Source: a virus. Taken from it: a stretch of DNA of 64,000 bases. Shown here one piece after another: positions 1-64,000 of this stretch. The translations under genes were made by a program, and so were the position numbers. Numbering within the stretch: position 1 is the first letter of the stretch; each line of letters begins with the position of its first letter. Below the pieces are notes generated by a model. The model saw only the letters and a list, made by a program, of their open reading frames with translations, searched no databases and was not told the origin of the DNA. The stretch is from IMG/VR virus record IMGVR_UViG_3300033049_000013, positions 1 to 64,000 of that record; one strand, given 5' to 3'.

Positions 1-503
1 AGGAGACTATGCTAGCAACCGCTACATTGACATCCTATAAGAGTATTATTGCTACTATTGATAAAGACTTAAAACAACTTAATAGTATACATTACAATTT
101 GACTAAGCATGTTAAGGAAATCAGTACTGATTCTATATCATATATAAAGCTAAGTGAAGCTAGAAATAAGATAATAGGAGTAGGCTATAAATTTCTATAT
201 GCTCAAGTATTAATGGGCGATAGTACAGATAATATCAAAGGATTAGAGAAGTGTGGACCAGTTAAAGCTTACTCTATATTAAAGGATGCTACCACTGAAA
301 GAGAATGTAGGAAACTTGCATTACAAGCATTCTTTAGCAAAGAAGAAGAACTCTCTGAGAAACATGATTTAGATTTAACCACATTTGAATTGTGGACTAA
401 TGCTAAAAATAAATTCAGAGAGATGTTAAACCTAGTCTTTATACTTCGCCAGAATATCTACTTAGATACAGTAAAAGTGCAAGTATATATAGACCAATTA
501 TAA
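1..503 (+). CDS. 5'-3' exonuclease (FEN/T5-type), C-terminal part, cut by window start
   Basis: Phage 5'-3' exonucleases remove RNA primers and flaps during DNA replication. The visible part begins with a segment like the IxSxDKDLxQL strand-helix of this family (KSIIATIDKDLKQL) followed by HYN. It then has the helix-3-turn-helix DNA-binding motif GDSTDNIKG with the following CGPVKAYSIL helix, close to the classical GDSSDNIPGVxGIGPKTA pattern. The reading frame is open to base 1, and the ATG at 9 lies inside the conserved segment, so that ATG is not the real start. The N-terminal half with most catalytic acidic residues lies outside the window. The next gene starts 6 bases after the stop, which suggests one operon. 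The family call is firm. Activity cannot be judged without the N-terminus. Confidence 0.85.
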   Translation, partial: ETMLATATLTSYKSIIATIDKDLKQLNSIHYNLTKHVKEISTDSISYIKLSEARNKIIGVGYKFLYAQVLMGDSTDNIKGLEKCGPVKAYSILKDATTERECRKLALQAFFSKEEELSEKHDLDLTTFELWTNAKNKFREMLNLVFILRQNIYLDTVKVQVYIDQL

Positions 504-509
504 AGTGCT

Positions 510-1079
510 ATGGAGTTCACTAAAACATTCACTTATTTATTTCAGCCATCACTTACTTTATTTCATACCGATATTATTAAAGAAGCTTTCTTAAATACAG
601 ATACTGGTATAAAAGTATTAAATGTATTTTTAGGTGATAAAGGCTTAAATAAATATTCAGAGAAAGATGGAGTCTTTCATATATTGTGTGACTTAAGTCA
701 TCATACTGCCAAAGTACAATTAGAACATATTTCTAAATCTACATTTTTTATAGGTAGCTACATAATTAATAGGTATCCCAAAGTAGGTGTAATACTTTTT
801 AAATCTACTAAAGGGAAAGCGTACAATAATTTCTTACTATCAGACTATAGAAATATGTATTCTATTGATTTACTTGAATCAATGAAAGAAGATTTTAAAA
901 TAGCAGATGGTGAATATACTCAAGCTTTCAATGTTCTGAGTTACGATAAAGAATTACAAAAAAAGTTAGCTGACCGAATTAAGGTAAAGAACCCGTCAGA
1001 GCTAAAACAATTAGCTTCTAAGCTAGTCATTACAGAAGAGATAGTTGATATACTAGAGTATTATACTGATGGCACTTAG
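510..1079 (+). CDS. Hypothetical protein, 189 aa, in replication block
   Basis: I do not recognise this protein. It has 189 residues with no signal peptide or membrane segment, a mixed alpha/beta composition, and a Lys/Glu-rich helical C-terminus (around residues 145-185, with SELKQLASKLVITEEIVDIL). It starts 6 bases after the exonuclease stop, so it is probably translated from the same message and may take part in DNA metabolism; that is inference from position only. It ends in TAG. The 70 bases after it hold only small inverted repeats before the next ATG. Confidence 0.6.
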   Translation: MEFTKTFTYLFQPSLTLFHTDIIKEAFLNTDTGIKVLNVFLGDKGLNKYSEKDGVFHILCDLSHHTAKVQLEHISKSTFFIGSYIINRYPKVGVILFKSTKGKAYNNFLLSDYRNMYSIDLLESMKEDFKIADGEYTQAFNVLSYDKELQKKLADRIKVKNPSELKQLASKLVITEEIVDILEYYTDGT

Positions 1080-1149
1080 AGGTAAAAAAGATACTCCTAC
1101 GGGAGAATATAAATAACAGCGAGTATTCGCTTTAAAGACTTTGTTTTTT

Positions 1150-1884
1150 ATGTTTAGAATAATTAACGAAAATGGATTTGAGTCAAGAGTGGTGGAGACT
1201 GCTCTTGACTATTTTAATCTAACAGGACAGCCTGAGTTTATTCCTGAGCAAGGACATATTCCTACTAGTACAGTAGTTATAAGTAACGGTTTACAGTCAT
1301 TAAAAGATGTTAGGAAAGAAGTTCAAAAAGATGGTAGTAACTTATTAGTATACTATCCTAATACACCTGATAACATTCAGGTATACTTGGATATGGATGG
1401 TGTAGTTAGTAACTTTGAGAAGTTCTTCAAAGGTAAATTTGGTGCTATTAGATTTGATAATATGCTACCTAGTGAACTATGGAAGAATATTGGAACCATG
1501 TTGTTAAAAGGAGAAGGAGTATTTAGTGCATTCGATGCATTAGAGTATCATAAAGAGATGTATAATTTCTTTAGTCAATACAATCCTATTTTCTTATCTA
1601 GTACTGGTTTTTCTAACCATAGAATTGCTAGTAATCAGAAGAGAGAATGGCTAGATAGAAATATCAAGAAGGATGTTCCTGCAATATTTACCACTACTTC
1701 TAAGTTGAAGGCACACTATGCTGTACCAAATAGTATATTAATAGATGATAGACCGCATTCTATTATGCCATGGTTAGGTAATCATGGAGAGGCTATTATG
1801 CATAAAGAGGCATTAGATACAATTATTAAATTTAAAACCCTGTATAGAGATGTCCAAGACAGACAAGAAAGTAGCTACAACTAA
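1150..1884 (+). CDS. HAD-family 5'(3')-deoxyribonucleotidase-like phosphatase
   Basis: This protein probably dephosphorylates deoxynucleoside monophosphates, the reaction of the phage/bacterial 5'(3')-deoxyribonucleotidase family of HAD hydrolases. The nucleophile motif VYLDMDGVVSNF is at about residues 78-89 (Asp81 and Asp83). A Ser/Thr motif follows at FLSST, and the acidic metal-binding motif ILIDDRPHSI lies near residues 197-206 (Asp199 and Asp200). An N-terminal stretch of about 75 residues before the HAD core is unfamiliar and longer than in stand-alone members. I place the start at ATG 1150; a TTG at 1141 in the same frame would add three residues. The gene lies between replication genes and dUTPase, which fits a role in nucleotide pools. 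The exact substrate is inferred from family only. Confidence 0.75.
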   Translation: MFRIINENGFESRVVETALDYFNLTGQPEFIPEQGHIPTSTVVISNGLQSLKDVRKEVQKDGSNLLVYYPNTPDNIQVYLDMDGVVSNFEKFFKGKFGAIRFDNMLPSELWKNIGTMLLKGEGVFSAFDALEYHKEMYNFFSQYNPIFLSSTGFSNHRIASNQKREWLDRNIKKDVPAIFTTTSKLKAHYAVPNSILIDDRPHSIMPWLGNHGEAIMHKEALDTIIKFKTLYRDVQDRQESSYN

Positions 1885-1993
1885 GCCAGTTACTAAAAAT
1901 AAGACAACTAAGGTACATGTGACTATTGAAGAGCGCTTGAAGCTATTTGATTTAGATTGCTCACAGCATCCTAGTTATTACAAGGTTGATTAA
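1850..1993 (+). CDS. Small basic protein, 47 aa
   Basis: This short ORF begins with an ATG inside the 3' end of the phosphatase gene (overlap of 35 bases) and ends in TAA 13 bases before the dUTPase start. The product is 47 residues. Its N-terminal half is rich in Lys and Thr and probably unstructured; its C-terminal half (VTIEERLKLFDLDCSQHPSYY) looks like a short helix. It fills what would otherwise be the only gap in the operon here, which is the main reason to believe it is translated. No function can be proposed. It could be a chance ORF. Confidence 0.45.
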   Translation: MSKTDKKVATTKPVTKNKTTKVHVTIEERLKLFDLDCSQHPSYYKVD

Positions 1994-2006
1994 TTGAATT
2001 GAATTA

Positions 2007-2477
2007 ATGCCAAAAGTAGAAATTGAAATTTTAGCAGGTGGTACTATGCCTACTAAAGCGCACACAGCAGACTCTTGTTACGATGTAGTAGCAACTAGGA
2101 TAGAACATAAACCTACTTGTATTGTATACTACTTGGGAATAAAAGTTAAGATTCCTAGAGGATGGGAAGGTGAGCTAAAATCTAGAAGTTCTATTCGTAA
2201 ATATCATTTACAGCAATGTAATGGTATTGGGACTATGGATGAGAATTATAGAGGAGAATGGGCTATTAGTTTTAATCTATCTCCACCTAACTTTATGTAC
2301 TTTAAACTACATAACTTACCTGACCCTGCCGATACTGACTTTAAGATATATGCAGTAGGCGATAAAGTAGGTCAGATATGCTTTAGGAAGAAAGATAAAT
2401 ATGCTGTAGCACAAGTATCACTGGTACAATCTAATACAGAGCGAGGAGAAGATGGACATGGTTCATCAGGAAAATAA
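2007..2477 (+). CDS. dut: dUTPase (trimeric dUTP diphosphatase)
   Basis: The enzyme hydrolyses dUTP to dUMP and pyrophosphate, keeping uracil out of DNA and supplying dUMP for dTMP synthesis. All five motifs of trimeric dUTPases can be traced in order: motif 1 AHTADSCYDV (about residues 18-27), motif 2 SRSS, motif 3 NGIGTMDENYRGEW with the uracil-site Tyr and the GEW turn, motif 4 VGDKVGQICF, and the glycine-rich C-terminal arm ERGEDGHGSSGK that closes over the active site. Motif 1 is slightly divergent (Ser-Cys where Ala-Gly is usual). Length 156 aa is normal. It follows the deoxyribonucleotidase-like gene, and a hairpin terminator lies directly after it. Confidence 0.92.
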   Translation: MPKVEIEILAGGTMPTKAHTADSCYDVVATRIEHKPTCIVYYLGIKVKIPRGWEGELKSRSSIRKYHLQQCNGIGTMDENYRGEWAISFNLSPPNFMYFKLHNLPDPADTDFKIYAVGDKVGQICFRKKDKYAVAQVSLVQSNTERGEDGHGSSGK

Positions 2478-2488
2478 TACATAATAAT

Positions 2489-2519
2489 AAGTAGGTAATC
2501 TTAGGGTTATCTACTTTTT
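2489..2519 (+). terminator. Intrinsic terminator after dUTPase
   Basis: A 10-bp stem (AAGTAGGTAA with TTATCTACTT, including one G-T pair) and an 8-base loop are followed by a T run that overlaps the end of the stem. It lies 11 bases after the dUTPase stop and 12 bases before the next ATG. It could end or attenuate transcription before the next gene. Confidence 0.65.
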
Positions 2520-2531
2520 AAACTATAAGAT

Positions 2532-3095
2532 ATGTTGAATTTAGGGTATTTGAAGGAAGGGAGTAAGATTAGTGAGCAACAATATTATACCATTAAAGCA
2601 ATTACGGGAAATACTATAACAGTTGTTAATGACTTGGGTAAGACTTTGACAATAGCTAAGGAGATAATCGAGAGAGATTGTTATTCAGCAGATCAGTTTG
2701 ACGATATTGTTCGAGTTACTAGAACGGAATTAGTAAATCATTTCTTAAATATTAAAGGTGAAGTATTCACTGTTAACTATAATAAGCAAGTTAATGCTAC
2801 TAAGACAGTTAAGAATGTATCTGATGCACTTATATTAATGGATAGTTATACTACTAAGAAAGATAAACTTTTTGTAGTTAAGACTCTAAAGAAACAACTA
2901 AAAGATGACCTTAAAGGCGAAGAACGTCTAGCTAAGGCGTATAAGACCAAAGTAGACTTTGAGAAGGGTCGTACTCTAGCTATTGATTTAGGTAAAGAAA
3001 AAGGAGAAGGTACGTATGATGGACGTACAATTCAAATAGACCATAGGAATTTAAATTGGTTTATTTGGAAGGGAACTAAGTATCAAGTGAAATAA
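2532..3095 (+). CDS. Hypothetical protein, 187 aa, Lys-rich
   Basis: The function is unknown. The N-terminal half (residues 1-60) looks like a small beta-rich domain, with the repeated pattern of short strands YYTIKAITGNTITVVNDLG. The middle (about 65-140) is alpha-helical and strongly basic. The C-terminus has a conserved-looking pattern, IDHRNLNWFIWKG, just before the end. It has no membrane segment. It follows the dUTPase terminator, and its TAA stop touches the ATG of the next gene, so the two are translationally linked. The basic charge would suit nucleic-acid binding, but that is only inference. Confidence 0.6.
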   Translation: MLNLGYLKEGSKISEQQYYTIKAITGNTITVVNDLGKTLTIAKEIIERDCYSADQFDDIVRVTRTELVNHFLNIKGEVFTVNYNKQVNATKTVKNVSDALILMDSYTTKKDKLFVVKTLKKQLKDDLKGEERLAKAYKTKVDFEKGRTLAIDLGKEKGEGTYDGRTIQIDHRNLNWFIWKGTKYQVK

Positions 3096-3659
3096 ATGAA
3101 TTACACGGTAGAAGAACGTGAATTAATATATAAATGTGCTTATGATTTAAGAGCAGTCGATATTCAACGGCTGCTTTTAGATTGTGGTTATAAGAGAACT
3201 TTAGAATCTATTACTAAAGTAATCAATAGAAAGATAGAAATTGATAAGGAGAAGCGGAGATTGCAGAATAAGATGAGAGCTGATAGAGATATAGTTAAAT
3301 ATAGGGCTAAATCACTCTTAAATGCCGCTAAATCAAGAGCTAGTAAGAAAGGCTTAGAATGTTCCTTAACTTTAGAATGGGTACATAAGAAGCTAAAATA
3401 TGGAGTATGTGCAGCTACAGGTACTCCGTTTGTATTTACACAATATGGTGAATGTAAAGAAACTAAAAAGTGTAATCCTTATGCTCCTTCACTTGATAAA
3501 ATCGACCCTAGTAAAGGATATACCGTAGAAAATACTCAAGTAGTTTTAGCTGCATTTAATAAGTTTAAAAGCGATATGGTGCAACATAAAGTAATTGGTA
3601 TAGCTAAATCTATAGTTAAATATCATATGAGCACAAGGCAGTTTGCAGTAAATGCTTAG
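3096..3659 (+). CDS. HNH-like (treble-clef) endonuclease family protein
   Basis: The C-terminal half has the layout seen in phage HNH-like proteins: GVCAATGTPF (a CxxTG knuckle), then NPYAPSLDKIDPSKGYT and ENTQVVLAAFNKFKSD. The Ser-Leu-Asp-x-Ile-Asp followed by GYTxEN and a final Asn-x-x-Lys is typical of these small nucleases. The N-terminal third (residues 1-60) is a helical, charged region that could bind DNA, and a Lys/Arg-rich helix links the two. The catalytic His of a canonical HNH is not obvious, so activity is uncertain. It begins directly at the stop of the gene before it and lies 53 bases upstream of the giant polymerase gene, a place where a homing-type endonuclease would be plausible. 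Confidence 0.6.
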   Translation: MNYTVEERELIYKCAYDLRAVDIQRLLLDCGYKRTLESITKVINRKIEIDKEKRRLQNKMRADRDIVKYRAKSLLNAAKSRASKKGLECSLTLEWVHKKLKYGVCAATGTPFVFTQYGECKETKKCNPYAPSLDKIDPSKGYTVENTQVVLAAFNKFKSDMVQHKVIGIAKSIVKYHMSTRQFAVNA

Positions 3660-3679
3660 ACAGTATATTGTATATTGGT

Positions 3680-3696
3680 TGTTATTGATAATAACA
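3680..3696. promoter_or_regulatory. Short inverted repeat in leader of the giant polymerase gene
   Basis: A perfect inverted repeat, TGTTATT-GAT-AATAACA, lies 17 bases before the ATG at 3713, in the 53-base gap after the HNH-like gene. It could be an operator or a small RNA hairpin near the ribosome site. There is no T run suited to a terminator. Function is inference from position. Confidence 0.35.
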
Positions 3697-3712
3697 CAAA
3701 ACAATCATAGCA

Positions 3713-6700
3713 ATGGCATGTCGTGTAGAAAGAAAAGCAAACACAGGTAAAATAGTAAACGTACTAAAGCCCAATGGATTAGTATCAGAAGTTTACAAGA
3801 AATTAAACTTAAAGTATAAGAATGCAGAGGTTGCATTAAGATACTATATGTTAGGATTCACAGAGGATTATATTGATTTCAATGTAAGTCCTAATACTCC
3901 TAGTAATATAAAGTATTTAGCAAAGGAGATAGCAGAGAAATCATCATTAAGGGGTACAGATAATGCTCTATTTATTAATGATGCACAACTTCGTGACATA
4001 GGAAACCAATTAGGAGAAATTCGAATGGATTTATATGTACAGGATATGCTAGGTAATGAATATATAGAACCTCAGTATAGAAATAAGGTAGCAAATCTGT
4101 TGAATCCTTTACTTAAGGAAGTAGAGAGTAGACCTATATTACAAGCATTACTGAATTCAGGTAAAGTAAATGATGTAGAGGCTGCCATTAGATTGGTAGG
4201 AGATCAAAGTGATATATTTAACAAAGTGTTAGAAATAGAACAAGATGTCTTAGAAGTCTTAGAAACTCCAAGCATACTAAGTAAGTATACTGAAATTACA
4301 CAGGATAGAGTAAGTTCAGAAGTTACATTAGATTCAATATTAGGTAGTATTACTAGCTCTATATTTAATCCAAATGGAATTCATGCAGCACTAACTACTG
4401 GATATGTAGCAAATGAATATGAACCTAGTTTCGAAAAACTAGAAAGGTTTATAGATAAGTTACCATCTAATAGTATAACTACTATTCTTCCAAAATTTGT
4501 AACTGAAGCATTAAATAATAAAACAGAAGGAATCAATACTGATGAGTATGCTAGAAGCAGACAATTAGGATTTGATTCTGATATGGCACTTACTACTGCG
4601 TTAGGAGCTAGTCCGATTAAAACAATCGAATCTCCTAGAAGTAGTTTAGTGGAAATAGAGAATGTAAAGAAAAGATTAAAATTATTGTTCGGTAATAATG
4701 TACAAGTTAGTACAGCGTTAGAACAAACACTAGATAACATAGGTCAAGAAGGACTTCCAGGTGGATTCTTTCTAGATAATGTAATCTATTTACATGATGC
4801 AGATGTTGCAGGACATGAGGCTTTTCATAAAGTATTTCATACACTGTTAACAGATAAACAGGCTACAGTGCTTCTTAATGAAGCAAAGAAGAATTTAAAC
4901 TACAGTAAAAAGCAATTGAATAATAAAATTGCCGACTTAATACTACAAGTACCTGCATATAGTGAACTAAGTAGAGAGAGATTAGAAAATCTTGTCTACG
5001 AAGAATATATGGCAGATGAATATCAAGAGTTTTTTACTAACAATAAGACTCCAGAGAATTGGCTTATGTCACTTTTCAATCTTATTAAGAATGTATTTTC
5101 GAGCGTATGGGGTAACCGCACCCAGTTGGAAGCTTTATTCCATAAAATCAACAATCGTGGATTCGCATTTACTAAGCCAAAAAGCAATAAGTACGCTATG
5201 GAACTACCAGTTTTCAAGTTACTTACCATTGGAAAAAGTAAAGATGCTTCAAATAGAACAATTGATATTGTAGCATCAGAATCAGACTCCAATGCACTCA
5301 TTTATGAGATGGCAGGAAGGTTGTATGAAATTATTAATACAACTAAGCCTGAAGGTAGTGTATTGCAAATTGCAGAGGATGAAACAATTACGTTAACTCC
5401 TAGCGATGCACTTAGGAATCCCGAAGAAGCTGTATATAATATTATGCGTGCAAGATCGTATGAATATTCAGAAGAAAACAATATAGACTTATTAGAACAA
5501 TTAGAAGACGAAGAAGAGAAATTAGACAAACTAGTTGGTCAATTAGAGACCAAAGAACAGATGTATAGTCCTAAATTTTCAAGTCAATCTAATATTTCTA
5601 ATGGTGTACTTGTTTGGGAAGAAGTTCAGAAATTGTTCCAAATATTTGGAACTGACTATCTGACAGAGAAGAATGAAGTTGCTGCTGAAAATAAAATGAC
5701 TGCAGAATCACTGGAAATGCAAAATAAAAGCGCTTATGAGTATGACCCTCTTGAATTAAGAGATAAAGACTTAAGAACTTTTATGGGTTTTATACTGTAT
5801 GAAAAAACAGATGAACTTACTGGTAATAAAATAAAGGTAGCTATAGATTCTTCTAGAGTTTATAGTAATTTACTAGTTGCCATGTCATCTAAAGAATTAC
5901 ATGAAACACCCTTTAATACTACACAACAACCTTTCTTGACAACATTAGCTTATTATGCTAAAGATAATGACGAAACTAGAGCTTTCTATAATAAACTTAT
6001 GGAAATTAGTGGAGGAAAGTCTGACCATAACTTAGTTAACTTAGTTAGAAAGAGTTTGGATAACATGAGAATATCATTTACCCAACTATTACAAGATCCT
6101 AATACTGGAAACTTTCAGTTAGTATCTGCTGCAAACATAGATGATGTGGTTGCACAGTTAGATACATGGGATAAAAATTGGAATGATAGCGGATTATCAG
6201 ACAATTATAATAGTAAAGCAAGGAGAAAAGAGAATACAAAAGCATTAAATACTCTATATGAGTTATTAGACCCTACAAAGAATGGAGTAAAGACAATTAT
6301 GTCTTTAGATAATCCTATGATTTTAGATTCTACTACTGGAGATTATGTATTAGATACAAATACTAAGGATAATGTTATTGATAAATTTATTAATGGGTTT
6401 ACAGCAAATAATGGTAGAGAAATCAAATCATTGTTTAAGTTAACAGGTATAGATTTATCAAGAGGATTTATTAGATATAGTATATTGAGAGAATACGATT
6501 TAATTGCTACAAGTAATATAACTGAGTACACGCAACTACAAGATATAATAAGTAATAAGGATTATCAAGGATATAAAGAATTAGCTGAAAGTGAGATTGA
6601 ACATCTTACTAGAAACGATATTCGTGAGATGGTAAGAATATTAGGTAAAAATTATAAGTCTGATGAAGTTGAAGAATATGTAAAAGAAACTACAGGTGTA

Positions 6701-9700
6701 ACTGACTTACGTAACATTCATATTGATACTAGTGAAGTAATAGACCCAGAGTCTGATAAGATTATTTTTGCTGGAGGTATGGTAGGTAGATTAAAAGATT
6801 TGGCTAAGGGTAATGTCTATTTCGATGAGACATTAATTCCTACATCATTTCAAGATTCTACAGGTAATCAAAGGTTTAACTTTGTTAAGAAGTCATTCCT
6901 ATTACTAACTACATTACGTTTACAAAATAAGAATTACAGAAAACAACTACAAGAGAAATATCCACATTTAAAAAACAATATCTTATTTAATACTGATTTC
7001 TTTAGCGAGGATGCTACAGATAAGATATTTGGAAAGGATTTTATTGCCAAGTTAATTGGAGATGTACGTCAACGTAATATGGGTACAGCTACTACAATGG
7101 ATGGTAAGCAAGATGAGCAAGCAGGGACTAATAGAAGTACAACTGAATCAGGAGAGGGTGTAACACCTAAGACCGTTGATTATGGTACATTTATGATTCT
7201 TAACTTAGCAATGTTTGCCAAGAGAAAAACCGTTAGAGTAGCTAATTCAGAAGGACAAAGTGGCTTTACTACATTACAGATTAGTGATTTCTTTACTGGT
7301 CCTAATGAGATTAAACGTACAGATATTGCTGTACCGTTACCTGTAGGTAGAAATAACCTAGAGACAGGCAAAACAATGAGTTATACAACATTAGATGGTG
7401 ACTTTAGTAGAGCTGCTATTGATACTGTATATCAATTGTTTGAAAATGAATTGGACTTAGTTAAAGAAGGAGAGCAAGAAATCAAAGATGGTCTATTAGC
7501 TTATGAGAATTTCTATAGACGTAGACCTGATGCTGAACAATTAGCTAAAAATAGAATTGAGTTAATAGAACTTAAAAGACAAGTTCGATTGTCACAATTA
7601 GAAGGTAATGCTTTAGAAAGAGCATTGCTTAAAATTAATGAATTAGAAAATCAATTTTCAGAAGAACCTACAAGTACACTATATGAAGGATTTCATGTAA
7701 GAACTGATTCTGATGGTAATATTAAAAAGGTAATAGATGATAGCGGAAACGTTACTGATTATCAATTTGGTAGAGCTACTGAGTTATGGAACTTTAAAAA
7801 GTTAGTAGATCCTAATTCAACTTCGTACACTCCTGCACTAGTCAAATACATGACTAGTAGAAAGCGCTTATTAACTCTTGATACTAAGATGTTATTAGGT
7901 GATTCACTTACACCGCAAGAGAGTGCTGATTACAATGCTTTAAAAGCTGCAACTCCATCTGCATTGCCAGTAGAGCTTAGAGCTAAAATTAAAGAAGGAT
8001 TAAGAAAATACCTTGACGAACAGTCAAAGGATTACATAAGTAAATTAGATAAGTATGATGTTATTGATTTATTACCTAACGGTGATGTAGTTAATAATAA
8101 AATACCTGCGTTACCTTACTACTATCCATCAGGAAGTAATACTCCTTTTAGATACTATCAAGATAGTAAGAATAACAAAGACAACTACAAATGGTTTATT
8201 AAAGATTACTTCGTTAATCACTACATCAATGCCTCATCTTATAATGAGATTATGGATAAAGATGCACGTATAGCTAAAGATCCTGTGGATAGAGTTAAAC
8301 GTAATGGTGGTAAAGTAGGTAATGGGGATGGTGCAGGTTCTGGTAAATCTAAATTTGGTGTAGTAAAAGAAGCATTCTTAATTAACAAACTTGGTGTAGA
8401 AAGTGAAAGAGCAGATGCTCAATCTCAACTATCTTTAGAAGGATATGAATTTCTACTAAGACGTTGGGGTAGATTCCCTGATGTTATTAAGCCAATTTTT
8501 AATAAGATTAAATTCGGATTAGAAGAAGTGACGTTTACTGAAGTTGAGAAATTAACTGACTTAAACGTAATACTAAACTCTAAGAAGACTATGTTATATG
8601 ATGGAGAGTTCTATCATAAACTATCTTACTCAATTTTATCTAGACAATATACATCTGTTTTACCTAAAAAGAATAGGAAAGCAGCATTGGAATTAAAAGA
8701 AGAGATTGAGTTAGCAGAAAAGAATGGAGATGATACAACTCAACTATGGCACGAATATGAGTCATTGTGGAGAGCACATCCAGGACATTCAGTATTGCAT
8801 AACTTACGTCGTAACATGTTATTTAATGACATCTATGGTGTAATACCGCAATCAGCTTCTAAGCTTAAAACACCTGTAGCCGCAACAAATGTAAATGGTC
8901 ATTTTGACTTTGGCTACAATATGCACGAATTAGATAATGAATTTTGGAGATTACAGATGGAGACACCATCAGGTAAATCTAAAATTACTTATTTTTCTCA
9001 GGTATTAAACCTGATTGACAACGAAATCGACAAAGCACGTTCTTATAAGATACGTGGAATAGAATATAAAATGTCAGACATTATTCAAGATTACCATAAG
9101 ATGTTAGCCAGGCGTGTAGAAAACTCTATGCAATCAGCTATGGCAGAACTAGGTAAACTAGACGATGATGGCTATTTAAATAAGCTTGATATTGAGAAAT
9201 TTCAAGCTAAATTATACGAGACACTACAGAGTTCAGGGGCAGATGATTCACTATTGAGTTTCTTTAGAGAATCTATTAAGGGTGGTACAGAAATGAAGTA
9301 TGATGCCAACCTACCTGCAATTAGTGCAAAGTTTCAACAGTTATTCTTAGCTCATTTCTCTAAAGGAGTTATGCAAGCTACTACTGTTGGTCGTAAGGTA
9401 TCTTTAATTGCCGATTGGGGTAATGAAGTTATTGTAGGGATTGATGATAATATAATTAAGAGAACTGAGATTGAAAAGAATTACGATACTTATGTAAATG
9501 AGGATGGTAGTTTGAAAGATGGATATACTAAACGTAGATTGAAATGGTCTACTGGTTATGCTACCGATACTGATATTACTGTTAAAGGTAAAACTTTCAC
9601 TAATGTAATAACTAGAGAAAAACTTATTGAGGGATTCCTAGATGATGGCAAAGTAATAGATTTAGTAGCTAAGACAGGTATTAATACCTTAGAGAAAATT

Positions 9701-12700
9701 GAATCACTTTCTGATGATATTTTAGTTAAGATATGGGGAGAATTAGAAGATTATAAATCTATGTCTCTATTTGGTAAATACATTGACTTTAATAAGGTTG
9801 GTGATATTACTGATGAGAATTACGAGATTTATGATATGTCACTCCGTGCAAGACTGCAAGATAACTATGATGATATTGTAGAACTTGTATTAGGTAAAGA
9901 TAACTACATTGATAATGCTGCTAAGTATCGTGAAGTATTTGGAGCAATTGAAGGTAGACTTATAGGTACTCCTGTAGATCAGTCAGTATCAGAAGTATTG
10001 ATGCCAGCTTGGGATGCATTTACTCATGGTGTTTCCGTTGGAGATACTGTGGATATTAATCATCCAGCTTGGGAATCTATTATGACTCAATTTGGTACTC
10101 GTATCCCTACTCAAGATAAGCACTCGATGATAGTATTTAAAGTAGTAGACTTCTTACCTAGTTATATGGGTGATGTTGCTGTACTACCAATGGAGACTAT
10201 ATTGCTATCAGGTGAGGATTTTGATATTGATGCAAAATACATACAGCGCAAATCATACTATCTTACTAAAGAAGGAACGGTTGATAAAATCAATATTCAC
10301 GGTGAGATACACGATGCGAAAAGTGAAGAAGCTAAATACAAAGAAGTTTTAGGAGAAGACAAAGCAGATAAGTTCAATGAAATTGATGCAATCAAGCATC
10401 GTCATTGGAGGGATTTCTTAGTGTACGTTAAGAAAAACAATAGAGCTGTTAAGTATGATTTTAAGAAACTACAAAAAGCAGAATTAGCAACAGAAGAGTA
10501 TCAAACCTTACTTCAAGAAATTGAAATGGCTAGTAACTTAGGTGATAAGCTTTTGTATGCAGAATTAAGTGATAAAAAGAAAGACCGTAGCAACCAATTG
10601 TTGTTACAAGCTATGACTGAGAATAATCTACCTAGCTCTTTCGAAGAATTTGATGTGGATGCCTTATTAAACAATGATGTTGTAAACAACATTATATTGG
10701 ATTATAATATGGCATTGTATCTGAATGCAGGGACAGTTGCTATTTCTTATACTCCAGCTTCTATGACTAAAATTCAAGGTAATAGAGACACTGGTGTTAG
10801 GGGAATTGCTGAATTAGTAAACTACATAACTGGAGATGATTTAAGTAGTTATGAATATAATACTGCTAATGGACAAATGACTGCTAAGGTATCAAATAAA
10901 ACAGGTGATGACTTGATTGGTCCAGCAGCCGTTGCAAACATTGTAAAGGCAGCATTAGCTAAGTCAGGTGTTAACTTACGTATTAAGCCAGGTAGCATTA
11001 AAGCTAGTATTGGTTTTGATAGTACTTATGATTTTAATACATTTGCTAACTATCACTCTAATGATGTAGAGTTAGCATACTCAATTTCAAATGGTAACAT
11101 TAGAAATGTTTCATTGAGACCAAACTCTGATGGTGAGTATACTACCAAACAATACCGTATTATGGATGAATTGTCTACTGTATTATCAGCAATGACTGAT
11201 AATGCTAAACATAATGATGCGGCAAAATTAAACTTTACCTTAGACACTTTAGGTGCGTATTTATATATGGTATCTTTAGGTATGGGGTTGAATAGAGCTG
11301 TACTAGTATCTAAATCACCTGTAATGGTTCATTACAATAAGATTAAAGCTGCTAGTGATACAGCATTAGTAACAGAACAGGATAAAGATAGAAATTCTAA
11401 AAATTCTGAGAAATTAATAGAGGAGGCTTATGAGACTGCTTCTAAATTGATTCTAGAAAGAATCGAACAATTAGAGAAGAAGGATACTAAGAAACAATTA
11501 AACTCTGTTAATTACCGAAACAATGAAAATTTTAAGCACAAAGATTTAGTTGATATAACTCCACAAGATTCAGGTAATCTAAATTTAGATTCTGGATACA
11601 TTGTAGAAGATATGCAACTAGCTAGGTATTTACGAGATACATATGGTATGGATTATACAGATTCGAATTTCGATAAATCTGTAATTGATACTATGACTTA
11701 TGATGAATTAATTCGAACTAGTCTAGCATTAACTAATCAATTAGATGTATTAACTGCATTTACTAGATTGGCACAGCAAGGTAGTTATCTTACTAGTTTA
11801 TCTAGAATACTTAGATTACATCAAGGGCTTAAACCTTCTTTCCATGAACTTCAAGGAATCTATGATTCTTTAGATGATTTTGGTATTGATTTGAGAAAAG
11901 TAGTATCTAATGTAGCGGATTATAATACAGCCAACTACAATGAGTTACAGATGCCTTTTTCTATTAATAAAGTTTTAGATAAAAATATAGATTTAAAAGT
12001 ATTACTAAAATCTTTTGATAAAGTAATGAAGGCTTCTAAGCATCTATTTATTTCTCAATCAAACACATTTGAAAATGTATTTAATACAATCAAACAGTCA
12101 TTGAGAAGGGGATTACAAGGAAGAGATAGAGTACTTAAAAATATCAAAGGACAGATGATGGGTTTCACCATTATTAATTCAATGCGTGAAAAGTATAAAC
12201 GTGAAGGTAGAACTTTCCCGTTTGACAGTGCTATCCTTTATTCACATTCTGGTGATACTATTTACAATCGTCTTCAAAATATCATAAAGATTGCGAAGAA
12301 AAACAATAACAATGAACTAGGAAATAACCTATTCATTAAGGCTTTACGTCGTACACCTAATAAAGCTAGTACAATTGACATGAGTAACTATCTACCTGAC
12401 GAAATTGAATTCGCAGAAGAAGAGTTCTTAGATAATGTATTAATGGAGTTAGATGAATTGACAGTGAATACACGTACTAAAAATACGCCTGAGTTTAACA
12501 ATCGTGTTATCTCAGCGTATAGAGAGTTAATGACTACTTATATTTTTGATGAGAATGGAAAACCATTAGTGAATGATGCAGGTAAATCAGTAGTAACTGA
12601 ATTTGCTGAAGATTTGTTTAATTATTTAATAATTAGAGATGGTCTACAATTTAAGCATGGTTCTTATCTGAAGTATATAGCACCAGAGATGTACCTAGAA

Positions 12701-15700
12701 ATGTCTAATGTATTGAAGGAGCTTACGAAAGCGTTTAAAGATGACCGTTGGGTTTCTACTCGTGAAGAACAAGGTATACGAGATTTATTAGGTATGGATG
12801 AAAAGACATTCAAGAGTCAATTTACTAAGATGTTTGGATTAAATCCGAAGAATCAAGAAATGTTTGGTGAGTTTAATTTTAGTAGACTATGGAGTGTACA
12901 TAAAGATTTTAAAGAAAATATGGGGATTGACGAAAATCCTGGTATTATCAATATGTATGATTCTGATGGTAAGCTATTAGAAGAAAACCATGATTACGAT
13001 TTTCCTGAATTCTTTGAAATTGATTTATCTAATATCAAGTCTTTAGTAGATAATCAATTAGTTACTGCCATTCAAAGCTTATATAACAAGCATGGTATGG
13101 AAGCCATTAAAAAGTACCCAGCATTGGGATTCTTTAAGATGAATGGTCAACCTATTTACTTTAACGAATTGACTAAAGATGAACGTAAGGAATTTGACTT
13201 GAATGAAGGCAAATATGTACAAGAAGCTATAGAGGCTAAGAATACATTAAGGAATGAGATTTTAACTTACGGAGATACACAGGATTCTGGTACGGCAACT
13301 GCAATTGTAGCAGGACAAATAAGCCGTATTTCTAGAAATACTATAAACTACGTCAAGGGTAAGTTATCTTTCCCTAGATTCATTACGCTTACTAATGATA
13401 TTATAGAAGAGGAAGAGAATTATAGAGGCTTTGTAGTAGAACAAACTGTTACTGAGAAGAATCTATTTATGCTTATTAACATTCCTGCGCTACCAATATT
13501 AAAGGATTCTGATGGTAAGGTAATACCAGCACCACCAGAACTTATAGCAGAAAGAGATAGAGGAGTTTACGTAAAAGTTAATCCTATATATACATCTCTT
13601 TATCCTTATTTACATTCAGCAACAGACTTCAAAGAGGTAATGTTGAAGAACGTATTAGATAAAGAAAAACAAGTAAAGAAGAAGTTTGCTAAACTAAGTG
13701 AAATCTTTGCAGGTTCAGCAGAACAAAAATACTTTTCTCAATTGCGAGAGACGATTCTTAATCAAAGATTTGATTACGAATTATACGAAGGTAAGTTCTC
13801 AGCGGTTTCGGCTGCTGAGGCTGCCATTGTACCTATTAAGGATAGAGTAGGTAAACTATTCTCTACTAGTACTGGTACTGCTATGGTTAATGTAATTAGT
13901 CAATTAGAATTCAACAAGCGATTAATAAGTAATGACTTTAGTGGATATAAATTCGGATTGGTTTTATTCGAAGCAGATATAGATAACATAACTAAAGGAA
14001 AACAAAGATTAATAATAATGCCTGATGAACTAAAAAGTCCTACGACTGCAGGGGAATCTGATATTGTTACAATTAAAGGACAAGAATACTTAGTACATAA
14101 TTTAGGTTTAAAAGACTTAGATTCAGTGTTGTTACATTTGCAATCTAAGGGTGAAGGAAGTAAACCTACGGAAATTTTTAACAATGTTATGGATATTAAC
14201 GCTATTAAAGATGGTGTATATGGAGACTTTATACCATTTGATGTTGTGAACGATGAAGTAGATGCTGCTAATTCTAAGGGTAAGAAAGTTGTATTAACTA
14301 TAGAACGTTATCAACATAGTAATTCTATACCTTTTAGTAAACGTCCGTACTATGGAATTCAGAATATTAATGTAGTGGATTTAGATGTCAATATTAGTAA
14401 GACACTAAATAAGTTAAAGAACGTTAATGTAAATATTGCTTCTTTAGAAAGCTTACAAGCAGACTTGGTTATTAATTTCAGTGATAATGAACTAAATCTA
14501 AATGTACCTGTAATAGATGTAAAGGAAGCTAACGAGGAGCAACTAGCTGCTGTTAAAGAGATTTTAACTACTAAAGGTGCATATAACTTAGGTATAGTGA
14601 ATGGTACTCAGGAAAATCTAAATGACTTCATTAAAGAAGCTATTAAGACAAAGAGTGTTAGTATTACTACTGATACTAATTTTCCTTATACTTCTTACTT
14701 AAGTAAACTATTAGGTAATGTAGGATATAAGTTTACTGCTAAAGAGATTCTTAAAGCAACTAAACTAGATATTCCATATACTGATTTATCAGTGGAAATT
14801 ATAGATTTTGTACAGAAGAATTACGAAGAAATAAGAAAAGAGATGCAACGATATAATCTTAAAATAAGAAAAGAACAACAACGAACTCAATTAACTTTTG
14901 ATTTTGGTAGACGTTCTGAGTACATACAGTTAGCATTTAATAATCCGATTCAACAAAACTTCTTTGATGGAAGTTATTTCTTGGAACGTGAAAATGCTGA
15001 TGGTACGAAAATATTTGGTCAATATAAAACCAAATCTCCAGGCGAGACTTCAATCGGTATGGTACAAAAGGGATTACGTACCGAGACTACTAGGAGTAAA
15101 TCTAGTATGAAAATGATTGAAAACTTAGCTGTTGCTCAAGGTATCATTGAGGGAATTGAAGGTACTATTGTATATATGGTAGATGATAATCCAAAATCTC
15201 CTACTAACGGTCAAAATGTATTTGCTAAGATTACTACTAATGAGTATACACCCAATAGAGAAGACTTTGTTAAGTTTGAAGGTTGGGCAGAAGAAGTTTG
15301 GGATTCAAGAGGTAGAGTATTAATTGATAGAGGTTACAAGTCTTTCCAATTTGAAACAATTAATGTTAATAAGAGTGAGATGCCTGTAGTTAATACCAAG
15401 ACATTCGCAATACAACCAACCTCATTAGATTTTACAATGAGTAATGTAGAGAATCATTCAGGTGGAGCATATGGTGCTGATACCTTATGGGATGCTATAG
15501 GTAGAAGACATGGTGTAGAATCACACTATCATTACAGAGATAAGGATAATGTGAAGCTATCTAAAACTTTAAAAGATGCTGGAGTGAAAGCTATGGTATT
15601 AACTGAAGATGAATTAGAACATGCTTACTTCCAAGTAGAGAAACTATTGGGATTAAAATTAACTAAGAGTATAGGTGGTAATTTAAAAGCTAGAAACTAC

Positions 15701-17779
15701 TATCAAGTTGTTAATAGTGACAGTGTACTAGCTATAGCTAACTTAGTGAATGCTAAGAATGTTATGGGAGGTACTAATGTTGCGGTACAATTAGGTATCA
15801 AACTAGGTAAACCTGTCTATGTATTTGATTTAGGTACTCGTAAATGGCATAGATGGAATGGTAATGAATTTGTAGTAACTGAAACTCCTACATTGACACA
15901 ATCATTTGCAGGAATTGGTACTAGAACTGTTCAACCATATAATATTAAGTCAGGAGACCAATGGATATTGAATCCTAAGTATACTGGAGATGAATTAGCT
16001 AATGTAGCTAAACAAGCAATCATAGATGTATATGAGAAAACAGCTAAAGCAACTGATAATGGTACTAAGATTAAAGAGTCAGGAGTGACTACACCTTTCC
16101 CTGGAGTAGAATACATAGCAGAGACTGGATTAACTGTTGAAAAAGCAAATCAATTTATTGATTTAATTGCTCCTCAGATAGAGAACCAAGCTTATGTAGA
16201 GAATGCTTCTCCAACTGCTAACTATATGTTTAGTTTTGGAGCTAGATGGGCAAGGAAAGTACCTGGCATTTGGGAGAAATCATTGCAAGGTGACAAAGTT
16301 AGGGCTGGAGATTTAAGCGAAAGACCTAATAGAATACAGATAAACCAAAAAGAGACTAGAGCATATAGTTACTTTAGTACAGACCAAAATAATAAAGCAT
16401 TACCTCCTATAAGTGATTTAGCTCCTATAATTAGTTATATAGAAGAGAACTTGAAAATCGACTTATCAGACTATGATGCGGCATTAGGTAACTTGTACTT
16501 CAATAATTCGTTTATACATCAACATAGAGATACTACGGAATCTAAATTTGCAGAAGGATATGAAGTAGTGGTTATTAATTTAGGAGCTGATGGTTCTCTA
16601 TATTATGACAATGATTTAAACTCTAGTTACAATAAGTATCAAACGGCTGGTGAATTACCTCTTGGTTTAGGTAGCATTTATTCATTTGGTGCTAAAGGTA
16701 AAAATAGATTCAAATTTCATCATAGAATTAAAGTAGGATTAGATTCTAAAAATCCTCTGAAACCAATTACTTTACCTAACGGTAAAAAGGTTAAGGATTA
16801 TAGAGCCACTATAACATTTAGACGTGTTAAAGATTTAGGACCTAATGACCCTAAATATCCTGCTAGAACTATTAAGCCTAAAGTAGAAAAACCTGTAGTA
16901 ACAGAACCAAACATCAAAGGAGAAGAGATTAGCTCATACTCTGATGGTCTAGGATTCGCTTTAACTAATCCAACATTTGTTAGTCCACGAGGAACTCTAT
17001 GGAGAAGAAACTGGACTGTAAAACAAACCAAGTGGAGAGACTACATGGCAAATGGTATTGAATTCGAAGGTACTCGATATAAAGATGTTGAGAATGCATA
17101 CCAACGAAATAAAGAACAATATGACTTTGGTGATGAGAAGTTTGAGTTAATGATGGAATTGATTCAAATCAAACTTAGGACTTATCCTAAATTGGTTGAT
17201 ATGATTGATGCTAAAGGTGGATTAGATTATATCTTTAATAGTACACATCAACCTACTAAAGGAAATAGTAACTGGGAAACTGGTGGAAACAATGATTTCA
17301 TTAAAGCGCTTGGTGAAGCTTATAGAGATGTATCTAAGAGTAGACTATTAAGTGAGACTAATAAAGATGACTACTTAGCATATGCTGAATCAGTACAGAA
17401 GTTTATAGAGAATCCGAAAGCGATTAGTACTTATACAGGTACTATAAATGAAAGTGACTTAGGAGTATCTGGACGTGTAGCAGACTTAGATTTTGAAGGT
17501 ACTGTTGCTAGTAGTGCAATTAAGCGTATTAGATCTCTTTATGCAGAAGCTGAGAGTGCTCCTAGAAAAACTATTATTATACCATATACTAATAAGCCTA
17601 CTTATTTGGGAGGCTTTTCACTTATTGATATGGCTAGTATGTTTGCTCAGGCAGGTTATCCGCCTAAGAATATTATGTTTAATAGTGGATTTGCAGCAAT
17701 TATTAAAAGTGCATCTAAATCTATTAACTTAATAACAACAGAAGATGACATAGTAAATAGAGGTGATAGTGGTTGTTAA
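3713..17779 (+). CDS. Giant single-chain crAss-type RNA polymerase with zincin protease motif and C-terminal SLOG, AlkB-like and NADAR-like domains
   Basis: This 4,688-residue protein contains a multisubunit-like, single-chain RNA polymerase. In studied crassviruses it is packaged in the particle and transcribes early genes. Visible parts in order: residues 1-40 with an MxC start and a PNGLVSEVY motif; a zincin motif HEAFH at 368-372, with a possible third ligand in EEYMADE near 430-436; a long unassigned region; a beta-type double-psi barrel candidate with Lys pairs at 1717/1719 and 1755/1757; and the catalytic DFDID (Asp2169, 2171, 2173), preceded by RIPTQDKHS and FLPSYMGDVAVLP. The C-terminus carries an ASCH-like segment (about 3775-3880), a SLOG domain (about 3905-4050), an AlkB-like oxygenase (about 4225-4375; His4271, Asp4273, His4336 or 4337, Arg4364/4370) and a NADAR-like domain (about 4412-4540). 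Polymerase and zincin assignments are strong. The NADAR and ASCH calls are tentative. The gene lies on the strand opposite to the structural genes. Confidence 0.9.
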   Translation: MACRVERKANTGKIVNVLKPNGLVSEVYKKLNLKYKNAEVALRYYMLGFTEDYIDFNVSPNTPSNIKYLAKEIAEKSSLRGTDNALFINDAQLRDIGNQLGEIRMDLYVQDMLGNEYIEPQYRNKVANLLNPLLKEVESRPILQALLNSGKVNDVEAAIRLVGDQSDIFNKVLEIEQDVLEVLETPSILSKYTEITQDRVSSEVTLDSILGSITSSIFNPNGIHAALTTGYVANEYEPSFEKLERFIDKLPSNSITTILPKFVTEALNNKTEGINTDEYARSRQLGFDSDMALTTALGASPIKTIESPRSSLVEIENVKKRLKLLFGNNVQVSTALEQTLDNIGQEGLPGGFFLDNVIYLHDADVAGHEAFHKVFHTLLTDKQATVLLNEAKKNLNYSKKQLNNKIADLILQVPAYSELSRERLENLVYEEYMADEYQEFFTNNKTPENWLMSLFNLIKNVFSSVWGNRTQLEALFHKINNRGFAFTKPKSNKYAMELPVFKLLTIGKSKDASNRTIDIVASESDSNALIYEMAGRLYEIINTTKPEGSVLQIAEDETITLTPSDALRNPEEAVYNIMRARSYEYSEENNIDLLEQLEDEEEKLDKLVGQLETKEQMYSPKFSSQSNISNGVLVWEEVQKLFQIFGTDYLTEKNEVAAENKMTAESLEMQNKSAYEYDPLELRDKDLRTFMGFILYEKTDELTGNKIKVAIDSSRVYSNLLVAMSSKELHETPFNTTQQPFLTTLAYYAKDNDETRAFYNKLMEISGGKSDHNLVNLVRKSLDNMRISFTQLLQDPNTGNFQLVSAANIDDVVAQLDTWDKNWNDSGLSDNYNSKARRKENTKALNTLYELLDPTKNGVKTIMSLDNPMILDSTTGDYVLDTNTKDNVIDKFINGFTANNGREIKSLFKLTGIDLSRGFIRYSILREYDLIATSNITEYTQLQDIISNKDYQGYKELAESEIEHLTRNDIREMVRILGKNYKSDEVEEYVKETTGVTDLRNIHIDTSEVIDPESDKIIFAGGMVGRLKDLAKGNVYFDETLIPTSFQDSTGNQRFNFVKKSFLLLTTLRLQNKNYRKQLQEKYPHLKNNILFNTDFFSEDATDKIFGKDFIAKLIGDVRQRNMGTATTMDGKQDEQAGTNRSTTESGEGVTPKTVDYGTFMILNLAMFAKRKTVRVANSEGQSGFTTLQISDFFTGPNEIKRTDIAVPLPVGRNNLETGKTMSYTTLDGDFSRAAIDTVYQLFENELDLVKEGEQEIKDGLLAYENFYRRRPDAEQLAKNRIELIELKRQVRLSQLEGNALERALLKINELENQFSEEPTSTLYEGFHVRTDSDGNIKKVIDDSGNVTDYQFGRATELWNFKKLVDPNSTSYTPALVKYMTSRKRLLTLDTKMLLGDSLTPQESADYNALKAATPSALPVELRAKIKEGLRKYLDEQSKDYISKLDKYDVIDLLPNGDVVNNKIPALPYYYPSGSNTPFRYYQDSKNNKDNYKWFIKDYFVNHYINASSYNEIMDKDARIAKDPVDRVKRNGGKVGNGDGAGSGKSKFGVVKEAFLINKLGVESERADAQSQLSLEGYEFLLRRWGRFPDVIKPIFNKIKFGLEEVTFTEVEKLTDLNVILNSKKTMLYDGEFYHKLSYSILSRQYTSVLPKKNRKAALELKEEIELAEKNGDDTTQLWHEYESLWRAHPGHSVLHNLRRNMLFNDIYGVIPQSASKLKTPVAATNVNGHFDFGYNMHELDNEFWRLQMETPSGKSKITYFSQVLNLIDNEIDKARSYKIRGIEYKMSDIIQDYHKMLARRVENSMQSAMAELGKLDDDGYLNKLDIEKFQAKLYETLQSSGADDSLLSFFRESIKGGTEMKYDANLPAISAKFQQLFLAHFSKGVMQATTVGRKVSLIADWGNEVIVGIDDNIIKRTEIEKNYDTYVNEDGSLKDGYTKRRLKWSTGYATDTDITVKGKTFTNVITREKLIEGFLDDGKVIDLVAKTGINTLEKIESLSDDILVKIWGELEDYKSMSLFGKYIDFNKVGDITDENYEIYDMSLRARLQDNYDDIVELVLGKDNYIDNAAKYREVFGAIEGRLIGTPVDQSVSEVLMPAWDAFTHGVSVGDTVDINHPAWESIMTQFGTRIPTQDKHSMIVFKVVDFLPSYMGDVAVLPMETILLSGEDFDIDAKYIQRKSYYLTKEGTVDKINIHGEIHDAKSEEAKYKEVLGEDKADKFNEIDAIKHRHWRDFLVYVKKNNRAVKYDFKKLQKAELATEEYQTLLQEIEMASNLGDKLLYAELSDKKKDRSNQLLLQAMTENNLPSSFEEFDVDALLNNDVVNNIILDYNMALYLNAGTVAISYTPASMTKIQGNRDTGVRGIAELVNYITGDDLSSYEYNTANGQMTAKVSNKTGDDLIGPAAVANIVKAALAKSGVNLRIKPGSIKASIGFDSTYDFNTFANYHSNDVELAYSISNGNIRNVSLRPNSDGEYTTKQYRIMDELSTVLSAMTDNAKHNDAAKLNFTLDTLGAYLYMVSLGMGLNRAVLVSKSPVMVHYNKIKAASDTALVTEQDKDRNSKNSEKLIEEAYETASKLILERIEQLEKKDTKKQLNSVNYRNNENFKHKDLVDITPQDSGNLNLDSGYIVEDMQLARYLRDTYGMDYTDSNFDKSVIDTMTYDELIRTSLALTNQLDVLTAFTRLAQQGSYLTSLSRILRLHQGLKPSFHELQGIYDSLDDFGIDLRKVVSNVADYNTANYNELQMPFSINKVLDKNIDLKVLLKSFDKVMKASKHLFISQSNTFENVFNTIKQSLRRGLQGRDRVLKNIKGQMMGFTIINSMREKYKREGRTFPFDSAILYSHSGDTIYNRLQNIIKIAKKNNNNELGNNLFIKALRRTPNKASTIDMSNYLPDEIEFAEEEFLDNVLMELDELTVNTRTKNTPEFNNRVISAYRELMTTYIFDENGKPLVNDAGKSVVTEFAEDLFNYLIIRDGLQFKHGSYLKYIAPEMYLEMSNVLKELTKAFKDDRWVSTREEQGIRDLLGMDEKTFKSQFTKMFGLNPKNQEMFGEFNFSRLWSVHKDFKENMGIDENPGIINMYDSDGKLLEENHDYDFPEFFEIDLSNIKSLVDNQLVTAIQSLYNKHGMEAIKKYPALGFFKMNGQPIYFNELTKDERKEFDLNEGKYVQEAIEAKNTLRNEILTYGDTQDSGTATAIVAGQISRISRNTINYVKGKLSFPRFITLTNDIIEEEENYRGFVVEQTVTEKNLFMLINIPALPILKDSDGKVIPAPPELIAERDRGVYVKVNPIYTSLYPYLHSATDFKEVMLKNVLDKEKQVKKKFAKLSEIFAGSAEQKYFSQLRETILNQRFDYELYEGKFSAVSAAEAAIVPIKDRVGKLFSTSTGTAMVNVISQLEFNKRLISNDFSGYKFGLVLFEADIDNITKGKQRLIIMPDELKSPTTAGESDIVTIKGQEYLVHNLGLKDLDSVLLHLQSKGEGSKPTEIFNNVMDINAIKDGVYGDFIPFDVVNDEVDAANSKGKKVVLTIERYQHSNSIPFSKRPYYGIQNINVVDLDVNISKTLNKLKNVNVNIASLESLQADLVINFSDNELNLNVPVIDVKEANEEQLAAVKEILTTKGAYNLGIVNGTQENLNDFIKEAIKTKSVSITTDTNFPYTSYLSKLLGNVGYKFTAKEILKATKLDIPYTDLSVEIIDFVQKNYEEIRKEMQRYNLKIRKEQQRTQLTFDFGRRSEYIQLAFNNPIQQNFFDGSYFLERENADGTKIFGQYKTKSPGETSIGMVQKGLRTETTRSKSSMKMIENLAVAQGIIEGIEGTIVYMVDDNPKSPTNGQNVFAKITTNEYTPNREDFVKFEGWAEEVWDSRGRVLIDRGYKSFQFETINVNKSEMPVVNTKTFAIQPTSLDFTMSNVENHSGGAYGADTLWDAIGRRHGVESHYHYRDKDNVKLSKTLKDAGVKAMVLTEDELEHAYFQVEKLLGLKLTKSIGGNLKARNYYQVVNSDSVLAIANLVNAKNVMGGTNVAVQLGIKLGKPVYVFDLGTRKWHRWNGNEFVVTETPTLTQSFAGIGTRTVQPYNIKSGDQWILNPKYTGDELANVAKQAIIDVYEKTAKATDNGTKIKESGVTTPFPGVEYIAETGLTVEKANQFIDLIAPQIENQAYVENASPTANYMFSFGARWARKVPGIWEKSLQGDKVRAGDLSERPNRIQINQKETRAYSYFSTDQNNKALPPISDLAPIISYIEENLKIDLSDYDAALGNLYFNNSFIHQHRDTTESKFAEGYEVVVINLGADGSLYYDNDLNSSYNKYQTAGELPLGLGSIYSFGAKGKNRFKFHHRIKVGLDSKNPLKPITLPNGKKVKDYRATITFRRVKDLGPNDPKYPARTIKPKVEKPVVTEPNIKGEEISSYSDGLGFALTNPTFVSPRGTLWRRNWTVKQTKWRDYMANGIEFEGTRYKDVENAYQRNKEQYDFGDEKFELMMELIQIKLRTYPKLVDMIDAKGGLDYIFNSTHQPTKGNSNWETGGNNDFIKALGEAYRDVSKSRLLSETNKDDYLAYAESVQKFIENPKAISTYTGTINESDLGVSGRVADLDFEGTVASSAIKRIRSLYAEAESAPRKTIIIPYTNKPTYLGGFSLIDMASMFAQAGYPPKNIMFNSGFAAIIKSASKSINLITTEDDIVNRGDSGC

Positions 17780-17788
17780 ATCATATTG

Positions 17789-17860
17789 CCCCTACCTACG
17801 AAAAAATTTTAGTTAGATTAGTGTAATAAAGAGCCGTAGAGTAACAAAACCCTACCTACG
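17789..17860 (+). repeat. Direct repeat CCCTACCTACG around the terminator between the giant genes
   Basis: The 11-mer CCCTACCTACG occurs at about 17790-17800 and again at 17850-17860. The second copy forms the 3' arm of the terminator stem that follows the polymerase gene. The first copy could pair with the same 5' arm (CGTAG), so the two copies might compete for it. No coding frame of note covers the gap 17780-17908. Confidence 0.5.
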
Positions 17861-17871
17861 GTTCTTTTTTT
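17830..17871 (+). terminator. Intrinsic terminator after the polymerase gene
   Basis: The stem AGAGCCGTAG (17830-17839) pairs with CTACGGTTCT (17856-17865), with one G-T pair and a 16-base loop, and is followed by a run of T. It stands 51 bases after the polymerase stop and 38 bases before the next giant gene, so that gene needs read-through or its own promoter in the short AT-rich leader. Confidence 0.75.
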
Positions 17872-17908
17872 ATAGTTAACGGAAATATCACTAATAAAAA
17901 ATAAAAAA

Positions 17909-20900
17909 ATGACTTGTAAATTTGCACCCAATGGTGAAAAAAGTAAAGTATACAATGAAATTATAAAGAACTTCAATGGTAAATTAGCTAATGAAGTTTT
18001 TGTAACTACACATACTCCTAAATTTAGACAATGGTTTAGAGATTGGAGACAGATGGCAGATGGATTGGTAATGCAAGATAGTAATAGTTACAAAAGTATC
18101 TTTACTAGAGTTCAAAATAGAATGGATTTAATTACTAATCCAATTACTAATGAGCCTATTGTATTTTATACTAAAGGAGAAGTAGTACCATTACTTGATG
18201 TAGAGATTGATGCACCACTTCAACGACTATTAGATATACTACCTGCTGAATATACTAGTACAGATTCTAGTATAGAAGATAATTATGAAGTAGATAGAGC
18301 TTTTGTAGTAACTGACAAATATGAAATTGGTTCTACTCCTATATTTATAAGAAATAATAACATAGTATTAGGTAACAAGACAGACTTACTTAGATACAAT
18401 AATAGTATAATTAAAGATAAAGAAACTGGTACTTACTTTCTGTATGATACTGGTGATGCTGTATATGCTCAGGATGGTAGTGAAATAGATTTCAATCAAA
18501 CTACAATTAAGGATACCTATGGATTACAGATAGCTAAAAGTGTTAGTAATCAATTAGATAAAGTAAGTATCTCAGCCGACGATATTGAGAATACTTATAT
18601 CTTCGAAGAAGGTTACTTAGCTACTAATTATGCTAATATACAATTAGAGCATACTGTATTTGAAACACTAGCTCCTAGTATAGTAGAAACTATATTTATA
18701 GAGAGTCCATTGAAGTTTGAGAATCTGTATAATGATTTAGTAGAATCAATTGATACCCATGATAGTATAGTAGAAGAGATAAACCAATTATATCCTAATA
18801 AGACACTTAATGACAAGAGGAAAGACATATTAACTAACTCACTAATCTCGTTATTTAAGAACCCAATAAATAATACTGTTACTACGTACAGAATGAACAA
18901 CTTGTATAGAGACTTTACAGGTGAACTTAATCAAGTATTAAGTGGTTTTGATGTTAATGTAACAGAGCAATCTAGTTTTGCTGACTTACTAGCTGATATA
19001 GAAAGTACACCACTAAATACTAATACTACAGAACTAGGTTCTATTGTAGATAATATGATTAACTATGAAGAAGCATTAGGTGCCCCAGTAGTTAGAGACC
19101 CTATGGATCAAGCAGTAGAAGAATTTAGAAATCTTGTAGTATTCGATGATAGCATTATATTAGATGAAGATGGTAATCCAGTAACAAGTCCACATACAGG
19201 TATACCTGAAATTAAGCATGATTATTATGATGCTATTACAGCAGAACATATACTATATTCTGTTAGTGATTTGAAGAAAGAGTTTGATATACTTAAGTTT
19301 GATAAAGTAAGACTGTTTTGGGATAAGATGCAAATAGGTAAGTATGGAGGTTCTCCGACTGCTAAACGAGATGTAGATTACATTTTTAATGTTACGGACG
19401 AAGATGGTAAATTTAATGTTAAGGAAACTCAAGATAAGCGCTTGGCATTCATTAAAGCTGTATTAGCTGGTGATGTTAATAAGTATGCCGAGAGGTATCC
19501 GTTTAGTGGTGAATTGGAGAAGTTGAAAGTTAAGTATCCTATGAGGACAGAGACTATAGGAGATCCTGAGAATGACCAAGGTTATTACGAGGATGCCTCA
19601 GAAGAGGCTTATGTGAATAGATTGAAGTCAATATTCAAAGATACTATTTCAATACCTTGGCATGAGTTTATGTGGGATTTAAGGGACTGGCAAACAAGAA
19701 CTTTTGTAGGTACTAAGTTTCATAGAATGGCAGAAGCTATACTACGTGAGGAACAAGATAGAACCGACGAGTTTAGAGATAAAGATATTGCTATCTTAAA
19801 AGCACTGGATAATATTCCTAATAAAATTAAAGCTTTAAATAAACGTATATTTAAGATAGAAAAAGAGTATCGTGGTGTTATTACTCCAACTGAACGCAGT
19901 ATGTCAGTAGGAGATAAAATAGATGCACTTAGAGTACAATTTGATAAGGTTAAAGCGTATGAAGCTGAGAATAGTAAAGATACTACTACTAATAATGATG
20001 AATCTGGAAGGTTTCAAAAAGGTTATCATTCATATGAAGCAACCTTAGATAATATCGCATCACAATTCTATGGACTAGATAATCAACTACAACTGTATAA
20101 AGATTTAAAAGACCTTAAAGCACACATTAAAAGTAATGGTGGTACTATTAAAGTAGAAGTAAACTTAACTACAGACAAAGTAATAAACCATGAAGGTGAT
20201 AATATTCGTATTGCAGGTCAAGCAGATGTTCTAGTAATATACGAAAACAAAGAGTCTGTAAATCCTGATTTCAGAGGTAAGTTTGAGATTTATGATTTCA
20301 AAACAACTAAGTGGGAAATGGCTGATTCTCCTCTATTGTATTCTAAGTCTACACATGAAGGACATGATACAATAAAAGGTATGTCACCTCAAAAACAAAT
20401 GGGTCATGCTTATCAACAGTTAACCTATGCACGTGCAGTAGAAGTAGAATTAGGATTTGAATTCAAAGATGCTTATATTGTTCCAGTGTATATACCTTAT
20501 GTAAATGCTCGTACATTTAAGATGGTTGGTACTAAGTCTAAACCATTTGGTATTCCCTTTACAGAGCATGGTAAGCTTGAAGGTGATAGTGACTTGGTAG
20601 TGAACATTAGAAGCTTTAAAGGTGCTACAGTAATGGAGCATGGTGTTAAGGTAAGATACCTATCATTTAATGAGTTACAAGAATTAACTAAGCGTAGAAT
20701 ACCTTCAGGTACTACATACGATGGTAAAGAGGCTAAAGCTAATCAAAGTACAGCAGAGACTAAGTTGGAAGAACGTACTAGTAGGAGAAAGAAATCACAA
20801 GTTGATGAACTAATTAGTGACATTGAGAAGTATATACAACGTAGAATTGACGCTATTAAAGTAACCGATAGTAAAGAAAGTAGATCAAAATTAAAAGGAC

Positions 20901-23900
20901 TACAAGCTAAACTAGAGGACTTTGAAGACTTACATAAGCTATGGAGATTTACTACTGATGCTATGGATGATATTTTAGGTAGTAGTTCAGAAGATGGTGA
21001 GATACTAATTAAATCATTGGTAGATGTAGTTAAAGAAGCAGAACTATTATACTATCAAGAGAATACTCCAAAGCAATTAGCTAAGACTATTAAGACGTTA
21101 GATGATGTACGTCTGCATGTACAAAGCTATAAAGAATTATTGAATAGAGCTAAGACAATATTTGATAATGCAACTGGTGAAGAACTAGTAGCTATTAAAT
21201 CACATAAGGATTATAAGCGATTAGATAAGACAATTGCTGCTATTAATGATTTAGAGAATAACTATTTTGATTTAGCTAAAGAGTTGATGGCTGAGAGATT
21301 ATTTAAGTATGCTTCTAAGACTGGACAACAAAGTGTTGACTTACATTTTGCAGCTCAAGAAGATAGATTAAATACCGAAATAGAGAGTTTACAGATTGCT
21401 TTAGAGAATGCTAATTCACCAGAAGAAACTGCTAAGATTACAGCAACTATAGAGAAACGTAAAGCTAGACTAAAGGGTATTAATGTAAAGACTGAAGATT
21501 TAACTATTACTAAGGATTCTATATTAAATCATCTTAATCAACTGCCTTATGACATATCGTACATTCAACGTTATTTACTAGCACCTATTAGTTCTAGTGA
21601 CCATATACTAGCACTATATGCTAAGATGTTGAAGTTTAATATTATGGATGCAGAAATATCTCTACAAAAGAAAGGAGTAGATATGCAAACATTCATTGAT
21701 AACTTCTTAGAAAAATTAGGTAAGAAAAATATAGAGTACGATTCAGAGACATTCTTTGAACCTATATTGGAGACTAGAAATATCTGGGTAACTGTTACCA
21801 ATGAAAACGGAGAACGTGAGAAAGCATTAAGACCGGTAAGCGCTTTAGTAGATGAGTATGGAGTTAGAAAACATACATTAGCTAATGGAGAGTTAGTCGA
21901 ATTAGGATATAAAGAAATTATAAACGACTTTAGATTTAGATTAAATGAATTTAGACGTGATAGTAATTTCGATGAGTATAAGAAGCTTAAGAAGGACTTT
22001 GAATCTTGGATGCGTGATAATATGGAAGATGCCTATGTTAAGGAGTACTACGAATTAGAAAAAGTATGGACTGAGGATAGTATAGGTATTGAAGCTAAGT
22101 TACTTAGAGATGAATTTGATGACCAAATTAATGAAATTAGAAATGATTCAGGTAGTGAATTCGAATTAAATAAAGATGAGAAGCATGAGATTGCTAAACT
22201 TAGGTCTAAGAAAAGAGCTTTAGCTAGTATGTATACTGAATCTGGTAAATTAAAATCACTGGAAGAAATAGCTATTGCTAAGAAAATTCAAAAGTTCAGT
22301 GAACTAAATGTTAAGCTACATGACTTTGACTCTAATTATGACTTGTTTGAACATAAGAAAACCTTATTGATTAAGCATATCCAGGATAAGTATAGAAAGT
22401 TAGGTATAACAATCCCTGCTGAACAGACTCCTGAATACTTTGAATGGCTATCAGAAAATCAAGATACTTATTTAACTGACAAGTTCTATAATCGTTACAA
22501 TAAATTGAAGCTGGAAAGAGACTTACAATTTTATGCTGCGTACCATAAAAACTTAGAGCTGAAGAAGTTCTTAAATTCAAGAGAAGCTGAACGTTCAAAT
22601 GATGTTGACTTTGCCACAAAAGCACAAGAAATATTAAAAGGACAAGGACTTACAGTAGATGATTTACATAAAACAGATGCTCAAAGTATTGAAGTATCTG
22701 AGTTAAATGATAAGATTAATCAATTAATTAAGCCGTATAAGATAGGTAAGTATGTTGATTACTCATTAGTTCCTAAGAGTATATTTGTTAAGATAAAACA
22801 AATACAAAATAAGATACAAAACATTTATGCTGACTCAGACTTTAAATCTTTACCAAAGGAAGAAGCTGACAAGTTACTAAATGCACTAAGTATTAGGAAA
22901 ATATATCAATCTAATTTAGATGATTTCGGTAAGTATGAGCCAACTAACAAGTACTGGAAACACTACTATGAAAATAAAGCTATTGCTGAAGATAAAGGAT
23001 TAGATTTAGAAGATTCAACTTGGTTTAAACGTAATCATATATTTAATCCTAGAACAACACGTAATGAGCCTATTCGTATATGGCAAGAATTATTACATAC
23101 TAAAGCTAGTATATTAGGTACTGAGTCTAATAAGTATAGAGCACAAAAACAAGAAGTATTAAAGTCTTTGATGCTTGAATACCCTGACAGGACTAATTCT
23201 TGGTATAAAGAGAAGCTTAAAAAATCTAAATGGTATACTAAGCACCATGATGTAAGTGGTACTATTAAAAGGAGTTCTAGGTACTTACAAGAAGTAGACC
23301 CTGATAATGTATTTACTAAGGTTAGACCTTCTGCTGCTTATTCTACTTTCAAAGTTAAGGAAAAGTACATTAGAGATACTCAACTTAGTAGAGATGAAAA
23401 TGGCGACTTATTACCTAAGAAAAATAAATGGGTTAATAAGAAGTATAAAGATATTCAGAAAAGCAGTACATGGAAATATGCACATGATAACTTATTAGGA
23501 TTCTTTAAAGATGCACAATCAATTTTACCTCAAGAACATAGAATGGGTAATATACTTCCATTCACTAGAAAAGCTAGTAAAGAGATACTTGCAGGTAAAA
23601 AAGGTATTGTAGAGAAAGCTAAAGCTACTGGTAAATTAATAAAAGAGACCTTATTAATAAGTAATGCATTTGACTTAGAAGATGAAGGAGATAAAACTAT
23701 GTATAACTTATCGTTAGATCATAAGAAAATCCCTATGCCTTTTACTAAATCTAATTATGCAGTACAAGAAGAAGTATCTAAGGATGTTATTTCAGGAGTT
23801 ATGCAATACGTAAAAGCTGCCTATAAACATCAAGCTATAGACGATATGATGTCTGAGACTAGAATGCTAATGTCATTAGTAGACAAACGTGAAGGTCAAG

Positions 23901-25534
23901 ATGGCAAAGGAGTTATACGTAGAGATTCAATGGGTAACAAATTCTTTGATTCTATTGCTAAGAAATTAAATAAAGATAGTGAAGAATTAGTACGAGCTGA
24001 TAAGCAAAGTTTAGCATCAGGATTACTTAAAGATTTTATTGAGATGCAAATATTAGGTGAGATGAATAAGCCTTATGAGATTGCAATTCCTTGGTACGAT
24101 GGTAGTCAAGGTAAACTGAGAGTAGATAAAGTAGTAGACGGCTTTATGCAATACGCTTCTATTACTCAAATTGGTGGACTGAATATGGTTGGTGTACTTA
24201 AAGGTGCAGCTAACTCATTACAAGCTCAATTACAAGTAGCTATAGAGAAATCAGCAGGTAAGTATTTTGATAAGAATTCATGGAGAGATGCAATGAGTTT
24301 CTTTAGAAAATCTAATACTGTAAAAGAAGCTTGGCAAGATTTCGGTAGAGCATTTAATACTACATTGAGTGGTCAGATGCGTTCTATCTATGACCCTATG
24401 CAAGGAGACTTCTTAGACCAATATGGTGCTAAGATAGCTGGTAATAAAATACAACGAATGATGAGTACTAGTACTTGGTTCTTTAATCAATATGCTGGTG
24501 AATTCCAAATAGCTATGGCTTCTATGTATGCACTACAAAATAACTACAAGATTGTAGATGGTGAGGTTTATAATAGAGATGAGTTTATTGAGATGAAACG
24601 AATAGAGGCACTGGATAAGAATGAAGCATTTGGTTTCAGTGAGAAATTGTTTGCAGAGCAGGAATTCAAATCTATTGCTAGTAGTCTAAGGGATGCTTAT
24701 GAACTTAAAGATGGTCATATTTCTATCAAAGAAGGAGTCAATTGGCAAATAGGTTCTAATAGAGATAAAGAAATGAAATCTCGCTTACACGCTATTAATA
24801 AAGCATTACAAGGTAACTATAACTCTTTTGACCAACCGACTATACAACGTAACTGGTTAGGTAGACTTCTTATAATGTATAAGAAATATCTAGTACCAGG
24901 AATGTTAAGAAGATTTGGTGGTATTCGTAGAGATGAAGAGCTTGGTGATTTAACATATGGTTACTATAGAAACTTCTTCAAGTTGATGGTACATGATACA
25001 AAAGCTCTATGGGGTGAGTACTATAACAATGTATTAAAGACAGGATTAACTGCTGGTAAAGCTGGTGGTGATTTTGATAGTAAGTTAAGTGACCTTGAAA
25101 GAGAGAATATACGTAGAGCTGCTAAGGAATTAACTTCATTACTTATGTTATTCATGTTAGTAGCTGTAATGGCTCCAGGAGATGATGAAGATAAGTCTAA
25201 GATTAGTAGTACTAGGTATACAGCATTGTATTTAGCTGAACGATTGAAGAAAGAGGTTTCATCAATGTCACCTAATCCAGTTGGCTTAGTAGCCGATAAC
25301 TGGAAACTATTAAGAAGTCCATCAGCTATTAGTGGATTTGTAGACAGATTCTTAAAATTAATAGTTCAAGTTGGTGACCCAACTGCTACGTATGCTAAAG
25401 ATACTGGAATTGCAGAGAAAGGAGATAATAAATTGTATATTAAAGCAAGAAAATTAATGGGTACATTAGCCTTACCAGGATTTGAACCTACTACTTCAAG
25501 AGAAGCATTCGAAAACTTAAATAGATTTATGTAA
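17909..25534 (+). CDS. Giant protein, 2,541 aa, with RecB/Cas4-type PD-(D/E)XK nuclease domain
   Basis: A large protein related by position to the giant cargo/polymerase-associated proteins of crassviruses. At about residues 600-845 it has the motif set of RecB-family PD-(D/E)XK nucleases: KFHRMAE (His605), IAGQADVLVIY (Asp773), IYDFKTTK (Asp796 and Lys798), and the QxxxY-type motif YQQLTYAR (Gln836, Tyr840). The spacing between His605 and Asp773 is long because of a charged helical insertion. The N-terminus starts MTC and has NGEKSKVY, echoing the N-terminus of the polymerase protein. A segment TPKFRQWFRDW followed by NEPIVFYTKG resembles the lead-in of polyvalent-protein ADP-ribosyltransferase domains, but the catalytic part is not evident. 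Long coiled-coil regions follow (about 1000-1500). One hydrophobic segment, LTSLLMLFMLVAVMAPG, lies near residue 2410. It ends just before the convergent junction. Confidence 0.85.
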   Translation: MTCKFAPNGEKSKVYNEIIKNFNGKLANEVFVTTHTPKFRQWFRDWRQMADGLVMQDSNSYKSIFTRVQNRMDLITNPITNEPIVFYTKGEVVPLLDVEIDAPLQRLLDILPAEYTSTDSSIEDNYEVDRAFVVTDKYEIGSTPIFIRNNNIVLGNKTDLLRYNNSIIKDKETGTYFLYDTGDAVYAQDGSEIDFNQTTIKDTYGLQIAKSVSNQLDKVSISADDIENTYIFEEGYLATNYANIQLEHTVFETLAPSIVETIFIESPLKFENLYNDLVESIDTHDSIVEEINQLYPNKTLNDKRKDILTNSLISLFKNPINNTVTTYRMNNLYRDFTGELNQVLSGFDVNVTEQSSFADLLADIESTPLNTNTTELGSIVDNMINYEEALGAPVVRDPMDQAVEEFRNLVVFDDSIILDEDGNPVTSPHTGIPEIKHDYYDAITAEHILYSVSDLKKEFDILKFDKVRLFWDKMQIGKYGGSPTAKRDVDYIFNVTDEDGKFNVKETQDKRLAFIKAVLAGDVNKYAERYPFSGELEKLKVKYPMRTETIGDPENDQGYYEDASEEAYVNRLKSIFKDTISIPWHEFMWDLRDWQTRTFVGTKFHRMAEAILREEQDRTDEFRDKDIAILKALDNIPNKIKALNKRIFKIEKEYRGVITPTERSMSVGDKIDALRVQFDKVKAYEAENSKDTTTNNDESGRFQKGYHSYEATLDNIASQFYGLDNQLQLYKDLKDLKAHIKSNGGTIKVEVNLTTDKVINHEGDNIRIAGQADVLVIYENKESVNPDFRGKFEIYDFKTTKWEMADSPLLYSKSTHEGHDTIKGMSPQKQMGHAYQQLTYARAVEVELGFEFKDAYIVPVYIPYVNARTFKMVGTKSKPFGIPFTEHGKLEGDSDLVVNIRSFKGATVMEHGVKVRYLSFNELQELTKRRIPSGTTYDGKEAKANQSTAETKLEERTSRRKKSQVDELISDIEKYIQRRIDAIKVTDSKESRSKLKGLQAKLEDFEDLHKLWRFTTDAMDDILGSSSEDGEILIKSLVDVVKEAELLYYQENTPKQLAKTIKTLDDVRLHVQSYKELLNRAKTIFDNATGEELVAIKSHKDYKRLDKTIAAINDLENNYFDLAKELMAERLFKYASKTGQQSVDLHFAAQEDRLNTEIESLQIALENANSPEETAKITATIEKRKARLKGINVKTEDLTITKDSILNHLNQLPYDISYIQRYLLAPISSSDHILALYAKMLKFNIMDAEISLQKKGVDMQTFIDNFLEKLGKKNIEYDSETFFEPILETRNIWVTVTNENGEREKALRPVSALVDEYGVRKHTLANGELVELGYKEIINDFRFRLNEFRRDSNFDEYKKLKKDFESWMRDNMEDAYVKEYYELEKVWTEDSIGIEAKLLRDEFDDQINEIRNDSGSEFELNKDEKHEIAKLRSKKRALASMYTESGKLKSLEEIAIAKKIQKFSELNVKLHDFDSNYDLFEHKKTLLIKHIQDKYRKLGITIPAEQTPEYFEWLSENQDTYLTDKFYNRYNKLKLERDLQFYAAYHKNLELKKFLNSREAERSNDVDFATKAQEILKGQGLTVDDLHKTDAQSIEVSELNDKINQLIKPYKIGKYVDYSLVPKSIFVKIKQIQNKIQNIYADSDFKSLPKEEADKLLNALSIRKIYQSNLDDFGKYEPTNKYWKHYYENKAIAEDKGLDLEDSTWFKRNHIFNPRTTRNEPIRIWQELLHTKASILGTESNKYRAQKQEVLKSLMLEYPDRTNSWYKEKLKKSKWYTKHHDVSGTIKRSSRYLQEVDPDNVFTKVRPSAAYSTFKVKEKYIRDTQLSRDENGDLLPKKNKWVNKKYKDIQKSSTWKYAHDNLLGFFKDAQSILPQEHRMGNILPFTRKASKEILAGKKGIVEKAKATGKLIKETLLISNAFDLEDEGDKTMYNLSLDHKKIPMPFTKSNYAVQEEVSKDVISGVMQYVKAAYKHQAIDDMMSETRMLMSLVDKREGQDGKGVIRRDSMGNKFFDSIAKKLNKDSEELVRADKQSLASGLLKDFIEMQILGEMNKPYEIAIPWYDGSQGKLRVDKVVDGFMQYASITQIGGLNMVGVLKGAANSLQAQLQVAIEKSAGKYFDKNSWRDAMSFFRKSNTVKEAWQDFGRAFNTTLSGQMRSIYDPMQGDFLDQYGAKIAGNKIQRMMSTSTWFFNQYAGEFQIAMASMYALQNNYKIVDGEVYNRDEFIEMKRIEALDKNEAFGFSEKLFAEQEFKSIASSLRDAYELKDGHISIKEGVNWQIGSNRDKEMKSRLHAINKALQGNYNSFDQPTIQRNWLGRLLIMYKKYLVPGMLRRFGGIRRDEELGDLTYGYYRNFFKLMVHDTKALWGEYYNNVLKTGLTAGKAGGDFDSKLSDLERENIRRAAKELTSLLMLFMLVAVMAPGDDEDKSKISSTRYTALYLAERLKKEVSSMSPNPVGLVADNWKLLRSPSAISGFVDRFLKLIVQVGDPTATYAKDTGIAEKGDNKLYIKARKLMGTLALPGFEPTTSREAFENLNRFM

Positions 25535-25540
25535 ATAATA

Positions 25541-25568
25541 GGGGAAACTTAATCGTTTCCCCATTTTT
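25541..25568. terminator. Terminator between the convergent blocks
   Basis: An 8-bp perfect stem, GGGGAAAC (25541-25548) with GTTTCCCC (25555-25562), has a 6-base loop. On the plus strand it is followed by ATTTTTATTT, a good intrinsic terminator for the 2,541-aa gene. On the minus strand the following bases are TATTATTTA, a weaker U tract, so it may also end the structural operon. Only 36 bases separate the two converging genes. Confidence 0.8.
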
Positions 25569-25570
25569 AT

Positions 25571-28500
25571 TTATAATTTATAACATCCACGTGTCAAGTC
25601 AACTAAATCGGCTTGTGTACCACTTCTAAGTAATACAGTAGGAGCACCCAAACTAATATCACCTTTAATACTTGAGATAACCCTTTCAATAATAGGTTTA
25701 ATTTCAGTCTTATTAAGTGATTCTGAGTTACGTTCTAAGAAATCCTTATATTGGTCTACAGTAAAATTAGCAACTAAGAAGTAATCTTTCTTAAACTCTT
25801 TAAGAAACTTATTAACAACAGCATAATCTGCTTTATCATTAAACTTCTTCTTACCTAATACTCCACCATATTTCTTAAGCTCACCATATAAAGTCTTGGC
25901 ATTCTCAATTACAGGAGTTTGATATAACAACTGCATATCTTCTATAGTATCTACAGGTTCTACAGGTTTAATTTCATCTAGATTATTTTCAGTAAATTCT
26001 AGTTCTAATTGTTTCTCAACTTGTTCTTCTACTTCAGTCTTAGTTATCTTAACATCAGCTAATCGTAATCCTTTAATTCCTACGTCAGCTAATACTATAT
26101 CCAGCTTACCAAATATATTACGAACTATCTGTTTATGGTCTTTATTATCCCAATCAGGAGTTCTTAAAGCATCTACAATGTTACTAGGTATAATTTCTCC
26201 AGACCTAACAGCAGTTAATATTTCAACTCTAGTAGCTCTCCATACTCCCAATATACTAGCTAGTGTTGGAGCTGAACCATAGTCTAATATAGTTTTCTTA
26301 CTATTTATTACTGCAAGTACTTCAGCATCAGTATATTCTTTGTCTTTCTTTATAGCTTTCTTTTTAACTTTAGGCTTAGGCTTAACTTTAACTACCTCAT
26401 CGACTGGCTTATCATCCTTAATTTTAGGTTTCTTAATCTCAGGTTCAATTTCAATTTCAGTCTCAGTCTTCGCACTCTTAGCTTGCTCTATAATACTATC
26501 CTTAGTATTAGCTATATCGTCGTTTAAGCCCATAAAAATAGAGTTGTTCTCAAACATACTACTAGTTGTAGGGACTTCCATAAACGGTAAAATAGCTTTA
26601 ATACTAGTTACATTTTCAGGCTTAGGTAAACTAACTCCAATATTACCTTCAGTTAATCCATTCTTTAGTAATGAATTCTTTAATCTAGCACCTGAGTTAA
26701 AATCTAATCCTTTAATAATCTGTATAGCTTTACCAGTATTTTTATCTGCTACTTTCAATATAAGAGAATGAGCGTCTAATTTATTACTTCTAATAGAAGC
26801 AAAGTCTACTTCTAACTGAGTTACAGTAGGTCCAAACTTAGCAGGTACTTTAAAGAATAAACCATCTTTACTATCTAATAGAGTATTGATTTCTTTTCTT
26901 AATGCTCCGATTGATTCTGCATTACTTAAATCAATTTCCTGATTATTAAATACATCAATAATATTAGTAATTTTAGTAGCAAAACTATCTAATTCCTCTT
27001 TATTAGCATTACGTGGCTTTAAAGCAATAGGTCTCACTTTATTATTAAGGTCTTTAACTAACATCCAATAACGATTACGCTTACTACTCAATAAATCTGT
27101 AGTAACAACATCCTCTAAATAGCCTCCTATACTAGGGTCATTTATGTCATCTAAACTATGTCCTAATATAGACGTAGCAGATAGACTATTCTTCTCACTT
27201 GGCGAGTCTTCTAAGTCGTAGTTAAATTTATTATCAACAATAATAATCTTACCGTCAATTAAGAACTTCTCCATCTCAGGTCGTATCTCTTTACCATCAT
27301 AGAAGTATTCATCCATGTTGATTCGCTTATTATTATCGTACTCGAAGTCTATACTACCACCAGATACATTGAAGTTTACTAGTTGTTTTAACATCTCAGG
27401 TTCTAATATTGTCTCTGAGTAACCAACTTTGTTATAAATATCTAAGAACTCTTCAAATAACTTAGCTTGCTTGTTAGAACTATCACCAAATGCTTTTAAA
27501 TCTTCATAAGTTAATGTACCACCATTCTTATCTGAATACAATACATTGAATTCATCTAGTATCTCTTGTTGTTCATCAGATGTAGTAGCTAAATCGTATG
27601 CTTTTAACATAACTCCAGGATGATATACCTTATCAGTAGTCTTATCACCTTTAACTTTATGATAGATGTTAGGATTATTAGGATGCCCTGTGTAATACCA
27701 ATCAGGACTATCAGTAGTACCTAAATTAATCTCCATAGCTATATCTAAGTCCATCCAGTTATGAATACCAATGAAGTCCTCTCCTGATGCAACCTTAACA
27801 GGATTAGCATGAAGTAATCCTTGTTCTAATTTCTTAGATGGGTCATCATTCAATTCATTAGCTAATGCTTTATTAACGTTAACTGAGATGTCTTTCTTCA
27901 ATCTAAATCTAACATGGTCTTCTAATTTAAGTCCTTTGGCTTTCAAGTCCCATAAGAATTTAGTAAGTACTGCCTTAGTATTAATAGCTACTTTACTATC
28001 CAATTCTATATTATATAGTTCTTCAGCAAAGCCTTTAATCATATCTTCAACCTCTGCATCTGTATAAGTAGAGTTACCATTGATGTCATCTTTGGCAAGC
28101 TTATCTATCTTGTTCATTACTATTGCAGGAATCTGTCTATATTTCTTACCAAAGTAATTTTTAACTTCATTCTTAATCTTCTTATCATTAGCTTTAGTCT
28201 CCGAGTACATCAATTCACCATATGCATTACTTAGAATACCTGTTAAGTAATCTTTAGGTAACTTCTGAGTCTTATCATAACGATGAATATACATCTTAGT
28301 TATGTAATCGGGAGTATATAGATTCTCTCTAAATGCTCTATTAGTTGTATTCAAAGCTTGAAAGTCATATATATCATCCTTATTTACTTCAATACGATTC
28401 TTAGCCTCATTAGCAGTCTTAAATGGTATCAATACATAACTATCATCTTCCTCTGATATTACCTCATACAGTGTATCGTACTTAGCTTTACTAACTTTAG

Positions 28501-31500
28501 TTAATTCAACTCCATTCTTAAATTTAATTAGTTGTACTAACTTTCTCTTAATATTAAAGTCACCTTCAGTGTCAGAATCCTTAGCTCCTAATGATTCATT
28601 ATAGTCATTTATATTTGCATTGTAAGCATCAATAAATACCTTATCAAATGTATTCTGAATATTCTGAATCATTACATATTGACGATTATTTAAAGCTACT
28701 TCTTTAACTTCTTCAGCCGTCTTATTATTCTTAAAGAATAGTTCTGTTCTAGGTTTAGATCTAGTAATCTTAGAGAAATTAGTTAAGATAGCACTAACTG
28801 CTCCACTTATACTTTCAACTTCTTGTAATGATGTTACAGCTCCTAATTCTAAAGCATTATCTAATACTAAGTCATTTATAGAGTTCTCTAGAATAGCTAA
28901 TAAATTATTATATTGCTCTTCCGAAAACTTAGAAGCAAAGTTATCTATATTTAGTATATCTATTCCAGTAGCCACATCTTCTAAAAGTAATTTACTTACT
29001 TTATTATTTAATAATGTAATTAGTTTAGACTGCTCAATAGAATCAGTTACTAGTTCATTAATTTGGCGACCTAATGGAGCTAACTCACTGATTTGTAATG
29101 CCTCATCAATATCTTCAATAATTGTCTCAGTTAAAGGAACTTCATTCTCAGTATTTAATAATGCAATACGCTCATCTAATGTAGTAGCTAATTCTTGTAT
29201 TAACTCTGCATTAAGACCCGATGACATAATGTTTCTACGAATAATCTCATCTAAGAAAGTTGGACTAGTAGAAGTCTCTATAAGTCCAATGTACTCTTGA
29301 TTCAAATCTGAGTCTACATTAACTACTAAACCTTCACCTTTTAATCGAAGGAATTTCTCCACAGTCATGTGCTCTATGTTATCATTATTATATGTAGGAT
29401 TTAAAGGATGTTGTAATTCAATTAATCCATCTGGATTAACACCTAATAGCATTAAATCCAATCCTTCTATATTATATCGACCAGGTGTAACATCATTAAC
29501 TCCTGTTACTGTAGGTATAATATATGGTGCATGTTTATCTAGTATGTTTGTTAATTCATCTAACTTAGAGAATCCAGTAACACTAGATATAAATTCTACT
29601 ATCAATCCTTTTAATCTTTCCCATAAACTAATCTCACCTTTCTGTTCACTATCATCTCTACCTACTTTTGATTTAATAGTATGAAGGTATGAAGCAAACT
29701 CTTTTTGAGAGAAAGCTTGAGTTATTAATTCTTCTAATCCATTCCTATCACCTAATACTTCTGTTGCTTTCTTAATGTACTCTAATGCATCATATGCCCC
29801 TGCATACATACGTTCTTCTGTTACATTTTCAGTAGCTTGAGCATTGGCAATTTTACTATCTAAGTCTTTAAGTAAGTTACTTAATACTTCAGGTACAGTT
29901 TTACCATCATTTAAACTAAGTATGAAGCGCTTTAAATCAATTACAAACTGTGTAGACTCCTTAGTCTTATTTGGTATCTCATTACGCAATACTACATGAA
30001 TTGCTTCATGTACTAATAGTTCTTTAAAATAACTCAAACTATGAGGTCTTACAGTATCATTAAGTTGAAATACAATAGTATTACTATCTGGTGTAAAGTA
30101 AGCTGGTGTATTAGGGTCTAATTTAATGTTAGCAGGTATCTTATCTACTATTGAGATCTTAGTACCATATTTAATTAAACTGTCTAATAGAGGGCTATAT
30201 TCATCTACTATAGATAATAGAGAACCCCCATCTTCTGACTTGAATTCTATTAGCTTATCTTTAAATATCTGAGCATCTATAGCACCTGTTTCATCTAATA
30301 GAGATTTAATAACCTCCATAAATTCTACTACTCGTTTTCTTTCTTTGACATTCTTATCTCTAGATAATCTATTAACTACATTATCATCACCTTTTCCGTC
30401 TTTACCTTTATCTTTATCATCTTTATCATCTTTCTTCTCTACGTCTTCTGGCTTAACTTCTTCTTCATCAGACTTAGTTTTAGATAAAGCTGCTTCTGCT
30501 TCCTCAGCTATCTTACCCCAATACTTTGTAGAAGCTGCTATGAAGTTTTTTCTACCCTTAACTGAAGTCATTTCTTTAAATGCATCTTCTGCACTAGTAA
30601 CATCGGCTTGGGCAGTATACACTTGAGCATACTGGTCTTTCAGTTTATCTTGAGTATTAGTACGAATCATATTAATATTATCCGTTAATTGCTTCTTAGC
30701 TACGGCTAATGATTCCTTAGATGCATTCTCTAAGTCTTGTCCTGGTGTTAAGTATGAAGATAATGAATCCTTAATTAATTGACTTTTCTCAGCACCAATT
30801 TGTTTCTCTTGATTCTGATAATTAGATTTTAATCCTGCTAAACGTTCTTTAGTTTTAGCTAACAGTTTACTATCTATTTGAGCTGTAGTAAGTCCTATCT
30901 CTTTTGCTAATGTAGGATTAAGTACTCTAAGAGTCTCTAAGTATTGATGATACTCCTCACCTTCTAAGTCTTCTCCAACTTCTAGCATAGCAATAGATTG
31001 TCTTAAACCTTCTTGCTTTTGTGTCAGTTTAACTGATTGTTCTAATCCAGTTACATTTCCTTGCAACTTATTTACTTCATCATTGATTTCAGACTCATGT
31101 TCCTTTAAAGTCTCTAAATGTTTGTTTAGTTTCTTTCTAGAACTAAGTATATTACCTTTCATCAAGAAAGCAGATTTGGCATACTGATGTGACTCAGCAT
31201 CTCCATAATCAAAACGATTAGAAATATCTTTATAGATTTTATCCATCTCCTTGATGGTATCTATAGCTTCCTGAGCTTTAACAACATAACCATTGTCTGT
31301 AGCATCTTCTGCCAGACCCATTGACTGAGCTTTAGTTGTAGTAGTTTTAGCTAAACTTTGTAATTGTTTTACTTGTTCAGTTAATTTCTCAATTTTAGAT
31401 TCACTAGGATTTTCTGATGCTGCTTCTTCTTGAATTTGAGCTTGTATATTCTCTGCTTCTTTTAATGCTTGTTCAGATATACTAGTCTTATTATTTGTAT

Positions 31501-33271
31501 CTCTAATGTTTTCAAAAGTCGCTGTAAGATTCTTTGAAGTACCATTCTTAAATGCTTGATACATATTCAAATCAAACAATTCCATGCGTTTCTGGTCAGC
31601 TAGAGCTTTCACTCTTTCTGCTGGTAGACTAGCATCATTACGAACTATATTAGTAAGCTCATTCATCTTCTTATCAACAGTCAGTAAATCATCAGCTATC
31701 TGTAACTTAACCCTGTTAAATGCAACCTCTTTATCAATAGCTTCTTTCTTAGCTGAACTGATTCTACCTAATGGACCAGTTTCATCTACTGCTTTACCTT
31801 GAGCATCATATACATAATCTCCAGGTTGTACAATAATCTCCTCACCATTCGGTCCCATTTTCTTCTCTTGTGTATCTCCCCTATATCTAGCTTGTTCCTT
31901 ATACCTTGGAGCGTGTTCCATAACAGCAGTCTGTCCTACACCACCTAACATACCTGAGAAGAAACTAACAGCCCCTTCCTCAGACCATGCTGCACCTATA
32001 GTAGCACCTGCAGATTCTAAGTCAAGGAATTTACCAGCCATACCTCTAGCATCTCTTTTAGCGGCTTCTTCGTCAGTCATACGACCTATTCTATCACCTG
32101 ATGCTTCAGCCCATACGTTAACAAGTTCCTCTACCCCTTCTTGTACAGCTTCAGCAGCATAAGATAACTTATTACTTTGAGGTACATAAGCTAAGTTCTT
32201 AATACGTTCTGCAGCTTCGCCAATTCCCTCTCCTTTGAATTGTTTTAATTGATGCTTTATATTACCTAAGTCATCCAATAATTGTCTGTTAGAACGAAAC
32301 ATAGGAGCGACACTGGATAAATTAAGTACAGTATTTACAACTGTATTCAATCTAGTTGTTTGAGCAGCCGCCTCAGCAGCCCTTTTACGTGCATCTTCAT
32401 CCGACTTACCTCTACTTCTTTGTATCTGATATGTTCTATCAAATACTTGAGCACCTGACATAGCACCCTCAACATAAGCTAATGAACCTGATGTAGCTAT
32501 AGCAGCTCCAGCTCTTGCAGCATTTGCAGAAGTAGCAGTTAACGCATTAGCTAACTTAGCTCCTCTACCAAATATAGCACCAGGAATCACTGCAGTTGCA
32601 GCAAATTCACCAATAGATTCAAATAAACCTTGTCCTAATTGTAACCACCATGTTGGATCTGATATATCGGATGCAGCATTAGGACGTTCTCTATAAATTT
32701 CACCTGCGAAATCAGTCAATCCTTCCCTTGCACCTTCTGCAAATCTAGTTAATGAGTTCTCGTAATCACCATCATCATACAATAATGTACCTAAACGACC
32801 CATATTCTCAATTAATCCTAAACCAATACCACCAACAGTCTGTACAATAGCACTACCTGTTTGTTCCAATAATCCTTGATTCTGTGCTCTTAACTTTCTA
32901 TGGTCTATTCCTTTAGTCGGACCAGTTGCAGAACCTAGGTAAGGTTCAAATTTAGACCAATCATCAATATCAGTATGTCCATATAGTCCACTTCTAGCAT
33001 CTACATCTTTATCTACTTCATCACCTCTAGAAGTATCTAATCCCCTAGTTTTACCCCATTGGTCATAGTTACTTTGAAACAAAATATTATCTTCATTAGG
33101 TACAGCATCACTAAATCCTGATAATCCATATTCTAATAAAGCATCATTAGTTACAGGTTCATACCTAGTAATGTCTTGTGTAGTAGATATAGGAGCTGGG
33201 ACTGGTGTTGGAGCAGTATTAATTCCTCCTCCATTTTGATACTTCTTTCTATTATTGTTCTTATTACTCAT
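25571..33271 (-). CDS. Giant cargo-type protein, 2,566 aa, with zincin motif
   Basis: This is the last gene of the structural block and probably a packaged cargo/ejection protein. The N-terminus contains the KKYQNGGG motif shared with other proteins of the block. Residues about 130-460 are rich in Gly and Ala with several hydrophobic stretches (SAIVQTVGGIGLGLI, FAATAVIPGAIF, FFSGMLGGVGQTAV), as expected for a protein that crosses membranes during ejection. Coiled coils follow, then an acidic/Lys linker (about 935-975, KKDDKDDKDKGKDGKGDD), then the zincin motif VHEAIHVVL (His1088, Glu1089, His1092) with a likely third ligand in LEELITQAF (Glu1180/1181). A second Lys/Glu/Pro linker lies near 2270-2315, before a small C-terminal domain. 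The first ATG follows the previous stop by one base. Cargo role is inferred from position and composition. Confidence 0.82.
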   Translation of the reverse strand: MSNKNNNRKKYQNGGGINTAPTPVPAPISTTQDITRYEPVTNDALLEYGLSGFSDAVPNEDNILFQSNYDQWGKTRGLDTSRGDEVDKDVDARSGLYGHTDIDDWSKFEPYLGSATGPTKGIDHRKLRAQNQGLLEQTGSAIVQTVGGIGLGLIENMGRLGTLLYDDGDYENSLTRFAEGAREGLTDFAGEIYRERPNAASDISDPTWWLQLGQGLFESIGEFAATAVIPGAIFGRGAKLANALTATSANAARAGAAIATSGSLAYVEGAMSGAQVFDRTYQIQRSRGKSDEDARKRAAEAAAQTTRLNTVVNTVLNLSSVAPMFRSNRQLLDDLGNIKHQLKQFKGEGIGEAAERIKNLAYVPQSNKLSYAAEAVQEGVEELVNVWAEASGDRIGRMTDEEAAKRDARGMAGKFLDLESAGATIGAAWSEEGAVSFFSGMLGGVGQTAVMEHAPRYKEQARYRGDTQEKKMGPNGEEIIVQPGDYVYDAQGKAVDETGPLGRISSAKKEAIDKEVAFNRVKLQIADDLLTVDKKMNELTNIVRNDASLPAERVKALADQKRMELFDLNMYQAFKNGTSKNLTATFENIRDTNNKTSISEQALKEAENIQAQIQEEAASENPSESKIEKLTEQVKQLQSLAKTTTTKAQSMGLAEDATDNGYVVKAQEAIDTIKEMDKIYKDISNRFDYGDAESHQYAKSAFLMKGNILSSRKKLNKHLETLKEHESEINDEVNKLQGNVTGLEQSVKLTQKQEGLRQSIAMLEVGEDLEGEEYHQYLETLRVLNPTLAKEIGLTTAQIDSKLLAKTKERLAGLKSNYQNQEKQIGAEKSQLIKDSLSSYLTPGQDLENASKESLAVAKKQLTDNINMIRTNTQDKLKDQYAQVYTAQADVTSAEDAFKEMTSVKGRKNFIAASTKYWGKIAEEAEAALSKTKSDEEEVKPEDVEKKDDKDDKDKGKDGKGDDNVVNRLSRDKNVKERKRVVEFMEVIKSLLDETGAIDAQIFKDKLIEFKSEDGGSLLSIVDEYSPLLDSLIKYGTKISIVDKIPANIKLDPNTPAYFTPDSNTIVFQLNDTVRPHSLSYFKELLVHEAIHVVLRNEIPNKTKESTQFVIDLKRFILSLNDGKTVPEVLSNLLKDLDSKIANAQATENVTEERMYAGAYDALEYIKKATEVLGDRNGLEELITQAFSQKEFASYLHTIKSKVGRDDSEQKGEISLWERLKGLIVEFISSVTGFSKLDELTNILDKHAPYIIPTVTGVNDVTPGRYNIEGLDLMLLGVNPDGLIELQHPLNPTYNNDNIEHMTVEKFLRLKGEGLVVNVDSDLNQEYIGLIETSTSPTFLDEIIRRNIMSSGLNAELIQELATTLDERIALLNTENEVPLTETIIEDIDEALQISELAPLGRQINELVTDSIEQSKLITLLNNKVSKLLLEDVATGIDILNIDNFASKFSEEQYNNLLAILENSINDLVLDNALELGAVTSLQEVESISGAVSAILTNFSKITRSKPRTELFFKNNKTAEEVKEVALNNRQYVMIQNIQNTFDKVFIDAYNANINDYNESLGAKDSDTEGDFNIKRKLVQLIKFKNGVELTKVSKAKYDTLYEVISEEDDSYVLIPFKTANEAKNRIEVNKDDIYDFQALNTTNRAFRENLYTPDYITKMYIHRYDKTQKLPKDYLTGILSNAYGELMYSETKANDKKIKNEVKNYFGKKYRQIPAIVMNKIDKLAKDDINGNSTYTDAEVEDMIKGFAEELYNIELDSKVAINTKAVLTKFLWDLKAKGLKLEDHVRFRLKKDISVNVNKALANELNDDPSKKLEQGLLHANPVKVASGEDFIGIHNWMDLDIAMEINLGTTDSPDWYYTGHPNNPNIYHKVKGDKTTDKVYHPGVMLKAYDLATTSDEQQEILDEFNVLYSDKNGGTLTYEDLKAFGDSSNKQAKLFEEFLDIYNKVGYSETILEPEMLKQLVNFNVSGGSIDFEYDNNKRINMDEYFYDGKEIRPEMEKFLIDGKIIIVDNKFNYDLEDSPSEKNSLSATSILGHSLDDINDPSIGGYLEDVVTTDLLSSKRNRYWMLVKDLNNKVRPIALKPRNANKEELDSFATKITNIIDVFNNQEIDLSNAESIGALRKEINTLLDSKDGLFFKVPAKFGPTVTQLEVDFASIRSNKLDAHSLILKVADKNTGKAIQIIKGLDFNSGARLKNSLLKNGLTEGNIGVSLPKPENVTSIKAILPFMEVPTTSSMFENNSIFMGLNDDIANTKDSIIEQAKSAKTETEIEIEPEIKKPKIKDDKPVDEVVKVKPKPKVKKKAIKKDKEYTDAEVLAVINSKKTILDYGSAPTLASILGVWRATRVEILTAVRSGEIIPSNIVDALRTPDWDNKDHKQIVRNIFGKLDIVLADVGIKGLRLADVKITKTEVEEQVEKQLELEFTENNLDEIKPVEPVDTIEDMQLLYQTPVIENAKTLYGELKKYGGVLGKKKFNDKADYAVVNKFLKEFKKDYFLVANFTVDQYKDFLERNSESLNKTEIKPIIERVISSIKGDISLGAPTVLLRSGTQADLVDLTRGCYKL

Positions 33272-33272
33272 G

Positions 33273-36200
33273 CTATCTAAATTTATAAGTACTTGTTGTT
33301 ATTTTATAAGGATTTGTTCCTATTAACTCATCAGGATGTGGATTAATTTTTGTCTTGTATTGTCTTCTAGTTTCTCTAATATTAAGAATATCTCCTATTT
33401 GACTATCAGTTAATTTTAATGTCTTAGCAGCTTTTACAATTCTTTCAGGTGCTACATCCTCACCTATATCAATTAATTCAGCAACTTTCATGTGAACAGA
33501 TACATGCCTTTTAACTGGTACTATTCTACCCTTAGCATCTCTTTGTATATTTCCTTTAGAATCTCTAGAAGGGAATGTCAATGCTACATAGTCATTTGGA
33601 ATACCTTTTTCATACAGTTCTTTAGAGATATTACTTAGATGCTTATCTTTTCTAATTAATTCCTCAGCTTCGGCATATGGCATTGTACCTGAATAAGATT
33701 GTAATTTAGGTTGTAATTGCCTTCTACCTCCTATAATTACTTCTTCCATCTCTATAAATCCACCAGGATGTATTATAGGACTCTGATAATTATCAAACGT
33801 AACTGTACTATTATCAATATAATGATACGGGTCTGGATTATAAGCATCCTCAGCTCTATTAATTGTATAATTATAGCTTTGTCTAGTAACAGGATTATGT
33901 TGAGTATACTTACCAACCTTTAATCCTGATTCTGCTAAGTTTTGAAGTTGCATAGAAGTTTGATGTCTTGGGTCTTCTCTCCAATGTTTTAAGAATCCAA
34001 AGTTAACATCTTCAAATCCTACTCTAGTTGTACCTTGTTTAGCAATTTTATCTGTTTTCCTTCCCTTATCATCCAATTCATACACAGTAAATGGTAAAGA
34101 AAAGGCATTCTTATTTTCTTTACCTAATGCACTACCTAATTCATAAGTATATTGCTTACCAGTAGCTGCAGACAATTGCTGCAGGTATTGTGGCATAGTC
34201 TGAGCAGTTAATGTACCATTCTCTCCTGGCAAATACATAGGAAGAGTATTAGTGTTCTGTTGATTCTGAAAGAATTCATTAACTCCTTTCTCTCTACCCT
34301 CTGCTAACCAATATTTACCATCATTAGAATAAATACGATTAGACGATTTACCTGACAGTGGAGTAGCAGTCATAGTACCTAGATAGTGATTCATAGCTTT
34401 GTCATACTTAGACTTAGTAGCTGCTACTGAATTTAATTGTTCTTGTTGTGCATGTAGCTTACCAGGTTTCCAGTTAGTACCAATAGACATAGGTTCAATT
34501 AGATCTAATAGATCTCCAGCATTCTTATCTCCAGCCGCTTCTTTTGCTCGTAATTCGCTTAGAAGAGTTGAGTATGTACCTTTAGTGAATGAACTACCAT
34601 TAATACCATTATCTATGATTGAAGTCTTAAAGTCTTCATAAGTCATATTTGGATTATATTTCTTATTTAATTCATACGCTTGCTTAGATGTACTAACAAA
34701 CTCATTCTGCCATTCTACAGCATTCTCTAAGCCATTTAATTCCTCAACAGTCCATTGATAAGTTGGATTGGCTTTAACAGCATCCCCAGCTTCATTATAA
34801 GCTTGATTATGAATATCCATTAAGTTCTTAGCTCCTTGTGCATTACGTTGAATTTCATGTAAAGCACTTACAGATAAATCAGAATTCTCTGATAATACAA
34901 CTTCATCACCATCTTTATTAGTCATAATGATTTTACCACCTCTATTCTCAAACTTCTGAGCCTGAGCAATATCATCATTTGTAATCTTACTAGCATCTCT
35001 AGCAGAATACATAGCATTATCTCTATCAATTTTATTAGCATACTTTGGAGTACCATCAGGGTTTTTCTCACTCGCAGCAATTTGGGCAAAGAATGATGTC
35101 TCTACTCCACCTTTTTGTTGTAATAGTTGATTCTTCTTATCACCAAATTCAGTTAACGTCTTACCATAAGGAGACTCTACAGTAACTCCTGTATCAAAAC
35201 GCTCCATTACTTCATACTCCTTGTCTCGCTTAAACTCATGGTCTGATATTGCTATTGCAAAGCTATGTTTTATTTTAGCTAATTCAATCTCTTTTGAATG
35301 TGCCCATACAGGATTCTTCATTACCTTCAAATCTTCATCATGATCCATGTGAGCTATCTTACCCGCATAAGGTTCTGCTTCTTTACGAATTATATCAGCT
35401 ATAAATGTATCGAACATCTTAGTAGTTGCTACTTTAATAGGGTCTGCAGAAGCTAGCTTATTATAAGCATTCTGAGATTGTTTAACATCGTTTTCTAATG
35501 CTGACATTAAAGCTCTCTTAGCACGTTCTGTTTGTGGACCAGCTATACCATCAACTTTAATTATAGGTCTTCCTGTACGTTCTTGATATAACTTATTTAT
35601 TGCAGTCTGTAATGCAGAACCATGCAATGTATTTAACTCATTAATAGACCCTTTAAATCCATCTAACTTCTCTTGGGCATTACCTACGAATTGGTCATAG
35701 TATTCCTTAGACGGTTTAGCTCCGCCACGAACTTCTTGGTCATAAGTCCATTCAGCTTCTAATTCACCTGTTTTCTTTAATTCATTTCGTAATGCAGATG
35801 ATGCTTGTTCTAGTAATTCTTTCTCACTAATCCAAGTATCTTTATCTTTCCTCCATTCTAATACACCTGTAGGTGAAGTCCTAGAACTTCCTTGTCCCCA
35901 AGTAGCATTAGATGACTCTTTAGCATTAGCTACGAATTTCTCTAAGAATTCAGGTCTATTAACTGCATCTGTTAAATTGACATCACCCCAAGGATTATAT
36001 TGAGTATGGTCAGTACCAATACCAACATCTCTTGTCTGTGCTAGTTTTCTCTTTAGCTGATACTCTTGTGCTTTAGTAATATCACCATCCTTACGTCTAG
36101 TAGTAACATCTTTATAGTTAGTCATATAACCAGTATGACGATTCTTTATAGCAGTCATTTCTCCATGAATACCAAAATCTTTACCTACCACACCAAATAA

Positions 36201-36494
36201 TTCCTCAGCTTGTGCAGTTGACTTAGTTAAATCTCCATTATAAAGATTCATAATATTATCAATACTCTTTTGATAACCTAGTTGCTTTTCTGTATGACGT
36301 TTTCTATCGTATCCCTCTAAACTAGGAACTTCTGATACCTTAGCTTTCAATTTTTTAAAATCTACTAACTTGGTATCATAGTCCTTTTGTTTTGTGGCTA
36401 AAGCTTGTCCCAATAATTGAATGTTAGGTTTAAAAAAGAAATCCGCACGTGTCTGGTCAGCACCTAAATTTCCTGGTAATATTCTTGTTGCCAT
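33273..36494 (-). CDS. Cargo-type protein, 1,073 aa, with peptidoglycan-binding-like motif
   Basis: A large hydrophilic protein located where crassviruses encode proteins stored in the capsid/tail and ejected. The N-terminal 150 residues are helical with many Lys and Asp (ALATKQKDYDTKLVDFKKLK). Around residues 295-335 there is a motif resembling the peptidoglycan-binding domain 1 signature: LYQERTGRPIIKVDGIAGPQ, with Asp315 of the VDG core. This could help the injected protein cross the cell wall. The rest has long helical stretches and a beta-rich C-terminus; no catalytic motif was found. It ends one base before the giant downstream gene, so the two are co-translated or tightly coupled. The cargo call rests on order; the wall-binding call is tentative. 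Confidence 0.72.
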   Translation of the reverse strand: MATRILPGNLGADQTRADFFFKPNIQLLGQALATKQKDYDTKLVDFKKLKAKVSEVPSLEGYDRKRHTEKQLGYQKSIDNIMNLYNGDLTKSTAQAEELFGVVGKDFGIHGEMTAIKNRHTGYMTNYKDVTTRRKDGDITKAQEYQLKRKLAQTRDVGIGTDHTQYNPWGDVNLTDAVNRPEFLEKFVANAKESSNATWGQGSSRTSPTGVLEWRKDKDTWISEKELLEQASSALRNELKKTGELEAEWTYDQEVRGGAKPSKEYYDQFVGNAQEKLDGFKGSINELNTLHGSALQTAINKLYQERTGRPIIKVDGIAGPQTERAKRALMSALENDVKQSQNAYNKLASADPIKVATTKMFDTFIADIIRKEAEPYAGKIAHMDHDEDLKVMKNPVWAHSKEIELAKIKHSFAIAISDHEFKRDKEYEVMERFDTGVTVESPYGKTLTEFGDKKNQLLQQKGGVETSFFAQIAASEKNPDGTPKYANKIDRDNAMYSARDASKITNDDIAQAQKFENRGGKIIMTNKDGDEVVLSENSDLSVSALHEIQRNAQGAKNLMDIHNQAYNEAGDAVKANPTYQWTVEELNGLENAVEWQNEFVSTSKQAYELNKKYNPNMTYEDFKTSIIDNGINGSSFTKGTYSTLLSELRAKEAAGDKNAGDLLDLIEPMSIGTNWKPGKLHAQQEQLNSVAATKSKYDKAMNHYLGTMTATPLSGKSSNRIYSNDGKYWLAEGREKGVNEFFQNQQNTNTLPMYLPGENGTLTAQTMPQYLQQLSAATGKQYTYELGSALGKENKNAFSLPFTVYELDDKGRKTDKIAKQGTTRVGFEDVNFGFLKHWREDPRHQTSMQLQNLAESGLKVGKYTQHNPVTRQSYNYTINRAEDAYNPDPYHYIDNSTVTFDNYQSPIIHPGGFIEMEEVIIGGRRQLQPKLQSYSGTMPYAEAEELIRKDKHLSNISKELYEKGIPNDYVALTFPSRDSKGNIQRDAKGRIVPVKRHVSVHMKVAELIDIGEDVAPERIVKAAKTLKLTDSQIGDILNIRETRRQYKTKINPHPDELIGTNPYKITTSTYKFR

Positions 36495-36518
36495 GTTATT
36501 TTATTATCTTTAAAATGT

Positions 36519-39389
36519 TTATTTTCCCTTGAATTGTATTAATTCGTTTGGATCAACTTGACCTGACATTACCGCTTGATAGGCTGCTGGACCATAGTTT
36601 TTATAAATGTTTTGCATTACTTGCCATTCAAATTGATTTTGTCTAGCATTTCCTAGTTGTCTACCAGTATCTACTATACCTGTACCAAATTGAGTAACAG
36701 CTTTATTTCTAAGTGAATCCCTAGCTAACTCTGCAGCTCTATTTTCACTTCTTGCAGATTCCTCAGCTCTTCTACGGTCTTCACCTCTAGCTACTTGTGT
36801 CTTATCCGCAGCTTCAGCTAATTGAATATCAATAGCTTGTTCTCTCATTGCTAAATCTCTAGATTTATCACTCATAGTAGAATATAAGTTAGCACGTAAA
36901 GCATTCTGTGCCTGTGCATTACCTACTTGATTTTGAATACCTCTAGTAGCTGCTGTATATCCAGCGTGTAATGGTCTCTTATCTAAGTTAGATCTACGAC
37001 TTCTTTGTCTATGTAGTACTTTAGCTAACTCAGGATTATACTTAGCTGATGTATAAGCTGGTGGCTTAAAAGATTCTGCTAAATTATAGATTGCTGGAGT
37101 AAATTCACCAGCTAATTGCAACCATGCATCATCAGTTAATGAACCTAAATTACCTAAAAATCCATCACCACCACGTCCAGTATTACGTCCAGTATTATCT
37201 GGCTTACTATGTCTTCTACGTTTAGATTTAAACTCAGGAGCATCTACAAGAGCTACTTGTTCATCATATAAATCAGCATTATAAATATCTTCAGGAAAAT
37301 ACCCTTTTACATTTAGAGGAGCAATAGCATCACCAGGAGCAGTAACAGGAGAACCATTACCACTAAAACCAGAAGTATTATTACTACTATTAGTTGGAGT
37401 TTGTGTTAATGGATTACTTTGTAGAAAACTACTTATATCTTCTCCATAGCCAATACTACTCATAGGTTGTCCTCTAAAGTCATTTTGACTAAATAAACCT
37501 TGACTTAAATCCATTTCTTCATCCCCTGTGTCACCACCTATTTGATATTGTCTTCTTGAGTATCCTCCGAATTCTCTATTAGGTGTAAGCGATTCATAAA
37601 ATGGAGATGGTAAAAGGTCAATTTCATTATCTTCTATAGAATTAGGATCTATTGGGAAATTATTAGCAGCGCCACTACTTATTGGTGCTGTTTGATTAGG
37701 TGCAACTGGATTAGGAAAAGGCTCAGACATTGGTTCATTAATAGTAGGTGCAACTTGTGAAGTACCTCTACTCTTTACTCTAGGTAAGTTAGCTAACCTA
37801 TCTATTCTATCTAACTCAGCTAAATCCATTCTAGCACGTCTATTACCTTGTCTTGTAGTTACATCAGCAGTTCTATTAGCTTCTTGTGCTGCATTAATAT
37901 TAGCAGCATGTTCAGCTCTATCAGCACTAGTTGTAGCACGTTCTATGCGTCTATTTAACTTCTCAGCAGCAGACTCATTTTTCTTTTGTTGGATTGCTGC
38001 TTTACGTCTAGCACGTTCTTGTGCCAGTCTACCTCCTGTAGGGTCAGTAGTTACATCTGCAGTACCTTGTACAGACGGATGTTGTTTAGTTACTTGTTCG
38101 TTTAATGCTGCTTGCTTTTCAGCAGTAGTTTGATTACTATTACTAGGTGTTTGTTTTCCAGTAAATAAATCATCTGCAACTGAATTTATCTCTACCCATT
38201 GGTCTTTAATGAAAGCAATATCACGTGGATTACTAAATCCTGAAGCTAATCCATCATTTAATTCCTGTGCCTCTAACAGTTGGTCTACTACACTTTGCTT
38301 GGCATTAGCACTATTATCATTATTAGCACCTGGAGTAGTATTAGTTGTAGCATTGGCTTTTGCTGCCTTAGTTGCTGCTTTCTTCTTACCTGATGTAGGA
38401 GTATTGCCAGCTAGTAAATCACCTGCAGCCTTTGCTCCTGCTATATTTGCACTAGTTGCTATATTAGCTAAATTACCTGTACTTGGGTCAACTCCATTAA
38501 AGAATGGTCTTGCATGTGCAGCTTCTACTTGTTGCTGTGCAATCTCTTGAGCAGTTGGTGGACCAAACATTTCTCCATAATTAGGGAAATATTGTGATAA
38601 AATGTTACCATTATCATCATCTAATTCGCCTGGTAATGGTGCATTACGTTCAAAACCTCCTACATAAGCATTAGCTTCCTCTGCTGTACCAGTAGTATAT
38701 TTACTGTACGGATTTACAGCTGGAGGAACAGGAGGATCAGGAGTTACTGTTGTACCTTTGGGTAACATTCCCTCAATCTTTACAGGTTGTCTAGGAGCAG
38801 ACGCATTAGCAGCTAACTCCTCAGTAATAGCTTCAGTAAACCCACTATACCCAGCTTCATTATTATATCTTACAACATCATCATACGTAGCTAAATATTG
38901 ATTGTAAGCTTCTAAATCTTCTGTAGCTAAGTTATCTGGATTAAAGTTAGGATTTTGCTGTACATGATTAAACCACCTATCAAAGTTAGCTCTAGTTTCA
39001 GGGTCATCTGTAACTCCTGGATAAATAACACTCCAGTCTAATACACTGTCAGTAGGTATAGTAGGAGTAGTTGGACCCGACCCAGGTGTTCTTAATCCTA
39101 ATTGTGCTTTTATTCTTTTCTCGTACACGTTTTGTCCTTTAACAGTAAAGTCTCCTCCATTTGCTTTTGCAATTCCTGAGTCTGTAATTCTACCGTCGTC
39201 ATCGAATCCATAGTACATTACATCATCATTCATACCTTTCATAGTCATATTCATTTCATTTCTGCCTCCTCCTGGAAATATCATAGATTCGTAATTGCTG
39301 TCCTTAAGACCAGTACGAGCCATTCTAGAATTCCTTGCAACAGGGGCAGTTCCTCCATCTTGTTTTAAGTCTCTTATGTTAAATCTCAT
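36519..39389 (-). CDS. Cargo-type virion protein, 956 aa, low complexity and coiled coil
   Basis: Rich in Ala, Asn, Thr, Pro and Arg, with few conserved motifs, as is common for internal virion proteins. A QDGG motif is present at about residues 10-14 and RRQYQIGGDTG near residue 615, both matching a motif shared by neighbours. Residues about 450-535 form a basic Ala/Arg/Glu-rich helix (ERARRKAAIQQKK), and the C-terminal 150 residues form another (EDRRRAEESARSEN). Between them is a Ser/Asn/Pro-rich, probably disordered region. It has a 90-base leader containing a hairpin and an A8 tract directly before the ATG. It is followed after 24 bases by the 1,073-aa gene. Function is inferred from place and composition. 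Confidence 0.7.
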   Translation of the reverse strand: MRFNIRDLKQDGGTAPVARNSRMARTGLKDSNYESMIFPGGGRNEMNMTMKGMNDDVMYYGFDDDGRITDSGIAKANGGDFTVKGQNVYEKRIKAQLGLRTPGSGPTTPTIPTDSVLDWSVIYPGVTDDPETRANFDRWFNHVQQNPNFNPDNLATEDLEAYNQYLATYDDVVRYNNEAGYSGFTEAITEELAANASAPRQPVKIEGMLPKGTTVTPDPPVPPAVNPYSKYTTGTAEEANAYVGGFERNAPLPGELDDDNGNILSQYFPNYGEMFGPPTAQEIAQQQVEAAHARPFFNGVDPSTGNLANIATSANIAGAKAAGDLLAGNTPTSGKKKAATKAAKANATTNTTPGANNDNSANAKQSVVDQLLEAQELNDGLASGFSNPRDIAFIKDQWVEINSVADDLFTGKQTPSNSNQTTAEKQAALNEQVTKQHPSVQGTADVTTDPTGGRLAQERARRKAAIQQKKNESAAEKLNRRIERATTSADRAEHAANINAAQEANRTADVTTRQGNRRARMDLAELDRIDRLANLPRVKSRGTSQVAPTINEPMSEPFPNPVAPNQTAPISSGAANNFPIDPNSIEDNEIDLLPSPFYESLTPNREFGGYSRRQYQIGGDTGDEEMDLSQGLFSQNDFRGQPMSSIGYGEDISSFLQSNPLTQTPTNSSNNTSGFSGNGSPVTAPGDAIAPLNVKGYFPEDIYNADLYDEQVALVDAPEFKSKRRRHSKPDNTGRNTGRGGDGFLGNLGSLTDDAWLQLAGEFTPAIYNLAESFKPPAYTSAKYNPELAKVLHRQRSRRSNLDKRPLHAGYTAATRGIQNQVGNAQAQNALRANLYSTMSDKSRDLAMREQAIDIQLAEAADKTQVARGEDRRRAEESARSENRAAELARDSLRNKAVTQFGTGIVDTGRQLGNARQNQFEWQVMQNIYKNYGPAAYQAVMSGQVDPNELIQFKGK

Positions 39390-39424
39390 TTTAAATTTTT
39401 TTTACAATAGTCAACTTAATACTA

Positions 39425-39452
39425 AGGCTTATAAGAGTAATCCTATAAGCCT
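39425..39452 (-). promoter_or_regulatory. Hairpin between cargo genes
   Basis: AGGCTTATA and TATAAGCCT form a perfect 9-bp stem with a 10-base loop in the 90-base gap between the 517-codon frame and the 956-aa gene. In the direction of transcription it has no good U run, so it may be a weak terminator, an RNA-processing site or a stabiliser of the downstream message. Confidence 0.45.
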
Positions 39453-39479
39453 ATAATATTATTATAAAGTATTGTTCTT

Positions 39480-41033
39480 TTAGTATAAATCAAAATCTCC
39501 TGTCATAGAATCATAGTTAGACACTCGTCCTTGTACAGTTCTACCTCCTTTCTCAAATTTTACAAATTGACCAGGATTAACACCTTGAATTACAATTTCG
39601 TCTTGATATTTAAAGTCAGGAAAACCTCTATCATTTCTACCACCATGCATGAATTGAGCCACCTCATCTTCAGGAGACATCATACTCATATCATCCATTG
39701 GTGCTTCGAGTTGTTCTTGTGGTTGACCTTGTTGTTGACCTTGTTGAGGTTCACTACCTAAATCTTGATTAGGGTCAGAATTTTGTTCAATTAATTGTCC
39801 TAAGACTTGACCTATCTTACCTGTATGTAAGTTATTTAATGGAGTATTTTTAATTTCCTCCATAGAAATACCTTGTTGAAGTAATTCTTTTTCAAATCCT
39901 TCAGAGAAAATATCAGTAGGATTACCTTGTAGCTGTTCAGGACTTAAAGGCTTTAATGCATTAGGTATCATTTCCATTACTTGTTGAGCAACTTGTGCTC
40001 CTATATTCATAGAATCATTACCTACAGAATCTACCTCTTGCATATCTTGAGGTGTTGTCTCAGGTAATTGCATTGCTTGCTCTTCTTGTAATGCTGGATT
40101 CATTTCTGCTTCCATCATACCACCTTCTTGATAAGAACGTCTTGAGTAAGGACTCATGTCTTCACCTATGTTATTCTCTACATTGTAAGTATGTCTATCC
40201 TTGGGAGATAATCTACTAGGGTCTTGATAAGAATTACCACCTAATTGCATAACAATATTATCTTGATATTTGAAATCAGGGAATCCACGGTCATTAATAC
40301 CACCTCCATATGCCCTATTTCGTCTAGGCATAAATCCACCATTACGTTGAATAGGTACACCATTTTGAGGTGGTGACGGTTGATTTAAATCTGGTTGAGC
40401 TGGCATCTCAGCAGGTTGTTGTGAAGCTGCTAATTGAGGTAATTCTAAATTAGCCACAGCTTGCTGGTCATTACCTGCTAAAGTTTCAGCTTCATTAGGA
40501 TTTTCTTGCATAATAAAATCCATTACAGAACCAAACTCTCTACCTTTTTTCTTTAATAGGTCGTGTAATCCCTTCATAAACCTACCTTCATTTTGTCTCT
40601 GTTCCATCATAGACAATTCTTCTTCTAACATTGCTTTAGCTTTAGGGTCGTTTAAATATCTATCTCTAGGATTGTTTTCGGCTTTACTGAAATATTTCAT
40701 ATAAGGTTTCATATCATCTGCCTGTGATTTACCATATTTCTTTCCCGCAGGAAATCCTTTTTCGGTAATCTTAGCAGAAGCTATATATACGGATTCATCA
40801 GTCTTCATAGGTATACCCTCAGTACCACCTGCGTTTTTTTGACCATGCCTAGCACCATTAGCTAGAAAGCCTTTAGAAGAGACTTTACTAGCACTAGCAC
40901 CACCAAACATAGACACATCGCTTGGGTTACCAACAACGACTTCACCACCTTCAATTTCAACATCTACAGCATCACCACCGTCTTCTTTAAAAGTAAGAGG
41001 ATAGGGACTATTACGTCCCCCCTCTTTTAATAC
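39480..41033 (-). CDS. Frameshift extension (517 codons) of the upstream cargo gene; predicted 932-aa fusion
   Basis: This open frame begins inside the end of the 416-aa gene and has no ATG until 40910 (a GTG lies at 40916). The 41 codons between the slippery site and that GTG still look like real protein: EGGRNSPYPLTFKEDGG and DAVDVEIEGGEVVVGNP lead smoothly into the Gly-rich region FGGASASKVSSKGF and ESVYIASAKI. That matches a VEIEGGE...GG...IxS pattern I associate with Bacteroidota-phage structural proteins. The rest is a helical segment (about 60-140), a Gln/Pro-rich stretch, and two copies of NDRGFPDFKYQD. I read it as the -1 frameshift product of the preceding gene. Independent translation from GTG/ATG would give about 478 aa and cannot be excluded; nor can a one-base assembly error. 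Confidence 0.75.
   Translation of the reverse strand, partial: VLKEGGRNSPYPLTFKEDGGDAVDVEIEGGEVVVGNPSDVSMFGGASASKVSSKGFLANGARHGQKNAGGTEGIPMKTDESVYIASAKITEKGFPAGKKYGKSQADDMKPYMKYFSKAENNPRDRYLNDPKAKAMLEEELSMMEQRQNEGRFMKGLHDLLKKKGREFGSVMDFIMQENPNEAETLAGNDQQAVANLELPQLAASQQPAEMPAQPDLNQPSPPQNGVPIQRNGGFMPRRNRAYGGGINDRGFPDFKYQDNIVMQLGGNSYQDPSRLSPKDRHTYNVENNIGEDMSPYSRRSYQEGGMMEAEMNPALQEEQAMQLPETTPQDMQEVDSVGNDSMNIGAQVAQQVMEMIPNALKPLSPEQLQGNPTDIFSEGFEKELLQQGISMEEIKNTPLNNLHTGKIGQVLGQLIEQNSDPNQDLGSEPQQGQQQGQPQEQLEAPMDDMSMMSPEDEVAQFMHGGRNDRGFPDFKYQDEIVIQGVNPGQFVKFEKGGRTVQGRVSNYDSMTGDFDLY
39592..40300 (-). repeat. Internal duplicated 16-codon segment (two copies)
   Basis: Copies at 39592-39640 and 40252-40300, exactly 660 bases (220 codons) apart, encode NDRGFPDFKYQDEIV and NDRGFPDFKYQDNIV. 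DNA identity is partial with many third-position changes, so the protein sequence is being kept. The copies flank the Gln/Glu-rich middle of the frameshift extension. Confidence 0.8.
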
Positions 41034-41039
41034 TTTTTT
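40995..41039 (-). promoter_or_regulatory. -1 programmed ribosomal frameshift signal
   Basis: The canonical slippery heptamer A AAA AAG (41039-41033) lies in the correct phase of the 416-aa gene (codons GGA AAA AAG TAT TAA). After a 6-base spacer comes a hairpin: AAGAGG (41026-41021) with CCTCTT (41000-40995), and GGGAC (41019-41015) with GTCCC (41008-41004) around a GTAATA loop, with a small internal loop between. The arrangement matches the bacterial dnaX-type signal. The downstream -1 frame is open for 517 codons. Confidence 0.82.
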
Positions 41040-42277
41040 CCGTATCGACCGCCCATTTCGTACATTCTATTTCTATTTGTAGCACGTCCTCCCATTCTAT
41101 AAGAAGGCATCATACCCATTCCATCATCCATCATTCCACTAGAATAAGGACGAGTCATTCCACCCATTTGCATTCTGTCGTAATCTCTACCATAAGGGTC
41201 ATTTCCTCTCATGTATTGATTAGTCATTCCGCCCATAGCGTATCTTGAACTCTGAGGCATATTGTTAAGGTCTCTACCTCTTTTATCAATACCTCTGTTA
41301 TTAAAACGATTAGGAGCATCCATTCGCATGTCCATCATACGTTGTCTTTGCTCTGGAGTCATAAGAGACTCTCTATACTCTTGCGGATTAGGCGATGCTT
41401 CGAATCCTCTAGTTAAATCACTATCGTCTTGCATCATCTGTGCTCTTTCAGCCTCAGCTTGCATCATTGCCATTTTCTCTGCTTTTTCTCTAGCCATACG
41501 TCTAGATACTCTACCCATGCCTGTTCCGCCACCATCTTGGTACATTGAACGACCACCATAATTTCTCATCATGCCTTTTAAATAAGTTTTATGTTCAGGA
41601 TTCCACCATGTCTGAGGATGTCCCATTCCATTTTGTTTCATACTGTTCATTTTAGTTAAATTTGAATCATAGTTATTACTATGTCTATAGTTATTTCCAT
41701 TAGTACGCATTCCATCTGCAGCTACTAACGGATTTAGGGAAGTACCTAAACTTCCAACATTCTCTGCTTTCTGACCTTCAGCTACTTGTTCTTGTTGTTG
41801 AGCAGCTTGTTGTCTATTAGCAATAATAGAACTAGCAGCACCTGCAACAGCACCAAGTGGTCCAGCAGTTGCAAAACCTTCCCCAGCACCACTTAAAGTA
41901 CTACCAAGCATATTTTGCCCACTACTAGCTCCTTTAGTATCATCTTGTATTGCAGAACCTACTATACCTGTAGCAAGTCCAGCAGCTTTTCCAGTAATCT
42001 GTCCAGCTCTTTTATAATTAAAAGGTTTACCCTCTGAATCTAATTCAATTTCAGGATCATTATTCATGTAGTCATCTCCTGGTTCACTAACTCCAGTTTC
42101 TCCACCAATCTGTCTTCGTTTTCTAGTAGTTTCCATTAATAGATTAATTTCACTAGGACGCATGTTACGAAAACCTTCATAAGATAAATTAGTAATTGCT
42201 CCTCGTTTTTTAAGCGAATCGTACAGTCCTCTTCTTCTATCAATTGTACCACCTTGTTGATACTTAAATCTTGTCAT
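41027..42277 (-). CDS. Cargo-type protein, 416 aa, Met/Gly/Arg-rich; zero-frame product
   Basis: The N-terminus carries FKYQQGGTIDRR, followed by RRQIGGETG near residue 55, members of the QxGG motif family in this block. Residues about 85-170 are a Gly/Ala-rich region (GAGEGFATAGPLGAVAG) that could be membrane-active. The C-terminal half is unusual: Met, Gly, Arg and Tyr dominate, with repeated units such as YAMGGM, MQMGGM, YRMGGR and YEMGGR. The gene lies just after the muzzle gene, where crassviruses encode cargo. It stops at TAA six bases after a slippery sequence, and most likely a fraction of ribosomes shift into the -1 frame to make a 932-aa form. Composition makes homology search unreliable. 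Confidence 0.75.
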   Translation of the reverse strand: MTRFKYQQGGTIDRRRGLYDSLKKRGAITNLSYEGFRNMRPSEINLLMETTRKRRQIGGETGVSEPGDDYMNNDPEIELDSEGKPFNYKRAGQITGKAAGLATGIVGSAIQDDTKGASSGQNMLGSTLSGAGEGFATAGPLGAVAGAASSIIANRQQAAQQQEQVAEGQKAENVGSLGTSLNPLVAADGMRTNGNNYRHSNNYDSNLTKMNSMKQNGMGHPQTWWNPEHKTYLKGMMRNYGGRSMYQDGGGTGMGRVSRRMAREKAEKMAMMQAEAERAQMMQDDSDLTRGFEASPNPQEYRESLMTPEQRQRMMDMRMDAPNRFNNRGIDKRGRDLNNMPQSSRYAMGGMTNQYMRGNDPYGRDYDRMQMGGMTRPYSSGMMDDGMGMMPSYRMGGRATNRNRMYEMGGRYGKKY

Positions 42278-42289
42278 GTTAAATGTATT

Positions 42290-45200
42290 TTATCTTATAG
42301 ATAAGTTAGTTAAGAACGTCATTATCTCTGTTTTGATTTTATAGTCTGCATCAGTATTATTAAAAAATAATCTAACTGCTACATATTTATCTCTAAATCT
42401 AGCCTGCTTATAAATAGACTTTGTACCATCCACACTTAGCGGATTTATAACTCTATCTAAGTAACCTTGTCCTTCTGTATTAAAGGAAGTTTGTAAATTA
42501 CTCCAGTTAGAAGTAAAGAAAGGAATACTACCATTTGTTACTTCATCCCTAAATCTATTAAATCTCCAGTAATTTTCTGTCCTATCTATTAAAGTTTGTG
42601 TTAGAGGTAACGTAATATTTTGATAACTGTTAGGTATTTTAACTATAAGGTTTCTTAAATTAGAACATTGTTTACCATTATACACGTAAAACCTATCAAA
42701 AGTAACATCTTCCACTCTATAAGAGTAGTCGGAGTCAGCCTCGTATATATAACTATCTGTTACAAATTGTGTACTATAATAAACCTTTTCTGTAGCAGGT
42801 GATTGGTCTAAACTAATATCTATAATGTGGTCATACTTTACACCATAGTAGGTTTGAAAGTTTCTTTCTATATGTTTCCAGACTACTGTATTATTATCAG
42901 TTCTATTTATAAAACTGTAGAAGTTAGTATTGTCATGGTACATATAATTTGGTTGATAGCTATGGAAGCTTACCCAAAAATTACCATCTAATGAATAACT
43001 CATAGTCCAACTTTTATTCTCAAACCATGCAGTGTCATTCATACCTATTTCTACAAATTCTGAACCATTCCAGTAATGCCATGCGATGTAATCAAATTCA
43101 TCGAATATTGCATATAGAGTATTAACTACTCCGCTTACTGGTAAAGTACCTAAATAGCCTCCAAATAATATAGTATTATTATCATCATCTGTTGCACGAA
43201 TTAAATAATCCTTTTTATGTAATACAATTCTATTCATTCTAGCATCATAAACAGCTTGGAATCCTACAGAGTTATCTGTGGAAGTACCACGTACTGTATA
43301 TTCAATACCAGCAGTTAGCATATAAAATTGATTAATAAATTCTAAAGATAAATTTGAGTGAAACCATTGTTCCATTCCTAGTTTAGATACTTCATTTAAT
43401 CCTTTACCAAATAAGAATATTCTACCACCAGCTTCATCTACATAGAATGTACCGTATTGCGTCCCTACGACAGTGTATTGACTACCTGAACCTCCATATC
43501 CATATTGTACAGAAACAAGTCTCTGCGGTGGAATAGAACCTATTTGTCCTGTTCCTATGAAAATAGTGGCTGCATTACTATCTAATTGTTGAGGTCTAGT
43601 CTGTACTGAAAATAATGCTTTCTCAGTATGTACATATAATTGATCTTTTTCTAAGAACATTGCAGTAATAGGACCAGATTCACTAGGAATAGGAAATTTA
43701 TTATTAGGCAATATTATTTTAAAATTATCAGCAATATCTTGAGCTTGTCCAGGAATTGAGTAGTAGATACTATTCGGTTCTCTTCCACTACAATCATCAC
43801 AGTAATTATAATTATCTGATACAGGGAAACTAGGAGTCTCATTATTTTGTTTACCAAAGTCTTTATTGTAATCATACTTAAATTCTCTGTAACCAAAGTT
43901 TGCTTCACTTACTTCTGTAGTATTAGTTAGCTCCACATCAGACCATAAAGTATCTTTATTGAAAGTTGAGCCACTTCTACCTACATTAAGATGGGTAAAC
44001 CTATCAAAATATTTAGGAGCATATTCAGATTCTGGTACTGCTGAATGTGCTAAAGAACTATTAATATTATCCGACTCTACAAAACCTTCCATAGATGATG
44101 CATTTGATTTCATATTATTAAGGTAATCACCATCACCTGAGATTTTAGACCATGTTTTAACATTTCTTACTTTAGTAATAAAAGTATCTCCACCTTTAAT
44201 AAGTTCATCATTAAATATAGCAGTACGAGGTATAAAACAAGTGTTCAATCGTAAGTATGTAATATTCTCTAAAAACCCAAACACATCTGTATTATTTTTT
44301 ATAGACACATAGAAGTTAGATACACTATGTCCTCTTAAGGCATCTTGTGCATCATCTACACTAGATTTTTTATATCCGTAAATAATATCACTTACTTGAC
44401 TTAATGCAGGATTCATTACCATAGGAAAAGGTAATTTAGTTTGATAGAAACTAGCTACTTGCCCAAATGAATCTGTAGTTAATTGTGTAGGGATTGAAAA
44501 CTGTGCAGCCCCACCAATTGAATGCCAGGGTACAATTGCTGCTCCCCTAATTTCTCTTTGAAATCCTAAGTATGCTAAATCTGTAGGTATTAATGTAGTG
44601 CTAGAACCTGGTGAATTTGAATAAAGATTCTGAGCTACAGCAACATGATTGAAATCACAATGCGTATAGCTGTCGTAATAATTAGTTCTACCTAATAGTA
44701 AATCACCTAATTCTAACTCTACTTGTTGCACAACAAATAATTCACGTTCTCCTGAATTTGCAGTTAAGTTAGATGGATGATAACTCATTACAGGACATTC
44801 TATTTTAATGAAATCTCCTGACGGTACACTTAAATCAAAGACGGTTGAAGGTGAAACGTACTCCACAAAATTACTTTCTGTCCCATGGAAGTGGTCATTG
44901 TCTGATGCAGAAAATCCTATGTCTGGTCTAAAATCTGGATTACTACTGTATCCATAACCATCATAAGTAGGTAATGAACTAGTAAAAGATATGTCTGCTC
45001 TAATGCCATCACTAATTGTATAAGAATCTTCACGTATCCTACCTACTGGAGGTACACCTGGAAGTCCTGGTAATAGAGCAAAATCATAAGTAAAGAATCC
45101 TGTAAGTAAATTAAATTTTATTTCTGGAAACCATATACGTGCATATCCACCTGCATTAGCTAAAGCAAAAGCCCTAGTATAAAATGTAGGTACATAGTTA

Positions 45201-47584
45201 TTTCTCCACATGTATCCTTTATCTATAATGGTCTTATTTTCAGGAGTTCGTTTACCATACACAATATAATGCCCACGTATGCTATTTCTTAATTTTGTAG
45301 GCATATTAGCATACACCTCAGTCATATCGACTATTAGACCTATCTTATTTAAAGCTATTCGCCTAAATACATTTGGATCTACAGTAGAAGGTATATTGTT
45401 AGTTGTTACCCAATCTCTTGTAGTTAATCCCATTTGATTTTCTTGATAGCCATAAACACCTGCATCTCCTCCACAATCAGGTATTCTATGATGTCTTATT
45501 GGTTGTCCTACTAAATTAGCTCCACCAATACTAGTAGCATCAAATACTGGTACTCCACTACAATCTTTATTAGTAGTGTATATATTATTAGAATGTTCAT
45601 AATATCCCATATAACCTTCTATAGTAGTATCCGTATTAGTACCCGTGGTTACAAAAGTATTATGTACTTTCCATCTAGGTATTGCTGTACAATCTAGAAA
45701 ATCAAAACTACTTTCATTTAGGAATAAACCAACATTTCCACCAGCAACATATACATCAACTCTACTACCTCCTGTTATTTCATGGTAAGAAACACCAACA
45801 GTATTACCTGATGTAGACACTCCATCTGAATCATAATAGAATATCTGTAAACACATAATGTTTTTAGAAACATCGTTATATGAAAAACCTAATGTATTAT
45901 CAGCAGTAGTTAAGAATTTGAAGGTTGTATCTACAAAATAAGAATCTCCTCCTCCTAGTATAGTAATACGAACGAGTGCTCTATCATTTGTGTCCAGAGC
46001 AAGTGTAAATTCACCTGTACTACCTGTAAGTAAACTAACTGTGAATGTAGTACTAAATTTAGCAGAAGTTTCATTTACTTCAGTACACGCTAATGTATCT
46101 AATAAATGAGTTACATTACTATAACCTACTCTAGTATCTTCATCTCCACTTTGTATTTCTGCATCAGGAGTAATTGTTAACGGTCGGTCATCCCATCTAT
46201 TTACTAATGGTAAGTTACCTCGTGAGATGTGTATATTCCTGCTATTCAAGTTAGCAATAGGAGTTAAGTCATTACCATCGAAGTCTTCATTTAAAGGTCT
46301 ACCAGGCGTATGTACTGCTGGCAATTCTGTACCATTATTAAGAACAAACACTGTACCTAGAGATATAATCTCATCTCTCATATGTGTTTTACCATCAAAA
46401 ATTATAACACTATTTCTATCTGCAAATTCTTGACCTACATTAGGAGATTTACTATTAACAACATAGTCTTTATACATTCTCCATTTAGTCTTAGCTCTCA
46501 AGTTAGTTCTTTGTAGTACTGCTAAGTCTTCATTTAAATTAGCTACATTTCCTAATAATAATCTATTATCAATAATTTCGTGTGCTCTTACACCAGTAAA
46601 TGGTATTATTGGCACAGTTACTTCAGATAAACTAGATATAGTATGACTAGTACTATCAAATCCTAAATAAGTATACTCGGCAGTACCAATGTTATTATCT
46701 ACAACAATAGGTATACTATCCAATATAAATACTTCGTCAATATTGCTTGTACCTTGTATAGCAGATAATACAGCTAGTTGTACAAATCTAAATGTAGGAT
46801 CTAAATCAGTTAAATTCAATTTAATACTTTTGTTAGTAATAGTATCTATTGATTCTCCATCCGCAATATTACTGTTTGTAGATTCTGTGTATACAAATAT
46901 AGGGTAACTAGCAGGAGACCAGTTAGTCCCATTACGTTGACTATCTAAGTACCTCATTACGAATTGATGGCTACCACTAGGTATAGAACCTCCAGCATCT
47001 CTTACTACTTCTAACTTTAAACATCCAGGATTAAAAGATAAGAAGTGATTAAATTTATCACAATTCCAAGCTGTTAAATAGTTAGTACCTAGATTGGCAG
47101 TATCTATTGTAAATAATGGATTTCCATTACTATCCAATGCTAAGTAACTATCTAAGTTATCTAAGTTAAGCGCTTTGTACGAAGTTATACCATCAGTGAA
47201 ATAAACTATTCGCTCACATCCTCCTACAATTCTAGCTCTAGTAGTTAATTGTCTATGGCTTTTAAATCCAATACAATTAGTTTTAACGGATACTGCAAAA
47301 TCACAATTCATAGGGTCATGAATACCTATAATAGAATCTGTATCATTTGTAAAAAATAGTACAAACTTATTATCAGGTAGTATTTGTGCTCCGATTAACG
47401 TATAGTTATCTTCACTGTAATTGATACATATTTCATTACCTACTTCATTAGTTATAGATGAAGCATCTCCATCCCAAGAACCAAATAAAGCATTTAATGC
47501 AAAATTCCATGTACCTTTAGGTTGTTGCTTAGGACTCGCTTGTGTGAACATTCCTTTTACTAAAGGAGTCGATTCTTTTTTCAT
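42290..47584 (-). CDS. Muzzle / tail-stabilisation protein (P22 gp10-like position), 1,764 aa
   Basis: In crassviruses the large beta-rich protein encoded between the tail-tube/connector genes and cargo genes forms the muzzle at the tail tip, and is related in role to P22 tail-stabilisation protein. Here the length, the position and the beta-strand-rich sequence with many Thr, Ser, Asn and Tyr fit. The N-terminus (KGMFTQASPKQQPKGTWNFA followed by NEVGNEICINY) is of the conserved type that opens such proteins. Short repeating strand patterns, for example in residues 50-130, suggest propeller blades. No enzymatic motif was seen. The C-terminus (DADYKIKTEIMTFLTNLSIR) is compact. It begins 14 bases after the previous gene. 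Contact with the host surface is inferred from the family. Confidence 0.78.
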   Translation of the reverse strand: MKKESTPLVKGMFTQASPKQQPKGTWNFALNALFGSWDGDASSITNEVGNEICINYSEDNYTLIGAQILPDNKFVLFFTNDTDSIIGIHDPMNCDFAVSVKTNCIGFKSHRQLTTRARIVGGCERIVYFTDGITSYKALNLDNLDSYLALDSNGNPLFTIDTANLGTNYLTAWNCDKFNHFLSFNPGCLKLEVVRDAGGSIPSGSHQFVMRYLDSQRNGTNWSPASYPIFVYTESTNSNIADGESIDTITNKSIKLNLTDLDPTFRFVQLAVLSAIQGTSNIDEVFILDSIPIVVDNNIGTAEYTYLGFDSTSHTISSLSEVTVPIIPFTGVRAHEIIDNRLLLGNVANLNEDLAVLQRTNLRAKTKWRMYKDYVVNSKSPNVGQEFADRNSVIIFDGKTHMRDEIISLGTVFVLNNGTELPAVHTPGRPLNEDFDGNDLTPIANLNSRNIHISRGNLPLVNRWDDRPLTITPDAEIQSGDEDTRVGYSNVTHLLDTLACTEVNETSAKFSTTFTVSLLTGSTGEFTLALDTNDRALVRITILGGGDSYFVDTTFKFLTTADNTLGFSYNDVSKNIMCLQIFYYDSDGVSTSGNTVGVSYHEITGGSRVDVYVAGGNVGLFLNESSFDFLDCTAIPRWKVHNTFVTTGTNTDTTIEGYMGYYEHSNNIYTTNKDCSGVPVFDATSIGGANLVGQPIRHHRIPDCGGDAGVYGYQENQMGLTTRDWVTTNNIPSTVDPNVFRRIALNKIGLIVDMTEVYANMPTKLRNSIRGHYIVYGKRTPENKTIIDKGYMWRNNYVPTFYTRAFALANAGGYARIWFPEIKFNLLTGFFTYDFALLPGLPGVPPVGRIREDSYTISDGIRADISFTSSLPTYDGYGYSSNPDFRPDIGFSASDNDHFHGTESNFVEYVSPSTVFDLSVPSGDFIKIECPVMSYHPSNLTANSGERELFVVQQVELELGDLLLGRTNYYDSYTHCDFNHVAVAQNLYSNSPGSSTTLIPTDLAYLGFQREIRGAAIVPWHSIGGAAQFSIPTQLTTDSFGQVASFYQTKLPFPMVMNPALSQVSDIIYGYKKSSVDDAQDALRGHSVSNFYVSIKNNTDVFGFLENITYLRLNTCFIPRTAIFNDELIKGGDTFITKVRNVKTWSKISGDGDYLNNMKSNASSMEGFVESDNINSSLAHSAVPESEYAPKYFDRFTHLNVGRSGSTFNKDTLWSDVELTNTTEVSEANFGYREFKYDYNKDFGKQNNETPSFPVSDNYNYCDDCSGREPNSIYYSIPGQAQDIADNFKIILPNNKFPIPSESGPITAMFLEKDQLYVHTEKALFSVQTRPQQLDSNAATIFIGTGQIGSIPPQRLVSVQYGYGGSGSQYTVVGTQYGTFYVDEAGGRIFLFGKGLNEVSKLGMEQWFHSNLSLEFINQFYMLTAGIEYTVRGTSTDNSVGFQAVYDARMNRIVLHKKDYLIRATDDDNNTILFGGYLGTLPVSGVVNTLYAIFDEFDYIAWHYWNGSEFVEIGMNDTAWFENKSWTMSYSLDGNFWVSFHSYQPNYMYHDNTNFYSFINRTDNNTVVWKHIERNFQTYYGVKYDHIIDISLDQSPATEKVYYSTQFVTDSYIYEADSDYSYRVEDVTFDRFYVYNGKQCSNLRNLIVKIPNSYQNITLPLTQTLIDRTENYWRFNRFRDEVTNGSIPFFTSNWSNLQTSFNTEGQGYLDRVINPLSVDGTKSIYKQARFRDKYVAVRLFFNNTDADYKIKTEIMTFLTNLSIR

Positions 47585-47598
47585 ATTTATTTATCTAT

Positions 47599-48636
47599 TT
47601 AATATCTGCTTCCTGTATGTGGTCTAGGATAATTATAATTTTGGAATGAATTATATCGTGTTGGATTATTAAAGTGCATAGTTTCAGTGTTATTCAATGC
47701 ACCCATTGCAGTAGCAAATGGTGAATCTTCTTTTATAAATTTATTCATGTTACGAATATTTTGACTTTGTATTAAGTCAGGCATCATTAATGCCGCACTA
47801 GCTTTAGGTCCCAATAATTCAAATTCATGTGAAAATTGTTGATACTTTTGTTGAGCACCTGACACATTCCCTGTATTATATTTCCATTTCCAATACTTTT
47901 TAAGTACAGCAGCTTCAAGTGCATCACTTACATACTCATAGTCGGCATATAAGAACTCACCTTCATCATTAGTAGGAATGCCTGTATATGCCATACATAA
48001 CTGTCCTCGTTCAAATGTTGTAACCACACATCCATTTTGTATACTAAATGCAGGTTCACAATTTCTATAAACTTGACTAGGCGCACCTAATAATACACTA
48101 TTATGGAATACATTAGAAGCTAATCTTAACGGTTTCCAATCTGTACTGGAACTAAAATCACTAGGATAGTATAACTGATCTTCTGTTAAATTTTTATCTA
48201 GTTTTCCTTTAATTACACCTATATCACTACCACTATTAATCTTTACATTAGTTCTAGTTATCTCGGTAGTAACCGTAGTCTTAGTTATAGTATCTGTAGT
48301 CTTACCTGTACTAAGATCCTTAGAAGTCTCAAATTCTACGTTCTGGTTACTAAAAGGATTAGTTCTAGGTCTATTACCCATATCAGAATCAAACTCCCTG
48401 TAAAGTACCATTTCTAGACGATAAAGACCATCAGGTAGAGGCGCTTTATTATTGAATACTTCTTTGTAGTCTATACCCACTTCATATATCTCTCTTGGTG
48501 CAATAGATTCATAAGCTTGGTATGCCCATTCTTCTAACTTATCTACACTCATAGAGTCTTTAGGTAAGTACTCTATAACTCTAGCAGCTATTGCCTTTAA
48601 TGGGGCAGTTCTTACATTTTTTAAATAGTTACTCAT
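47599..48636 (-). CDS. Tail/neck structural protein, 345 aa (crAss conserved)
   Basis: A protein of the connector-tail region. The visible pattern PREIYEVGIDYKEVFNNKA is followed by a Thr-rich insertion (about residues 110-135, KTTVTTEITRTNVK). The core has RNCEPAFSIQNGCVVTTFERG, then LCMAYTGIPTNDEGEFLYAD and a helix leading to KKYWKWKYNTG. This layout of a short beta unit, the AYTGIPTDxxG-like loop and a long helix recurs in crAss tail tube or ring proteins. The start codon overlaps the end of the IHF-like gene by one base, so the two are translationally coupled. The exact position in the particle is uncertain. Confidence 0.65.
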   Translation of the reverse strand: MSNYLKNVRTAPLKAIAARVIEYLPKDSMSVDKLEEWAYQAYESIAPREIYEVGIDYKEVFNNKAPLPDGLYRLEMVLYREFDSDMGNRPRTNPFSNQNVEFETSKDLSTGKTTDTITKTTVTTEITRTNVKINSGSDIGVIKGKLDKNLTEDQLYYPSDFSSSTDWKPLRLASNVFHNSVLLGAPSQVYRNCEPAFSIQNGCVVTTFERGQLCMAYTGIPTNDEGEFLYADYEYVSDALEAAVLKKYWKWKYNTGNVSGAQQKYQQFSHEFELLGPKASAALMMPDLIQSQNIRNMNKFIKEDSPFATAMGALNNTETMHFNNPTRYNSFQNYNYPRPHTGSRY

Positions 48637-49154
48637 TATTTATTTTTTAAATAAGGATTAAATATACTATACATCCTAAATCCTTTTTCTTTAAAGAATG
48701 GTATCAATGATACTTTAGGATTATTTTTATTATAACTATTAGGTCTAATATTAGGTCTAGTCATTTTAAAATAGAATTTCATCTTATTCCTAAAATTAGC
48801 TTTCTTTCTAGACCAATAGACCTTTGGTACAAAACCTCTAGTTACTCTATTAGTATGATATACTGTTTTTTTATTATCAGGATTATCTTTATTGTGTTTA
48901 CCATAAGTTATCTTAGTTTGATTATAATCTATTTGCTTATTTTTTTGCAAATATTTAACTATTCTAAGCATACCTAATCTATTTGGTAAGTCAATTCCTT
49001 GTCCTGTAGTAATTAATTCGTAAGACAGTTCTTCTCCTATACTTTTAATTACTTTATTATATTCTTTTTTGGTTAAGTAAAGTTTATGTTCCCTACTATA
49101 CTTATCTCTATAACTCGAATAAGATTCTAAAACGCTAATTCTTCTTTCTTCCAT
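48636..49154 (-). CDS. IHF/HU-like structural protein, 172 aa
   Basis: Residues about 27-68 match the HU/IHF fold pattern: LTKKEYNKVIKSIGEELSYE forms the first helices, and GQGIDLPNRLGMLRIVKY corresponds to the GxxVxLPxFGxFxV strand region of IHF. The rest is strongly basic, with Lys, Arg, Asn and Tyr. Crassviruses encode such an IHF-like protein in the tail gene group, where it is part of the portal/tail assembly. This copy is longer than free IHF subunits (about 95 aa) because of the basic C-terminal half. It is tightly packed between the 230-aa and 345-aa genes. The fold call is from pattern only. Confidence 0.72.
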   Translation of the reverse strand: MEERRISVLESYSSYRDKYSREHKLYLTKKEYNKVIKSIGEELSYELITTGQGIDLPNRLGMLRIVKYLQKNKQIDYNQTKITYGKHNKDNPDNKKTVYHTNRVTRGFVPKVYWSRKKANFRNKMKFYFKMTRPNIRPNSYNKNNPKVSLIPFFKEKGFRMYSIFNPYLKNK

Positions 49155-49157
49155 GTA

Positions 49158-49850
49158 TTAAAAGGTTTGATTAGGTGGAGTACTTCCTGCATTATTACTT
49201 CTATCTTCAGGCATTTGGTCGGTACGCAGTAGTAGTTTAAATACCTCCTCTCTAATTAGCATCCTCTCTGATACTCTAGTACCAAATGATGCATCAATTA
49301 CTCCAGTACAATTATTTGCAGAACAAGCACTAGCCATTTCAGCAGCTACAGGGTCTAAGAATATCCCCTTTATTTTAATTGCTCGTAGTCTTTGTTGTGG
49401 TATATTAAATACACCAAACTTATTCTTCATCCTAATGTAGTAATAGTTATTCTTACCTGTCTTTCTAAACTTCCTTAATCTATGTTTTGCTTCAGTAACA
49501 GGAGCAATTTCTCTACCATCAATAGTAGATACTCTAATTATTTCCGTATTACCATCAAACATACCACCAGGAATATCTTTACATGTCTTCAATATCTCAC
49601 ATCCTGCAGGAATATCTAAACAATCATCACACTCATGGTAACTATCTGTACATAATGTAAGACAGATAGTTTGATAAATATCATCAGGAAATTCTTTATT
49701 CTTCTCTAGTCTACGTTCCATTATTAAGCCTCTAGCTTCTAATAGTGCCATGTAGATTTGCTCATCAGTAAAGTTAGAATCATCACTTACTTCACGTAAA
49801 TTCTGTCTAACGAAATCAATATGACTTCTTACTAAATCGTATTTACTCAT
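49158..49850 (-). CDS. Connector/ring-type tail protein, 230 aa
   Basis: First gene after the holin pair and its terminator hairpins. The N-terminus has the helical pattern DSNFTDEQIYMALLEARGLI and MERRLEKNKEFPDD, typical of head-tail adaptor proteins, in which a short helix bundle precedes a beta core. The middle contains a Cys cluster, TDSYHECDDC, followed by IPAGCEILKTCKD; these could bind a metal or form local contacts. A beta-rich segment follows (NNYYYIRMKNKFGVFNIP), and the C-terminus is polar. I infer a ring protein of the neck because it is followed by the IHF-like and tail proteins. Confidence 0.65.
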   Translation of the reverse strand: MSKYDLVRSHIDFVRQNLREVSDDSNFTDEQIYMALLEARGLIMERRLEKNKEFPDDIYQTICLTLCTDSYHECDDCLDIPAGCEILKTCKDIPGGMFDGNTEIIRVSTIDGREIAPVTEAKHRLRKFRKTGKNNYYYIRMKNKFGVFNIPQQRLRAIKIKGIFLDPVAAEMASACSANNCTGVIDASFGTRVSERMLIREEVFKLLLRTDQMPEDRSNNAGSTPPNQTF

Positions 49851-49873
49851 TCGTATAGTTTTATATTATAAAG

Positions 49874-49906
49874 AAAGGTATTAAGGTTCTTTACCCTAAT
49901 ACCTTT
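49874..49906 (-). terminator. Hairpin terminator after the holin pair
   Basis: AAAGGTATTA (49874-49883) and TAATACCTTT (49897-49906) form a perfect 10-bp stem, extended inside by GG-CC. In the minus direction it is followed by CTTTATAATAT, a moderate U tract. It stands in the gap 49851-49947, which otherwise contains only this hairpin, a second hairpin and AT-rich leader. Confidence 0.6.
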
Positions 49907-49917
49907 TGTTTTACTTC

Positions 49918-49949
49918 AATATACAATAAAGCTAAGTAGCTTGTATATT
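49918..49949 (-). terminator. Second hairpin at the end of the holin gene
   Basis: AATATAC (49918-49924) pairs with GTATATT (49943-49949), and AAGCT pairs with AGCTT inside, with a bulge on one side. It overlaps the holin stop codon and precedes the other hairpin, giving two tandem structures. This suggests an RNA end or processing point between the fibre/holin group and the tail group. Confidence 0.45.
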
Positions 49950-50511
49950 ATTTTTCATTTTTAGAATCACTGTTTTTTGTAGTATTACAATGTTTTGATT
50001 TTTCTATTTTAGTTATAATTTTATTTTCTAATATCTTAGTTATAATATCCAAGAAAGTAAATAGTCTTGGTTTATTACCAAATCGCCTTTCTAAATTCTC
50101 ACCAATTGAATGCCATTCCCAAAGGAATATTAACGAGAATATCAGAATTCTGATATTAGAAATTAACCATGTACTTAATGTGTATCCGTTGTCTTCTAAT
50201 TGTCCCTGTAGTAGGGCTGCAAAGCAAAGAAACATAAAGTATGATATAAACTTGTGTACACTTCTTAATCCTTTAGCAGAGGTCAATTTAGAGCCTTCAT
50301 ACTTAGATGCAATAATGCCTGTTATAAAATCGAATAGAAGTAGTAACGATAAGAAAGTCAATATACCCATACTAAAGCCTAAAAACTTAATATTCATCAT
50401 ATCTGACATACTATTTATAAAAGGAGCAAGTGTAAACCCAAATAGTAATATTGCTTTGTTACCAAATACATGGTTTACTACATCACTAAAATATAGTATA
50501 GTTAATTTCAT
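49948..50511 (-). CDS. Holin (phage holin family 4-like), 187 aa
   Basis: Holins form lesions in the inner membrane at the end of infection so that lysis enzymes can act. Four hydrophobic segments are visible: KAILLFGFTLAPFINSM, FSMGILTFLSLLLLF, FISYFMFLCFAALL and RILIFSLIFLWEW. The loop DFITGIIASKYEGSKLTSAKG, directly after the second segment and followed by a Lys-rich turn, is the signature of the holin family found in many Firmicutes and Bacteroidota phages. The C-terminus is basic and polar, probably cytoplasmic. The start ATG overlaps the TGA stop of the preceding membrane protein (ATGA), so the pair is coupled. No endolysin gene is seen in this window. Confidence 0.8.
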   Translation of the reverse strand: MKLTILYFSDVVNHVFGNKAILLFGFTLAPFINSMSDMMNIKFLGFSMGILTFLSLLLLFDFITGIIASKYEGSKLTSAKGLRSVHKFISYFMFLCFAALLQGQLEDNGYTLSTWLISNIRILIFSLIFLWEWHSIGENLERRFGNKPRLFTFLDIITKILENKIITKIEKSKHCNTTKNSDSKNEK

Positions 50512-50981
50512 TTTCTAATAGCATCTTTTATTAAGAATATAAATGAAAAGATAAGTCCTAATCCTGCTAAGACTGCATCGAATATAAAAAAGTTACCTCC
50601 TAAGTCGAATATTAAATGTAAAATGTTTAATACATTCAATAAAATTAATGTTCCTATACTTACTTTTGAGTATACACAGAAATTGTGATGCAAAGCGTAG
50701 AATAAGAAAAATAGGCTAGTAATAAGTGAACCTCCAACTGTTAATCCAAATAGGTTATGAATACTTCTATATGTAGTTGCACCATAGAAATATACTAAAC
50801 CAGAAGAGATTAAAGAAAAAAGCAACATGATAAAAGGAGTAGCCATTACGCATGTAGCAGCTAATTTTTTATACTTGCTTGTACTTGAAACTGTTCCATC
50901 AGGTTTAGCAAGCCTTGATGATTTAGGTTTCGAAGGTTTTGTTGGTACTGGTTTAAGTGTACCTGTTGCTGGTATTGACAT
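50508..50981 (-). CDS. Membrane protein, 157 aa, four TM segments, paired with holin
   Basis: The cytoplasmic-like N-terminus of about 40 residues is rich in Pro, Lys and Ser (TLKPVPTKPSKPKSSRLAKP). Four membrane segments follow: VMATPFIMLLFSLISSGLV, LTVGGSLITSLFFLFYAL, IGTLILLNVLNILHLIF and FDAVLAGLGLIFSFIFLI. It ends in IKDAIRK. It is coupled by a 4-base overlap to the holin, so it may be an antiholin, a second holin or an exclusion factor; the sequence does not decide which. It is the first membrane gene after the fibre cassette. Confidence 0.65.
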   Translation of the reverse strand: MSIPATGTLKPVPTKPSKPKSSRLAKPDGTVSSTSKYKKLAATCVMATPFIMLLFSLISSGLVYFYGATTYRSIHNLFGLTVGGSLITSLFFLFYALHHNFCVYSKVSIGTLILLNVLNILHLIFDLGGNFFIFDAVLAGLGLIFSFIFLIKDAIRK

Positions 50982-50993
50982 ATTTTATTCAAT

Positions 50994-51470
50994 TTATGAT
51001 AATTTAATAGATCTTTCTTCTAAGTCACCTCCTAGAGATGTAAAGGTAGTAGTTGTTGTTGTTAAGTTAAATGAAACTGTTGCTCCAATTACTGCATTTG
51101 CAGCTATATAAATAGGAGTTGTTCCAATAGGTGCGTTACCTTGATTAGCTATAATTAATATGTCTGATATAGGAATAGTTGTTGCACCTGCAACTCCCGA
51201 TGCAAAGTTTACAGAAATATGTAATTTAGTATATCCTAGTTCTACATATTCTAATAACGTATTTCCTAGTATACTAGCACTACTGTCTCCATCAGCAATA
51301 GTATCTGAACTATCATCTTGAGCACCTACTATCATTGGTAATAATAATTCTTTAAAATAAAGATTTCTTACAAATGTATGTATTGCTACTGGATTTGCAT
51401 ATTTTAATATTGAATCTTTTTTTCCAGAAGGTAATGTCCTTCCTGATACAAATAATTTTAATCTTGCCAT
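50994..51470 (-). CDS. Small fibre/adaptor protein, 158 aa
   Basis: The N-terminus MARLKLFVSGRTLPSGK, the following IHTFVRNLYFKELLLP and the beta-rich, Thr/Ala/Ile-rich remainder resemble the neighbouring 88-aa protein (MALPKLTLSGKL and IHTFVKRYLDIDFP), so the two are probably paralogues. The C-terminal part (about residues 85-150) has regular short strands with Thr-rich stretches, as in trimeric fibres. The product has no signal peptide or membrane segment. It probably forms part of a head or tail fibre or its attachment base. It lies at the downstream end of the fibre cassette, before the holin pair. Confidence 0.6.
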   Translation of the reverse strand: MARLKLFVSGRTLPSGKKDSILKYANPVAIHTFVRNLYFKELLLPMIVGAQDDSSDTIADGDSSASILGNTLLEYVELGYTKLHISVNFASGVAGATTIPISDILIIANQGNAPIGTTPIYIAANAVIGATVSFNLTTTTTTFTSLGGDLEERSIKLS

Positions 51471-51510
51471 TAGTTAATTGTTTATTGTTTATGTTTATTT
51501 TTTAGTATAC

Positions 51511-52791
51511 CTATGGTACATCATTTACAATATCTGCACTTGTCATGTTAACCATTGTAAAATCAATACTACCAACACTATCTAATAAAGTAGGATAAGT
51601 GTCATCATCGCCCATTCTCCACCAATTATCAGGAGAGCTTAGAAGTGTAGTTAAATTAAATGGTATACCTGAATTGTATATACTTGAAACATTAGTAGTT
51701 TCATCAGATGCCCATAAAGCAACTTCATCAACTAAACAGTTGTTACGTAAATAATCACTTGATGTTCCATTCCTTCCTAATCTAAAATACTCGTCTTTGA
51801 TACTTCCAGCCCATCCATCGTTATTATGATCTGTATTCAGACTTTGACTAACTCCATTAATAAATATGTCAAATCTACTATAATAATCATTTAAATCATT
51901 CTGATCTTGACCTGTAGTTCCTCCATCATAAGTAACTATGATTTGATTCCAAACTCCTTGTACTATTCCATTATTAGGTGTTTCAAATTCTAAATAGTTA
52001 TTATTAGTACCATATCTCAGTCTTATATGTTTATCACCCCCACTACCATCATACCATAATTGTACACGACCTTCATTGCTTTGATCAGATCCACCGAACA
52101 TTAGTATAGTTTGTTCACTATTACCAGAGGTTCCAGCTTTAAACCATAAAGCTATAGTCCAAGCATCTGATACACCTGTACCATTTGAAGGTCTGTAAAG
52201 TGGATTTGATGTATTAGCAGTAGCATCACAGTAGTCGTTATTATTAAATTTAACTGACTTTGTATTTGCAAAAGGTGGATTACTTACTGTTAATGTAAGT
52301 GTTTCTGAATCTTGACCATTATAGTTAATTGCAATCATAGTTATGATATAAGTCCCTGCTATTAATGAAGCACCTCCAATTAGTTTTCTAACATTACCTT
52401 CTACAGTAGTTACGCCTGATGGTAAATTAACCCATTCATAACCTACTCCATGAGTAGCTACTAGTTCATAGTTTAAAATTCCTCCTTGTACTAAATTAAC
52501 AGTGGTAATACTAGTGATTACAGGTAATTCTGTAGTACCTGTACCAGAACTTTGGAAAATACTATTTAATTCGTTAACTACTTCAACATCATTAACCCCA
52601 TAAGGATTATTATTTTCATCCACAAATTCTGAGTACAGAACATTAGATACTAAGCTAATTCCTTTAGATAAGTCTATTACATCAATATTAGGAAATAGAT
52701 TTATAGCTTGTAACGAGTTTAGAAATTGAACTCCATTACTATCTTCTATATAGATAGCATTAGCATTGGAATCTTTATATATTTTTATCAT
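51511..52791 (-). CDS. Fibre/adhesin with Ig-like and LamG-type lectin domains, 426 aa
   Basis: The N-terminal 90 residues start with the motif MIKIYKDSNANAIYIEDSNG and probably anchor the protein to the particle. Residues about 95-172 form an Ig-like domain (PVITSITTVNLVQGG, then AGTYIITMIAINYNGQDSE). Residues about 177-405 have the concanavalin/LamG fold pattern: TKSVKFNNNDYCDA, WTIALWFKAG, NQIIVTYDGG, RFDIFINGVSQSL, YFRLGRNG and CLVDEVALWAS, followed by WWRMGD near the end. Such domains bind carbohydrate, so a receptor-binding or mucus-binding role is reasonable. The gene lies among small fibre genes. Confidence 0.8.
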   Translation of the reverse strand: MIKIYKDSNANAIYIEDSNGVQFLNSLQAINLFPNIDVIDLSKGISLVSNVLYSEFVDENNNPYGVNDVEVVNELNSIFQSSGTGTTELPVITSITTVNLVQGGILNYELVATHGVGYEWVNLPSGVTTVEGNVRKLIGGASLIAGTYIITMIAINYNGQDSETLTLTVSNPPFANTKSVKFNNNDYCDATANTSNPLYRPSNGTGVSDAWTIALWFKAGTSGNSEQTILMFGGSDQSNEGRVQLWYDGSGGDKHIRLRYGTNNNYLEFETPNNGIVQGVWNQIIVTYDGGTTGQDQNDLNDYYSRFDIFINGVSQSLNTDHNNDGWAGSIKDEYFRLGRNGTSSDYLRNNCLVDEVALWASDETTNVSSIYNSGIPFNLTTLLSSPDNWWRMGDDDTYPTLLDSVGSIDFTMVNMTSADIVNDVP

Positions 52792-52798
52792 ATTTTAA

Positions 52799-53323
52799 TT
52801 ATCTTTTAATTACTTGAACTACACTTCCAAAATTAGTAACAGTACCATTAGTGGATAATCTTAACTGTAGTATTCCTGAATTAGCTTGAGTATTAACATC
52901 TCCTAAGTATATATAATCTACACCTAATGTAAATCTATATGCTATACCACTTCCTGAATCTAATCTATCTACTCTTTTCATTAATTCATATGACCCTATA
53001 CCTGTACCTAACGAGTATCTTAATTCAAGTAATGCATTGTTTGTATTTGGAGTTACTTCGTAATCATTTCGTATTACTACTGCATCACCTACCTTTAATT
53101 CTGTAAAATCAAAATAGCCTGTAGATACATCTATCAACTCAGTTACTCCATCTGGAGGAAACAATTTATTAGTCTCTGTTCCAAGTCCATTATTAGTAAG
53201 TTCTGTCCATACATCAGTAGTTAAGCTAATAGCTGCCAATGTATTATGGTAATTAATAAATCCTGACTTATCTTTTTGCCTGTCTAACCCCATTTTTATT
53301 AGGGGATTATATTTTAAGCTCAT
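52799..53323 (-). CDS. Fibre head-type protein, 174 aa
   Basis: A beta-rich protein with the pattern NNGLGTETNKLFPPDGVTEL, TGYFDFTELKVGDAVVIRND and VDYIYLGDVNTQANSGILQL. The order of a NxGxGT-like loop, a Pro-Asp-Gly turn, the FDFTELKVGDxVxIR strand pair and a C-terminal SVVQVIKR is a form I recognise from many phage fibre C-terminal domains. No catalytic residues are visible. It follows the 249-aa fibre gene closely and probably forms part of the same or an alternative fibre tip. Confidence 0.6.
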   Translation of the reverse strand: MSLKYNPLIKMGLDRQKDKSGFINYHNTLAAISLTTDVWTELTNNGLGTETNKLFPPDGVTELIDVSTGYFDFTELKVGDAVVIRNDYEVTPNTNNALLELRYSLGTGIGSYELMKRVDRLDSGSGIAYRFTLGVDYIYLGDVNTQANSGILQLRLSTNGTVTNFGSVVQVIKR

Positions 53324-53341
53324 TATTTTATTTTTTTGTTG

Positions 53342-54091
53342 TTATGAAATTATAATTAGCCCATCAAATTCCGTACCTATTGAACTAGTTAGAGTGATGT
53401 CACCATTTGTAGCTACAACAATAGATTCTAATGTCTGAAATACGCCAGGAGTTAATGCTGTTTTAGGAGATCCAACTGCTCCTGAATATACAGAAATTTG
53501 CAAGTTGCTACCCATACCATGGGTTGATGCAAGTATAGTAATTTCTTCTGAGACAAAATCAGTACTTAAAAATGTTTCTGAATATTTCTTATTTACATAT
53601 TCAACTTCTCCTGTTGAAGAACGTACCAATGAAAGTAATTGACCATTAATAGCAGTAGTAGCTGTTACATTAGCTGTTACGATTTCAACACCACTTGGTG
53701 ATGTTAGTGTAGGTACTATATTAATTGAGCTGTTACTACTTGAATTACCTAACACAATAGCACCTGATCCAGTTACACTGAAATTAGTACACTCAAAATC
53801 TATATCATTAGTTACTCCAATACCAAATCCGCTGATTGCTTCTATCACTCCTATATACAGGTTTCTAGTCTGTCCAGCTACACCATCTATGGTAGTATTT
53901 TCTTGAGTTAATATTCCACCTAGTGTTACTGCATTTGCAGCTTCAGTTAATCCATTGGAAAATGTATATGTAGTACCAGTAGTAAGTATTCTTGAATCTA
54001 TATACTTTCTCAAGTTAAAGCTATTGTCAAATTTAATTACACTTTTACCTCCAGACACACGTGTTTTATTATCAAAAAATATATTTGTCAT
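53342..54091 (-). CDS. Fibre-like protein, 249 aa
   Basis: Beta-structured and rich in Thr, Ser, Val, Gly and Asn. The segment YTFSNGLTEAANAVTLGGIL, followed by QENTTIDG, is a typical repeat of trimeric phage fibres, in which short strands run along the shaft. The C-terminal half (about residues 165-249) looks like a separate globular beta domain (FVSEEITILASTHGMGSNLQ, ending DGLIIIS). The N-terminus contains FFDNKTRVSGGK and could be the attachment part. It sits in the middle of the cassette between two larger fibre genes. Confidence 0.6.
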   Translation of the reverse strand: MTNIFFDNKTRVSGGKSVIKFDNSFNLRKYIDSRILTTGTTYTFSNGLTEAANAVTLGGILTQENTTIDGVAGQTRNLYIGVIEAISGFGIGVTNDIDFECTNFSVTGSGAIVLGNSSSNSSINIVPTLTSPSGVEIVTANVTATTAINGQLLSLVRSSTGEVEYVNKKYSETFLSTDFVSEEITILASTHGMGSNLQISVYSGAVGSPKTALTPGVFQTLESIVVATNGDITLTSSIGTEFDGLIIIS

Positions 54092-54104
54092 TATTATTAT
54101 TTTA

Positions 54105-55622
54105 TTATGTTGTTATTATATTTAATATATTATCGTTAATATCGTAAGTTAAAGTTTGTGTAATATATGTTAACGTAGCATTTCTAAATCTTATAGTTTC
54201 TATATTACTAGTATTACCACTTGGATTACCTGCTACAATACCTGTGTAATAAGTAAATAACTTTTCATTTCCTTTAAGAAATTCCCAATTAGCATACTGT
54301 TCAAGTAGAAAAGATCTTCTTAATTGTTCTACAGTTTTATCTGTACTAGAAGCAACAGACTCGTCAACTACAGTAGGAATAAATACAGCAGCTTTCCATG
54401 TTCTAAGAGTAATAACACCATCATGTATAATTATACTGTCTACAATTTCAGTAGGTAAAGTATGAGTTCCAGGAATTAATTTAAAATTATTTGCACTTAA
54501 TACCATCATTTTTAAAGCAGATATATGGTTATTCCATAAAGTTGCTAATTCAGTCATATTATTTACAATAATAGGAATTATAGATTGAGTATCTATTACA
54601 GTAAGCGCCATAACTCCTAACTGTGTTACATTAAAAGGAAAAATAGGTGTAATACCTGATTCTATATCTGCAAATTTAACTACAGCAGCTTCTTGATTAC
54701 TAAGGAAGTTAGTTGTAGCACGAGCCTCATCAATTTGAGTTAACTGATTAGTTTTAGTACTTACTTTATTATCAATATCAGTTAATATGGTGCTTAATTT
54801 CTGTTCAGTAGCTTTATTTGAATCTCTTATAAATAGACCAATTAAAGTATATGGCAAGTCTAACACATCTAAGTATGTAGTAGAGGTAAGTAAGTTATTC
54901 TCATACCTATCAACTCTAGTAATTAAATCTGTCAATGCGTAATTTAAAGGTGTAGTACCAAGAGTAGTTACTCTATAATTTGCAGGAAACCCACTAATAA
55001 TGTTATTAAATTGTATATGTATACGTAAAGAATCATAAGTTAATCCTGTAGTATCAAAACTTAATTGTATAATTTGAGTATTAACACCTCCACCAAAGGG
55101 AGTACTTATAACCGAAGTTAAAAAAGAAGGCACACCTGCTGTTACACTGCTTAATGTAAATACACTTCCATTAGTTCCAGGAGTAGGCGCTATACTTTCA
55201 TATACTAAAAATATATTAACAATTCCTGTTGTAGGATACCCAGACACTATAGGAATTAATATAGCATAGTTTTGGTTACTTTCTAAGTAACTAAAACTAC
55301 TACTAGTTATAGTAGTTATAACTGGAGCTGTTCCTCCACCAATTCCTAATGAATCTGAAGTAATAGTACCAAGTATTAATGTTGTTAGTATATCAGTATC
55401 AATACCTAGTGATTCTATTAATTCAAAATCAACTTTATCAATTATCTCCTGTAATTTTATAATACTTACATCTTGTTTAGCTTCTGTTGAGAAGCCAACT
55501 ATAGCACTTCCGCCAGTAGTTATTAAAGTAGTTCTAATTCTCCTTAATTCATGTACTACTGTCTTAAAGTTTACTGAATTAGGATAAGTAGCAGCTCCAG
55601 GATTTGTTGTTCTTATAGCCAT
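54105..55622 (-). CDS. Fibre/tail structural protein, 505 aa
   Basis: Largest of the middle fibre genes. The N-terminus MAIRTTNPGAATYPNSVNFK with FKTVVHELRRIRTTL is probably the particle-binding part and is followed by a helical segment (EAKQDVSIIKLQEIIDKVDF). Residues about 105-225 are beta-rich (TTITSSSFSYLESN, then QLSFDTTGLTYDSLRI). Residues about 265-310 could form a coiled coil (NKATEQKLSTILTDIDNKVS). The C-terminal part is mixed. I find no enzymatic motif. The alternation of helices and strands fits a trimeric fibre or a collar protein. Confidence 0.55.
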   Translation of the reverse strand: MAIRTTNPGAATYPNSVNFKTVVHELRRIRTTLITTGGSAIVGFSTEAKQDVSIIKLQEIIDKVDFELIESLGIDTDILTTLILGTITSDSLGIGGGTAPVITTITSSSFSYLESNQNYAILIPIVSGYPTTGIVNIFLVYESIAPTPGTNGSVFTLSSVTAGVPSFLTSVISTPFGGGVNTQIIQLSFDTTGLTYDSLRIHIQFNNIISGFPANYRVTTLGTTPLNYALTDLITRVDRYENNLLTSTTYLDVLDLPYTLIGLFIRDSNKATEQKLSTILTDIDNKVSTKTNQLTQIDEARATTNFLSNQEAAVVKFADIESGITPIFPFNVTQLGVMALTVIDTQSIIPIIVNNMTELATLWNNHISALKMMVLSANNFKLIPGTHTLPTEIVDSIIIHDGVITLRTWKAAVFIPTVVDESVASSTDKTVEQLRRSFLLEQYANWEFLKGNEKLFTYYTGIVAGNPSGNTSNIETIRFRNATLTYITQTLTYDINDNILNIITT

Positions 55623-55639
55623 TATTTATTATTTATTTT

Positions 55640-55906
55640 TTAGTTTTTAGTCATTAAAACTCCTGCTGCTGTTTTATATAATTGACCTGTAGTCAAGCCA
55701 CCTACACCTGCTGCAGTATCATCTGCATACACTGGTAGAGCCGCTGCATATATTGGTAGATAAGCATCTGTACGTATTGGAAAGTCAATATCTAAATATC
55801 TCTTAACGAACGTATGAATTTCAATTCCATTATCTACTTGTCCAATAACAGGTTTTCCTTTTGTTACTGTTAATTTTCCGCTTAATGTTAATTTTGGTAA
55901 AGCCAT
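55640..55906 (-). CDS. Small fibre protein with GLTTGQLYKT motif, 88 aa
   Basis: The C-terminus GGLTTGQLYKTAAGVLM matches a motif very common at the end of phage fibre and head-fibre proteins (GGLxxGxxYxTxxGxLxV). The N-terminal half MALPKLTLSGKL and IHTFVKRYLDIDFP resembles the 158-aa protein of the same cassette. The product is short, without membrane segment. It may be a head-fibre subunit or a minimal tip domain exchanged between fibres. The small size and strong motif make it a genuine gene rather than a chance frame. Confidence 0.65.
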   Translation of the reverse strand: MALPKLTLSGKLTVTKGKPVIGQVDNGIEIHTFVKRYLDIDFPIRTDAYLPIYAAALPVYADDTAAGVGGLTTGQLYKTAAGVLMTKN

Positions 55907-55918
55907 TATTTAATTTTT

Positions 55919-56182
55919 TTATTTACATGTAGCGCAATTTCTACAATTTCTGTTTTTACGTCTACTTAATGCCATTATATAAGCATCTATTTTTTGAATT
56001 AAATCGACTGGAATTAAATCATTACAGTCGTTTGTTGTTTCTAGTGATTCTTGTACTGCTATGTATTGTTGTAACTTTCTTATTTCTAATCGAAGTTCAG
56101 CAAGTTCACAATCTAATCCCCACATTATTTTGGCGGAGAATAAAATGCTGTACTCTACTAGTTTACATTTTAGTTCTTCCAT
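55919..56182 (-). CDS. Small Cys-containing helical protein, 87 aa
   Basis: The product has 87 residues. The first 60 form a helical, Leu- and Glu-rich region (LAELRLEIRKLQQYIAVQES), probably a coiled coil. The C-terminus is basic and ends in RNCRNCATCK, with six Cys in the whole protein. The previous gene ends four bases before its ATG and also has a Cys-rich C-terminus, so the two may act together, for example through metal or disulfide bridges. I do not know a family for it. Confidence 0.55.
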   Translation of the reverse strand: MEELKCKLVEYSILFSAKIMWGLDCELAELRLEIRKLQQYIAVQESLETTNDCNDLIPVDLIQKIDAYIMALSRRKNRNCRNCATCK

Positions 56183-56185
56183 AAT

Positions 56186-57781
56186 TTAATATTTATTTTG
56201 ACTAACACACCCACATCTGTTTTCACCTGATATAACATTGTTTTGAAAAATAGCACAATCACATTCATCTAGTAAGGTCTCTAAGTAAGCATATAAGTCA
56301 CATAGATTAGTACAGGGAATATTAAGACAACTATTAAATTGTATTAATGCATCGTATAATACTTGTACCATAGGGTCACAACCATGAGCTAATGCGCTGA
56401 TTACTAAACAACGAGTCTCACAATCTACAAAAGTACAGCCAGTAATAAACGAATTACTAATGTCACTATTACTTAATGTAACTTGATAGACACCATCAAA
56501 GAATTTATCCGAACTATAAATAGATGAACTAATGTTAATAACTGTATTATTGACATTTTCAACTACAGTAATTCCATCAGGAAAAGGAGGAAATCCTAAA
56601 CTAGTAGTAACAACTACTACATCTAATACATTACCTAGTCCTACATTAGGACTTATAGTATAATTAATAGTGTAAACATCACCGTTAATTGTAGTAATTA
56701 ATATTGTTTTGTTCTCTACTATAACGGGGAAACCAGAACCTAAAGGATTCTCAATCAAAAACATCACATTTATAGTTAATGTATTTGGACTATTAGAAGT
56801 ATATAATGTAGAACCACTATTATAATCAGATGTATATTGAATACTCTGTACTAATGTGGCATCTATTCCTGTTATAAGAATATCTATAGTAGCAGTATTA
56901 TAATTGTTACCGTTGATATTAACTATCTCAGGTAAAGATTGTTCTGTACCATTAATACCATCCGCAACTAAATTATATCTAGGTGCTAATTCAAAGTTCA
57001 TTGTATTATTACAACAATTCTGTTCGATTTCTAAACCTATAAATTCAGTAGTTGGTTCAGGAGCTACTCTACCTGTTAATTGCTCTATGTAATCTTTAGA
57101 TTCCGAGCTAACAGTTAGTACAGTACAATCACTATTAGTTGTTACAATAACATCCTTTGGATTTTCTATAACTGGAGTAAGTGTAACCTCAGTATAAAGC
57201 TCATCAATAGCAATAGAATTAACTGTATCAGTTATACTCAATCTAGAAGTAATTATATCAGTAGTAGCAAATTGATTCTCGAATATAGATAAATCTGTAT
57301 TAGTATCATCATAAGATGTATTATTTGTATAATCTATTTGGTATGTATTAAAGAATACTGTACCGCTATATAAGGCTGCTCCTACTATCGTAGTTTGATT
57401 ATTATCAGGTAGATAAGTAACTAAGCCATTTGGTAATACATAAGCCGTTACACCTAAAAATATAACGTTGGTATTTACACCATCGTTTATTATTAGTATA
57501 GATGTTTTAGCTGTTCTATTTAATGAATCAGTTGTAGTTAACTCTACTCTAGCTCTATAAGTTGCTACAGTAGTAAATCCAATAGTAAACTCTTGTGTGT
57601 CAGAAGCTCCTCCTATTACAGCTACACTAGAACCTGATAGTATAGTGTGAGTCCATGTCCAGCCAGTTACTGTAATTCCTTCTGATACGTCCGAAGACTC
57701 TATAAAAGAAAAGTTAGTAATAACAGGTACTATACCCGTAGAATCAGTACTACCAGTAAAAATAATTTTTGGTATAAGCAT
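56186..57781 (-). CDS. Adhesin-like fibre protein with PKD-like domain and Cys-rich end, 531 aa
   Basis: The first gene of the fibre cassette. Residues about 15-105 look like a PKD/Ig domain (ITVTGWTWTHTILSGSS, then TTVATYRARVELTTTDSLNR). The central part has further beta strands with many Thr, Asn, Ile and Val. The last 85 residues hold eleven Cys in pairs (CTFVDCETRC, CLNIPCTNLC, ECDC, CGC) among short helices, an unusual pattern for a phage fibre. No lectin or enzymatic motif is visible. It may decorate the particle and bind host glycans or mucus, as proposed for Ig-like domains on phages; this is inference. A bidirectional hairpin lies just upstream. Confidence 0.65.
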   Translation of the reverse strand: MLIPKIIFTGSTDSTGIVPVITNFSFIESSDVSEGITVTGWTWTHTILSGSSVAVIGGASDTQEFTIGFTTVATYRARVELTTTDSLNRTAKTSILIINDGVNTNVIFLGVTAYVLPNGLVTYLPDNNQTTIVGAALYSGTVFFNTYQIDYTNNTSYDDTNTDLSIFENQFATTDIITSRLSITDTVNSIAIDELYTEVTLTPVIENPKDVIVTTNSDCTVLTVSSESKDYIEQLTGRVAPEPTTEFIGLEIEQNCCNNTMNFELAPRYNLVADGINGTEQSLPEIVNINGNNYNTATIDILITGIDATLVQSIQYTSDYNSGSTLYTSNSPNTLTINVMFLIENPLGSGFPVIVENKTILITTINGDVYTINYTISPNVGLGNVLDVVVVTTSLGFPPFPDGITVVENVNNTVINISSSIYSSDKFFDGVYQVTLSNSDISNSFITGCTFVDCETRCLVISALAHGCDPMVQVLYDALIQFNSCLNIPCTNLCDLYAYLETLLDECDCAIFQNNVISGENRCGCVSQNKY

Positions 57782-57795
57782 ATTGATTTAATATT

Positions 57796-57833
57796 AAAAA
57801 GCGGTGATGATTTTACACCACCAACCGCTTTTT
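57796..57833. terminator. Bidirectional hairpin terminator before the fibre cassette
   Basis: AAAAAGCGGT (57796-57805) and ACCGCTTTTT (57824-57833) form a perfect 10-bp stem; the A and T runs make it a good terminator on both strands. It stands between the 464-aa structural gene and the fibre cassette on the minus strand, so transcripts of the capsid group can end here. Confidence 0.8.
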
Positions 57834-57867
57834 ATTAATTTATATATTATTTTACTTTTAACTAATC

Positions 57868-59262
57868 TTACAGTGCAAGGTTAGTATGAGGATATGTAGT
57901 ACTATTCATCCAGTTGTTAATAGTAGTTTGAGCATACGCTTTTTGAGCATTTGCTACACCAGTAAATAACGCAAAACCAGTTGTAGTAAAGTTAGCAATT
58001 GGAATTACTGTACGTTGTGGAGAAATAGAAGGTAATCCACTAGACGCTGTTCTTTGTTCGCATGAGTCAATGAAGTAAACATCATAGATTGCTCCAGGTG
58101 TTAATTCTGTACCATACTCTACAAAGTATTGTTGCCATGGTTTATTACCGATATAAGCACGGTGTCCTGCAGTATCTCTGTAGTATTGTAGAATCTCATC
58201 GTAGTATCCTGAACCTTCGTTAGGAGTAACAATATGGTCTGTGAAAGTTGAAGAACTGAATCCAGCCTCTAAACCAACTTGTATACGACTTTTGTTTTGA
58301 TAAGCTTCTTCATAAGTAGCTTCTGTCGGATCTAATGCTATAAATAGTAATCTATCTACAGTAGAAGTTGCCACACCTGCTACACGTCCACCCGCAATTA
58401 AACGAGTAGCTACTCCTGTATTAGCAGTTGTAGCTAATGCATAAGGTATGATTTGTGAAGTACTAGGAATGTTACCAAATGAAACATCTATAATCTTAGT
58501 GAATGTTTCTTTCAAGTCAGCATCAATTACAAGACGAATTGGTTGACCTACATCAGAAAAACCAATTATGATGCTATCTCCTGGATTTAAAGCAGCAGCA
58601 GTAGCCAAAGTAATTACATTTGTATTTGTTAAACTAGCTGTTGCAGCAGAATCAATACAAATTACTACACTTTCCATTTGTCCTTGCTGGTTATAATCAG
58701 CAGCTAAGTTATGTAGTAAATGATCTCTTTGTTGTGCATCAATAGTATATTGTGTAGATAATGTATAATCAGGTGTTGTAAAACGTCCTTGTTTATAAGG
58801 AGTATTATTACCATTATATAAATCTACTTTCCAACCACGAAGTCCTGAATTCATAATGTATTCAGTTTCATCGTTGATTGGTACAATCCCAGGACCTGAA
58901 CCTTCACCAATCATCCATGAACTATTACGTTTCACTTCAGCAGCTCTACCCGTAGATCTAAGGAAACAGTTTGCAAAAATATCAGGTGACTCTTCAAAAA
59001 CTCTAGGAGTTAATGGAGTTCTGATATTTGAATCATCTCTACGTTGAATGAATTTAATGAAATCTTGTGTACTTGAAGATACAGCTGCAGGGTCAAGCGC
59101 TGTTGGGTTCCCTGAATTTACTGTACCAGTATAAACTCCAAATCCACCAACAACTAAGTTGATTGCATCTGTAGTTAAGTCATACAGTCTATCTCCAGCT
59201 GTAGGTGTAGCTGTATTAGGGCGAGGAATAATAAAATTCTCTACTCTTGTTTTTATAGCCAT
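57868..59262 (-). CDS. Structural protein, 464 aa (possible capsid auxiliary or sheath-like protein)
   Basis: A conserved-looking, well-folded protein with mixed alpha/beta sequence, encoded after the capsid and connector genes. The N-terminus MAIKTRVENFIIPRPNTATP precedes TTDAINLVVGGFGVYTG. The middle contains QRRDDSNIRTPLTPRVFEES and SSWMIGEGSGPG. The C-terminal half is beta-rich, and the last residues form a helical end (NAQKAYAQTTINNWMNS). There is no membrane segment or enzymatic motif. By position it could be an auxiliary capsid protein or tail-barrel protein; the sequence does not decide. It is followed by a strong terminator, implying high expression together with the genes before it. 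Confidence 0.6.
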   Translation of the reverse strand: MAIKTRVENFIIPRPNTATPTAGDRLYDLTTDAINLVVGGFGVYTGTVNSGNPTALDPAAVSSSTQDFIKFIQRRDDSNIRTPLTPRVFEESPDIFANCFLRSTGRAAEVKRNSSWMIGEGSGPGIVPINDETEYIMNSGLRGWKVDLYNGNNTPYKQGRFTTPDYTLSTQYTIDAQQRDHLLHNLAADYNQQGQMESVVICIDSAATASLTNTNVITLATAAALNPGDSIIIGFSDVGQPIRLVIDADLKETFTKIIDVSFGNIPSTSQIIPYALATTANTGVATRLIAGGRVAGVATSTVDRLLFIALDPTEATYEEAYQNKSRIQVGLEAGFSSSTFTDHIVTPNEGSGYYDEILQYYRDTAGHRAYIGNKPWQQYFVEYGTELTPGAIYDVYFIDSCEQRTASSGLPSISPQRTVIPIANFTTTGFALFTGVANAQKAYAQTTINNWMNSTTYPHTNLAL

Positions 59263-59304
59263 TTTTTTATTTTGTTAAATTTTTTCTAAAAAGTGTTGAA
59301 AAAA

Positions 59305-60072
59305 CTATTTGTCATTATTGACTACGGCTTGAGATGATTGAAATCCGAATTGGTCTTGTATGTCTTTAGCAGCATACATGACAGCGTATTCTAAAATTTC
59401 ATCATGGAAGTCGCTATGAATGTCACAATGAACAATTGAAGAAAAAGAAGGTGCTTGGGTAATTTTATCATCTATGTGGATGTAAGTACCCAAGCACACT
59501 CTATCTGGTATCTTAATGTAACTTAAGTGTACTGCAGTTACATTAAATTGTTGTTCTCCTTTAAAATTAGTTGTATCGAAATAGATACTAAATAAATCTT
59601 GATTTACGTTAGTAGTTAGTGTACTTTTTCCAAAAGTTGCATGAACTCTTCTCCATTCGAAGTTAGGTTCATTAAACGTATTTTTTCTATCGTCTACTTG
59701 CCAACTCTTATAATCTATGGTTTCAATACATTCATCCTTTTTTATAGTAGTTCTAGCAGATGTAAGAAATAGATATGGAAATGCTAAGTCTTTTAATCTA
59801 ACTTCATATATACCATTACCTGAGTTCATAGGAACTAAAGCTGGTTGTACAGGATATTTTACATGTAAACTCATTAAATTACTGATTCTTTCCTGATTGG
59901 TCTCAAATCCTGTTTTCTTAGGATTATCTGTACCATAACGAGCTTTTACAAACTTCTTGATAGCCCTATTTATATAAGCATCTATCTCGTTGTCATAAAA
60001 ATCAGGTCTATCTTGCGAAGCTACACGGTCAATTCTTAATTCAAATTCAAAGTGCATTTCATCTATCAGCAT
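59305..60072 (-). CDS. Head-tail connector / ring protein, 255 aa
   Basis: The N-terminal helix pattern DFYDNEIDAYINRAIKKFVK, followed by ARYGTDNPKK, is typical of head-completion adaptors, in which a helix bundle docks to the portal. The core is beta-rich (VRLKDLAFPYLFLTSARTTI, later FNVTAVHLSYIKIPDRVCLG), and the C-terminus contains a His/Asp-rich patch (HCDIHSDFHDEILEYAVMYA). It lies between the 362-aa and 464-aa structural genes downstream of the capsid protein. I consider a portal-proximal ring protein most likely. Confidence 0.65.
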   Translation of the reverse strand: MLIDEMHFEFELRIDRVASQDRPDFYDNEIDAYINRAIKKFVKARYGTDNPKKTGFETNQERISNLMSLHVKYPVQPALVPMNSGNGIYEVRLKDLAFPYLFLTSARTTIKKDECIETIDYKSWQVDDRKNTFNEPNFEWRRVHATFGKSTLTTNVNQDLFSIYFDTTNFKGEQQFNVTAVHLSYIKIPDRVCLGTYIHIDDKITQAPSFSSIVHCDIHSDFHDEILEYAVMYAAKDIQDQFGFQSSQAVVNNDK

Positions 60073-60092
60073 AATAGTTTATTTTAGTTTAT

Positions 60093-61181
60093 CTAGAATC
60101 TAGTTTTTTCACGGTATTGACCTCTTAGTTGTTCTACTTCCTCTTGGTATGCAGGTTCAACTAAAAATTGGCGAACAAATTGGTCTTTTGATTTCCATTC
60201 CCATGCTTCTTTCTTTCCACCATCGCCTGCTGGTTGTGACCAGTAAACTTTGTTATTACGTGAAGTTAAGATACCTGGGATAGATATTAAATCAAACAAT
60301 TCAACATATCCTTCAAATATTTCTCTTGAAACAGGATCTTTCCACAATTCATATACACTCATAAATTGCTCATAATTATCATCGCTAGCTTCTACATAGT
60401 TATTAATAGTAGCATAAGCATCTGATGGAGCAGCAGATAGTGCATGTAAGTCAATTGCTTTACAGAAGTCTATAATAGTTCTATCATTAAGAGACATAAC
60501 CTCTTCAATTCTAGCACCAAATTTATTCTTCTTACGGATGTCAGAAGCTTCTCTTGTTGAACGTTCTTGCTCATCTACAATGTAGTGAGTAGCATCAGGA
60601 TTGTACGATAACTCATCAAATGAATTAGCAACCATTTTATGTGACTTTAGCATGTAGTAGTTAGCTTCATGTATAGGATTATTTAAGTCAAAATAAGTAA
60701 CCCCGTCATTTAATGATACTCTTGATTCAGAACGTTGGTAGAAAGGAGCTTCACTAACTGCCTTAGAGGCAATAGTATCAGACACTTGTCCTGTATAGAA
60801 ACCTCGTTCTTTACCGTGTTTATATTCTAGTAGTTCTTGTCTACGTATTTTTTTATTTTTAAGTACTGCTTCCCATCCTGATCTGTGGATTTCTAACTCT
60901 CTGTACGGATTGTCTACAATTTCATCTAAACCTGTTACTAAACCATTACGTCCTAAAGGCGCACAATATTCAACTATTGTTCCTGGCAAACGTGATAAGT
61001 TTCTAGGTTCTTTCTGTTTTGTATGGTATTTCTTTTTACCATTAGACAAGGTACTGAATTTAGGTTTACCACCAGCTACGTTAAGTACTTCCATTCTTAC
61101 TTTAACTGAGCATTTTTTATTTGGATTAGGTTCCACCTTAATTACATTAGGGCTTGTACTTGCATTAATTATCTTTGGCAT
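60093..61181 (-). CDS. Conserved structural protein downstream of MCP, 362 aa
   Basis: Encoded directly after the major capsid gene. The N-terminus KIINASTSPNVIKVEPNPNK begins a beta strand region; residues 60-150 are basic and helical (KNKKIRRQELLEYKHGKERG). A segment IVDEQERSTREASDIRKK lies near the middle. The C-terminal part is acidic and helical, ending in QLRGQYREKTRF. Nothing enzymatic was found. Crassviruses have a conserved gene of unknown exact role here, probably part of the capsid or the portal vertex. A 113-base gap with a hairpin separates it from the capsid gene. Confidence 0.6.
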   Translation of the reverse strand: MPKIINASTSPNVIKVEPNPNKKCSVKVRMEVLNVAGGKPKFSTLSNGKKKYHTKQKEPRNLSRLPGTIVEYCAPLGRNGLVTGLDEIVDNPYRELEIHRSGWEAVLKNKKIRRQELLEYKHGKERGFYTGQVSDTIASKAVSEAPFYQRSESRVSLNDGVTYFDLNNPIHEANYYMLKSHKMVANSFDELSYNPDATHYIVDEQERSTREASDIRKKNKFGARIEEVMSLNDRTIIDFCKAIDLHALSAAPSDAYATINNYVEASDDNYEQFMSVYELWKDPVSREIFEGYVELFDLISIPGILTSRNNKVYWSQPAGDGGKKEAWEWKSKDQFVRQFLVEPAYQEEVEQLRGQYREKTRF

Positions 61182-61222
61182 ATTTCTTATTATTTATATT
61201 TTCCGAGTTAATAATTTAAAAT

Positions 61223-61258
61223 GGTGGGATGATTACCTTTGGAGTATTTCATCCCACC
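61223..61258 (-). terminator. Hairpin after the major capsid gene
   Basis: GGTGGGATGA (61223-61232) pairs perfectly with TCATCCCACC (61249-61258) over a 16-base loop. In the minus direction it is followed by ATTTTAAATTATT, a moderate U tract. Located 37 bases after the capsid stop, it probably causes partial termination or protects the capsid message, raising capsid protein relative to downstream genes. Confidence 0.65.
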
Positions 61259-61294
61259 TAATATTATTAGTACAACATCTTAATTAGTTAGTTA

Positions 61295-62872
61295 TTAGTC
61301 AATGTTCAAGAATATAGCACCACATCTAGAAACATCGGCGATCATAAGACCTGCAGATTTCTCTTTGATTAGTTTATATCCTGATATTCCCCCTGCAAGT
61401 CCGTATCCACCATCAGTAATAGGTAGTCCTGATTTAGGATCCCATTTACCTCTATGTGAAATTTCGTAATCACAGTATTGTTCTTTAACCATACAAATGT
61501 TAGGGTCACTCATTCCAGTAGCTTGTTGCTTAGTAGTTCCAAAATCTAGAATATCTGCTCTCCATGAATCAATCGTATAGTTAGTGAAAACTGGATGCAT
61601 TTTAGGCTGGAAGAAACGATTATCGTATGATGGGTTAATCATTACTGATACATCCACGATGAATCCTTTATAACTAGCGAAATATGCACCGTAATCCATA
61701 TGATGATAGTCACTTCCTGAACGAATGAAATGTGTATCCAATGTTAAGAAAGTAGACGAATCCGCTTTTACCATTGCATCAAACATTTCTGCAAATTTGA
61801 TACCACAAGATAATACAATTTTTGCATCACCTCTATTTCTTTTATCTTTTAGAATAGCTGTAAACCAGTCATTCAATTGAGATAATGTCATGTTACCATT
61901 ATGTTGTAGTACGTTAGCTGACTCTAATTGCTCACGTAATCCTGAACCAGTAGTAATAGTAAATCCTTCACGAGACTCAATATGAGAAGAACGACGACCT
62001 AATACTAAAGCATCTTCTACATCAGAATAAATTCTGTTATGCATTTCTGCCTCAGCCATAGACATAAAGTTAGTCCATCTTACAGGATTACCTTGCTCAT
62101 CTTGACTCATAAATGGAATACGTAATTGATTAACGTATTGTCCTAAGTTTTCATCACCATATTTTCCTTCATCTGCAACATTCTTAGCTTTACGAGCAGC
62201 TCTATCAGACAATTCAAATTTAACAGCGAATTGACCTAATTGACCTTCTGACTCAAAGATAGTAGCAAATTGGAAACCACCGAAGTCTTGGTTAGACTCG
62301 TTTGCAACCATACTAGAAACTTTACAGAACTCCATGTTTTCGTCAAGTAATTCTGGTGGGAAGAATTCAGCAGGATTATCAGTTACCAATTTTACACGGT
62401 AACGGTATCCGTTTGCACCTTCAATAGCAGGCTCTTCATCCATAACATATAGACGGTATCTGTTATCTTCTCCTTGAATAACATCAGGTAGTTGGAACCA
62501 TGGTTTATCTACTACGATTTCAAATGATTGTAAATTCAATCCTGGTCTAGGGTCGGTATTTACTTTCTTAACTACTCTTAATTTTTGGTACATATCACCT
62601 GATAATCTCCAACGGTAAATATGATTTGTTAGTAACTTCATGTTACCTTTAGCTTCAGTCATCCCTACAAGAGGTTTATCATGATAGATGTCTGTTGCCG
62701 AGAATATTCTCGCATAACCCATATTGATATTATGGGGTTGGTCGATACCGAAAGCTGCATGCAAATGTTGAGATTGCACTTCACCATATACTCCTAATCC
62801 TTGAGTAATACGAGTTGGCTTACGTCCGAATGATACTTGAGAATTTTTAAAATTAGTACCTTGTCCGTTCAT
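61295..62872 (-). CDS. Major capsid protein (HK97 fold, crAss type), 525 aa
   Basis: Forms the icosahedral shell. Length and position (after a probable scaffold gene and before connector genes) fit the crAss major capsid protein. The N-terminus contains FGRKPTRITQGLGVYGEVQS and HAAFGIDQPHN. The segment around residues 170-290 (FCKVSSMVANESNQDFGGFQ, later FMSMAEAEMHNRIYSDVEDA) contains the long spine-like helix and adjacent strands expected in the HK97 fold. The C-terminus is GYKLIKEKSAGLMIADVSRC plus a short tail. The gene has a 42-base A/T-rich leader and a hairpin after the stop, both consistent with strong expression. Fold call rests on order and pattern, not alignment. Confidence 0.82.
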   Translation of the reverse strand: MNGQGTNFKNSQVSFGRKPTRITQGLGVYGEVQSQHLHAAFGIDQPHNINMGYARIFSATDIYHDKPLVGMTEAKGNMKLLTNHIYRWRLSGDMYQKLRVVKKVNTDPRPGLNLQSFEIVVDKPWFQLPDVIQGEDNRYRLYVMDEEPAIEGANGYRYRVKLVTDNPAEFFPPELLDENMEFCKVSSMVANESNQDFGGFQFATIFESEGQLGQFAVKFELSDRAARKAKNVADEGKYGDENLGQYVNQLRIPFMSQDEQGNPVRWTNFMSMAEAEMHNRIYSDVEDALVLGRRSSHIESREGFTITTGSGLREQLESANVLQHNGNMTLSQLNDWFTAILKDKRNRGDAKIVLSCGIKFAEMFDAMVKADSSTFLTLDTHFIRSGSDYHHMDYGAYFASYKGFIVDVSVMINPSYDNRFFQPKMHPVFTNYTIDSWRADILDFGTTKQQATGMSDPNICMVKEQYCDYEISHRGKWDPKSGLPITDGGYGLAGGISGYKLIKEKSAGLMIADVSRCGAIFLNID

Positions 62873-62914
62873 TATTTAATTTGTTTGTATTTTTTTGTAA
62901 TATTTTTGGTTGTA

Positions 62915-64000
62915 TTAAAACCAACCTTTCTTAACATCAACTACTCTAGGTTTCTTAGTTGTATTTGGATTGACAACATTATTTCTATTTCTAGTACCCT
63001 TAGAGTTGTTACTCTTGCTTTCTAATCTCTGTACTATCTTAGATAATGTATTCTGTGAAAGTTGTTCAGGTTGTTCTGAACCTCCTACAAAATTACCTAA
63101 GTCCAAATCAAATTTAGATGTAAAATCTAAGAATTGTTGAAATAGTTCAGGATTATTTAATATAATTTCTTGTTTATATTGCCATAGTGGAACATATGAA
63201 CCATCTTCTAATTGAATAGGAACAGCTTCATCTACTATAGCTACTTTCTTAGCTGGTGACCAATCACGGCTATCTAGTAAATTACGAAATTCATTATCCC
63301 ATAGTTCTTGTTCTATTGAATCTTGCTCTGCTAGATATTGCTCTTCTTGCATTAACTGCATTACTCTAGCTTCTTCTACATCGGCTTCTTTATTAGCTCG
63401 TTCTACAAAGAACCTTTTAGCTAACTCAGCTTCTTCTTTTAACTTTAGATCCTCAGATAGTTTTTTAATCTCAGTAGGTATATTAGATATAATCTTTCTA
63501 TCTCTACTATCTGCTTGATTTAAACCATCACTATAGTATAGTCGTACTATAGCTTTCTGAGCCTTCTCTGAACCTGTATTATAAGTAGAGAAATCAAATA
63601 CCTTTTTAAGGGTAGTTTGCATCTTAGGTAAATCAGCAAAGCTTGAACCATAATATCCGTAATCAAGTAGTCTACTCATTAACGGGTCATGGGCAACTTG
63701 CGCTCTAACATAATCTAACGCTTCGTTTCTTTGCTGGTCTAGAGTCTCCATCTTATACATTTCCAATGTATTTACATCTAACTTAGAGTAGTCAACATTC
63801 TCAGGTAAACGTATAAAATCAAAATCTTCTAGTGTTTTGAATGCCAAAATATAAGGGTCTTCAGCGGCTTGTGGGTTATTATCTACTAATTGTTGTTGTG
63901 ACCCTGGTGCTTGCTGCTGGTTATATTGATTCGAACCTTGTTGTGGCGTTTGTGTTCCACTGTCTCGGACAGGAGCTAAAAGACTCGTATCTTGTCCAAC
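62915..64000 (-). CDS. Probable scaffold/capsid-assembly protein, partial (N-terminus outside window)
   Basis: The frame is open to base 64000, so the TTG at 63847 is not the real start. The visible part is at least 361 residues. Upstream of that TTG, about 50 residues are Gln/Pro/Asn-rich and disordered. The centre is strongly helical and acidic (EIKKLSEDLKLKEEAELAKR, later QLMQEEQYLAEQDSIEQELW), and the C-terminus is basic (KGTRNRNNVVNPNTTKKPR). A long acidic helical protein with a short basic tail directly upstream of the capsid gene is the usual form of a scaffold protein. A minor virion protein is the alternative. Confidence 0.62.
   Translation of the reverse strand, partial: VGQDTSLLAPVRDSGTQTPQQGSNQYNQQQAPGSQQQLVDNNPQAAEDPYILAFKTLEDFDFIRLPENVDYSKLDVNTLEMYKMETLDQQRNEALDYVRAQVAHDPLMSRLLDYGYYGSSFADLPKMQTTLKKVFDFSTYNTGSEKAQKAIVRLYYSDGLNQADSRDRKIISNIPTEIKKLSEDLKLKEEAELAKRFFVERANKEADVEEARVMQLMQEEQYLAEQDSIEQELWDNEFRNLLDSRDWSPAKKVAIVDEAVPIQLEDGSYVPLWQYKQEIILNNPELFQQFLDFTSKFDLDLGNFVGGSEQPEQLSQNTLSKIVQRLESKSNNSKGTRNRNNVVNPNTTKKPRVVDVKKGWF

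What the first reader, a model, noticed from the sequence alone, without database searches (positions are those of the whole stretch)
40995..41039. Programmed -1 ribosomal frameshift fusing two cargo ORFs into a 932-aa protein
Seen: the 416-aa gene ends in codons GGA AAA AAG TAT TAA, so A AAA AAG is in the exact phase needed for a -1 slip. A 6-base spacer follows, then a hairpin with six outer and five inner base pairs, GC-rich in an AT-rich genome. The -1 frame is open for 517 codons, has no ATG until 40910, and the codons between slip site and first possible start encode plausible, conserved-looking protein. Known: this is the architecture of the dnaX-type signal. Inference: two forms of a virion cargo protein (416 and 932 aa) are made at a fixed ratio. 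Frameshifting in phages is classically known in the tail G/GT genes, so use in a crAss cargo gene would be notable.
Basis: partly seen in the sequence, partly recalled or inferred. Interest (0 to 1): 0.88.

Follow-up and report, generated by a model that had tools for sequence, protein, structure and literature searches.

The report
Ribosomal frameshift inside crassvirus ejection gene
In one environmental crAss-like phage the gene for a protein packed in the virion and probably injected into the host is broken into two reading frames joined by a textbook ribosome-slip signal, so the phage probably makes a short and a long form of a protein that nearly all examined relatives make in one piece.

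Summary
The 416-aa ORF (42277-41027, - strand) ends GGA AAA AAG TAT TAA. An in-phase A_AAA_AAG (41039-41033), a 6-nt spacer and a 12-bp hairpin (41026-40995, -17.2 kcal/mol) precede a -1 frame that is open to 39480 and has no ATG/GTG/TTG before GTG 40916. The signal stands out: the next best of 58 in-phase heptamers in the window has a -8.0 hairpin, and only 8 of 10,000 synonymous recodings fold as well. In 1.8 Mb of crassvirus-related DNA no other frame overlap has both slip site and hairpin.

The two ORFs are one gene, just downstream of the muzzle gene, the place of cargo protein C1 (gp45) of PhiCrAss001. Three relatives align with the -1 frame from two codons after the slip site, upstream of any start. 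Nearly all homologues read are one continuous ORF, so the 932-aa form is ancestral and the 416-aa form is new. In PhiCrAss001 gp45's N-terminal part sits in the tail and a C-terminal domain binds the portal; the slip site seems to fall between these regions.

No close relative covers the junction, so conservation, efficiency and use of the short form are untested. Main rival: a missing A (A7 read as A6).

The parts
41027..42277 (-). Frame-0 ORF, 416 aa: N-terminal half of the C1-like cargo protein (Gly/Ala-rich hydrophobic stretch about residues 92-150, then a Met/Gly/Arg-rich tract), ending at the TAA inside the spacer
41033..41039 (-). Slippery heptamer A_AAA_AAG, in phase with frame 0
41027..41032 (-). 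6-nt spacer TATTAA containing the frame-0 stop codon
40995..41026 (-). Stimulatory hairpin: 6 outer pairs, 5 inner pairs plus one G-U, 6-nt loop, 2-nt bulge; -17.2 kcal/mol
39480..41036 (-). -1 frame part of the 932-aa product (518 codons from the slip site), beginning K-VLKEGG; holds the EIEGGE / probable portal-binding domain and ends NYDSMTGDFDLY
42290..47584 (-). Muzzle protein gene directly upstream (PF25731, 3.9e-37), which fixes the synteny

Best explanation
The C1-like cargo (ejection) gene of this crassvirus is read by a dnaX-type -1 programmed ribosomal frameshift. Ribosomes translate the first 415 codons; tRNA-Lys in the P and A sites slips from AAA/AAG to AAA/AAA at A_AAA_AAG while the hairpin 6 nt downstream holds the ribosome. 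Ribosomes that slip go on for 517 more codons (932-aa product); the rest read TAT and stop (416-aa product). The 932-aa protein is the ancestral full-length cargo protein. The 416-aa product is the N-terminal, probably tail-side part without the probable portal-binding domain. Shown here: the signal, its statistical excess, the lack of another start, homology across the junction, and continuous ORFs in relatives. Inferred: that slippage occurs, its rate, and any role of the short form.
For: Exact in-phase heptamer, 6-nt spacer and hairpin. The hairpin is an outlier among the window's in-phase heptamers and against synonymous recodings (8 of 10,000), and uses rare GGG (4% of Gly) and CCC (2.4% of Pro) codons. 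Among 1,013 ORFs of 150 aa or more in 1.8 Mb of loci (some redundant), 8 heptamers sit in a -1 overlap; the other 7 have an ATG close by and hairpins no better than -2.8. The -1 frame aligns with three relatives from KEGGR, two codons after the slip (K14, G16, P21, E37, E39, G41, E42 invariant), all upstream of the first start at GTG 40916. Homologues are one ORF: G005 666 aa, G073 1195 aa, FpV4 gp30, PhiCrAss001 gp45 842 aa and its gut relatives. No other large gene of the record is broken.
Against: No relative has the signal. No record closer than about 55% MCP identity covers the junction, so there is no covariation or conservation test. No significant upstream Shine-Dalgarno-like stimulator. 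The host and its tRNA-Lys set are unknown, and no tRNA was found in the record. No expression data.
Confidence: 0.8

Rival explanations
1. A one-base sequencing or assembly error (A7 read as A6), or a one-base deletion in part of the population, breaks an ordinary continuous gene; the hairpin is incidental.
For: Relatives have a continuous ORF and there is one record only. Losing an A from GGA AAA AAA G would by itself create A_AAA_AAG.
Against: A hairpin this stable in place is very unlikely by chance (8 of 10,000 synonymous recodings). Deleting one base from each of 159 homopolymer runs gave 8 in-phase heptamers, none with a hairpin beyond -8.7. The rest of the 87-kb record is unbroken.
Confidence: 0.12
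2. Transcriptional slippage at the A6 run adds an A in part of the mRNA, so that ordinary translation gives the long form.
For: It would give the same 932-aa product, and the run is homopolymeric.
Against: Six A is short for polymerase slippage (my knowledge), and a spaced stable hairpin with a stop in the spacer is the ribosomal type.
Confidence: 0.04
3. Two separate proteins: the downstream ORF starts on its own at GTG 40916 or ATG 40910, or by re-initiation after the TAA.
For: GTG 40916 is a possible start. G062 (L186) shows a C1-like gene split inside the same domain with an overlapping ATG.
Against: It would lose the conserved KEG..P..EIEGGEVV stretch upstream of 40916; there is no start codon near the TAA; it would not explain the slip site and hairpin.
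Confidence: 0.04

Closest known systems
Bacterial dnaX -1 frameshifting (tau/gamma; PMC5009743)
   Same: A_AAA_AAG in phase, stem-loop a few bases downstream, shared N-terminal part with a C-terminal extension in one product. The review describes a minority of dnaX genes in which the long form comes from the shift and the frame-0 stop directly follows the site (candidate: a Chlorobium), which is the arrangement here.
   Different: A phage virion cargo gene; no convincing upstream Shine-Dalgarno stimulator; in E. coli dnaX the long form is the unshifted one.
Phage G/GT tail-chaperone frameshift and frameshift-extended capsid/tail proteins (lambda, T3, A2, PSA; PMC5009743)
   Same: A phage structural-module gene giving a short and an extended product from one start.
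   Different: Here the extension is half of the protein and includes an ancestral domain; the gene is the post-muzzle C1 cargo gene, not a chaperone, capsid or tail-tube gene.
PhiCrAss001 cargo protein 1, gp45 (PDB 7qog and others; PMC10172136)
   Same: Same position directly after the muzzle gene; weakly similar helical region within the portal-bound domain (profile E 0.0011); Gly/Ala-rich hydrophobic N-terminal segment.
   Different: gp45 is a single ORF of 842 aa; here it is split by a -1 shift, and a region resembling its C-terminal part seems to lie in the next gene (956 aa; by eye).
csoS2 carboxysome frameshifting (PMC5009743)
   Same: Two length forms of a structural protein, proposed to sit in different places of the particle; stem-loop without upstream stimulator.
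   Different: Carboxysome gene; there the shift makes the short form.

Membership tests
dnaX-type -1 programmed ribosomal frameshift | X_XXY_YYZ heptamer in phase with frame 0 within the overlap of the two frames | tested here: met
   A_AAA_AAG at 41039-41033, 13-codon overlap
dnaX-type -1 programmed ribosomal frameshift | Stable RNA structure 5-9 nt downstream, beyond chance | tested here: met
   6-nt spacer, -17.2 kcal/mol; next best -8.0; 8 of 10,000 synonymous recodings
dnaX-type -1 programmed ribosomal frameshift | Upstream Shine-Dalgarno-like stimulator about 10 nt 5' (present in E. coli dnaX; not universal, so not counted as defining for -1 frameshifting in general) | tested here: not met
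   best pairing GGGCGG, -6.4 kcal/mol; 8% of random stretches do as well
dnaX-type -1 programmed ribosomal frameshift | Downstream frame coding, homologous across the junction, without its own start | tested here: met
dnaX-type -1 programmed ribosomal frameshift | Signal conserved among close relatives | tested here: inconclusive
   no close relative covers the junction; distant relatives lack it
dnaX-type -1 programmed ribosomal frameshift | Measured -1 product that depends on slip site and hairpin | not testable with these tools
   needs a reporter or mass spectrometry
Crassvirus cargo protein C1 (gp45) | Gene directly downstream of the muzzle gene in the structural module | tested here: met
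   PF25731 muzzle at 42290-47584, E 3.9e-37; same order in PhiCrAss001
Crassvirus cargo protein C1 (gp45) | Portal-bound domain similar to gp45 425-552 | tested here: inconclusive
   profile match to 480-547, E 0.0011 but probability 20%; low-confidence model, no fold match
Crassvirus cargo protein C1 (gp45) | N-terminal hydrophobic/transmembrane segment placed in the tail | tested here: inconclusive
   Gly/Ala-rich segments seen, no significant pairwise match
Crassvirus cargo protein C1 (gp45) | Single continuous ORF (a common trait of the members looked at, not a definition) | tested here: not met
   continuous in gp45, cr85_1, cr116_1, DAC15, p-crAss gp47, crAss002, cr108_1, G005 and G073; split here

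The most novel reading that the evidence does not exclude
The frameshift sets the ratio of two working forms of the ejection protein: a short form that only fills the tail lumen or forms the membrane channel, and a long form that spans from the tail to the portal. That would be a crassvirus ejection machine built from two isoforms of one gene.
Probability: 0.35. Interest if true: 0.75.

Novelty: new member of a known kind. Interest (0 to 1): 0.58.

Why it matters
Programmed frameshifting in tailed phages is known mainly from tail chaperones and extended capsid or tail proteins. No report of it in Crassvirales turned up in the library searched. The slip site seems to fall between the parts of C1 that, in PhiCrAss001, lie in the tail and at the portal, so it makes a specific, testable prediction about how many C1 chains bridge tail and capsid. 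It also warns that annotation of the gene after the muzzle can miss half of the protein.

Tried and rejected
Searches for close relatives: P0001 in phages and viral contigs (none), the C-terminal YDSxTGDFDL pattern (only G005), the EIEGGEVV pattern (only G005), MCP in GTDB genomes (none). MCP relatives at 80-88% are fragments that do not reach the junction. Profile search of 50 muzzle-bearing records was insensitive, so genes were read by synteny instead. The split in G019/G020 (L043/L044) is +1, and these records have further breaks in the muzzle gene; judged assembly error. The G062 split (L186) has its own overlapping ATG; not a -1 slip. Terminator reading of the hairpin: the scan flags the opposite strand only, with no U-run on the coding strand. 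Rfam: no match. Structure model of the junction domain: pLDDT 50, no PDB match. Direct BLAST of the 416-aa part with gp45: not significant.

Full report
What is there. The window is part of an 87,216-base IMG/VR virus record with a crassvirus major capsid protein (PF23898, 61295-62872), ring protein 1 (PF24228, 47599-48636) and muzzle protein (PF25731, 42290-47584). Directly downstream of the muzzle gene, on the - strand, is a 416-aa ORF that ends GGA AAA AAG TAT TAA. The heptamer A_AAA_AAG (41039-41033) is in the right phase; six bases later begins a hairpin of six outer and five inner pairs plus a G-U (41026-40995). The -1 frame is open from 41066 to 39480, overlaps frame 0 by 13 codons, and has no ATG, GTG or TTG before GTG 40916.

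More than chance. In 31 genes of the window there are 58 in-phase XXXYYYZ heptamers, three of them A_AAA_AAG. With hairpins 4-9 nt downstream, this site scores -17.2 kcal/mol and the next -8.0. On the coding strands of 63 kb only 11 places fold to -17 or better. When the peptide of the -1 frame is recoded with the window's codon usage, 8 of 10,000 samples fold as well; the hairpin uses GGG and CCC, which make up 4% and 2.4% of Gly and Pro codons.

One gene, not two. Three distant relatives (G005/L042, G020/L044, G073/L183) align with the -1 frame from two codons after the slip site; invariant residues (K, G, P, E, E, G, E) lie upstream of the first possible start. In G005 the gene is one 666-aa ORF with the same C-terminus (NYDSRTGDFDLI against NYDSMTGDFDLY). 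In G073 it is one 1195-aa ORF. Flavobacterium phage FpV4 gp30 and the corresponding gut-crassvirus genes are also single ORFs. Exceptions are the poor-quality G019/G020 assemblies and G062, whose gene breaks inside the domain with an overlapping ATG. In several of the more distant environmental records no homologue of this domain could be recognised with confidence, so the survey is not a count.

Which protein. By position it is the counterpart of PhiCrAss001 gp45, cargo protein C1. A profile of the junction domain matches gp45 480-547 with E 0.0011 but only 20% probability; this lies inside residues 425-552, which bind the portal in the virion, while residues 214-245 lie in the tail barrel and a transmembrane helix is predicted at 136-158 (PMC10172136). 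The identification as C1 therefore rests mainly on synteny. The slip site falls between the N-terminal Gly/Ala-rich part and the portal-type domain.

How it most likely works. Slippage of tRNA-Lys from AAA/AAG to AAA/AAA, stimulated by the hairpin, gives the 932-aa full-length protein; non-slipping ribosomes give 416 aa. The full-length form is what relatives make, so the long form is very probably needed and the short form is the new product. Whether the short form is useful or only tolerated cannot be told. A review notes both classes, frameshifting for extra products and frameshifting that compensates an indel (PMC5009743); the strong hairpin fits either, once selection acted on it.

What is missing. 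No record closer than about 55% in the capsid protein covers the junction, so neither conservation nor covariation could be tested. A wrong base call at the A run remains the main rival, but the hairpin would then be a coincidence: deleting one base at each of 159 homopolymer runs never gave a comparable signal, and the record has no other broken large gene. There is no significant upstream Shine-Dalgarno stimulator.

Noticed in passing
L186 (G062, IMGVR_UViG_3300035698_005399) 737-2050 and 2034-4304: The C1-like gene is split inside the same GPSH/EVEGGE domain, with the second ORF starting at an ATG that overlaps the first stop (ATGCTAAATAA): a second, different split of this gene, or an indel.
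   Followed up: partly
window 39480-40400 (- strand); L042 2669-5050 (- strand): The motif NDRGFPDFKYQD[NE]IV occurs twice in the downstream half. A C-terminal module (V/I)KF..GG....G.V.NYDS.TGDFDL(Y/I) ends the C1-like proteins of the window and G005; a looser copy (IKYQSGGMIKEGVVKSYNPYTGQIELY) ends the next gene of G005, so it may be a shared cargo tail.
   Followed up: partly
window 36519-39389: The 956-aa ORF carries near its end a stretch (YNLAESFKPP...GIQNQ) that by eye resembles the C-terminal part of FpV4 gp30 and PhiCrAss001 gp45, so C1 parts may have moved to the next gene in this lineage.
   Followed up: no
L043, L044 (G019, G020): These records have several frame breaks in the muzzle and cargo genes, probably assembly errors; they should not be used as evidence of recoding.
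   Followed up: partly
window 3713-33271: Two giant ORFs (4688 and 2541 aa) on the + strand converge on the 2566-aa ORF of the - strand; a strong hairpin followed by a T run lies in the gap after the 4688-aa ORF (17824).
   Followed up: no
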